Origin: Lysobacterales bacterium
GTDB taxonomy: Bacteria; Pseudomonadota; Gammaproteobacteria; Xanthomonadales; Rhodanobacteraceae
Length of the DNA: 32,673 bases
Reading direction: 5' to 3'
Assembly: GCA_014338185.1 (NCBI GenBank)
Contig: QUBV01000036.1
Coordinates: forward strand, 1 to 32,673
Under the pieces are notes generated by a model. That model searched no databases, was not told where the DNA came from, and saw only the letters and a list, made by a program, of their open reading frames with translations. Every line of letters starts with the position of its first letter. Positions within the stretch are counted from its first letter, which is position 1. Shown here in pieces: positions 1-32,673 of the stretch. The position numbers and the translations under genes are program-made.

Positions 1-1019
1 GCCGCCGTGGACGCACCCGCGCGTGCCTGGGCCAGGGCCTCGTCGAGCGTGCGGTAGAGGAAATCGTGCACGAGCCGGCCCTCGCGGAAACGCACCTCGT
101 GCTTGGCCGGATGCACGTTGACATCGACCAGCGCGGGATCCAGCTCGAGGAACAGCACGAACGCGGCGTGGCGCCCGTGGAACAGCACGTCGGCATAGGC
201 CTGGCGCACCGCGTGCGCCACCAGCCGGTCGCGCACGAGGCGACCGTTGACGTGGAAGTACTGCTGGTCGGCCTGCGCGCGCGAGGCGGTGGGCAGGCCG
301 ACCCAGCCATGCAGGTGCAGCCCGGCCGCAGCATGCTCCACGCGCAGGCTGTTGCCGACGAATTCCTCGCCCAGCACGTCGGCCAGGCGTCGCTCCAAAC
401 CCGATGCATCGCGCACCGGCTTGAACCAGCGCAGCACCTTGCCATTGTGGCCGAGCCGGAACTCGACCGCGGGCCGTGCCAGGGCCATCGACCTGACCCA
501 GTCCTCGACATGGCCCAGTTCGGTGCGCTCGGCGCGCAGGAACTTGCGCCGCGCGGGCAGGTTGTAGAACAGGTCGCGCACTTCCACCGCGGTGCCGGGC
601 GCATGCTGTGCCGGCACCGGCGCGCGCAGCTTGCCGCCGTCGACCTCGATGCGCCAGGCGGCATCGGCGTCGCGCCGGCGCGAGATCAGCACGAAGCGCG
701 ACACCGAGGCGATCGAAGGCAGCGCCTCGCCGCGGAAGCCGAGCGTGGCCACGCGCTCCAGGTCATCGAAGCTGCCGATCTTGCTGGTCGCGTGCGCACT
801 GACCGCGAGCGCGAGGTCCTCGGCCTCGATGCCGTCGCCATCGTCGCGCACGCGGATGAGGCGTGCGCCGCCTTGCTCCAGATCGATGTCGATGCGCCGC
901 GCGCCCGCATCGAGGCTGTTCTCGACCAGTTCCTTGACCACCGAAGCCGGGCGCTCGATCACCTCGCCCGCGGCGATCTGGTTGACGAGTTCGGGGGGCA
1001 GCGGATGGATGCGGGACAT
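1..1019 (-). CDS. mutL: DNA mismatch repair protein MutL (3' end outside window)
   Basis: MutL couples MutS mismatch recognition to downstream strand removal; it is a dimeric GHKL-family ATPase. The first 339 codons are visible. They carry the GHKL motifs in order: the IAAGEV...[12 protein letters not shown] segment at about residues 15-39 (E30 and N34 are the expected general base and Mg ligand), DDGDGI near residue 60, and [10 protein letters not shown] near residue 95. The transducer domain follows, with [12 protein letters not shown] near residue 310. The window cuts the gene near the start of the variable linker, so the C-terminal dimerisation domain is not seen. The start gives the canonical [15 protein letters not shown]-terminus; no clear ribosome binding site precedes it. 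It follows the amidase gene by 43 nt on the same strand, an order common in gammaproteobacteria. Confidence 0.96.
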
Positions 1020-1062
1020 GTGCGGCGCCACGGCGGAGCCGCATCATAGCCGATGGTCCGCG

Positions 1063-2433
1063 TCAGCCCGACGGGATCTCCAGCACCGCGCCCACGCGCA
1101 CGCGATCGCTGGCAAGGTCGTTGGCCGCGCGCAGCTGCGCCAGCGTGACGCCGTGCGCGTGCGCGATCGCACTGAGCGTCTCGCCCCTGCGCACCACGTA
1201 GCGCGCCGGCTTGCGCGGCGCGGGCGTGGCCGTGGTCGCGGCGACGGCCGGCTTGTCCTTGCCGCGTGCCGCCTGTTGCGCGAACCAGGTGCCCGGTGGC
1301 GGCGCGGCACGGAACCACGCGCGCACGCCGTCGAGGATCGCATCGGCGAGCTTGTCGCGATGGCGCGGATCGGTGAGGCGCGCCTCTTCGGTCGGATTGG
1401 TGATGAACGCGGTTTCCACCAGGATCGATGGCACGTCGGGTGAACGCAGCACCACGAAGTTGGCGCGCTCGACGTAGTTGCGATGGGTGGGACCGAGCTT
1501 GCGCAGCGACTGCAACACCTTGCCCGCGACCTCGTTGCTCGCGCCCATGGTCGCACCCTGTGACAGGTCGAGCAGCACCTTGGCCAGCGTGTCGTCCTTG
1601 TCGTCGAGCGAGATGCCGCCGACCAGGTCGGCGCGGTTCTCGCGATCGGCCAGCCAGCGCGCGGCCTCGCTGCTCGCGCCACGCGGTGACAGCACCCACA
1701 CCGACGACCCGCGCGCGTCGGAATTGGTGAACGCATCGGCGTGGATCGAGATGAACAGGTCGGCCTTGGCCTCGCGCGCCTTGAGATAGCGCTCCTGCAA
1801 CGGGATGAAGTAGTCACCGTCGCGCGTGAGTTCCGCGCTCATGCCCGGTGTCGCGTCGATCACCTGCTTGAGCTGGCGCGCGACCGCGAGCGTGATGGTC
1901 TTCTCGTGCGTGCCGCTGGCGCCGGTCGCACCCGGGTCGTCACCGCCGTGGCCGGCGTCGATCGCCACGATCACCTTGCGCGCCTGGCTGCTGGCAACGT
2001 CGGCCACGCTCTTGACCGGCGCCGGCTTGGCGGTGCTGGCCGGATACAGGTCGACCACGAGGCGGTAGCCGAACTTGTCGGCTGGCGGCAGCAGGAAGGT
2101 CTTGGGCCGCACGCCATCGGCGAGGTCGAACACGATGCGCGTGTCGTTCTTGCCCTGCCGCCCCGCGCGCAGGCCCTTGAGCACGCCGACGCTCGCCGGT
2201 GTGGTGAAACCTTCGGCAAGACGGCTGTCACGCAGGTCGAGCACGAGCCGCTCGGGCGCACTCAGGCGCAGCAGCTTGTAGTCGACCCGCGCCGATACAT
2301 CGAACACCACGCGCGTCGATTCCGGACCCGCCCACACGCGCGAGGACTGCACGTCGGCGGCCTGCAGGGATCCGCCTGCGACCAGCGCAGCCAGACCGAT
2401 CCCCAACCAGCGATGGCGTGCGATTGCCCACAT
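1063..2433 (-). CDS. amiC: N-acetylmuramoyl-L-alanine amidase with AMIN and LysM domains
   Basis: Periplasmic zinc amidase that cleaves the amide bond between N-acetylmuramic acid and the stem peptide, used in septal peptidoglycan splitting. The 456-aa product has a signal peptide (residues 1-25, ending SLQA) and an AMIN targeting domain (about 28-130). The Amidase_3 domain (about 153-375) contains H162 in DAGHGG, E177 in THEKT and H231 in SIHAD as expected zinc ligands, and E340 in LVETAF as the expected catalytic glutamate. A proline/alanine linker leads to a C-terminal LysM (about 410-456: YVVRRGETLSAIA, then VLEIP). E. coli AmiC lacks LysM; E. coli AmiB-type or Pseudomonas/Xanthomonas AmiB-like enzymes are the closer architecture, so the symbol is approximate. 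It lies between tsaE and mutL, 154 nt after tsaE. Confidence 0.93.
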   Translation of the reverse strand: MWAIARHRWLGIGLAALVAGGSLQAADVQSSRVWAGPESTRVVFDVSARVDYKLLRLSAPERLVLDLRDSRLAEGFTTPASVGVLKGLRAGRQGKNDTRIVFDLADGVRPKTFLLPPADKFGYRLVVDLYPASTAKPAPVKSVADVASSQARKVIVAIDAGHGGDDPGATGASGTHEKTITLAVARQLKQVIDATPGMSAELTRDGDYFIPLQERYLKAREAKADLFISIHADAFTNSDARGSSVWVLSPRGASSEAARWLADRENRADLVGGISLDDKDDTLAKVLLDLSQGATMGASNEVAGKVLQSLRKLGPTHRNYVERANFVVLRSPDVPSILVETAFITNPTEEARLTDPRHRDKLADAILDGVRAWFRAAPPPGTWFAQQAARGKDKPAVAATTATPAPRKPARYVVRRGETLSAIAHAHGVTLAQLRAANDLASDRVRVGAVLEIPSG

Positions 2434-2587
2434 GGCGCGTATTCAAACCGAACCCTGGCGCAAATTGCAAGTGTTTTTCCTTGCAAATCCGCAAGCTGCG
2501 ATACGTTCATGAATCTTGGTTGAGGATCGGGAGCCGCGCAGGCGGCCACACCGGCGCGGCCGGCGGCACCGTGGCGGCACGGCCACC

Positions 2588-3061
2588 TCAGGCGCGCCGC
2601 AGCAGGTTCGCGCGTTCGAGCAGCGCGATCCCGCGCGCGTTGGCCTCGATCGCCAGGTCACGCGTGGCGCCGGCATGCCCGAGTCGCAACACGAGGTCGG
2701 GCGCAGGCAGCAGCATGCCGCCGCGTTCGGGCCACTCCACCAGCAGCAAAGCGGCGGGATCGGCCAGGTCGGGCAGGCCGAGCCACTCCAGTTCCTGCGG
2801 ATCGGCGATGCGGTACAGGTCCAGGTGGTGGAGGTCGCGTGCGCCCACGCGATAGGACTCGATGAGGCTGTAGGTCGGGCTCTTGACGCGCTCGCCCACG
2901 CCCAGCGCCTGCAGCAACGCGCGCGCGAAGGTGGTCTTGCCCGCGCCGAGCTCACCGCGCAGGTGCAGCACCGCGCCGCCGTCGAGCGCCGGCGCGAGAC
3001 GCCGCGCCAACGCGACCAGCGCCGCCTCGTCCAGCGCCCGCAGTTCGAGCACGGGGTTCAT
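2588..3061 (-). CDS. tsaE: tRNA threonylcarbamoyladenosine biosynthesis ATPase TsaE
   Basis: TsaE is the small ATPase that works with TsaB and TsaD to make N6-threonylcarbamoyladenosine (t6A37) on ANN-decoding tRNAs. The 157-aa product has Walker A GELGAGKT at residues 36-43, SPTYSL at 61-66, the HLDLYR motif at 79-84 and VEWPER at 108-113, all family hallmarks, and the usual length of about 150 aa. The start is set by an ATGA overlap with the stop of the upstream NAD(P)H-hydrate repair gene (positions 3058-3061), which implies translational coupling. The same pairing is seen in E. coli (nnr-tsaE, then amiB-mutL), so the region is an ancestral operon. Confidence 0.96.
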   Translation of the reverse strand: MNPVLELRALDEAALVALARRLAPALDGGAVLHLRGELGAGKTTFARALLQALGVGERVKSPTYSLIESYRVGARDLHHLDLYRIADPQELEWLGLPDLADPAALLLVEWPERGGMLLPAPDLVLRLGHAGATRDLAIEANARGIALLERANLLRRA

Positions 3062-4548
3062 CGCTCCAGTCCGTTGAGCACGCGGCGCAGCAGCGGCCAC
3101 AGGTCGCGCGCGATGAGCCCGCGCATGCCCTCGCGCGCAGCGAGGTCGCCTGCGCGCGCGTGTGCGGCCACGCCCACGCACGCCGCGTCCCACGCCGGCA
3201 TGCGCTGCGCCAGCAGTGCCGCGATCACGCCCGTGAGCACGTCGCCGGTACCGCCGCTGGCCAGGCCCGGGTTGCCCCAGGGACACACCGCGACGCGTCC
3301 GTCGGGCGCCGCGACGAGGCTGCCGCTGCCCTTGAGCACGGCCACGCATGCGTGGCGCCGCGCGAGTTCGCGCACCGCCGCGTAGCGATCCTCCTGCACC
3401 TGCGCCACACTGCAGCCGAGCAGGCGCGCGGCCTCGCCCGGATGCGGCGTGATCACGCTCGCCGCGCCCAGCGCGCGCGGCGCCTGCGCGAGCAGGTTGA
3501 GCGCGTCGGCATCGACCACCTGTGGCATGTCCGAGGCGAGCGAGCGCGCCAGCAGGTGGCGCGACCACTCGCCGGTGCCCAGGCCCGGCCCGAGTGCGAG
3601 CACGTCCGCACGCGCGAGCAGCGCATCGAGTTCGGCATCGGTCTCCACACCGCGCGCCATCGCTTCGGGCAGCGCCGCATTGAGCGCGCCCACCTGTGCG
3701 GCACGCGTGGCCACGCTGACCAGGCCCGCGCCCGTGCGCAGCGCCGCACCCGCGGCCAGCTGCACCGCGCCGCCATAGCCATGGTCGCCGCCGATCACGA
3801 GCACATGGCCATGGCTGCCCTTGCTGGAATCGGCGCGCCGTGGCGGCAAGCGCGCGAACAGCGTGGCATCGAGCAACTGCGCCTCGGGTTCGAACGCGGC
3901 ATGCAACGAGGCCGGCAGATCGAGCAGCGCAAGCTCGCGCCTGCCGCAATGGTCGGCGGCGGCCGCGGTGAACAGGCCGCGTTTCCACGCCACCATGCAC
4001 AGCGTCACGTCCGCGCGCACCGCAATGCCGCGGGGCACGCCGCGGTCGGCATCGAGTCCGGAGGGAACATCCAGTGCGAGCACGCCCACCGCGGCCTCGG
4101 CAAGCTGCGCGATGAGTTCGCGCGCCACGCCATCGACCGCACGCGACAGGCCGCTGCCGAACAGGCCATCGACCACCACGTCGGCCGGCGGCAGCGCCAG
4201 CCCCGCGTGGGCGGGCTGCAGCACGCCGCCCGCGGCGATGAAGTCGGCGCGCGCACGCGCGGCATCGCCGCTGCCCTGCCCGCCCAGCACCAGCGCATCC
4301 ACCGCGAGCCCGGCCTCGAGCGCGAGCACGCCCAGCAGCAGCGCGTCACCGCCGTTGTTACCGTGTCCGACCAGCAGCAACACGCGGCGCGCCTGCGGCC
4401 AATGCGTGCGCAGGCATGCGAACGCGGCGGCGGCCGCGCGCTGCATGAGCACGTAGCCGTCGATGCCCAGCGACTCGATCGCAGCGCGATCGATGCGGCG
4501 CACCTGCTCGGCGCTGTAGAGCGCGCATTCGCGCGGATCGGGCTTCAT
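3058..4548 (-). CDS. nnr: Bifunctional NAD(P)H-hydrate epimerase / ADP-dependent NAD(P)H-hydrate dehydratase
   Basis: Repairs damaged nicotinamide cofactors: the N-terminal epimerase interconverts R and S hydrates of NAD(P)H, and the C-terminal dehydratase removes water at the expense of ADP. The 496-aa product has a YjeF_N domain (about 1-215) with GHGNNGGDALLLG at 61-73, and a ribokinase-fold domain (about 225-490) with IGGDHGYGGA and the conserved NPGLASGGTGDVLTG segment near residue 430. The length matches the E. coli fused enzyme of about 500 aa. It overlaps tsaE by 4 nt. Upstream lies the cytochrome b561 gene, 76 nt away on the same strand. Confidence 0.95.
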   Translation of the reverse strand: MKPDPRECALYSAEQVRRIDRAAIESLGIDGYVLMQRAAAAAFACLRTHWPQARRVLLLVGHGNNGGDALLLGVLALEAGLAVDALVLGGQGSGDAARARADFIAAGGVLQPAHAGLALPPADVVVDGLFGSGLSRAVDGVARELIAQLAEAAVGVLALDVPSGLDADRGVPRGIAVRADVTLCMVAWKRGLFTAAAADHCGRRELALLDLPASLHAAFEPEAQLLDATLFARLPPRRADSSKGSHGHVLVIGGDHGYGGAVQLAAGAALRTGAGLVSVATRAAQVGALNAALPEAMARGVETDAELDALLARADVLALGPGLGTGEWSRHLLARSLASDMPQVVDADALNLLAQAPRALGAASVITPHPGEAARLLGCSVAQVQEDRYAAVRELARRHACVAVLKGSGSLVAAPDGRVAVCPWGNPGLASGGTGDVLTGVIAALLAQRMPAWDAACVGVAAHARAGDLAAREGMRGLIARDLWPLLRRVLNGLER

Positions 4549-4624
4549 CGGCGCATTCTATCGACGTGGCCGCCCACGCTGGACCGCCACCCGCGCCGGC
4601 ATGCCCACCTCGCCGGGCAGCACT

Positions 4625-5164
4625 TCACAGCATGCGCTTGAGCGTGTCGTCACGGCGGATACGGTGGTGCCAGAGCGCGGCGAGGATGTGCAGACCGATC
4701 ACCCAGTAGAACGCGGTGCCGATCGCGCCATGCAGGTCCTCCAGCGAATGCGCAAGCGCCTTGTCGGCCGGCAGCAGCGCCGGCAGGGCGATGCTCGTGA
4801 ACGGCACCAGCACCTGCTTGTCGTCACTCCATGCGGTCATGATGCCGAGCACGGGCATGACGATGAAGAACGCATACAGCAGCACGTGCACGGTCTTGGC
4901 CACGGTCGCGCTGAACCAGCCCAGCGGCGGCGTGATCGGCGGCGCACCATTGCGCTTGCGACTGGCCAGGCGCCACCAGGCCAGCACGAAGAGCGCAATG
5001 CCGCCCCAGAAATGCCCCTGCATCATCGCCGCGCGACCCGCGCTGCCGCGTGGGAACAGGCCGCGTTGCTCGATGAGCACGTAGGTGACGAGCAGCAGCA
5101 GCGCCATCAACCAATGCAGGCGGCGCAGGGCGGGGGCATAACGCGGGCGGACCATCGCATTCAT
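4625..5164 (-). CDS. Cytochrome b561 (di-heme transmembrane quinol oxidoreductase)
   Basis: Four-helix cytochrome b561 of the bacterial CybB type, which moves electrons between membrane quinol and periplasmic acceptors such as superoxide. The 179-aa product has hydrophobic helices near residues 18-32, 50-66, 92-112 and 148-166. The four histidines expected to hold two hemes are present: H17, H51, H145 and H159, with the same spacing as in E. coli CybB. The start at 5164 is preceded by GGAG seven bases upstream; a second in-frame ATG lies three codons further in. It stands alone between panD and the NAD(P)H-hydrate repair gene, so partners cannot be inferred from context. Confidence 0.9.
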   Translation of the reverse strand: MNAMVRPRYAPALRRLHWLMALLLLVTYVLIEQRGLFPRGSAGRAAMMQGHFWGGIALFVLAWWRLASRKRNGAPPITPPLGWFSATVAKTVHVLLYAFFIVMPVLGIMTAWSDDKQVLVPFTSIALPALLPADKALAHSLEDLHGAIGTAFYWVIGLHILAALWHHRIRRDDTLKRML

Positions 5165-5285
5165 CGCAGGACTCCGGTCAGGACGGACGTGCCAGCTGTA
5201 CACGATGGACGCCCCCACGTGCAAATCAACGCGCGCAATGTCGCACCCGCACGCCGCCACCACGTGTCGGCGCCGCCGGCGAGGC

Positions 5286-5666
5286 TCAGGCGGCCTGCTT
5301 GGGAATCGAATGTCGGGTGTGGGTGATCTTGTTGTGGCGATCCACGTACACGAGCGTGGGTTGGTGCTGCGCGGCCTCGGCCTCGGCATACACGCCATAG
5401 GCGCAGATGATGATGATGTCGCCCGGTTGCGCCCGATGCGCGGCGGCGCCGTTGATCGAGATCGTGCCCGATCCTTCGTCGGCGCGGATCGCGTAGGTCG
5501 AGAACCGCTCGCCGTTGTTGACGTTGTAGATGTGGATCTGTTCGTACTCGCGGATGCCCGCGCAATCGAGCAGGTCGCCATCGATTGCGCACGAACCCTC
5601 GTAGTGGAGTTCGGCCTGGGTGACGTTGGCGCGATGGATCTTGGCCTTGAGCATGTTGAGGTGCAT
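5286..5666 (-). CDS. panD: Aspartate 1-decarboxylase PanD (pyruvoyl enzyme precursor)
   Basis: Makes beta-alanine from L-aspartate for pantothenate. The 126-aa zymogen self-cleaves between Gly24 and Ser25 (sequence YEGSCAID) to give the pyruvoyl group, exactly as in E. coli PanD (126 aa). The MLKAKIHRA opening, K9, the [14 protein letters not shown] segment around residues 47-60 and the GDIIII stretch are family signatures. The start at 5666 is backed by GGAG about six bases upstream; starts further up only add unconserved residues. PanD is not in one block with panB-panC: the 133-aa membrane protein and a candidate small RNA lie between them, and panD seems to have its own promoter. Confidence 0.97.
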
Positions 5667-5683
5667 GGACACTCCGGGCTGCC

Positions 5684-5701
5684 TGTTGCGTTCACGCAAC
5701 A
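5684..5701 (-). promoter_or_regulatory. Hairpin in the panD 5' leader
   Basis: A 7-bp perfect inverted repeat, TGTTGCG and CGCAACA, separated by TTCA. It lies 18 nt above the panD start codon, between the predicted panD transcription start (about 5708) and the ribosome binding site. It could be an mRNA-stabilising stem or a DNA operator. Function is unknown. Confidence 0.4.
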
Positions 5702-5714
5702 ACACGGGAGCGGC

Positions 5715-5743
5715 AGTATAGCAACGGCTCTTTGCGCAATGCA
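5715..5743 (-). promoter_or_regulatory. Probable panD promoter
   Basis: On the minus strand TGCATT (5743-5738) is followed after 17 nt by TATACT (5720-5715), a good -10. The start of transcription would be near 5708, giving a leader of about 42 nt for panD. The -35 match is weak. It sits downstream of the strong intrinsic terminator at 5783-5816, so panD needs its own promoter unless that terminator is read through. Confidence 0.45.
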
Positions 5744-5782
5744 CCATTCGCCGCGGACACCCGCAAGTCGTTGCGAGGGCAT

Positions 5783-5816
5783 AAAAAAAACCCCCGCGCG
5801 AAGATCGCTGCGAGGG
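5783..5816 (-). terminator. Strong intrinsic terminator of the candidate small RNA
   Basis: Read on the minus strand: a 7-bp stem (CCCUCGC with GCGGGGG, one G-U), one bulged A, a further 4-bp stem (GCGA with UCGC) closing a UCU loop, then eight uninterrupted U. This is a textbook Rho-independent terminator. No gene on this strand ends nearby except the 133-aa membrane protein, which has its own terminator at 5922-5947. The transcript ended here is therefore most likely the short RNA starting near 5897. Confidence 0.85.
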
Positions 5817-5897
5817 TCTCAATTTTTGGAGTGACGATTACCTGCGATGCGCCCTGCTGTCGCGAACCCCCGCAATGGAGCCGGGAATCCAAGCGAC
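5783..5897 (-). ncRNA. Candidate 115-nt small RNA between panD and a membrane-protein gene
   Basis: A self-contained transcription unit on the minus strand. An extended -10 (TGGTATTCT, 5912-5904) predicts +1 at about 5897. There a long hairpin begins at once: GUCGC (5897-5893) pairs with GCGAC (5863-5859), two bulged U follow, then GGAUUCCCG (5890-5882) pairs with CGGGGGUUC (5872-5864) around a nine-base loop GCUCCAUUG. A mostly single-stranded linker containing CACUCCAAAAA follows, and then the terminator at 5783-5816. The RNA has no AUG, so it is not a leader-peptide gene. Both unpaired parts show CUCC, complementary to Shine-Dalgarno GGAG. It is preceded by a separate terminator and followed by the panD promoter. 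An alternative reading is an attenuated 5' leader of panD. I do not recognise the RNA family. Confidence 0.6.
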
Positions 5898-5903
5898 GTG
5901 GGG

Positions 5904-5912
5904 AGAATACCA
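5904..5912 (-). promoter_or_regulatory. Extended -10 promoter of the candidate small RNA
   Basis: TGGTATTCT on the minus strand matches the extended -10 form TGnTATAAT at seven of eight defined positions. There is no good -35 box 17 nt above, as expected for an extended -10 promoter. It lies ten bases past the U-tract of the previous terminator and places +1 at the base of the 5' hairpin. Confidence 0.5.
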
Positions 5913-5921
5913 CAACTCGGG

Positions 5922-5947
5922 AAAAAAAAGCTACACCCGCGTGCAGC
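5922..5947 (-). terminator. Intrinsic terminator after the 133-aa membrane-protein gene
   Basis: On the minus strand GCUGCAC (5947-5941) and GUGUAGC (5936-5930) form a 7-bp stem with a GCGG loop, followed by eight U. It begins 58 nt after the stop codon of the membrane-protein gene and isolates that gene from the downstream small-RNA unit. Confidence 0.8.
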
Positions 5948-6005
5948 CGCGCCACAGCCCTGCGCCACGCCGCCAACATGCGTGCCAGGACCCGCTGCGC
6001 ACGGC

Positions 6006-6407
6006 TCAGAACCAACCCCGGATCCGCCCCGCCAGCCACGGCGCGGCCGCGGTGACGAGCACCACCAGCGGCCACAGATTGCCATCGCGGAAGGTGTAGG
6101 CCGCAAGGATCTCGCCCAGCGGCTTGCCGCGCAGCAGGCCGAAGCCGAACTCGAACACGAGCGTCGCCAGCAGCCAGCCGATGCCCACCCCGGCCAGCTC
6201 GCGCGGGTCGCGGCTGCCCAGCCACGGCACGGCGGCCACGGCCACCCCGAGGATGAGCGCAGCCAGCAACAGACCGCTGAGTGCGAGTCCCGCGTTCAGA
6301 CCGAGCCACGGCACCAGCAAGCGCTCGCGCAAGCCGCCGTTGGCGATCGCCAGCAGCAGGATCACGCCCCAGACCAGCAAGGCCTTGCCGAACATCGTCG
6401 CGCCCAT
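6006..6407 (-). CDS. Small unknown membrane protein (four predicted helices)
   Basis: A 133-aa hydrophobic protein I do not recognise. It starts MGATMFGKALLVWGVILLLA and has about four transmembrane segments (roughly residues 8-20, 29-54, 63-83, 102-126). A conserved-looking ANGGLRERLLVPWLG stretch lies near residues 20-35, and RGKPLGEILAAYTFRDGNLWPLVV lies between helices 3 and 4. The start is uncertain: longer frames add a polar, arginine-rich tail unlike a membrane-protein N-terminus, and a second ATG lies four codons in. No catalytic motif is seen. It lies between panC and panD on the same strand, 181 nt after panC, and has its own intrinsic terminator at 5922-5947, so it is at most loosely tied to pantothenate synthesis. 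Confidence 0.7.
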   Translation of the reverse strand: MGATMFGKALLVWGVILLLAIANGGLRERLLVPWLGLNAGLALSGLLLAALILGVAVAAVPWLGSRDPRELAGVGIGWLLATLVFEFGFGLLRGKPLGEILAAYTFRDGNLWPLVVLVTAAAPWLAGRIRGWF

Positions 6408-6524
6408 CCCGTTCCCACCCGTCACTTGGCTGACATCGGCCCGGGCCGGACCGATGCCGGACTCGCGCCCAGCCATGCGAACGCATGCGCGGAACTGGAA
6501 TGGCCCCATGCCCCGCATCACGTC

Positions 6525-6544
6525 CGCGGCAGCGCGCTGCCGCG
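6525..6544. repeat. Perfect 20-nt palindrome downstream of panC
   Basis: CGCGGCAGCGCGCTGCCGCG reads the same on both strands. It begins 45 nt past the panC stop codon and could fold into a stable 3' stem on the panBC message. There is no T-tract, so it is not called a terminator. Confidence 0.4.
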
Positions 6545-6588
6545 CCGCCCGCACGCATGCGCCGCCGGCGCAGCCGCCCGTGGCGCGA

Positions 6589-7431
6589 TCAGATCAGCAC
6601 ATTGTCGATGAGACGCGTGCTGCCTGCACGTGCCGCGATCAGCGCCACCAGCGCGCTGCGCTGTCCCGCCGCGGGCTCGCCCAGGTCGTCGGCGCGGCGC
6701 AGCAGCGCGTAGTCGGGCACCAGGCCCGCGGCAACCAGGCTCGCTTGCGCAGCGGTCTCCAGCGCCTCATGCGCCTCACCCGCGCGCACGCCCGCGGCCA
6801 TCGCCTGCAGCGCCGCGTGGATCGCACCGGCCCGCGCGCGCGTGGCGACATCCAGGTACTGGTTGCGCGAACTCATGGCCAGGCCATTGGCTTCGCGCAC
6901 GATCGGCGCAGCGATGACCTCGATCGGGAAGCGCAGCTCGCGCACGAGCCGGCGGATCACCAGCAACTGCTGGTAGTCCTTCTGGCCGAACACGGCAAGG
7001 TCGGGTTGCACGAGGTTGAACAGCTTGCTCACCACCGTGGCCACGCCATCGAAGTGCCCCGGGCGCACCGCGCCTTCGAGCACTCCGCCCAGCGCCGGCA
7101 CGCTCACGCGCACGCCATGCTCGATGCCATCCGGATACAGCTCGGCGACCTGCGGTGCGAACAGCACATCGCAACCGTGCTGCCGCAAGCCGTTGGCATC
7201 GGCCTCGGGCGTGCGCGGATAACGCGCGTAGTCCTCATGCGGGCCGAACTGGGTTGGATTGACGAACACGCTCGCGACCACGTGCGCGGCATGCGCGCGC
7301 GCCACCTGCAGCAGCGAGTAATGGCCCTCGTGCAGGTTGCCCATGGTCGGCACGAAACCAACGCGTCGGCCATCCGCCCGCAACGCCGCGACACAGGCGC
7401 GCAGTTCCGCCGCGGTACGCGCGATCTGCAT
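6589..7431 (-). CDS. panC: Pantothenate synthetase PanC
   Basis: Condenses D-pantoate with beta-alanine using ATP, through a pantoyl-adenylate. The 280-aa product has the nucleotidyltransferase HIGH-type motif in PTMGNLHEGH (28-37), the FVNPTQFGPHEDYARYPR region (56-73), GQKDYQQ (149-155) and the KMSKS-equivalent AMSSRN (185-190). Its length is normal for the family (about 280). The start overlaps the panB stop by one base (TGATG at 7429-7433), so the two are translationally coupled. Beta-alanine comes from PanD, encoded 0.9 kb downstream on the same strand. Confidence 0.97.
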   Translation of the reverse strand: MQIARTAAELRACVAALRADGRRVGFVPTMGNLHEGHYSLLQVARAHAAHVVASVFVNPTQFGPHEDYARYPRTPEADANGLRQHGCDVLFAPQVAELYPDGIEHGVRVSVPALGGVLEGAVRPGHFDGVATVVSKLFNLVQPDLAVFGQKDYQQLLVIRRLVRELRFPIEVIAAPIVREANGLAMSSRNQYLDVATRARAGAIHAALQAMAAGVRAGEAHEALETAAQASLVAAGLVPDYALLRRADDLGEPAAGQRSALVALIAARAGSTRLIDNVLI

Positions 7432-8246
7432 CAGTAGCTGTGCTCTGCGCCGGGAAAGCTGCCCGTGCGGACGGCTTCGACGTAGGCCGTGATCGCCGCC
7501 AGCACCGAGCCGGTGCCGGCAAGGAAATCCTTGCTGAAGCGCGGCCGCTTGCCGGGCGTGATGCCGAGCAGGTCGTGCATGACCAGGATCTGGCCATCGC
7601 AATGCGGCCCCGCGCCGATGCCGATCACCGGGATCGACAGCTCGCGCGTGATCGTGGCGGCCAACGCCGCGGGCACGCATTCGAGCACGAGCAGGCCGGC
7701 GCCCGCATCCTGCACCCGCCGTGCATCCTCGCGCAGCCGCTGCGCGGCCGCCTCGTCGCGCCCCTGCACGCGATAGCCGCCCAGGCGGTGCACCGATTGC
7801 GGCGTGAGCCCAAGGTGGGCGCACACCGGGATCTCGCGCGAGACCAGCGCCGCGATCACCTCGCAGACCCAGTCGGCGCCCTCGAGCTTGACCATCGTCG
7901 CGCCGCCTTCGGCGACGAGGCGCGCGGCGTTGGCAAACGCGGTGGGCACGTCGCGATACGCCATGAACGGCAGGTCCGCCACCAGCAGGGCGCGGCGCAG
8001 GCCGCGCGCGACGCAGCTGCTGTGGTAGGTCATCGCATCCATCGTGACCGCGAGCGTGTTGGCATGGCCCTGCACCACCATGCCCAGCGAGTCTCCCACC
8101 AGTACGAGATCGACGCCCGCCTCGTCGGCGCGCGCGGCGATGCTCGCCTCGTAGGCGGTCACGCAGGCCAGCACCGGTCCGCTGCGCTTGCGCTGCTGCA
8201 GGTCGGGCAGACCGAGTGGGCGGAAATCGGGACGATCGCTGTACAT
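7431..8246 (-). CDS. panB: 3-methyl-2-oxobutanoate hydroxymethyltransferase PanB
   Basis: First committed step of pantoate synthesis: transfers a hydroxymethyl group from 5,10-methylene-tetrahydrofolate to alpha-ketoisovalerate. The 271-aa product has the metal-binding GDSLGM at 51-56 (D52), DLPFMAY at 91-97, the CAHLGLTPQS segment (H144) and the catalytic LECVP (E189). The length fits the family (about 264). It heads the coupled panB-panC unit. No convincing ribosome binding site precedes the ATG. A likely promoter lies at 8274-8303. Confidence 0.97.
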   Translation of the reverse strand: MYSDRPDFRPLGLPDLQQRKRSGPVLACVTAYEASIAARADEAGVDLVLVGDSLGMVVQGHANTLAVTMDAMTYHSSCVARGLRRALLVADLPFMAYRDVPTAFANAARLVAEGGATMVKLEGADWVCEVIAALVSREIPVCAHLGLTPQSVHRLGGYRVQGRDEAAAQRLREDARRVQDAGAGLLVLECVPAALAATITRELSIPVIGIGAGPHCDGQILVMHDLLGITPGKRPRFSKDFLAGTGSVLAAITAYVEAVRTGSFPGAEHSY

Positions 8247-8273
8247 CGCGGCGGCACGCTACGACAAACCGGC

Positions 8274-8303
8274 ATTATTCCCTTCGCGCGCCCGCGAGCT
8301 CAA
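8274..8303 (-). promoter_or_regulatory. Probable panBC promoter
   Basis: On the minus strand TTGAGC (8303-8298) and AATAAT (8279-8274) are 18 nt apart, predicting transcription from about 8267 and a leader near 20 nt for panB. It lies in the 88-nt gap between pcnB and panB. Confidence 0.45.
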
Positions 8304-8334
8304 GGCGTGATCGCGCCTGCCGTGCGTGCGCGCC

Positions 8335-9711
8335 CTACTCGGCGCCTTCGGCAGCGGGCGCAGGCGTGGCCTTGCCCTTGCGCCGACGCCGGCGCGGACG
8401 CTTGCGCTTGACGGCCGGCGCCGCGGTCGGCTCGGGAGCGCTCGTGGCCGCGCCGGCCAGCTCCTGCACGAGTTCGTCGCGGCCCAGCGACTGCAGGTGG
8501 GTCCACCAGCGCGCCAGTTCCTCCAACTCCGGCGACTCGCCACTGCGCATCACCAGGAAATCGTAGGCGGCGCGAAAGCGCGGGTGTTCGAGCAGGCGCA
8601 ACGCGCGCTTGCGCGTGCGCTGCTCGAAGCGGGCCTGCAAGGCCCAGATTTCCTCGACCGCGAGTGTGAACCGGCGCGGGATGGCAACGCGCTGGGCCTG
8701 CTCGCGCAGCACCCGCTCCACCGCCTGCGACCACGCGGTGGCGGCGTCGACGCCATGGTCGATGCCAAGCTGAGCGCGCTGCCGCACCGGTCCCCACAAC
8801 ATCGCCGCGAACAGGAACGCGGGCGTCACCGGCTTGTCCTCGCGCACGCGCGCGTCGGTGTTGGCCAGGGTCTGCTCCAGCAGCGCACGGAACTGCGCCG
8901 CGTCCGCAGCCTGCAGTGCGCGCGCGGTGGCCGGGAACACATGTTCGAGCAAGCCATGGCGTTCCAGCGCATGCAGGCTGGCCAACCCGTAGCCGCCCAG
9001 AAACAGCTTGAGCGACTCGTCGAACAGGCGCGCGGGCGCCGCCTCGCACAGCAGCTCGCCCAATTGCGCGAACGGTGCCGCGGTGGCCGCTTCGATCGAG
9101 AAGTCGAGCTTGGCAGCCAGCCTTGCCGCGCGCAGCATGCGCACCGGGTCCTCGCGATAGCGCTGCTGCGGATCACCGATCAGGCGCAGCTGGCGCTGCT
9201 GCAAGTCGTCCATGCCACCGACCGCGTCCAGCACGCTGAAGTCGGCGATGTCGTAGTACAGGGCGTTGATGGTGAAGTCGCGCCGCAGCGCATCTTCCTC
9301 GATGGTGCCGTAGACGTTGTCGCGAACCAGCCGGCCATCGACCAGGTGGCGGTCGCCGCTGCCGTCGTCGCTGCTGCCACGGAAGGTCGCCACCTCGACA
9401 ATCTCACGCCCGAACACCACATGGGCAAGGCGGAAGCGCCGCCCGATCAGGCGGCAGTTGCGGAACAGCGTACGCACCTGCTCGGGCGTGGCCGCGGTGG
9501 CGACATCGAAATCCTTGGGGCGGTTGCCCAGCAGCAGGTCGCGCACCGCGCCGCCGACGAGGCAGGCGCGGAAACCGGCCTCGTGCAGCCGGTACAACAC
9601 CCGCAGCGCACCGTTGGAGATGTTCTTGCGCGAGATCGAGTGGTGCGAACGTGGAATGACGCGGAAGATGCCCTGTCCGGGCGCGTTTCCATCATCGCTG
9701 GTCGAGATCAT
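8335..9711 (-). CDS. pcnB: Poly(A) polymerase I PcnB
   Basis: Adds 3' poly(A) tails that promote RNA decay. The 458-aa product carries the class II nucleotidyltransferase head: LVGGAVRDLLLG at 51-62 and PKDFDVAT at 65-72 with the metal-binding D67 and D69. These are followed by RRFRLAHVVF and the RRDFTINALYYD motif near 145-156, then RLIGDPQQRYREDPVRMLRAARLAAKL. The C-terminus is strongly basic (VKRKRPRRRRRKGK), a probable RNA-binding tail. The N-terminal RVIPRSHHSISR distinguishes PcnB from CCA-adding enzymes. In many relatives folK lies between pcnB and panB; here that gap is only 88 nt and folK is absent. Confidence 0.95.
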   Translation of the reverse strand: MISTSDDGNAPGQGIFRVIPRSHHSISRKNISNGALRVLYRLHEAGFRACLVGGAVRDLLLGNRPKDFDVATAATPEQVRTLFRNCRLIGRRFRLAHVVFGREIVEVATFRGSSDDGSGDRHLVDGRLVRDNVYGTIEEDALRRDFTINALYYDIADFSVLDAVGGMDDLQQRQLRLIGDPQQRYREDPVRMLRAARLAAKLDFSIEAATAAPFAQLGELLCEAAPARLFDESLKLFLGGYGLASLHALERHGLLEHVFPATARALQAADAAQFRALLEQTLANTDARVREDKPVTPAFLFAAMLWGPVRQRAQLGIDHGVDAATAWSQAVERVLREQAQRVAIPRRFTLAVEEIWALQARFEQRTRKRALRLLEHPRFRAAYDFLVMRSGESPELEELARWWTHLQSLGRDELVQELAGAATSAPEPTAAPAVKRKRPRRRRRKGKATPAPAAEGAE

Positions 9712-9733
9712 CCGCCACTCGCATTGCGGAACA

Positions 9734-9761
9734 TTGCCGCTGGTCGTGCTTTGGTTATACT
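9734..9761 (+). promoter_or_regulatory. Promoter of tRNA-Glu
   Basis: TTGCCG (9734-9739), 16 nt, TATACT (9756-9761). A very GC-rich discriminator follows (ACGCGGCCCCGCG), typical of stringently controlled stable-RNA promoters. The predicted start is about 9768, 18 nt above the mature tRNA. The pcnB gene diverges from the same region. Confidence 0.65.
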
Positions 9762-9785
9762 ACGCGGCCCCGCGATTCCCAACCC

Positions 9786-9861
9786 GCTCCCTTCGTCTAG
9801 TGGCCCAGGACACCGCCCTCTCAAGGCGGGAACACGAGTTCGAACCTCGTAGGGAGCGCCA
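9786..9861 (+). tRNA. tRNA-Glu (anticodon CTC)
   Basis: A 76-nt cloverleaf with encoded CCA. The acceptor stem GCTCCCT (9786-9792) pairs with AGGGAGC (9851-9857), then discriminator G and CCA. The anticodon stem CCGCC/GGCGG holds the loop CTCTCAA, giving anticodon CTC, which reads GAG. The T-arm contains the GTTCGAA consensus. The fit to glutamate identity is clear. Confidence 0.95.
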
Positions 9862-9869
9862 TCGCGCCC

Positions 9870-9891
9870 GGCGCGCGCCATCAGGCGCGCC
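9870..9891 (+). repeat. Hairpin just after tRNA-Glu
   Basis: GGCGCGC (9870-9876) and GCGCGCC (9885-9891) form a 7-bp stem eight bases beyond the tRNA. No T-tract follows. It may help processing or partial termination before the ferredoxin gene. Confidence 0.3.
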
Positions 9892-9963
9892 ATGCTTCCA
9901 GCCAGGCACCCCCTGCCGCCCGCGCGCCAGGAGCGCCCGGCAGTGCCCGTGCGGTCATGCGCC

Positions 9964-10287
9964 ATGCCCTTCGTCGTCACCGAAAACTGCATCAAGTGCA
10001 AGTACACCGATTGCGTGGAAGTGTGCCCGGTGGACTGTTTCCACGCTGGCGCGAACTTTCTCGTGATCGACCCGGACGAGTGCATCGACTGCACCCTGTG
10101 CGAGCCGGAGTGCCCGGCCGACGCGATCTTCCCGGCGGACGACGTGCCGGCCGGCCAGGAGGGCTTCGTCGCGCTCAATGCCGAACTGGCCAAGGCATGG
10201 CCGGTGCTGCGTGAGCGCATCGAGCCGCCTGCCGACGCGCAGGAATGGGACGGCAAGCCCGGCAAGCTCGCGTTGTTGCAACGCTGA
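9964..10287 (+). CDS. fdxA: 7Fe ferredoxin FdxA ([3Fe-4S]/[4Fe-4S])
   Basis: Small low-potential electron carrier. The 107-aa product starts [17 protein letters not shown], the typical N-terminus of Azotobacter FdI-like ferredoxins. Cysteines C9, C12, C17, C21 and C25, then C40, C43, C46 and C50, fit one [3Fe-4S] and one [4Fe-4S] cluster. The usual C-terminal extension (about 55-107) is present. A longer frame upstream only adds unconserved, proline-rich residues. No clear ribosome binding site is visible before this ATG. The gene lies 102 nt after tRNA-Glu and may be read from the tRNA promoter; its electron partner cannot be told from context. Confidence 0.95.
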
Positions 10288-10378
10288 GGGCCACGTCGCC
10301 ATGGCCGCGCGGCCACCGTGACGCCACGATTGGCACCCGCTCGCCGCGGCATCGCCGATCCAGGCAAACAGCCGTGGA

Positions 10379-11017
10379 TCAGGACAGGCGTTCGCGCAGG
10401 GTCTGCAGCAGGGCGCGCGCCGCATCGCGCGCGGCATCGCTGTCGGTACCCTCGATGCTGACGCGGCTGCCGTTGCCCGCGGCGGTCACGCGCACGTTGA
10501 GCTGCACCTTGGCCGTGACCTTGTTGCCGGCGCGGCCGAACGTGATCGCGCGCTTGAACCAGCCTGGCCGCACCGTGGTCTGGCCGGTCGTCTCGACCAC
10601 ATAGCTCGCGCCAGACTCGTCGCGGCTCAGCACCGTGGCCGCGCCCGAGCGCTCCAGCGCGAGGCCGACGCGCGTCCAGGTACTGGCCACCGTGTCGGAC
10701 ACGGCCAGGCCATCGCCCGCCAGGCTCACGCCGCTGCCCGCTCCCGCCAATGGCGGTGCCGTGGCCACGTTGGCGGGCGGCGCCGAAGTACCGGCCCCCA
10801 CGCCGGAGCTGGTGGCACCCGCACCGATGCTCGGCACGCTGAGCGCCGCGCTGCCATTGGGCGTGTCCAGGTCCGGCGGCACTTCCAGCGGCCGCGTCTC
10901 GTGCGCGCTCTTGTATTCGTTGGCGCGGCGATCGGCCTGGCGCTGGAAGAAACTGCAGCCGCTGAGCAGCAGGGTGGCCGCGAGTGCGGCGGACAGGGCG
11001 ACGAGTGCGCGTCTCAC
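10379..11017 (-). CDS. bamC: Outer-membrane assembly lipoprotein BamC (NlpB-like)
   Basis: Lipoprotein subunit of the BAM complex that folds beta-barrel proteins into the outer membrane. The 212-aa product has a lipoprotein signal with lipobox LLSG|C21, then a low-complexity serine/glycine/alanine region (about 55-105). A C-terminal helix-grip domain follows (about 105-212, including TWTRVGLALERSG and YVVETTGQT). It is shorter than E. coli BamC (344 aa) and seems to keep one helix-grip domain, as is common in Lysobacterales. Its place directly after dapA (19 nt) is the conserved dapA-bamC pairing and supports the call. Confidence 0.85.
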   Translation of the reverse strand: MRRALVALSAALAATLLLSGCSFFQRQADRRANEYKSAHETRPLEVPPDLDTPNGSAALSVPSIGAGATSSGVGAGTSAPPANVATAPPLAGAGSGVSLAGDGLAVSDTVASTWTRVGLALERSGAATVLSRDESGASYVVETTGQTTVRPGWFKRAITFGRAGNKVTAKVQLNVRVTAAGNGSRVSIEGTDSDAARDAARALLQTLRERLS

Positions 11018-11036
11018 GGCAAGGTCCGGTCGTAAG

Positions 11037-11948
11037 TCATCCGGCTAGTCTACCCGAAGCGGCGCCCGCCTCGACCAGCCCCAGTCCGGCCAGCACCCCG
11101 GCTGCGGCGGCGTGGTGGCGCGGGCCCAGCGGTGTCAACGGCAAGCGCAGGTGCGCCTCGCCATGCCCCAGCTGTGCCAGGCACCACTTGAGCGGGATCG
11201 GATTGGGCTCGCAGCCGAGCAGTTCGAACAGAGGCTGCAGTTCCTGTTCGAGCCGGGTCGCCGCCGCTGCATCCTCGCGGCAGGCGCGGGCCAGCCGCGC
11301 CATGCGTGCAGGGTCGACGTTGGCCGCCACCGACACCACGCCCGCGGCACCCGCGCGCATCGCGCGCGCGGCGCTGCCGTCGTCGCCCGACAGCACCACG
11401 AAGTGCCCATCCTGCAGTTCGAGCAGCGCCTGCATGCGCGCGGGGTCGCTCACCGCTTCCTTGATGCCGATGATGTTGCCGTGCGAGGCCAGGCGCGCGA
11501 CGGTTTCGGGCAGCAGATCGCAGGCGGTGCGCGAAGGCACGTTGTAGAGCATGACCGGCAAGCCGCCGTGCTCGGCCACCTCGCAGTAATGGCGATACAG
11601 GCCTTCCTGGGTGGGCCGCACATACGGCGGCGTCGCCACCAGCGCGTGTCCGACGCCGGCCGCGCGCGCGCGCTGCGTCTGCACGATCGTGCGGCGCGTA
11701 CCCGACAGGCCCGTGCCCGCCAAGGTGGGCACACGGCCGGCCACCTGGCGCAAGCCCAGTTCGAGCAACTGGTCGAACTCGGCTTCATCGAGCATCGCGG
11801 CCTCACCGGTCGAGCCACCCAGCACGATGGCACTCGTGCCCTGATCGATCAGGTGGTCGATGAGGCGGCACAAGGCCGTGGCATCGATTGCATCATCACG
11901 CGAGCGGAACGGCGTGGCGATGGCGCAGATGCTGCCGGACAGCGACAT
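11037..11948 (-). CDS. dapA: 4-hydroxy-tetrahydrodipicolinate synthase DapA
   Basis: Condenses pyruvate with aspartate semialdehyde, the first step of the diaminopimelate/lysine branch. The 303-aa product has the GGSTGE motif (44-49; Ser-Thr where many enzymes have Thr-Thr), Y109 in ATPPYV, Y135 in LYNVPSRT, R140, and the Schiff-base lysine K163 in IIGIKEA. These positions match the E. coli catalytic set with a two-residue shift. The start at 11948 is the best family alignment; an ATG 11 codons further up is possible. It is followed by bamC and diverges from the GcvR-like gene. Confidence 0.94.
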   Translation of the reverse strand: MSLSGSICAIATPFRSRDDAIDATALCRLIDHLIDQGTSAIVLGGSTGEAAMLDEAEFDQLLELGLRQVAGRVPTLAGTGLSGTRRTIVQTQRARAAGVGHALVATPPYVRPTQEGLYRHYCEVAEHGGLPVMLYNVPSRTACDLLPETVARLASHGNIIGIKEAVSDPARMQALLELQDGHFVVLSGDDGSAARAMRAGAAGVVSVAANVDPARMARLARACREDAAAATRLEQELQPLFELLGCEPNPIPLKWCLAQLGHGEAHLRLPLTPLGPRHHAAAAGVLAGLGLVEAGAASGRLAG

Positions 11949-12072
11949 GGCGGCGGATCTCGGGACGAGCGGGCCGACCATGGTACGAGTCCGCGCCACC
12001 CCAAGTCCACGCGCGCACCACACGCGGCGGTTGCGGCCACCCACAGCTCGATGATCGGCGTCCGCACGCGGC

Positions 12073-12101
12073 TTGCGACCCCTCTGGCGCGCCAGTATTC
12101 T
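12073..12101 (+). promoter_or_regulatory. Probable promoter of the GcvR-like gene
   Basis: TTGCGA (12073-12078), 17 nt, TATTCT (12096-12101). Transcription would begin near 12108, only about 13 nt before the ATG at 12121, and that short leader shows no Shine-Dalgarno sequence. The message may be nearly leaderless. Confidence 0.5.
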
Positions 12102-12120
12102 CGTGCGCGACTTCCCCGTG

Positions 12121-12735
12121 ATGACCGAACGTGCAGGCAGCGCATCCGTGAAGCAGGCTGGCAAGCAGAACGAGGCGGCGGGCAGCGGTGCCCGGCCTGC
12201 CTCGAACGAGAACTACCTGCTGGTCAGTGCGTTCGGCAGTCCGGGGCGTTCACCGCTGGTGGCCTTGAGCCGACGCATTTCCGATTGCGGCTGCAACGTG
12301 GTGGAAGCGCGCGTGGCCACGCTCGGCAACGAACTGAGCGTGCTGGTGCTGGCCCAGGGCGCGTGGGATGCGATCGCCAAGCTCGAAAATGCCCTCGCGC
12401 GGCTCGACCGAGACGGCGAACTGCGCCTCACGCACTTTCGCACCAGCGCACGCCAGCCCCAGGCCACGCTGCTGCCATACGTGGTCGAGGTGATCGCGGC
12501 CGACAAGCCGGGCGTGCTGTTCCAGCTCGCCGACTTCTTCGAGCGCCAGTCGATCTCGATCGAGCAATTGCACTCCACGCGCTATCGCGCGATGCAGACC
12601 GGGGCTGACATGCTGTCGGCGCAACTCACGATCGGGATTCCCAACACCACCCACATCGCCGCCCTGCGCGACGATTTCCTCGAATTTTGCGACGGGCTCA
12701 ACCTCGACGCGATCATGGACCCCATGAAGTTCTGA
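12121..12735 (+). CDS. GcvR-like tandem ACT-domain regulator
   Basis: A 204-aa protein with two ACT-type domains: about residues 46-120 (YLLVSAFGSPGRSPLVALSRRISDCGCNV...) and about 125-200 (YVVEVIAADKPGVLFQLADFFERQSISIEQL...). This is the layout of the glycine cleavage system regulator GcvR, which senses glycine and modulates GcvA. It is preceded by an unconserved, Ala/Gly-rich tail of about 45 residues. The place between dapA and bcp is the usual one for the gammaproteobacterial gcvR homologue. No gcvA is in the window, so the target is inferred from family only. It ends 2 nt before the bcp start, indicating cotranscription. Confidence 0.85.
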   Translation: MTERAGSASVKQAGKQNEAAGSGARPASNENYLLVSAFGSPGRSPLVALSRRISDCGCNVVEARVATLGNELSVLVLAQGAWDAIAKLENALARLDRDGELRLTHFRTSARQPQATLLPYVVEVIAADKPGVLFQLADFFERQSISIEQLHSTRYRAMQTGADMLSAQLTIGIPNTTHIAALRDDFLEFCDGLNLDAIMDPMKF

Positions 12736-12737
12736 CG

Positions 12738-13199
12738 ATGACCGCAATCGGCGCGCCGGTGGCGCGACTCAAGGGCACGCTCGACGACGGCAGCACGCTC
12801 GACCTGGCCGAACTGCGCGGCAATCATTGCCTGCTGTATTTCTACCCGCGCGACAACACGCCCGGCTGCACCAACGAGGCCATCGCGTTCCGCGACCGCT
12901 ATCCGCGCTTCCGCCGCCTCGGCTGCGCGATCGTTGGCGTGTCGCGCGATTCGGTGGCCTCGCACGCGCGCTTTCGCGCCAGGCACGCGCTGCCCTTCCC
13001 GCTGCTGGCCGACGTCGATGGCAGCTGGTGCAGCGCGTTCGAGGTGCTGGGCGAGAAGAAGCTGTACGGACGCACCTCGATCGGCGTGATCCGCAGCAGC
13101 TTCCTCATCGATCCCGACGGTGTGCTCATCGCGCAGTGGCGCAAGGTCAAGGTTCCCGGCCATGCCGATGCCGTGCTGGAGCGGCTCGAACGACCGTGA
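12738..13199 (+). CDS. bcp: Thioredoxin-dependent thiol peroxidase, BCP/PrxQ type, without obvious resolving cysteine
   Basis: Reduces hydroperoxides with a peroxidatic cysteine. The 153-aa product contains the BCP active site YFYPRDNTPGCT with peroxidatic C44, and later SFLIDPDG. The partner cysteine usually sits five residues on (here I49), or in helix alpha-3 as in Xylella PrxQ (here R80). Both are missing. Other cysteines are C31, C63 and C98; none is at a known resolving place. The enzyme may be a 1-Cys type reduced directly by thioredoxin or glutaredoxin. The ATG lies two bases past the stop of the GcvR-like gene, so the two are probably one operon. Confidence 0.9.
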   Translation: MTAIGAPVARLKGTLDDGSTLDLAELRGNHCLLYFYPRDNTPGCTNEAIAFRDRYPRFRRLGCAIVGVSRDSVASHARFRARHALPFPLLADVDGSWCSAFEVLGEKKLYGRTSIGVIRSSFLIDPDGVLIAQWRKVKVPGHADAVLERLERP

Positions 13200-13281
13200 C
13201 GCACCTGCGGCCCGCCCCGTGCCCGCCCGCGCCGCTGCAGTGCGGCGCCGCCATCTTCCTCCCCATCCATGAAGGTTCCGC

Positions 13282-14679
13282 ATGACCCGCGGCAAGCGCA
13301 TCTACGTCCTCGACACCAACGTGCTCATGCACGATCCCACCGCGCTGTTCCGTTTCGAGGAACACGACGTGTTCATTCCGATGACGGTGCTGGAGGAACT
13401 CGATGCCGCCAAGAAAGGCACCTCGGAGACCTCGCGCAACGCACGCCAGGTCAGCCGCTTCCTCAACGAGCTCATGCTGGCCGCCAACGGCCGGCCGATC
13501 GAGGAAGGCGTCGAACTGCGCCTGCCGCAGGGGCTCCAGCTCAGCCGCCGCAACAAGCCCGGACGCCTGTACTTCCAGACCACCGCACACGTGGTGGCCG
13601 ACAAACGCTCACCACGCACGCTGCCCGACAACCTGATCCTGGCGGCCATCATCGCGGTGCGCGAGTCGCGCCCGCGCGAGCGCGTGGTGCTGGTGTCCAA
13701 GGACATCAACCTGCGCATCAAGGCCAAGATCTATGGCATCCCGGCCGAGGACTACGAGAACGACCGCGCGCTGGATGACTTCAGCCTGCTCTACAACGGC
13801 GTGACGCAGTTGCCCGACGACTTCTGGGACCGCCACGGCGAACTGCGCTCATGGTCCGAGCGCGGCCACACCTTCTACGAAGTGCGCCGGCGCAAGGGCG
13901 AGGACTGGCACCCCAACGAAAACCTGTATCTCGCGGGCGACGACGAGGTCGAACTGCGCGTGCTGCAGGTCGATGCCAAGAAGGCACTGCTGCAGATCGT
14001 GGATGACTATCGCCACGGCTCGCACACGGTGTGGGGCATCCAGGCGCGCAACCGCGAACAGAACTTCGCGCTCAACGCCCTGATGGACCCGGAGATCGAC
14101 TTCGTGACCCTGCTCGGCACCGCAGGCACGGGCAAGACGCTGCTCGCGCTGGCCGCCGGACTGGCCCAGGTCATGGACCAGCAGCGCTATCGCGAGATCA
14201 TCATGACGCGTGCCACCGTGTCGGTGGGCGAGGACATCGGCTTCCTGCCCGGCACCGAGGAGGAAAAGATGACGCCGTGGATGGGCGCGCTCACCGACAA
14301 CCTGGAAGTGCTGACCAACCCGCAGGAAGGCGGTGCCTGGGGACGCGCCGCCACCAACGACCTGCTTGCCTCGCGCATCAAGATCCGCTCGATGAACTTC
14401 ATGCGCGGGCGCACCTTCCTCAGCCGCTACGTGATCATCGACGAGGCGCAGAACATGACGCCCAAGCAGATGAAGACGCTGGTCACGCGTGCCGGCCCCG
14501 GCAGCAAGATCGTGTGCCTGGGCAACGTCGAGCAGATCGACACGCCCTACCTCACCGAAACCACCTCGGGTCTCACCTACGCGGTCGACCGCTTCAAGGA
14601 CTGGCAGCACAGCGCGCACGTGACCCTGCGCCGCGGCGAACGCTCGCGACTGGCCGACTACGCATCGGAAGTGCTGTAG
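13282..14679 (+). CDS. PIN-domain PhoH-family ATPase (PhoH2/YlaK-like)
   Basis: A fusion of an N-terminal PIN ribonuclease domain (about 6-160; acidic D11 in VLDTNVLMHDP, E39, D141) and a C-terminal PhoH ATPase/helicase domain (about 250-465). The ATPase part shows Walker A GTAGTGKT at 279-286, the conserved GEDIGFLPGTEEEKM at 316-330 and the Walker B DEAQNMTP at 387-394. PhoH2 proteins of this form are described as ATP-dependent RNA-unwinding ribonucleases. The start is preceded by GAAGG at a normal distance. It lies 82 nt after bcp. The length (465 aa) fits. No phosphate-box sequence was recognised upstream. Confidence 0.92.
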   Translation: MTRGKRIYVLDTNVLMHDPTALFRFEEHDVFIPMTVLEELDAAKKGTSETSRNARQVSRFLNELMLAANGRPIEEGVELRLPQGLQLSRRNKPGRLYFQTTAHVVADKRSPRTLPDNLILAAIIAVRESRPRERVVLVSKDINLRIKAKIYGIPAEDYENDRALDDFSLLYNGVTQLPDDFWDRHGELRSWSERGHTFYEVRRRKGEDWHPNENLYLAGDDEVELRVLQVDAKKALLQIVDDYRHGSHTVWGIQARNREQNFALNALMDPEIDFVTLLGTAGTGKTLLALAAGLAQVMDQQRYREIIMTRATVSVGEDIGFLPGTEEEKMTPWMGALTDNLEVLTNPQEGGAWGRAATNDLLASRIKIRSMNFMRGRTFLSRYVIIDEAQNMTPKQMKTLVTRAGPGSKIVCLGNVEQIDTPYLTETTSGLTYAVDRFKDWQHSAHVTLRRGERSRLADYASEVL

Positions 14680-14760
14680 CGGCGGCGGCAGGCGCGGGCC
14701 CGGCCCACCCCGGGCGGGCTCAAGACGTGGCGAATCGCAGGTGCCGGACCGGGTTGCCGG

Positions 14761-15936
14761 TCAGAAGCGCGCCGACCACAGCGCCTGGAACTCGAACTGC
14801 CCTGCGGTCGCGTTGGCACGCGCGACGTAGGTCGGCATGAGCAGGTAATACGGCGAGTCGGCGTAGCTGGCCTGCAAGCTCAGCTGATGCCAGGGCCCGA
14901 ACGCCCGCGACCAGCCGGCGATGAGCATACGCTCGGCCGTCACCGGAGCGAGCGCATCGGCGAGCAGGCGCGAAGTGGGCACCGGCTGCTGGCGCGTGGT
15001 GTAGCGCATCTGCAGGTTGCCCAGCGTGTCGTCGCGCCAAGTCCAGCCCACGCTGTAGATGTCGAGGTCGCGCCACGCGAACACCGGGCTTGCACTGTCG
15101 CCGAGCAGGGCCAAGAAGCGGCGCGGCAGGTTCGGGCTCGTGAACGGCTTGACCTGGCTGTACTGCACGCGCTGCACGCCCGCATCGAGCGAGAAATCGG
15201 GCGTCAGCAACCAGCTGGCCGACAGCGTGGCACTGGCCGGAATGTCGAAGTCGCCATTGTCGGAGAATACGCCGCGATAGCTGTTGAGCGGTGTCATGCC
15301 CACGCGCGACTGCATGCCCACGCTCCAGCGCAAGCGCTCGCCGACCTGGTTGTCGAAATCGATGCGCGCGCCGGCGCCGTAGGAAGTGCCCAGCTGCGCC
15401 GGCAGCAAGGCCCAGCTGCCGCCCAGCGTGCCCAGGTCGATGTTGGCGAAACGCTGGTAGGCGAAGATTCCGGTGAACCGCACCCCGCCGTGTTCACCCC
15501 AGCGGGTCATGAGGCTCGGTGCGATCACGGTACGCTGCAACCCGGCGTTGCCCAAGCCGGCGAACTGCGCGGTCTGGCCCGCCGGCAACACGTTCGGCGT
15601 GTCGGCCACGAGGCCGCTCGCGATCGAAACCGACAGGCGCGAGGCGCCTTCACCCGCGCCTTCGAACAATGACGGGCGCTGCGCAGGTTCGACGTAGCTG
15701 TCGAGCACACCGGGTGCCGCGAACGGCTGGGTCTGGAGTGCCCACGAGAACTGCGGCGTGATGCTCGAGCGCGCATATTCGTGCCAGCGAGCCATCACCG
15801 ACGAGCTGGCGGCGGCCTGCAGCGCATCGGCGCCCTGGCTCGGCACGGCTGCGAGCGGCAACGAAAAAAACGGGAGCGCCAGCCCTGTGCCGAGCGCTCC
15901 CATCCATCTCCCCAATCTGGTTCGCGGTGTCCGCAT
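14761..15936 (-). CDS. Orphan outer-membrane beta-barrel protein, unknown function
   Basis: A 391-aa exported protein. After a basic start (MRTPRTRLGRW) comes a hydrophobic signal segment ending near LPLAAV (about residue 31). The rest alternates polar and hydrophobic residues in many amphipathic strands (for example GVRFTGIFAYQRF, LRWSVGMQSRVGM, LSLQASYADSPYY). It ends in ...ALWSARF, the terminal phenylalanine typical of BAM substrates. No known porin or receptor motif is evident; the middle (about 245-300) describes repeated aromatic strand ends. It is convergent with the PhoH gene and separated by 196 nt from the isocitrate dehydrogenase gene on the same strand. A longer frame upstream adds an implausible cysteine-rich leader. 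Confidence 0.75.
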   Translation of the reverse strand: MRTPRTRLGRWMGALGTGLALPFFSLPLAAVPSQGADALQAAASSSVMARWHEYARSSITPQFSWALQTQPFAAPGVLDSYVEPAQRPSLFEGAGEGASRLSVSIASGLVADTPNVLPAGQTAQFAGLGNAGLQRTVIAPSLMTRWGEHGGVRFTGIFAYQRFANIDLGTLGGSWALLPAQLGTSYGAGARIDFDNQVGERLRWSVGMQSRVGMTPLNSYRGVFSDNGDFDIPASATLSASWLLTPDFSLDAGVQRVQYSQVKPFTSPNLPRRFLALLGDSASPVFAWRDLDIYSVGWTWRDDTLGNLQMRYTTRQQPVPTSRLLADALAPVTAERMLIAGWSRAFGPWHQLSLQASYADSPYYLLMPTYVARANATAGQFEFQALWSARF

Positions 15937-15966
15937 TGCCCTGGTTGCGGCCTGTGCCGTGTCGTG

Positions 15967-16006
15967 GTGTTGCGATGCCGCGCTATCGTTGGTGAAAACG
16001 CAACAC
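15967..16006. repeat. Spaced inverted repeat upstream of the outer-membrane protein gene
   Basis: GTGTTGCG (15967-15974) and CGCAACAC (15999-16006) form perfect 8-bp arms around 24 nt, 31-70 bases above the start codon. The core TGTTGCG/CGCAACA is the same as in the panD leader hairpin at 5684-5701. It may be a binding site for a dimeric regulator or a stem in the leader. Confidence 0.35.
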
Positions 16007-16132
16007 AAGTCAAGCGACCTGGCGCACATTATCCGGCCAAAACCACGTCAGATCGCGCATTTTTTGGCCACGGCCGCCTGCGCCTGCCGTGATGGCGCCT
16101 GTGGCGCACACGCAACAAGCCAGGCCCGGGAC

Positions 16133-17143
16133 TCACCCCACACGCGCCGCGATCGCGCGGGCGAATCCTTGCGTGCTGCCGCTGCCGCCCAGGTCGGGGG
16201 TGAGCGTGTCGGCGGCCGCAAGCGTGGCGCGGATCGCCTCGCGCAGGCGCGTGGCCAGCTCTGGCCGCTGCAGGTGGTCGAGCATCTGCGCGGCCCCGAG
16301 CAGCAGTGCACAGGGGTTGGCGATGCCCTTGCCCGCGATGTCGGGCGCGGAGCCGTGCACGGCCTCGAAGATCGCGGCGTCGGCACCGATGTTCGCGCCC
16401 GGCGCGAGACCGAGCCCACCCACCAGGCCCGCGCACAGGTCGGAAATGATGTCGCCGAACAGGTTGGTGGTGACGATCACGTCGAACTGTTCGGGCCGCA
16501 TCACCAGTTGCATGCAGCAGTTGTCGACGATGAGTTCGTTGCACTGGATCGCGGGATAGTGCGCCGCCACTTCGCGTGCGACCTTGAGGAACAACCCCGA
16601 GGTCGACTTGAGGATGTTGGCCTTGTGCACCACCGTGACCTTCTTGCGACCCGTGCGCACGGCCAGGTCGAAGGCATAGCGCACGATGCGCTCGGAGCCA
16701 CGGCGGGTGATCTTCTGCACCAGGGTCGCAGTGGCGCCGTCCTCGGAGACCTGCTGGCCCTCGCCGGCGTAGGCACCCTCGGTGTTTTCGCGCACGGTGA
16801 TGAGGTCGACGTTTTCGGCAAAGCGCGAGCGCGTGTTCGGGAACGACACCGCCGGGCGCACGTTTGCGTACAGGTCGAAGTGGCGGCGCAACGCGACGTT
16901 GATCGAGCTGAAGCCCTCGCCGACCGGCGTGGTCAGCGGGCTCTTGAGCGCAATGCGATGGCGCGCGATCGCATCGAGCGTGGCCTGCGGCAACAATTCA
17001 CCGGTGCGCTCGTGGGCCGCGAGACCGGCATCGACGAATTCGTACTGCAGGCCCGCGCCGAGGGCGTCGAGCACATGCAGCGTCGCATCCATGATTTCCG
17101 GACCGATACCATCGCCGCGGATGACCGCGATCGTCGTCGTCAT
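16133..17143 (-). CDS. Isocitrate dehydrogenase, probably NAD+-dependent
   Basis: Oxidative decarboxylation of isocitrate to 2-oxoglutarate in the citric acid cycle. The 336-aa product belongs to the isocitrate/isopropylmalate dehydrogenase family. The SSINVALRR segment (79-87; S80 and N82) is the isocitrate-specific signature, where isopropylmalate enzymes differ. R96 and R118, Y125, K174 and the aspartates D208, D231 and D235 complete the catalytic and metal set. The cofactor loop HGSAPDIAGKGIANP (263-277) resembles NAD-dependent enzymes such as yeast Idh2 and lacks the NADP-binding Lys-Tyr pair of E. coli Icd. GGAG stands eight bases before the ATG. It diverges from the exported-protein gene at 17294. 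Confidence 0.9.
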   Translation of the reverse strand: MTTTIAVIRGDGIGPEIMDATLHVLDALGAGLQYEFVDAGLAAHERTGELLPQATLDAIARHRIALKSPLTTPVGEGFSSINVALRRHFDLYANVRPAVSFPNTRSRFAENVDLITVRENTEGAYAGEGQQVSEDGATATLVQKITRRGSERIVRYAFDLAVRTGRKKVTVVHKANILKSTSGLFLKVAREVAAHYPAIQCNELIVDNCCMQLVMRPEQFDVIVTTNLFGDIISDLCAGLVGGLGLAPGANIGADAAIFEAVHGSAPDIAGKGIANPCALLLGAAQMLDHLQRPELATRLREAIRATLAAADTLTPDLGGSGSTQGFARAIAARVG

Positions 17144-17245
17144 GCAAGGCACTCCATCTGGGTGGGGGTCGCGCAGCCGCCCGCGCGCGCTGGCACCAGC
17201 CACCGGGACGGAGCATCGGCACGCGGGATTGCGGGGATTCATCGA

Positions 17246-17273
17246 TGCCGCGGCGGGCTTGCCCGCCGCGGCA
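17246..17273. repeat. 12-bp inverted repeat in a divergent intergenic region
   Basis: TGCCGCGGCGGG (17246-17257) and CCCGCCGCGGCA (17262-17273) are perfectly complementary around CTTG. It lies in the 150-nt gap between the isocitrate dehydrogenase gene (minus) and the exported-protein gene (plus), 21 nt before the latter's start. Without a T-tract it is more likely an operator, a leader stem or a REP-like element than a terminator. Confidence 0.45.
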
Positions 17274-17293
17274 GGGGCGCGCATTATCCGCGA

Positions 17294-18436
17294 ATGCGGC
17301 ACTTGCACACAACCTGGAACGCGGCCAAGTACTTGTTCGTACTGGCATGCCTGACGGCTGGCATCCTGCCCACGTGGCACGCGAACGCCGCCGGTCTCTG
17401 GCCCGAACCCGCGAACCTGCGCGTACGCGTGACCAACGCGGCCTCGGCACTGGCGCACGCTACCGATTCGGTCATGTTCGAGTTGGCGGGCACCGCTGCG
17501 CTCCACTGCGCGCCCGACGTGACCGGCGCCGCCGTCTCGGGTGCCAATGATGTCGAGATCCGCATGCACTGGCCCATCATCGGATGCAACCCGGCGCGGG
17601 CAACTGGATTCGCCGTCGCCGTGGACGTGGCTGCGGTGACGGGTGTCGCGCTGCCGCGCGGGCGCGTGTATCCCGTGAGCATACGCACTGCCGACGGCGA
17701 CCTGCTGGCGTTTCGCCTGTTCGACACCACGCCGATGCACCGCGGCATCCAGCCCGAGAGCGGCTTCTGGTGGCCCACGGCCAACGATGCGCTGGCAAGC
17801 CCGGTCAGCGTCGGCACTGGCGTGGGCATCGAGGTGCAGGGGTCGCAACTGGCGGTCAACGTGTTCGGGTTCGACGACAGTGGCGCGGCGACGTGGTATT
17901 TCGGTACCGCGCAACAGATCGGCCGCGTCGCCACGGCGCAACTCGTGGGCCTGCAGCAAGGCGACCCACTGCTCGCGCCCATGGGCCGGCAGCCCCAGGC
18001 CCGTGCCGGCCTGCGCCTGGAACTGCTGTTCCTGTCGCCAACGATGGCGCGCGCCTGGCTCGTGTCCGACGTCGACGGGCGCGACCAGCTGGTGCGCGAG
18101 TTCATGCTGTCACGTCGCACCTTTGACCTGCGCGGCTCGTTCACCACGCAGCTGGCCGGGCGCTGGGTGCTGGTGTCCGACGGCGAGGCCGCGCCACGCC
18201 AATTCCAGTGGTGGGCGCAGGCCGGGCGTGGCGAAGGCCGCACGCAACTGGGTGGCAGTGACGGCAGTGTGCTCGAATGCCGGCTCGATCCCGCCACGGG
18301 TGCGGCAATGGCTTGCAGCCTGAGCGTGAACGGAGTGGTCGAGGCCGAGTTCGACCAGGTCGGCTTCGACCGCCTCGGCGGGCGCGGCAACGACGGCGCG
18401 GCGGTGCAGCTGCTGCGCGTGCCGCCGCCGCATTGA
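17294..18436 (+). CDS. Exported protein of unknown function
   Basis: A 380-aa protein with a signal peptide (MRHLHTTWNAAKYLFVLACLTAGILP..., cleavage near HANAA, about residue 33). The region around residues 150-200 (ESGFWWPTANDALA...GVGIEVQGSQLAVNVFGFDDSGAATWYFG) resembles a beta-strand repeat common in secreted Lysobacterales proteins of the form 'WW...G.G..i..qg..l....f.yd..G...Wy'. I know no enzymatic role for it. A further copy may lie near 300-345 (QFQWWAQAGRGEGRTQLGGSDGSVLEC). Cysteines are few and could form disulfides. The start chosen gives the signal peptide; the frame is open far upstream but without sense. It ends 6 nt before the convergent AhpD-like gene. Confidence 0.75.
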   Translation: MRHLHTTWNAAKYLFVLACLTAGILPTWHANAAGLWPEPANLRVRVTNAASALAHATDSVMFELAGTAALHCAPDVTGAAVSGANDVEIRMHWPIIGCNPARATGFAVAVDVAAVTGVALPRGRVYPVSIRTADGDLLAFRLFDTTPMHRGIQPESGFWWPTANDALASPVSVGTGVGIEVQGSQLAVNVFGFDDSGAATWYFGTAQQIGRVATAQLVGLQQGDPLLAPMGRQPQARAGLRLELLFLSPTMARAWLVSDVDGRDQLVREFMLSRRTFDLRGSFTTQLAGRWVLVSDGEAAPRQFQWWAQAGRGEGRTQLGGSDGSVLECRLDPATGAAMACSLSVNGVVEAEFDQVGFDRLGGRGNDGAAVQLLRVPPPH

Positions 18437-18442
18437 ACCGCC

Positions 18443-18796
18443 TCAGCCCTGCCGCGCTGCCTTGAGTTCGTCGAGGAAGTCCACCGCGCGCCTCAAATGC
18501 GGGATCACGATCGAGCCGCCCACCACGAGGCCGACGCTGAACACCTCGAAGAACTCGTCCTCGTCCAGCCCGGCCTCGACGCACTGCGCCACGTGGTAGC
18601 TGATGCAGTCGTCACAACGCAGCACGAGCGAGGCGACCAGACCGAGCATCTCCTTGGTCCGCACATCGAGCGCGCCGGCCTTGTAGGTCTGGGTATCGAG
18701 CGCAAAAAAGCGCCGCACCACCTGGTTGTCGTGGCTCAGGATGCGCTGGTTCATGCGCTCGCGAAACGCCTCGAACTGGGTCGTACGGCCACTCAT
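18443..18796 (-). CDS. AhpD/carboxymuconolactone decarboxylase-family protein
   Basis: A 117-aa single-domain member of the CMD family. The redox motif CDDC (C61, C64) followed by H68 in CxxCxxxH is the AhpD-type active site, so a disulfide reductase or peroxidase-like role is more likely than lactone decarboxylation. The segment TKEMLGLVASLVLRCDDCISYHV (47-69) is the family core. It begins in an ATGA overlap with the glutaredoxin gene (18793-18796) and is therefore translationally coupled to it. That suggests the two proteins share reducing equivalents or a substrate. Confidence 0.9.
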   Translation of the reverse strand: MSGRTTQFEAFRERMNQRILSHDNQVVRRFFALDTQTYKAGALDVRTKEMLGLVASLVLRCDDCISYHVAQCVEAGLDEDEFFEVFSVGLVVGGSIVIPHLRRAVDFLDELKAARQG

Positions 18797-19056
18797 GGCA
18801 CAGCTTCCAGCAAGCTCGCCAGGCGACCGTCGCGATCGGCCGCGAGCAGGTCGTCGTAGCCGCCGACGTGGACGCCGTTGACGAAGATCTGCGGCACCGT
18901 GCGCCGCCCGGCCGCGCGTGCCAGCATGTCGGCGCGCCTGGCCGGGTCCAGATCGACCCGGACCTCTTCGTAGGACAGACCCTTGCGTTCGAGGTGCTGC
19001 TTGGCGGCCACGCAGTACGGGCAACTCGCGGTGCTGAAGATTTCGATGTGCGGCAT
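18793..19056 (-). CDS. grxC: Glutaredoxin 3 (GrxC type)
   Basis: Dithiol glutaredoxin, reducing protein disulfides and mixed glutathione disulfides. The 87-aa product has the CPYC active site (12-15), the cis-proline TVPQIFVNG (53-61) and the glutathione-binding GGYDDL (65-70), all as in E. coli Grx3 (83 aa). GGGAG lies eight bases before the ATG. The last four bases overlap the downstream AhpD-like gene. It diverges from the M48 protease gene across 128 nt. Confidence 0.95.
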   Translation of the reverse strand: MPHIEIFSTASCPYCVAAKQHLERKGLSYEEVRVDLDPARRADMLARAAGRRTVPQIFVNGVHVGGYDDLLAADRDGRLASLLEAVP

Positions 19057-19184
19057 GGCGTCCACTCCCGGGCGGTGCAGCGTGCGGCCTCGCGCCGCGA
19101 CTTGCAAGATGCGATGAATCGCCGCTGACCATACGCCGCAACGGCCGCTGCGACGCGGGTGGCGGGTGGAACGGGTGCGCGCTA

Positions 19185-20951
19185 ATGTGGTCGGACATAC
19201 CCAACCACCTGTCCCGCCGCATGTTCGCGCCTCGCCTCGCCATCGCCAGCGCCACCTGCCTGCTCGCATTCGCGGCCGGCCTGGGCGCGGCCGAGCGCAA
19301 TGCGATCAAGCTGCCCGATATCGGCAGTTCGGCAGCGGCGTTGGCCACCCCGCAGGAACTGCGCGAATACGGCGCCGGCATGCTGCAGGAACTGCGCGCC
19401 TACGACCTCGTGCTCGACGATCCGCTGCTGAGCGACTACATCAGCTCGCTCGGCTACCGCCTCGTCGCCGCCAGCGAGCGTGCCGATTCGGGCTTCACGT
19501 TCTTCATCGTGCGCGACCAGCAGATCAACGCCTTTGCGGCGCCCGGCGGTTATGTGGCGGTCAATGCCGGCCTCATGAACGCGATGGACAGCGAGGACGA
19601 GTTGGCCGGCGTGCTGGCCCACGAAATCTCCCACGTGCAGCAACAGCACATCCTGCGCGCGTTCGAGGACCAGCAGAAGATGTCGCTGCCGATCATGCTC
19701 GCGATGCTCGGCGTGATGATCGCGGCAGCCGGCCGCAACGATGACGCGGCCCCTGCCGCGCTGGTCGCCGGCCAGTCGATCATGATCCAGCGCCAGATCA
19801 ACTTCACGCGCGGCGATGAGGCCGAAGCCGACCGTGTCGGCATCCAGCTGCTCGCGCGCGCGGGCTTTGATCCCAACGCCATGGCCGGCGCGTTCCAGCA
19901 GCTGCAGAAGGTCATGCGCGTCAATGGCATCGACGTCCCCGAGTTCCTGCGCGACCACCCGCTCGACACCAAGCGCATCGCCGAGGCCAAGGCCCGCGCG
20001 AGCCAACTGGGTTGCCCGCAGCCGACGCCCGTGCGCAGCGCCGCGATCGCGCCCAGCGCCGGCCCACTCAACCTGAGTGTGGCCATGCCGGTCGCGGGTG
20101 AAGCCGCCACCGCTTCCGGCACCGGGACCACCGCCAGCGAGGCCGACGCGGCCACGATGAGCGTCGCCGCACGCGGACAGGGCGAGGCCCTGCCCGAGGT
20201 CAGCGTGACCGCGTGTGCCACGCGGGGACCCGCAGTGCAGCAGCAGTTCCTGCTCATGCGCGAGCGCAGTCGCGTGCTGTCGGCGCCGGTCACCAGCAAG
20301 GTGCGCGACTACTACGCACGCAACCTGCATGACAACCCCGAGTTCGACACCGTCTACAACCGCTATGGCCATGCCCTCGCGCTGACCCTGACCCAACAGG
20401 CGCGCCAAGCGGTCGACGAATTGCGCCCACTGGTTGCCGCCGATCCCGGGTCCGTGGTCCTGCAGCTCGCACTCGCCCAGGCGCTCAACCAGTCCGGTGC
20501 CGCAAGCCAGGGCATGGCGATCTACCGGCGCCTGCACGACCAGTTGCCGGGCAATCGCGCGATCACGCTGGCGTGGGCCGACGCACTGCTCGCTCGTGCC
20601 GACGCCGACAGCGCGCGCGACGCACTGCAGTTGCTGCGACCGCTGCTTGCGCGCAACGCGCAGGACGCCGAACTGCAGCGTGCGTTTGCGCGCGCCAACG
20701 AGCTGGCCGGTGACACCGTGCGTGCGGCCGAGGCCTTTGCCGAGGCGGCATGGCTGAGCGGGCATGCCGAGGACGCCTTGCGCCAGCTCAAGGCGCTGGC
20801 CAAGCGCGACGACCTGTCCTACTACGAGCGCAGCCGTGTCGAAGCGCGCATCGCCCAGCTCACGCCCGAAGTGCTCGCCAAGCGCAAGCGTGACATGCCG
20901 AGCGAGCCCGACTCCAAGGACGACAAGCTGGCCTGCTGCGCCTGGCGCTGA
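19185..20951 (+). CDS. bepA: BepA-like periplasmic M48 metalloprotease with TPR region
   Basis: Outer-membrane-quality-control protease/chaperone of the BepA (YfgC) kind, which assists or degrades stalled BAM and Lpt substrates. The 588-aa product has a signal peptide (hydrophobic stretch about 17-35). The M48 domain (about 55-270) carries HEISH at 146-150 (H146, H150 zinc ligands, E147 base) and the downstream GDEAEADRVG at 210-219 with the third zinc ligand. A low-complexity Ala/Thr/Ser segment (about 280-330) is unlike E. coli BepA and makes the protein longer than its 487 aa. The C-terminal part (about 350-560) is helical and TPR-like. The start could also be the ATG at 19221, which gives a shorter signal peptide. 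Confidence 0.9.
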   Translation: MWSDIPNHLSRRMFAPRLAIASATCLLAFAAGLGAAERNAIKLPDIGSSAAALATPQELREYGAGMLQELRAYDLVLDDPLLSDYISSLGYRLVAASERADSGFTFFIVRDQQINAFAAPGGYVAVNAGLMNAMDSEDELAGVLAHEISHVQQQHILRAFEDQQKMSLPIMLAMLGVMIAAAGRNDDAAPAALVAGQSIMIQRQINFTRGDEAEADRVGIQLLARAGFDPNAMAGAFQQLQKVMRVNGIDVPEFLRDHPLDTKRIAEAKARASQLGCPQPTPVRSAAIAPSAGPLNLSVAMPVAGEAATASGTGTTASEADAATMSVAARGQGEALPEVSVTACATRGPAVQQQFLLMRERSRVLSAPVTSKVRDYYARNLHDNPEFDTVYNRYGHALALTLTQQARQAVDELRPLVAADPGSVVLQLALAQALNQSGAASQGMAIYRRLHDQLPGNRAITLAWADALLARADADSARDALQLLRPLLARNAQDAELQRAFARANELAGDTVRAAEAFAEAAWLSGHAEDALRQLKALAKRDDLSYYERSRVEARIAQLTPEVLAKRKRDMPSEPDSKDDKLACCAWR

Positions 20952-21008
20952 CCTGCCCTCGTCGCGCGACGCCGCCCCGCGCTGCGAACGTGTTGCCGGC
21001 ATGTCATC

Positions 21009-23096
21009 ATGCCGCGCATGACCGCCTCCGCGCCGCCCGACCTCAAGGATCCTGCGCTCTACCTCAATCGTGAACTGGGCCAGCTCGAGTTCAACATGCG
21101 CGTGCTCGCACAGGCGCTCGATCCGAGGGTCCCGCTGCTCGAGCGCATGCGTTACCTGTGCATCTCCTGTGCGAACCTCGACGAGTTCTTCGAGGTGCAG
21201 GTGGCGCTGCTGCGCGAACACTCCAACCTCGTCGAAATGCGCCCCGGACCCGACGCGATGGCGCCGGCCGAGGTGCTGGCACGCATTCGCGACCGCACGC
21301 TGACGCTGGTGCAGGCACAGTACGAGTTCTGGAACCACACCCTGCTGCCCGAACTCGCGCGCGAAGGCATCCGTTTTTCCAAGCGCGACGCGTGGAACGA
21401 CAAGCAGCGCCGTTGGCTGCGGGGTTACTTCCGCAACGAGATCCTGCCGGTACTGTCGCCGCTGGGGCTCGATCCGGCACACCCGTTCCCGCGCATCCTC
21501 AACAAGAGCCTCAACATCGCGGTGGTGCTCAGCGGCAAGGACGCGTTCGGTCACGAGAGTCATCTGGCGTTGGTGCGGGCGCCGCGTTCGCTGCCACGAC
21601 TGATCCGGCTGCCGGCGGAAGTGGCGCAGGTGCCTCACGACTTCGTGTTCCTGTCCAGCGTGCTGCACGAGTTCATGGACGAGCTGTTCCCCGGCATGCA
21701 GGTGCGTGGCTCCTACCAGTTCCGCGTCACCCGCAACAGCGAACTGGTGGTGGACGAGGAAGAGGTGCAGAACATCGCAGTGGCGCTGCGTGACGAGCTC
21801 AAGGGCCGCGGTTATGCGCGCGCGGTGCGTCTGGAGGTGGCCGACAACTGCCCGCGCGCGATCACCCGGATGCTCATGCAGAACTTCGAACTGGGCGAGG
21901 CCGACGTCTATCGCTGCGAGGGCCCGGTCAACGTCAACCGCGTCAACGCCACCTACGACCAGATCGATCGCCCCGACCTCAAGTTCCCGCCGTTCCAGCC
22001 GCGCCTGCTGCCCACCGTGGTCGAGGAAGGCAGCCTGTTCGAGGCGATCGGAGAGCGCGACATCCTGCTGCATCATCCGTTCGATTCCTTCGGCAGCGTG
22101 ATCGAACTCGTGCGCCAGGCCAGCGCCGATCCCGATGTGCTCGCGATCAAGCAGACGCTGTATCGCGTCGGCAACGACTCGCCGCTCATCGACCACCTGG
22201 TCGACGCCGCGCGGCAAGGCAAGGACGTCACCGTGGTGGTCGAGCTGCGTGCGCGCTTCGACGAGGAGGCCAACCTGCGACTGGCCAACCGCCTGCAGGA
22301 GGCCGGCGTGCAGGTCATGTACGGCGTGGTCGGCGTCAAGACCCACGCCAAGATGCTGCTGATCGTGCGCCGCGAGGGCGGCGTGCTGCGCCGCTACGTG
22401 CACCTGTCGACCGGCAACTACCACCAGGTCACCTCGCGCACCTACACCGACCTCGGGCTGATGACGGCCAATCCCGATATCGGCGAGGACACCCACCTGC
22501 TGTTCCTGCAGTTGTCGGGGCTCGGTCCGGTGATCCACCTCAAATGCCTGCTCAACGCGCCGTTCACGCTGCATCAGGGCATGATGGACCGCATCGAGCG
22601 CGAGGCCGCACATGCGCGCGCGGGGCGACCGGCTCGCATCGTCGCCAAGATGAACGCACTGACCGAGGCGCAGGTCATCCGCAGGCTGTATGGCGCCTCG
22701 CAGGCCGGGGTCGAGATCGACCTCATCGTGCGTGGCGCGTGCGCCCTGCGGCCTGGCATCCCCGGCGTGTCCGAGCGCATCCGCGTGCGTTCGATCGTCG
22801 GTCGCTTCCTCGAGCACAGCCGCGTGTACTGGTTCGGCAACGACGGCGCGCCTGAACTCTACTGCTCGAGCGCCGACTGGATGGAACGCAATCTGCTGTG
22901 GCGCATCGAGACCTGCTTCCCGATTCGCGACCCCGTGCTTGCGCGGCGCGTATACGACGAGGCGCTGGCCAATTATCTGGCCGACAACACGCAGGCCTGG
23001 CTGCTGCAGACCGATGGCAGCTACGTGCGCGCGCACAGCGACGGTGCCCCGCCCCACGGCGCCCAGTCGGCCCTGCTCGACGCCCTGGAACGCTGA
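21009..23096 (+). CDS. ppk: Polyphosphate kinase PPK1
   Basis: Reversibly polymerises the gamma-phosphate of ATP into inorganic polyphosphate. The 695-aa product contains all four PPK1 regions: the helical N domain beginning LYLNRELGQLEFNMRV (18-33), the head domain, and two phospholipase-D-like C domains. The autophosphorylated histidine is H446 in GVKTHAKM; LSTGNYH (466-472) and the LYRVGNDSP loop (384-392) are also present. The length is normal. A second ATG three codons in is an alternative start. It is followed after 10 nt by ppx, so polyphosphate making and breaking are cotranscribed. Confidence 0.97.
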   Translation: MPRMTASAPPDLKDPALYLNRELGQLEFNMRVLAQALDPRVPLLERMRYLCISCANLDEFFEVQVALLREHSNLVEMRPGPDAMAPAEVLARIRDRTLTLVQAQYEFWNHTLLPELAREGIRFSKRDAWNDKQRRWLRGYFRNEILPVLSPLGLDPAHPFPRILNKSLNIAVVLSGKDAFGHESHLALVRAPRSLPRLIRLPAEVAQVPHDFVFLSSVLHEFMDELFPGMQVRGSYQFRVTRNSELVVDEEEVQNIAVALRDELKGRGYARAVRLEVADNCPRAITRMLMQNFELGEADVYRCEGPVNVNRVNATYDQIDRPDLKFPPFQPRLLPTVVEEGSLFEAIGERDILLHHPFDSFGSVIELVRQASADPDVLAIKQTLYRVGNDSPLIDHLVDAARQGKDVTVVVELRARFDEEANLRLANRLQEAGVQVMYGVVGVKTHAKMLLIVRREGGVLRRYVHLSTGNYHQVTSRTYTDLGLMTANPDIGEDTHLLFLQLSGLGPVIHLKCLLNAPFTLHQGMMDRIEREAAHARAGRPARIVAKMNALTEAQVIRRLYGASQAGVEIDLIVRGACALRPGIPGVSERIRVRSIVGRFLEHSRVYWFGNDGAPELYCSSADWMERNLLWRIETCFPIRDPVLARRVYDEALANYLADNTQAWLLQTDGSYVRAHSDGAPPHGAQSALLDALER

Positions 23097-23106
23097 GCGC
23101 GGCGGC

Positions 23107-24684
23107 ATGACGCAGGCATGCGACAATCGCGGCCCATCGGCAGCAGGCAGCATCGTGGCCAACGCAACGGCGAGCGACATCCGCGACGGCGAACTGCTCG
23201 CGGCCATCGACATCGGCTCCAACAGCTTTCACCTGCTGGTGGCGCGCTACGAACACGGCGGGCTGCGCATCATCGACCGCATGCGCGATGGCGTTCGGCT
23301 GGCGATGGGGCTGCGCGCCAACGGCGGCCTCGATCCCGACTACCGCGAGCGCGCGCTGACCTGCCTCGCGCGCTTTGGCCAGCGCCTGCGCGCGCTGCCG
23401 CACGAGCGCGTGCACGCGGTGGCGACCAATGCGGTGCGCCAGCTCGCCAATCCGCAGGCGTTCCTGCTGCCGGCCGAAACCGCGCTCGGCCATCCGATCG
23501 ACATCGTCAGCGGCCGCGAGGAAGCGCGCCTGATCTACCTCGGCGTGGCCCACGACCTGGCGCAGTCGCAGCAGCGCCGGCTGGTGGTGGACATTGGCGG
23601 CGGCAGCACCGAATTCATCATCGGCAAGGGCTTCGAGGCGCTGCGCACCGAGAGCGTGCAGGTGGGCTGCATCGCCAGCACGCTGCGCTTCTTCCCCGAC
23701 GGCAAGTACACGGCCAAGCGCTGGCGCCAAGCCCAGACCGACATCGCGGTGGAACTGCAACAGTTTGCCGAGGACTACCGCGCGCTGGGCTGGGGCGAGG
23801 CCATCGGCTCGTCAGGGACGGCCAAGGCGATCGCGAGCGTGGTGCAGGCCAACGGCTGGAGCGAACAGGGCATCAGCGTCGAGTCGCTGGGCCGCCTGCG
23901 TGAAGCGATCCTCGAATGTGGCAGCGTCGAAGCGCTGCGCCTTGCCGGGCTGGCCGAAGACCGTATCGCGATCCTCGCCGGCGGCACCGCGATCCTCGAA
24001 GCCGTGTTCACGACCTTCGCGCTGACCCAGATGCAGGTCTGCGAGACCGCGATGCGCGAGGGCCTGCTGTACGATCTCGTCGGCCGTGCGCTCGATGGCG
24101 ACCCACGTGCCGGCAGCATCGCCACGCTGGCCTCGCGCTATGGCGTCGACCGCGCACAGGCGGCGCGCGTGCAACATGCGGCGCTGGCGCTGTTCGACCA
24201 GGTCGCCGCCGGCTGGCAGCTCGGCCACATCGAACGCGACGCGTTGGGCTGGGCCGCCGACATCCACGAAATCGGCCTCGCCATCGCGCACAGCCTGCAC
24301 CATGTCCACGGTGCCTATATCGTCGCCCATTCCGACCTCGCCGGCTTCACGCGCCAGGGCCAGCAGGCGCTGGCGGCGATCGTGCGTTCGCACCGGCGCA
24401 AGCCCGATCGCGCCAGCATCGACGCGCTGCCCGCGCGCCTGCGCCTGCCGGTGCGCAAGGTCACCGTGCTGCTGCGCCTGGCAGCCCTGCTCGAGCGGGC
24501 CCGCACACCCGAGCCGCTGCCGCCGCTGCAGCTGAGCGTCGACGAGCGCACGGTGCGACTGGAGTTGCCCGAGAGCTGGCTGCAGCAGCATCCGCTGACG
24601 CGCGCCGACCTCGACCAGGAACGCGACCACATCAAGCAGCTCGATTTCAAATTGCAGGTCCGCGCGGTGGACGCGCCGCGCTGA
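23107..24684 (+). CDS. ppx: Exopolyphosphatase / guanosine pentaphosphate phosphohydrolase (Ppx/GppA)
   Basis: Removes terminal phosphates from polyphosphate, and in some members hydrolyses pppGpp to ppGpp. The 525-aa product shows the actin-fold phosphate-1 loop AAIDIGSNSFHLLV (32-45), the SGREEARLIYLG segment with the catalytic-base glutamate near 139, and the phosphate-2 loop VVDIGGGSTEF near 160. A C-terminal HD-like domain (about 330-525, HEIGLAIAHSLHHVHGAYIVAHSDL) matches the full-length E. coli Ppx (513 aa). The first 28 residues are poorly conserved; a start further in is possible. It lies 10 nt after ppk in the same operon. Confidence 0.95.
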   Translation: MTQACDNRGPSAAGSIVANATASDIRDGELLAAIDIGSNSFHLLVARYEHGGLRIIDRMRDGVRLAMGLRANGGLDPDYRERALTCLARFGQRLRALPHERVHAVATNAVRQLANPQAFLLPAETALGHPIDIVSGREEARLIYLGVAHDLAQSQQRRLVVDIGGGSTEFIIGKGFEALRTESVQVGCIASTLRFFPDGKYTAKRWRQAQTDIAVELQQFAEDYRALGWGEAIGSSGTAKAIASVVQANGWSEQGISVESLGRLREAILECGSVEALRLAGLAEDRIAILAGGTAILEAVFTTFALTQMQVCETAMREGLLYDLVGRALDGDPRAGSIATLASRYGVDRAQAARVQHAALALFDQVAAGWQLGHIERDALGWAADIHEIGLAIAHSLHHVHGAYIVAHSDLAGFTRQGQQALAAIVRSHRRKPDRASIDALPARLRLPVRKVTVLLRLAALLERARTPEPLPPLQLSVDERTVRLELPESWLQQHPLTRADLDQERDHIKQLDFKLQVRAVDAPR

Positions 24685-24733
24685 AGCCCTATCATTGGCG
24701 GTTCCGTGATCACGTTTCCGTCGGAGGTTTCCC

Positions 24734-25438
24734 GTGTTCAAGCGTTTTCTGCTCGCCCTGGCCCTGAGCCTGCCCGCCGTCGCCCTGGCGCAACAGACCC
24801 AACCCGCCGCGCAGCCTGCCACGGCGACCAAACCGGCGACCAAACCGGCAGCCAAACCGGCGGCGGCGCCCAAGGCGGCCAAACCGGCCACGCCGGCAGC
24901 GACGGCGAAGAAGACCGAGCCGGCCGAGACGACCGCCGCAGAGCCGCGGGTGCTGCTCAAGACGAGCCTGGGCGACATCACGCTGGAGCTGTATCCCGAC
25001 AAGGCGCCCAAGTCGGTCGAGAACTTCCTCGCCTACGCCAAGAGCGGCTTCTACGACGGCACCGTGTTCCATCGCGTGATTGCCGGCTTCATGATCCAGG
25101 GCGGTGGCTTCACCGCGGATCTGCGCCAGAAGAAAACCCGCGCGCCGATCGCGATCGAGTCGAAGAACGGACTGTCCAACCTGCGCGGCTCGCTGGCGAT
25201 GGCCCGCACGATGGACCCCAACTCGGCTACCGCACAGTTCTTCATCAACACCGTCGACAATCCGCGTCTGGACTACGCCGGTGACGGCAATCCTGGCTAC
25301 GCCGTATTCGGCAAGGTCATCGCCGGCATGGATGTGGTCGACAAGATCCGCGCCGTGCCAACCGGCGCCAAGGCACCGTTCGCCAGTGACGTGCCGCTCA
25401 CGCCGGTCGTGATCGAGAAGGTGACGGTGCTGCCCTGA
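24734..25438 (+). CDS. ppiA: Periplasmic cyclophilin-type peptidyl-prolyl isomerase
   Basis: Catalyses cis-trans isomerisation at proline bonds during protein folding in the periplasm. The 234-aa product starts at GTG with GGAGG six bases upstream. It has a signal peptide (1-19, ending VALA). A disordered linker (about 20-70) of alanine, proline and lysine follows with KPA/KPAT repeats, then the cyclophilin domain (about 72-233). Core motifs [14 protein letters not shown] and the SATAQFFIN segment are intact. E. coli PpiA (190 aa) has no such linker; the insertion resembles histone-H1-like or TonB-type low complexity and could span the periplasm or bind polyanions. It follows ppx after 49 nt. 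Confidence 0.93.
24826..24861 (+). repeat. Three 12-nt tandem repeats encoding the ppiA linker
   Basis: Three successive units of about GACCAAACCGGC (24826-24837, 24838-24849, 24850-24861, the last with two changes) encode Thr/Ala-Lys-Pro-Ala steps. A degenerate copy follows near 24878-24888. Such repeats can expand or contract by slippage, changing linker length. Confidence 0.7.
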
Positions 25439-25557
25439 CGGTCACGCCACCCGCATGGCGCGCGCGACACGGCGCACCTGCGCGCGCCCTGACACGATCA
25501 TCGCCGCCGCGGCCAATTGCGCGGCAGAACGCGGGCCAGTCGCTACGGACAACGGTC

Positions 25558-25585
25558 ATCCGGCCGGTCGGGTGACCGGCCGGAT
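25558..25585. repeat. 12-bp inverted repeat between ppiA and lpxH
   Basis: ATCCGGCCGGTC (25558-25569) and GACCGGCCGGAT (25574-25585) form a perfect stem with GGGT loop. Further along, CGCCGGCG occurs twice (25602-25609 and 25615-25622). The 234-nt gap between the genes holds no coding frame that I can support. No T-tract follows, so this is a stem, REP-like element or operator rather than a clear terminator. Confidence 0.4.
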
Positions 25586-25672
25586 CGAGCCAACCGGACA
25601 CCGCCGGCGCCTGCCGCCGGCGCGCGGAGTCCGGCATCTGCGCAAGGTCCAGCGCCATCGAGGAACCGACAC

Positions 25673-26359
25673 GTGACGACGTTGTTCATCTCGGACCTGC
25701 ATCTGGACACGGCGCGGCCGCAGATCGTCGAGCAATTCCTCGCCTTCGTCCGCGATGAGGCCGCGCACGCGGATGCGCTCTACATCCTTGGTGATTTTTT
25801 CGAAGCCTGGATCGGCGACGATGCCGCGGGCGAACTGGAAAACACCGTCGCCGACGCGCTGGCCGCGCTTCACGCGCAAGGCGTGCCCGTGTTCTTCATG
25901 CACGGCAACCGCGATTTCCTGCTCGGCGATGCCTGGGCGCGCCGCGCGCGCCTGACGATCCTGCCCGACCCAAGCGTGATCGAGATCGAAGGCGAACGCA
26001 TCCTGCTCATGCACGGCGATACGCTGTGCACCGACGACGAGGCGTATCAGGCGTTTCGCACGCAGACCCGCGACCCGCAGTGGCAACGCGCCTTCCTCTC
26101 ACGAACGCTGGCCGAACGACGCGCATTCGCCGCCCAGGCCCGCGCGGAGAGCCAACGTCACACACGGTCGGTCGCCGAGGTCATCACCGACGTCAACGCC
26201 GACGCCGTCCAGACCGCCTTGCGCATGCATCGCGTGCGCAAGCTCATCCACGGCCATACACACCGCCCCGCGCGCCATCAGTTCGCGCTCGACGGCAATG
26301 CCGTCGAGCGCATCGTGCTGGGGGATTGGTACGAGCAGGCCAGTGTGCTGCGCTCCTGA
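25673..26359 (+). CDS. lpxH: UDP-2,3-diacylglucosamine pyrophosphatase LpxH
   Basis: Fourth step of lipid A synthesis: hydrolyses UDP-2,3-diacylglucosamine to lipid X and UMP at the inner membrane face. The 228-aa product is a calcineurin-fold metallo-enzyme with the LpxH motifs SDLHL (D8, H10), LGDFFEAWIGDD (D41), HGNRDFLLG (N79), MHGDT (H114) and GHTHRP (about 195-200). The length matches E. coli LpxH (240 aa). The start is GTG, with GAGGA about eight bases upstream; the frame further up has no family similarity. It is convergent with the 452-aa exported-protein gene. Confidence 0.95.
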   Translation: MTTLFISDLHLDTARPQIVEQFLAFVRDEAAHADALYILGDFFEAWIGDDAAGELENTVADALAALHAQGVPVFFMHGNRDFLLGDAWARRARLTILPDPSVIEIEGERILLMHGDTLCTDDEAYQAFRTQTRDPQWQRAFLSRTLAERRAFAAQARAESQRHTRSVAEVITDVNADAVQTALRMHRVRKLIHGHTHRPARHQFALDGNAVERIVLGDWYEQASVLRS

Positions 26360-26416
26360 CCAATCAGCGCCGCGCCTTGAGTTCCGCGCGCGCTCCGATC
26401 GACGCGCGTGGACCTT

Positions 26417-27775
26417 TCACTTGGCAACCACCTTTTGGGGTCCAGCCAAGTGCTCCTTCTTGCCGTCGACCCGGAGGATCCCGATCGAATAGTAGTACGT
26501 CGCGCCGTGACGCACGTCGTTGTCGCGCCATTGGAACGTCTGAGGATTCTCATCGTTCATGTCGGCGAGGACCGGCTTGGGGTTGATCAGCAAGAATGGA
26601 CCCTGCTCGGAGTCGGCGCGGAAAATCTGAAAGCCATACACGGTGTCAAGGCTCGACGCCGTCCACTTCAACAGCGGCCCATCACCCGGCGGTGGGGCCT
26701 GCTCGCTCTTCTTCACTTGGGTGCTCGCCTTGAGCTCGTCGTGCAGGCTCGCAGGTGCGGTCGCCTTCGACTGACCTGGATCCGGAGTGACGTCGCGGAT
26801 CTTGTAGTCCTTTGGCACTAGAAAGCCCCAAATCGATACTGGCAGCTGTGTGCGCAATTCCGGAAGTTCGACATGCAGCGTGCCGCGAAACGAACCGGCT
26901 GGTTGATCCTTGCCGACTACCACTCGCACCAGTTTGCATCCATCGGCCTTGGGCCGGCACGGCAGAACTTCGGTGCGTGCGTTGAAGCCTTCCACTGCAA
27001 TCTTGCCAAGTTTGAAAGCCTTCTGTGACCGACTGTTCAGTCGCACCAGCGCCTCGTTTCGATTGCCAGCCCGCATGATCCCCAGATCGAGTGGATTCGC
27101 AGAAGGGACGACATCGCCGCGCACGTCCGCCTTGACCTTGATCAAGGCCTCATGTTGCCGCGGCGTGTTGAGCGCCACGCGAATGTAATCTTCATGGAGG
27201 CCCCACGAGGCCCCCGGCTTGACGCTCACGCTGAGCACATGTGGCTGCGCAAGCGTCACGTCGAGCCAAGTTGGCGCCTGCACGACTCCATTGATCCGGA
27301 AATCAGCCACTTCGTGGCTGGTCAGCGCGTACTCGCGTGGCGCCGCCGTTGCGGTCAAATCGACTACACCAAGGTCGACGACCGGAGAAACCTGATCCAA
27401 TGCCGTCAACACGTAACCTTTGACCTTCGCGCTACGAACTACTGTGGGAGGATCTGTATCAAACCGCACGATAAAACCATTCTTCCCAACGTTCTTCGCA
27501 GTATCGACTCCCACAGGAACCCGAACGGTCGACAATGGCGCGACGGTAAGCGCAGACGGTGCGTTAACGCCATCTCCATTCAGCAGGCGGAAATCGCTTA
27601 CGCGAATCGGAGTGTCTCCCGCATTGGAGAGAGTCAGCTCACACTCAGCGGGCGTCCCCGCGTACACCTCGCCATACTCGCAACCTTCGGCGGTCAGGGC
27701 GTTCGATAGGTCCGCGACAGCCGGCGTAGTCACTCCAAGCGCAGCGCGGACAGCCAGCGCAATCCAGTCAATCAT
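26417..27775 (-). CDS. Large probably exported beta-rich protein, last gene of a low-GC island
   Basis: A 452-aa protein with no family I can name. A hydrophobic start (about residues 4-21, TTPAVA near the end) is a weak signal peptide. Residues about 25-120 (EGCEYGEVYAGTPAECELTLSNAGDTPIRVSDF...) resemble the immunoglobulin-like choice-of-anchor-D/ASPM-SPD-2-Hydin fold. A middle region of further beta domains contains CRPKADGC near 275. The C-terminus (about 365-452, LKWTASSLDTVYGFQIFRADSEQGPF...) reads like a fibronectin type III domain. No lipobox or LPXTG-like anchor is seen. Base composition is visibly lower in GC than the flanking genes. An intrinsic terminator lies just before the start, so expression may depend on read-through. 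It is convergent with lpxH, 57 nt apart. Confidence 0.75.
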   Translation of the reverse strand: MIDWIALAVRAALGVTTPAVADLSNALTAEGCEYGEVYAGTPAECELTLSNAGDTPIRVSDFRLLNGDGVNAPSALTVAPLSTVRVPVGVDTAKNVGKNGFIVRFDTDPPTVVRSAKVKGYVLTALDQVSPVVDLGVVDLTATAAPREYALTSHEVADFRINGVVQAPTWLDVTLAQPHVLSVSVKPGASWGLHEDYIRVALNTPRQHEALIKVKADVRGDVVPSANPLDLGIMRAGNRNEALVRLNSRSQKAFKLGKIAVEGFNARTEVLPCRPKADGCKLVRVVVGKDQPAGSFRGTLHVELPELRTQLPVSIWGFLVPKDYKIRDVTPDPGQSKATAPASLHDELKASTQVKKSEQAPPPGDGPLLKWTASSLDTVYGFQIFRADSEQGPFLLINPKPVLADMNDENPQTFQWRDNDVRHGATYYYSIGILRVDGKKEHLAGPQKVVAK

Positions 27776-27787
27776 CTTGCATATCCC

Positions 27788-27820
27788 AAAAAGATGAGGC
27801 CCATCCTGGGATGGGCCTCA
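27788..27820 (-). terminator. Intrinsic terminator between the second and third island genes
   Basis: On the minus strand TGAGGCCCATCC (27820-27809) and GGATGGGCCTCA (27806-27795) form a perfect stem of 11-12 bp with a minimal loop, followed by TCTTTTT. It begins 36 nt past the stop of the 169-aa gene, and its T-run ends only 12 nt before the start of the 452-aa gene. Little room for a promoter remains between them. Confidence 0.75.
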
Positions 27821-27856
27821 AGGAATCACATGGTTCCGATCTCGATCGATCGACGA

Positions 27857-28366
27857 TCAGCCCACCGTGAAGCTCTGCAGCTGAACCGGCAGCACCGGGT
27901 GCACCGTCATCGAGAACTGACCGCACCCAGCGGAGCCGCTCTCCGTTGAAAATACTGCTGCGTAGTAAGTCCCCGCAGCCAAGGTCGGGAAGTTTCCACC
28001 ACCCTCCGGCAACGTCTCCCCACCGCCAGCTGCATTCGCGTCGTTTGCTGCGACACAAGGTGCGGCAAACCCACACGCCGCAGGACCCAACAGTGCGATG
28101 GCCGCATTGTAGGGAGCGGTATCCTCAACCGTAATGTGGAAGCTGTTCGTCGCACCTACCTGCACCGCGTAGATTGCGACCGTCGTCGTTGGGTCAAACG
28201 CCAAAGAGCCGTTACAGATACCACCGCCAAAACCAGCGTCGGTCCCACAGGTGGTGCCGCTCACTGTCGTGCCACCGGCCGTGATCGGACCACCCGGTGC
28301 AGCGCAAGTCTGGGCAAACGCGATCGGGGTGGCAAGACTGAGGGCAATCGCAAGAATCTTCTTCAT
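27857..28366 (-). CDS. Small exported protein with PPC-like beta fold
   Basis: A 169-aa protein with a clean signal peptide (MKKILAIALSLATPIAFA|Q, cleavage about 18-19) and AGGAG seven bases above the ATG. The mature part is rich in Gly/Ala/Thr with six cysteines. From about residue 65 (YAVQVGATNSFHITVEDTAPYNAAIALLG) to LAAGTYYAAVFSTESGSAGCGQFSMTV it resembles bacterial pre-peptidase C-terminal (PPC) beta-sandwich domains. It ends LPVQLQSFTVG. No enzyme motif is present, so a structural or adhesive role is possible but inferred. It follows the 258-aa gene by 43 nt with no terminator between, and is itself followed by a strong terminator. Confidence 0.8.
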   Translation of the reverse strand: MKKILAIALSLATPIAFAQTCAAPGGPITAGGTTVSGTTCGTDAGFGGGICNGSLAFDPTTTVAIYAVQVGATNSFHITVEDTAPYNAAIALLGPAACGFAAPCVAANDANAAGGGETLPEGGGNFPTLAAGTYYAAVFSTESGSAGCGQFSMTVHPVLPVQLQSFTVG

Positions 28367-28409
28367 TTTTTCACTCCTGGAATATGCAACAACAGAAACT
28401 GCTGGCTGA

Positions 28410-29186
28410 TCAGCCGCCAATGAACGTCTGGCGTCGCGAATCGAAACGATCGAAGAACGCGTTCGTGTCGGCGTTGCCACTGCGGAACGCTGCTGTGGGT
28501 GTCGACAGGCCCATATAAGCCTTGTCCACACCAGTCCAGCCGGCATTACCACCAGTGACGGTGATGGTACCAGTCGGACTCGCATCAGTACCACCGGATG
28601 CGGCCCCATCGGTCACCCAGAAACGAAGGGCGCCAGTTGCGCCAACGACCAGATCAAACTCAATACGATTGACGCCAGTCTGATTTGGCAGCGTGATTGG
28701 CGCCGATCCGCACAACGAACCCGCGCCCCCTGCGCACGCGGTACGAATAATGATGCGCTTGCCAGCCGTTGTCGAACCACCACCCGAACCTGAGAAGTTC
28801 ACTTTAACGAGCTGCAGCAATCCACCATAAACAGCAGGGGCGTTCGCCGCAAAGATGACGGCTTGGCTCGCGCCATTGGCACCGGTTAGCGCGCCGGCGT
28901 CGAACAGGAACTGAGCACGGTAATGCGGCTCATTAGCTGGCGTATCGTCCATCACCTGAGCCTGCGCTAGCCCATTGTTGCCGAGCGACACGCGCAGCTT
29001 GCACTCCGAGCCATCGAGACCCGGGGTCGCGATCGACATCGAAGAGCTGCCACCGCTCACGAACTTGGCAGTCCACGCACCACCCTCAGCCGTCGTCGGA
29101 CCAGTCGGGCAGGCCGCAATCGCGCCGCCGACGTAGCCGAACATCCCCACCAGCGCCAGCGACAGAACTTTCATCTTTGCATTCAT
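28410..29186 (-). CDS. Exported protein of unknown function, first gene of the low-GC island
   Basis: A 258-aa protein with a signal peptide (MNAKMKVLSLALVGMFGYVGGAIA|A, about 24) and GGGAG about seven bases above the ATG. The mature protein is rich in Gly, Ala, Ser and Thr with several cysteines (CPTGPTT, SECKL, TACAGGAGSLCG) and predicted beta strands such as RIEFDLVVGATGALRFWVTD. This suggests a lectin/LamG-like jelly roll, but I cannot assign a family. It ends ...FFDRFDSRRQTFIGG. Base composition is lower in GC than the surrounding housekeeping genes. It is the promoter-proximal gene, so it and the 169-aa protein are probably the abundant products of the island. Confidence 0.8.
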   Translation of the reverse strand: MNAKMKVLSLALVGMFGYVGGAIAACPTGPTTAEGGAWTAKFVSGGSSSMSIATPGLDGSECKLRVSLGNNGLAQAQVMDDTPANEPHYRAQFLFDAGALTGANGASQAVIFAANAPAVYGGLLQLVKVNFSGSGGGSTTAGKRIIIRTACAGGAGSLCGSAPITLPNQTGVNRIEFDLVVGATGALRFWVTDGAASGGTDASPTGTITVTGGNAGWTGVDKAYMGLSTPTAAFRSGNADTNAFFDRFDSRRQTFIGG

Positions 29187-29272
29187 GAGAAATCTCCCAG
29201 AGAGTCTCGGGCGGAGCGGTCTGCTCCCATCCCCTATGGTTAAAGTTGGTCAACCAAGCCCGATCCGCGCGA

Positions 29273-29301
29273 ACACTAGTGAATCGTTAACACCGTGTCA
29301 A
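29273..29301 (-). promoter_or_regulatory. Promoter of the low-GC island
   Basis: On the minus strand a perfect TTGACA (29301-29296) is followed after 17 nt by TAGTGT (29278-29273). The start would be near 29266, giving a leader of about 80 nt. That leader contains a short inverted repeat, TTGGT-2-ACCAA (29246-29257), a possible operator. The AT-rich patch stands out from its surroundings. Confidence 0.6.
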
Positions 29302-29520
29302 CATGTGACGAGCCGTGGGCCTGGCCGACCTTTCTGTTTCGGGACAGGTCCCGTACCGGCTCCCCGTCCCCGCCAGCGGCACATCGCCCCCGGCCCACGC
29401 TGACCATAAACGCAGGCTGGCGGACAAACCGGACACGCGGCCTGCGTCTGGAGGAAGGCGCCGGGTACCGCCCTGCGCCGGGACGGCGAGGATGACACGC
29501 CCTGCGGCTGGCATGCATCG
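29302..29520. other. Non-coding stretch between island promoter and Doc remnant
   Basis: No convincing gene on either strand. It holds a short inverted repeat GGGAC-AG-GTCCC (29341-29352) and GC-rich, repeat-like sequence around 29445-29500 (GGTACCGCCCTGCGCCGGGACGG, degenerate hairpin) of the sort found in intergenic repeats of this group. Start and stop codons are scattered without codon bias. Confidence 0.5.
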
Positions 29521-29784
29521 TCAGCGCCGGCTTGCGGCGCGGTAGCGCGGCGCCGGCTCCTGCATCGCATCGCGTCCGGGCAAGGGCGTGCAACGGCGGC
29601 GCAGCCACGCGGCGAACGGGTCGAGTTCGAGGCTGCCTTCGGCAAGGGCCAGCATTGTCACGTACTTGTCGTCGGCCGAGGCGGCAATCTCGACGCCGTT
29701 CAGCACAAGAAAGGTGCGGTAGGCGACGTAGACAGTGCGCTTGGTGCCACGAGCGGGGAAAGCAAGAAAGTGTGCGATCTGAGT
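29521..29784 (-). pseudogene. Remnant of a death-on-curing (Doc/Fic) toxin gene
   Basis: The minus-strand frame ending at 29521 encodes GTKRTVYVAYRTFLVLNG, then ASADDKYVTMLALAEGSLE and FAAWLRRR. This is the C-terminal part of chromosomal Doc toxins, whose core is HPFxDGNKRT followed by a TFLxLNG helix and a MLALA helix. The Fic catalytic motif is ruined: HPFxDGNKR reads as LAFPARGTKR, with the Asp and Asn changed and the His out of place. Everything upstream, about the first half of a Doc protein, is missing. At the break (about 29784) a REP-like hairpin repeat begins. No phd-like antitoxin is visible. Doc toxins phosphorylate EF-Tu when active; this copy should be inactive. Confidence 0.7.
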
Positions 29785-29813
29785 CCTTCCCCCGCGCTGA
29801 GCGGGGGGAAGCG
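29785..29813. repeat. REP-like hairpin repeat, copy 1
   Basis: A near-palindrome with arms CTTCCCCCGC and GCGGGGGGAAG and a short CTGA-containing loop, ending in GCG. It shares GCGGGGGGAAGCG exactly with copy 2, 65 nt further on. Located at the truncation point of the Doc remnant. Confidence 0.55.
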
Positions 29814-29852
29814 AGTGCGGGTGCGGACGTGTGGGCCGAACACGTTGGTCGA

Positions 29853-29878
29853 ACTTCCCGCCCAGGCGGGGGGAAGCG
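29853..29878. repeat. REP-like hairpin repeat, copy 2
   Basis: CTTCCCGCC, CAGG, then CGGGGGGAAGCG; an imperfect hairpin whose last 13 bases equal those of copy 1 (GCGGGGGGAAGCG at 29866-29878). Same orientation as copy 1 with about 40 nt between the two, the arrangement of paired intergenic repeats. Only two units exist and their left halves differ, so it is not a CRISPR array. Confidence 0.5.
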
Positions 29879-29978
29879 CACGTGCGCCGGCCTGCGGCGC
29901 CCGACCTGCGGGCGATCATCGCGCTGCACCCGGCAGGCCTTGGGGCGCCGTCCAACAGGCCTTGGGACGCGTTCCAAT

Positions 29979-30007
29979 TTGACCGTGTCCACCGTGTTCC
30001 GGACAAT
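29979..30007 (+). promoter_or_regulatory. Probable promoter of the glycosyltransferase operon
   Basis: TTGACC (29979-29984), 17 nt, GACAAT (30002-30007). Transcription from about 30014 leaves a leader of about 22 nt before the GTG at 30036, which supports that start. The stretch 29879-29978 before it shows no gene. Confidence 0.5.
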
Positions 30008-30035
30008 CGCCGTCCCTGTCGCCCCGCCCCGCCTC

Positions 30036-30779
30036 GTGGCCTTCAACCCGCCCCCACTTCAAGCCGCGCATTGTCTGGCGGTCATCCCCGCCCGCAACGA
30101 AAGCGCGAGCGTGGGCGCCGTGGTGGCCGGCGTGCGGGCCACCTTGGGCTGCGCCGTGCTCGTCGTCGACGATGCCAGCGATGACGCCACGGCCGCCCGC
30201 GCTGCGGCGGCCGGCGCGACCGTGCTGCGGTTGCCGCTCGGACTTGGCGCCTGGGGCGCGACCCAGACCGGCATCCGCTATGCACGCCGCCACGGTTACG
30301 CGGGTGTGATCGCGCTCGACGCCGATGGGCAACACCTGCCGGCCACCCTGCCGGCGTTGTTCGAAGCGCAGGCGCGCAGCGGCGCCAGCGTCGTCATCGG
30401 CACCTGTCTGGAGCGCCTCAGTCGCGCCAAGCGGCTGGCGTGGTGGTACCTGCGCACGCTGACCGGGCTCAAGTTGCTCGATCTGACGTCCGGCCTGCGC
30501 CTGTACGATGGTCGCGCCATGGACATCCTCGCCGCGCCGGAGGCGAGCCTGCTCGACTATCAAGACATCGGAGTGCTCATGCTGCTCGCAAGGAACGGCC
30601 TGCCGGTCGAGGAAACCCCCGTGGCGATGCGCGAGCGCTGCAACGGCCACTCGCGGGTCTTTGCCTCGTGGCTGGTGGTGGCGCGCTACATGCTGCACAC
30701 GACCGTGCTGTGCATCGCCCAGCTCGATGCGGGACGGCGCTCAGGCCGCTTGCGGCACGCGGTGCGCACGGCATGCTGA
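30036..30779 (+). CDS. GT2-family glycosyltransferase (dolichol-phosphate-mannose-synthase-like)
   Basis: A 247-aa GT-A fold enzyme that likely transfers a sugar from a nucleotide donor to a polyprenyl-phosphate or nascent glycan at the inner membrane. Motifs: LAVIPARNES (14-23), VLVVDDASDD (41-50) with D45/D46, and the DxD-type ALDADGQH (93-100) that binds metal and nucleotide. The acceptor region runs DLTSGLRLYDGRAM. There is no membrane helix tail. The start is a GTG, chosen because a promoter lies just above; GTGs at 29985 and 29994 are alternatives. Its last bases overlap the start of the DUF2304 gene (ATG at 30773, TGA at 30777-30779), so the two are coupled. Confidence 0.85.
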   Translation: MAFNPPPLQAAHCLAVIPARNESASVGAVVAGVRATLGCAVLVVDDASDDATAARAAAAGATVLRLPLGLGAWGATQTGIRYARRHGYAGVIALDADGQHLPATLPALFEAQARSGASVVIGTCLERLSRAKRLAWWYLRTLTGLKLLDLTSGLRLYDGRAMDILAAPEASLLDYQDIGVLMLLARNGLPVEETPVAMRERCNGHSRVFASWLVVARYMLHTTVLCIAQLDAGRRSGRLRHAVRTAC

Positions 30780-31150
30780 CCGGCCAGATCACCTCGGCGA
30801 TCCTCGGCATCGCGATTGCCGGTGCGATCCTGTTCCTGGTCCGCCGCGACCACCTGCACGGCCCATATGCGCTGTGGTGGCTGAGCGTGGCGGCGGCCAC
30901 CTTCGTCCTCGGCGTGTTCCCGGGCACGGTCGGCTGGCTCGGCCGCGTCAGCGGCATCAGCTATGCGCCGGTGTTGCCGATCATCGTGGCGGTGGCGCTG
31001 ATCCTGCTGCGCCTGCTCAAGCTCGACATCGACCGCTCGCGACAGGAACGGCGCGTGCGCCGCCTGACGCAGAAACTGGCGATCCTCGAACGCGAACTGG
31101 CGCGACTGGGCGGCACGCCCGTGCCCGACGATGACGGCGACGACAGTTAG
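30773..31150 (+). CDS. DUF2304-family membrane protein
   Basis: A 125-aa protein with three predicted transmembrane helices (about 5-24, 33-53, 63-82). A charged coiled-coil-like tail follows (LLKLDIDRSRQERRVRRLTQKLAILERELARLGG) and then an acidic end. It matches the DUF2304 family, which is regularly found beside GT2 glycosyltransferases of the polyprenyl-phosphate type. The biochemical role is not established; it may anchor or activate the upstream GT2. The start overlaps the GT2 gene by 7 nt, and the GT4 gene begins 32 nt downstream. Confidence 0.85.
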   Translation: MLTGQITSAILGIAIAGAILFLVRRDHLHGPYALWWLSVAAATFVLGVFPGTVGWLGRVSGISYAPVLPIIVAVALILLRLLKLDIDRSRQERRVRRLTQKLAILERELARLGGTPVPDDDGDDS

Positions 31151-31182
31151 GCGGCCGGCGGCCGACCCGGCCTGAGCACGCC

Positions 31183-32316
31183 ATGCGCATCCTGCACGTC
31201 GGCAAGTACTACGCCCCCGAACGCGGCGGCATCGAGCGGCATACCCAGGCGCTGGCCGAATCCTGCGTCGCCAGTGGCGACAGCGTCGGCGTGCTCGTGC
31301 ATCAACGTCCCGGCCACTGGCGTTCGACCCGGGAAACACTCGATGGCGTGCAGGTACGTCGCGTCGGCTGCCTGGCGGCGCCGGTGTACACGCCACTGAG
31401 TCCGTCCTTCCCGTGGCAACTGGCGCGCATGCTGCGCCAGTTCCGGCCGCAGCTGCTGCACCTGCATCTGCCCAATCCGTCGAGTTTCGCCGCACTGCTG
31501 CTGCCGGCCGCGCGGCGCCTGCCATGGCTCGTGCATTGGCATGCCGACGTGCCACCCGATGCGCCCGACTGGCGCCTGCGCCTGGGCTATCGGCTGTACC
31601 GCCCGTTCGAGCAGGCCATGCTGGCGCGCGCGCAGGCCGTGATCGCCACCTCGCAGGCCTATGCCGAGGCCAGCCATGCACTGGCGCGCTGGCGTGACAG
31701 GGTGCATGTCGTGCCGCTGGGCATCGCCGACGCGCCGCCAGCCGCAATCGACACCACGCCGTGGCCGGCGGGTGATGGGCTACGCCTGCTCGCGGTTGGC
31801 CGACTCAGCCGCTACAAGGGCTTCGACGTGCTCATCGATGCACTTGCGGCGCGTCCACGCGACCGCCTGCTGCTGGTGGGCGATGGCGAATGTGCGGCCG
31901 CGCTGCGCGTCCAGGCCGGCGCGCGTGGCGTGGCGGCGCGCGTGCACTTCGCCGGTGCGCTCGATGACGCCGCGCTGGCCAGTGCCTACGCGAGTGCCGA
32001 CGCATTCGTGCTGCCCTCGCGCGATCGCGGCGAAGCCTTCGGCTTGGTCCTGCTCGAAGCGATGCGCGCGGGCCTGCCCGTGGTGGCCAGCGCGATCGCC
32101 GGCTCGGGAGTCGCGGGCGTGGTTGGTGTCGGCGCGGGCGGCCTCCTGGTCCCGCCCGATGATGCGGGCGCGCTCGCCGCCGCCATCGGGCAACTCGTCG
32201 ACCCGGCCGCGCGCCAGGCGCTGACCGAGCAGACGCGCCGCTTCAAGCGCATCTCAACGCATCATGCCGCAGGGGCGGGGCGCTCCGCGGCGGACGGACG
32301 GGCAAGGGAGGAATGA
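31183..32316 (+). CDS. GT4-family glycosyltransferase
   Basis: A 377-aa GT-B fold retaining glycosyltransferase of the group-1/GT4 kind. The N-terminal lobe starts MRILHVGKYYAPERGGIERHTQALAE with the glycine-rich acceptor loop. The C-terminal lobe has LRLLAVGRLSRYKGFDVLIDAL (about 203-224), LLVGDGE, and the nucleotide-sugar EX7E motif in GEAFGLVLLEAM (E..E about 285-293). GT4 members build O-antigen, exopolysaccharide or glycolipids; the sugar cannot be told. The last 30 residues are low complexity. It ends in an ATGA overlap with an ATG at 32313 of the flotillin-like gene, showing operon coupling. Confidence 0.9.
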   Translation: MRILHVGKYYAPERGGIERHTQALAESCVASGDSVGVLVHQRPGHWRSTRETLDGVQVRRVGCLAAPVYTPLSPSFPWQLARMLRQFRPQLLHLHLPNPSSFAALLLPAARRLPWLVHWHADVPPDAPDWRLRLGYRLYRPFEQAMLARAQAVIATSQAYAEASHALARWRDRVHVVPLGIADAPPAAIDTTPWPAGDGLRLLAVGRLSRYKGFDVLIDALAARPRDRLLLVGDGECAAALRVQAGARGVAARVHFAGALDDAALASAYASADAFVLPSRDRGEAFGLVLLEAMRAGLPVVASAIAGSGVAGVVGVGAGGLLVPPDDAGALAAAIGQLVDPAARQALTEQTRRFKRISTHHAAGAGRSAADGRAREE

Positions 32317-32318
32317 CC

Positions 32319-32673
32319 ATGACAGTGACCGGGCAGCTGATAGGCCAGCTCATCCTGTGGTTCATTCTGGCGGTCATCGTCATCGCCATCACCTACTGGG
32401 TGATGAACTGGCTCTACCGAAGGTCGACCAAGGAAGTCGCCTTCGTCCGCACCGGTTTCCTCGGCGAGAAGGTGGTCATCGACGGCGGCGCCTTCGTCTG
32501 GCCGATCATCCACGACATCACGCCCGTCAACATGAACTCCATCCCGCTGTCGGTGGTGCGCAACAAGGACAACGCGCTGATCACCCGCGACCGCATCCGC
32601 GTCGACGTCGAGGCCGAGTTCTACGTGCGCGTTCGCCCGACGCGCGAGGCCGTCTCCATCGCCGCATCGACGC
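32319..32673 (+). CDS. Flotillin-family (SPFH domain) protein, 3' end outside window
   Basis: The first 118 codons are visible. A single N-terminal transmembrane helix (about residues 8-28, LILWFILAVIVIAITYWVM) is followed by the SPFH core YRRSTKEVAFVRTGFLGEKVVIDGG, then VNMNSIPLSVVRNKDNALITRDRIRVDVEAEFYVRV. This is typical of bacterial flotillins (YuaG/FloT, YqiK-like), which form membrane microdomain scaffolds. GGAGG at 32307-32311 is seven bases before this ATG; an in-frame ATG at 32313 overlapping the GT4 stop is too close to the ribosome binding site. Its place at the end of a glycosyltransferase operon is unusual. Confidence 0.9.
   Translation, partial: MTVTGQLIGQLILWFILAVIVIAITYWVMNWLYRRSTKEVAFVRTGFLGEKVVIDGGAFVWPIIHDITPVNMNSIPLSVVRNKDNALITRDRIRVDVEAEFYVRVRPTREAVSIAAST

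Follow-up and report, generated by a model that had tools for sequence, protein, structure and literature searches.

A conserved and apparently undescribed small-RNA gene family at the pan locus of the order Lysobacterales/Xanthomonadales, with a candidate anti-Shine-Dalgarno segment

We observed that the minus strand of positions 5897-5783 of the window (the whole 32,673-nucleotide stretch of DNA analysed here) almost certainly carries a real small-RNA (sRNA) gene, a member of a family that appears not to have been described before; our searches of the open-access literature, which were few and narrow, yielded no earlier description. A first-pass annotation of this DNA had proposed a stand-alone sRNA gene at this place, and the conservation of its promoter and terminator, the covariation of its hairpin and its occurrence among relatives now strongly support that proposal at the level of sequence. 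The gene and its parts are as follows.

5783..5897, minus strand: sRNA gene of ~115 nt, from the predicted +1 to the end of the U-run (both ends predicted)
5910..5933, minus strand: -35 region (TAGCTT) and spacer, from the column frequencies of 79 aligned promoters
5904..5914, minus strand: extended -10, TGTGGTATTCT, from the column frequencies of 79 promoters
5859..5897, minus strand: 5' hairpin, variable in sequence and covarying (fold, swap test and clade alignment)
5845..5856, minus strand: box A, CAGGGCGCAUCG, better conserved than any other segment ahead of the terminator (CAGGGC in 89 of 90 unique copies)
5828..5838, minus strand: box B, AUCGUCACUCC, candidate anti-Shine-Dalgarno seed (CACUCC in 82 of 90)
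5783..5817, minus strand: intrinsic terminator, ACCCUCGC...GCGGGGGUUUUUUUU (-8 kcal/mol or lower in all 90 copies)

Along the minus strand, a T-run (5929-5922) is followed by TGTGGTATTCT (5914-5904), the predicted +1 (5897), the hairpin (5897-5859), the linker and the terminator. The extended -10 had been read at this place before, as had a +1 coinciding with the first base of the hairpin, a second U8 terminator ending at 5783 and the absence of AUG from the RNA, and all of these were recovered at the same coordinates. The fold comprising a 5' hairpin and a terminator was also reproduced: the 115-nt RNA is predicted to form one 5' hairpin, a linker and the terminator at -46.1 kcal/mol (z = -2.41; equal stability in 4 of 200 shuffles).

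Occurrence and conserved architecture of the sRNA gene

A blastn search of 148 relatives gave 30 loci at E ≤ 1.8e-5, each adjoined by panC and/or panD; at the looser cut-off of E ≤ 1, 126 of the relatives matched, in many cases by chance. From the alignment of these 30 copies (A1) we built a covariance model, R1. The covariance-model and Rfam searches that the first-pass annotation had suggested were both run. R1 matched the window with 97.2 bits (E 7e-29); the copy concerned is one of the 30 sequences from which the model was built, and it was the single strong copy in its own genome, the next-best match reaching 19.7 bits. Rfam 15 gave no credible match to the element: at the gathering thresholds the sole match in the window was a tRNA-Glu(CTC) at 9786-9861 on the plus strand, and at E ≤ 10 over positions 5500-6200 the matches at the sRNA element were all of chance level.

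Homologues were found across the order. Full-length R1 matches of at least 29 bits occurred in 91 of 298 sampled genomes of the order, with at least one such copy in each of its 12 labelled families (f1-f12); at E ≤ 0.01 the number of genomes rose to 144 of 298, many of the matches covering the terminator only. Three weak loci among the 40 that were fetched (L171, L172 and L208; 20.9-26.8 bits) had neither the core nor pan genes and were dropped as chance. The 115 collected copies were reduced to 90 unique ones by removing those identical to or contained in others. Among 369 genomes drawn from the class, own-order ones included, there was no credible copy outside the order: 28 genomes matched R1 at E ≤ 0.001, 26 of them from outside, and these out-of-order matches were rejected, the best 10 places being without adjacent pan genes and the top score 31.8 bits. 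A pattern scan of named genomes was also made, and among 80 listed of its 106 stretches, 48 held a full-length R1 match of at least 44 bits; the other listed stretches, one from Xanthomonas phaseoli (L108) among them, did not. One full-length copy of 44.7 bits without adjacent pan genes lies on a contig labelled Candidatus Paceibacterota (L077, JALHNF010000024.1), which is perhaps mis-binned.

We also considered 21 f1 and f2 genomes chosen for having no strong match. In all of them panC was present and R1 found nothing at the fetched panC loci; in 20 of the 21, panD was found nearby. Lineage-specific loss is the simplest reading of the absence of the sRNA from some f1 and f2 lineages, which we infer to be Rhodanobacter/Dyella-like and Xanthomonas/Lysobacter-like. 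Vertical inheritance within the order would be the best explanation of how the gene is distributed.

The promoter could be aligned in 79 of the 90 copies, the other 11 having a short flank or no anchor that we could find. The consensus reads TTGgcTTTT, 17 nt, TGTGGTAnnnT and then CMAC just before +1. The T, G, T, G and G that precede the -10 hexamer are conserved at 77-97%, the TA at 99-100% and the last T at 100%, so that the -10 seen in the window is conserved among its relatives. The T-run at 5929-5922 had been taken for the U8 of a terminator (5922-5947) closing the upstream gene. That pattern does exist in the window, but in relatives the T-run is conserved as part of the -35 region, TTGgcTTTT. 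Of 46 copies that could be scored, 9 had a hairpin of energy below -5 that ends at the T-run; the mean hairpin energy there (-3.6) was near that of shuffles (-3.3). In the window itself the T-run may still act as a terminator. The terminators of the sRNA itself have a mean energy of -17.5 kcal/mol. From conservation, the gene is predicted to have its own promoter and intrinsic terminator, independent of its neighbours. We noticed two further motifs. An inverted repeat, GTGG...CMAC (5913-5898, minus strand, in the window; TGTGGT-N6-ACCACA in L020), spans the -10 and the start in most copies; it may serve as an operator, or may be no more than part of the promoter. Repeated GCAAC motifs were also noticed, and an operator made of GTGG...CCAC/GCAAC is putative.

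The first-pass annotation had named compensatory changes in the 5' hairpin, in advance, among the points on which its reading could fail, and we observed such changes in two ways. In the swap test, made with 31 representatives that resemble one another by less than 60% in the 5' arm, arms folded with their own partners gave -10.6 kcal/mol versus -7.1 kcal/mol with foreign ones (p 7e-7), whereas the downstream flank, used as the control, showed no difference (p 0.6); with all 90 copies the values were -12.1 and -7.7. In a 16-copy alignment, mostly from f8 and f10, double changes were observed in 5 of 9 drawn pairs (9 cells). Of the nine, two pairs can form in few of the sequences, and a third in 10 of the 16. 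No more than 1 of 500 shuffles reached this count of double changes, and sliding the pairing gave lower scores. RNAalifold did not show the 5' hairpin on a MAFFT alignment of 30 copies, in which MAFFT misaligns the hairpin, and alignment A3, also misaligned there, was left out of the covariation count. The predicted 5' hairpin is maintained by covariation.

The two boxes lie in the linker between hairpin and terminator. Their mean unpaired probability is 0.60 for CACUCC (over the 82 copies that have it) and 0.40 for CAGGGC. Two exposed CUCC sites had been proposed, one in the hairpin loop and one in an unpaired segment. The latter, within CACUCC at 5833-5828, is conserved, but the former is not: a mostly unpaired CUCC in the 5' domain was seen in 3 of 90 copies (the window copy L001, L016 and L017). 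Box B is the predicted conserved, accessible segment with complementarity to the Shine-Dalgarno sequence. It is not indispensable, since three f9 copies (L194, L195 and L196) have lost CACUCC while keeping box A; these copies offer a natural test of the role of box A.

Proposed pairing with Shine-Dalgarno sequences and candidate targets

Anti-Shine-Dalgarno action by this RNA is plausible. Box B (UCACUCC) would pair in trans with Shine-Dalgarno sequences of the GGAGUGA type, and pairing at the ribosome-binding site would block translation of the message; the candidate targets include exported and outer-membrane proteins. The U-tail may serve to load Hfq, and box A may be a second seed or a protein contact. 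We give an even chance to the RNA being a trans-acting regulator that uses its CACUCC box to pair with Shine-Dalgarno sequences of the GGAGUG type.

It is possible, though unlikely, that the boxes instead serve as a protein-binding site or as general competitors of the ribosome, so that the RNA would not be message-specific. Such a putative role is favoured by box A being the better conserved of the two and surviving box B in f9, and also by the box B of f8 and f10, AUCACUCC, which resembles, less one C, the 3' end of 16S rRNA, which we take to be AUCACCUCC. A wider reading, which as a whole we regard as quite unlikely, is that of an ancestral, order-wide regulator of envelope proteins, in which box B would mimic the 16S tail and compete with the ribosome for GGAGUGA-type messages, the still better conserved box A would be a second functional box with a partner of its own, and the RNA would have been lost in two side lineages.

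Returning to message-specific pairing in trans, we looked for leaders complementary to box B. The pattern GGAGTGAN{1,8}ATG occurs at 14 places in the window's own genome, among them the leaders of an OmpA-like barrel, MlaC and azurin (by Pfam) and, as judged by eye, of a secreted protein resembling a peptidase and of an ORF resembling an ECF sigma factor. The related pattern GGAGTGACGN{0,8}ATG occurs at 75 places in 23 genomes and at none in the own genome, and few of these places recur between genomes. The evidence is weakly suggestive for four candidate targets: a secreted protein encoded in the window, the OmpA-like barrel, azurin and mlaC. The neighbouring panD was tried as a cis-linked target and rejected, GGAGTG being present in a minority of copies and not conserved.

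The secreted protein (28366-27857, minus strand) was itself found by the pattern, its leader having CCAGGAGTGAAAAAATG; it has no Pfam or NCBIfam family and ends in LPVQLQSFTVG. Its divergent homologues are ~30% identical. Seven genomes of genus g1 were reached by protein search rather than by the pattern, and in six of them at least one member has GGAGTGA at the ribosome-binding site: G005, G006, G009, G011 and G012 (L317, L323, L324, L327, L334) and G008 (L366). The members in G007 are without it, and four further g1 genomes were left out of this count because they were pattern-found. Among the leader rows of the whole family, GGAGTGA stands in 8 of 30, or in 5 of 27 without the three pattern-found ones, two pairs of rows being duplicates; in genus g15 its place is taken by GGAGTAA, GGAGTCA, GGAGTTA or some other sequence. 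In G006, G011, G013, G015, G029, G050 and G063 homologues share a contig with the sRNA gene, at a distance of 22-43 kb from it, and in the leaders looked at the homologues follow a gene ending in (D/R)FDSRRQ..IG.

For the OmpA-like barrel, GGAGT was present in the leaders of 9 of 17 sRNA-bearing genomes versus 1 of 9 without the sRNA (Fisher p 0.09), a count that omits the pattern-chosen G000 and G003 and the second copies in two genomes (both GGAGT). AGGAGA is usual in the genomes lacking the sRNA. This contrast follows clade borders, and clade structure alone could explain it. The azurin leaders are mixed. Exported proteins made up 9-10 of 16 coding-like GGAGTGA genes, which include two orthologue pairs, versus 12-13 of 35 GGAG[ACG]GA controls (Fisher p 0.13); all 49 control places were covered in G000 and 38 of 48 in G003, and the codon-composition filter dropped most ORFs, the secreted-protein gene of the window too.

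When duplex energies were computed with the whole core, azurin (-26.7) and mlaC (-28.5) bound more strongly than the 17 controls on average (mean -22.3), one of which reached -30.7, whereas weaker duplexes were formed by the OMP leader (-17.3) and that of the secreted protein in the window (-12.7); in G003 the OMP gave -19.1 versus -21.7. Box B alone favours all the candidates, which were picked for the box B motif. In a 400-kb sample of G013, TGA follows 1 of 23 GGAG sites, that one being the pattern-chosen gene, which ranked 4th of 242 by the whole core and 2nd by box B against a rough background of poor gene calling and many spurious ORFs.

Genomic neighbourhood of the sRNA gene

The neighbours of the sRNA gene in the window are, by Pfam, panD (Asp_decarbox), panC (Pantoate_ligase), panB and pcnB, the pan genes being those of vitamin B5, and the sRNA gene lies between the panC-side genes and panD. 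A hydrophobic ORF at 6006-6554 (minus strand), which has no Pfam or NCBIfam match, so that a provisional naming as DUF3054 was not confirmed, separates panC from the sRNA; it is so placed in 2 of 90 copies. Upstream we found panC in 67 of 90 copies and the window-type ORF in these two, 69 in total. On the downstream side the adjacent same-strand gene is panD in 42 copies and pgi in another 30, in total 72 of 90. Nine of the other 18 copies have a convergent gene next, namely queG (L009, L010, L012, L030, L053 and L069), a gene for a HerA-like helicase (L188 and L190) or one for a SEC-C protein (L085), and one of the 18 is at a contig end.

This arrangement raises the possibility that the RNA acts in cis, as a leader or attenuator for panD or pgi, its terminator halting read-in unless a signal intervenes. 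This reading agrees with the 72 copies that precede panD or pgi, with L023, where pgi is further downstream on the same strand, and with the panD start lying 117 nt downstream of the sRNA in the window. We nevertheless hold it improbable: the RNA is not simply a panD/pgi leader because 9 of the 90 copies precede a convergent gene, and a strong terminator stands in every copy, while the 21 genomes described above keep panC, and 20 of them panD nearby, without the sRNA.

Still less probable, indeed very improbable, is a 3'-UTR-derived or read-through product of panC that has no gene of its own. Although 67 of the 90 copies directly follow panC, and the panC stop codon can fall in the -35 region (L010, by eye), the conserved -35 and extended -10 stand directly ahead of the hairpin, and the promoter is retained in copies without panC upstream, e.g. 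L015 and L029.

An independent sRNA gene likely has a general role, since one locus has been kept through the whole order with promoter, fold and both boxes under selection. If the RNA is absent from Xanthomonas and its near kin, as we infer, that would account for its having been missed by sRNA studies of the order. The family comes with a covariance model, a locus that is fixed and, in bacteria of the environment and of activated sludge, candidate targets open to testing.

Comparison with known regulatory RNAs

Envelope sRNAs of the RybB, MicA and OmrA-B type repress outer-membrane proteins in trans. The action proposed here would be alike in its repression of outer-membrane proteins, and we saw no kinship in sequence; the OmrA-B model of Rfam scored 14.2 bits near the element versus a gathering threshold of 40 (E 8.7). 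Kinship with cyanobacterial NsiR1 (RF02399) is scarcely credible: an f10 copy (L197, 3071-3124), one of 11 loci scanned, scored 33.3 bits over box B and the terminator, sharing with NsiR1 a short stretch before a CCCC/GGGG terminator, but this is below the gathering threshold of 39, terminator and U-run account for much of the alignment, the window copy has no match, and the NsiR1 model has 60 positions and no counterpart of the 5' hairpin.

The first-pass annotation had suggested a relative or analogue of sX13 of Xanthomonas. The analogy holds, but kinship is unsupported, as locus, fold and reported range all differ. Both RNAs have ~115 nt, stable stems and C-containing segments, which for the Hfq-independent sX13 were proposed to pair with G-rich ribosome-binding sites (PMC3771888). 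sX13 is located downstream of polA, has three stems with 4C/5C loops (CCCC/CCCCC) and is reported only from Xanthomonadaceae (PMC3771888), whereas our sRNA is at the pan locus, has one 5' hairpin and carries CACUCC in the linker. The predicted fold of the window RNA has no C4/C5 loop. No sX13-named match appeared in Rfam at gathering in the window or at E ≤ 10 over 5500-6200, a negative that counts only if that library includes an sX13 model.

In AbcR1/2 and NfeR1 of Sinorhizobium, anti-Shine-Dalgarno motifs, of the CUCC type in AbcR1/2, cover the ribosome-binding site; their targets include periplasmic transport proteins, and NfeR1 is likewise 115 nt long (PMC8844928). These RNAs differ from the present one in belonging to alphaproteobacteria, in sequence and fold, and in having proven targets where ours are candidates. 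AbcR1/2 and NfeR1 are the closest functional models for the sRNA of the window.
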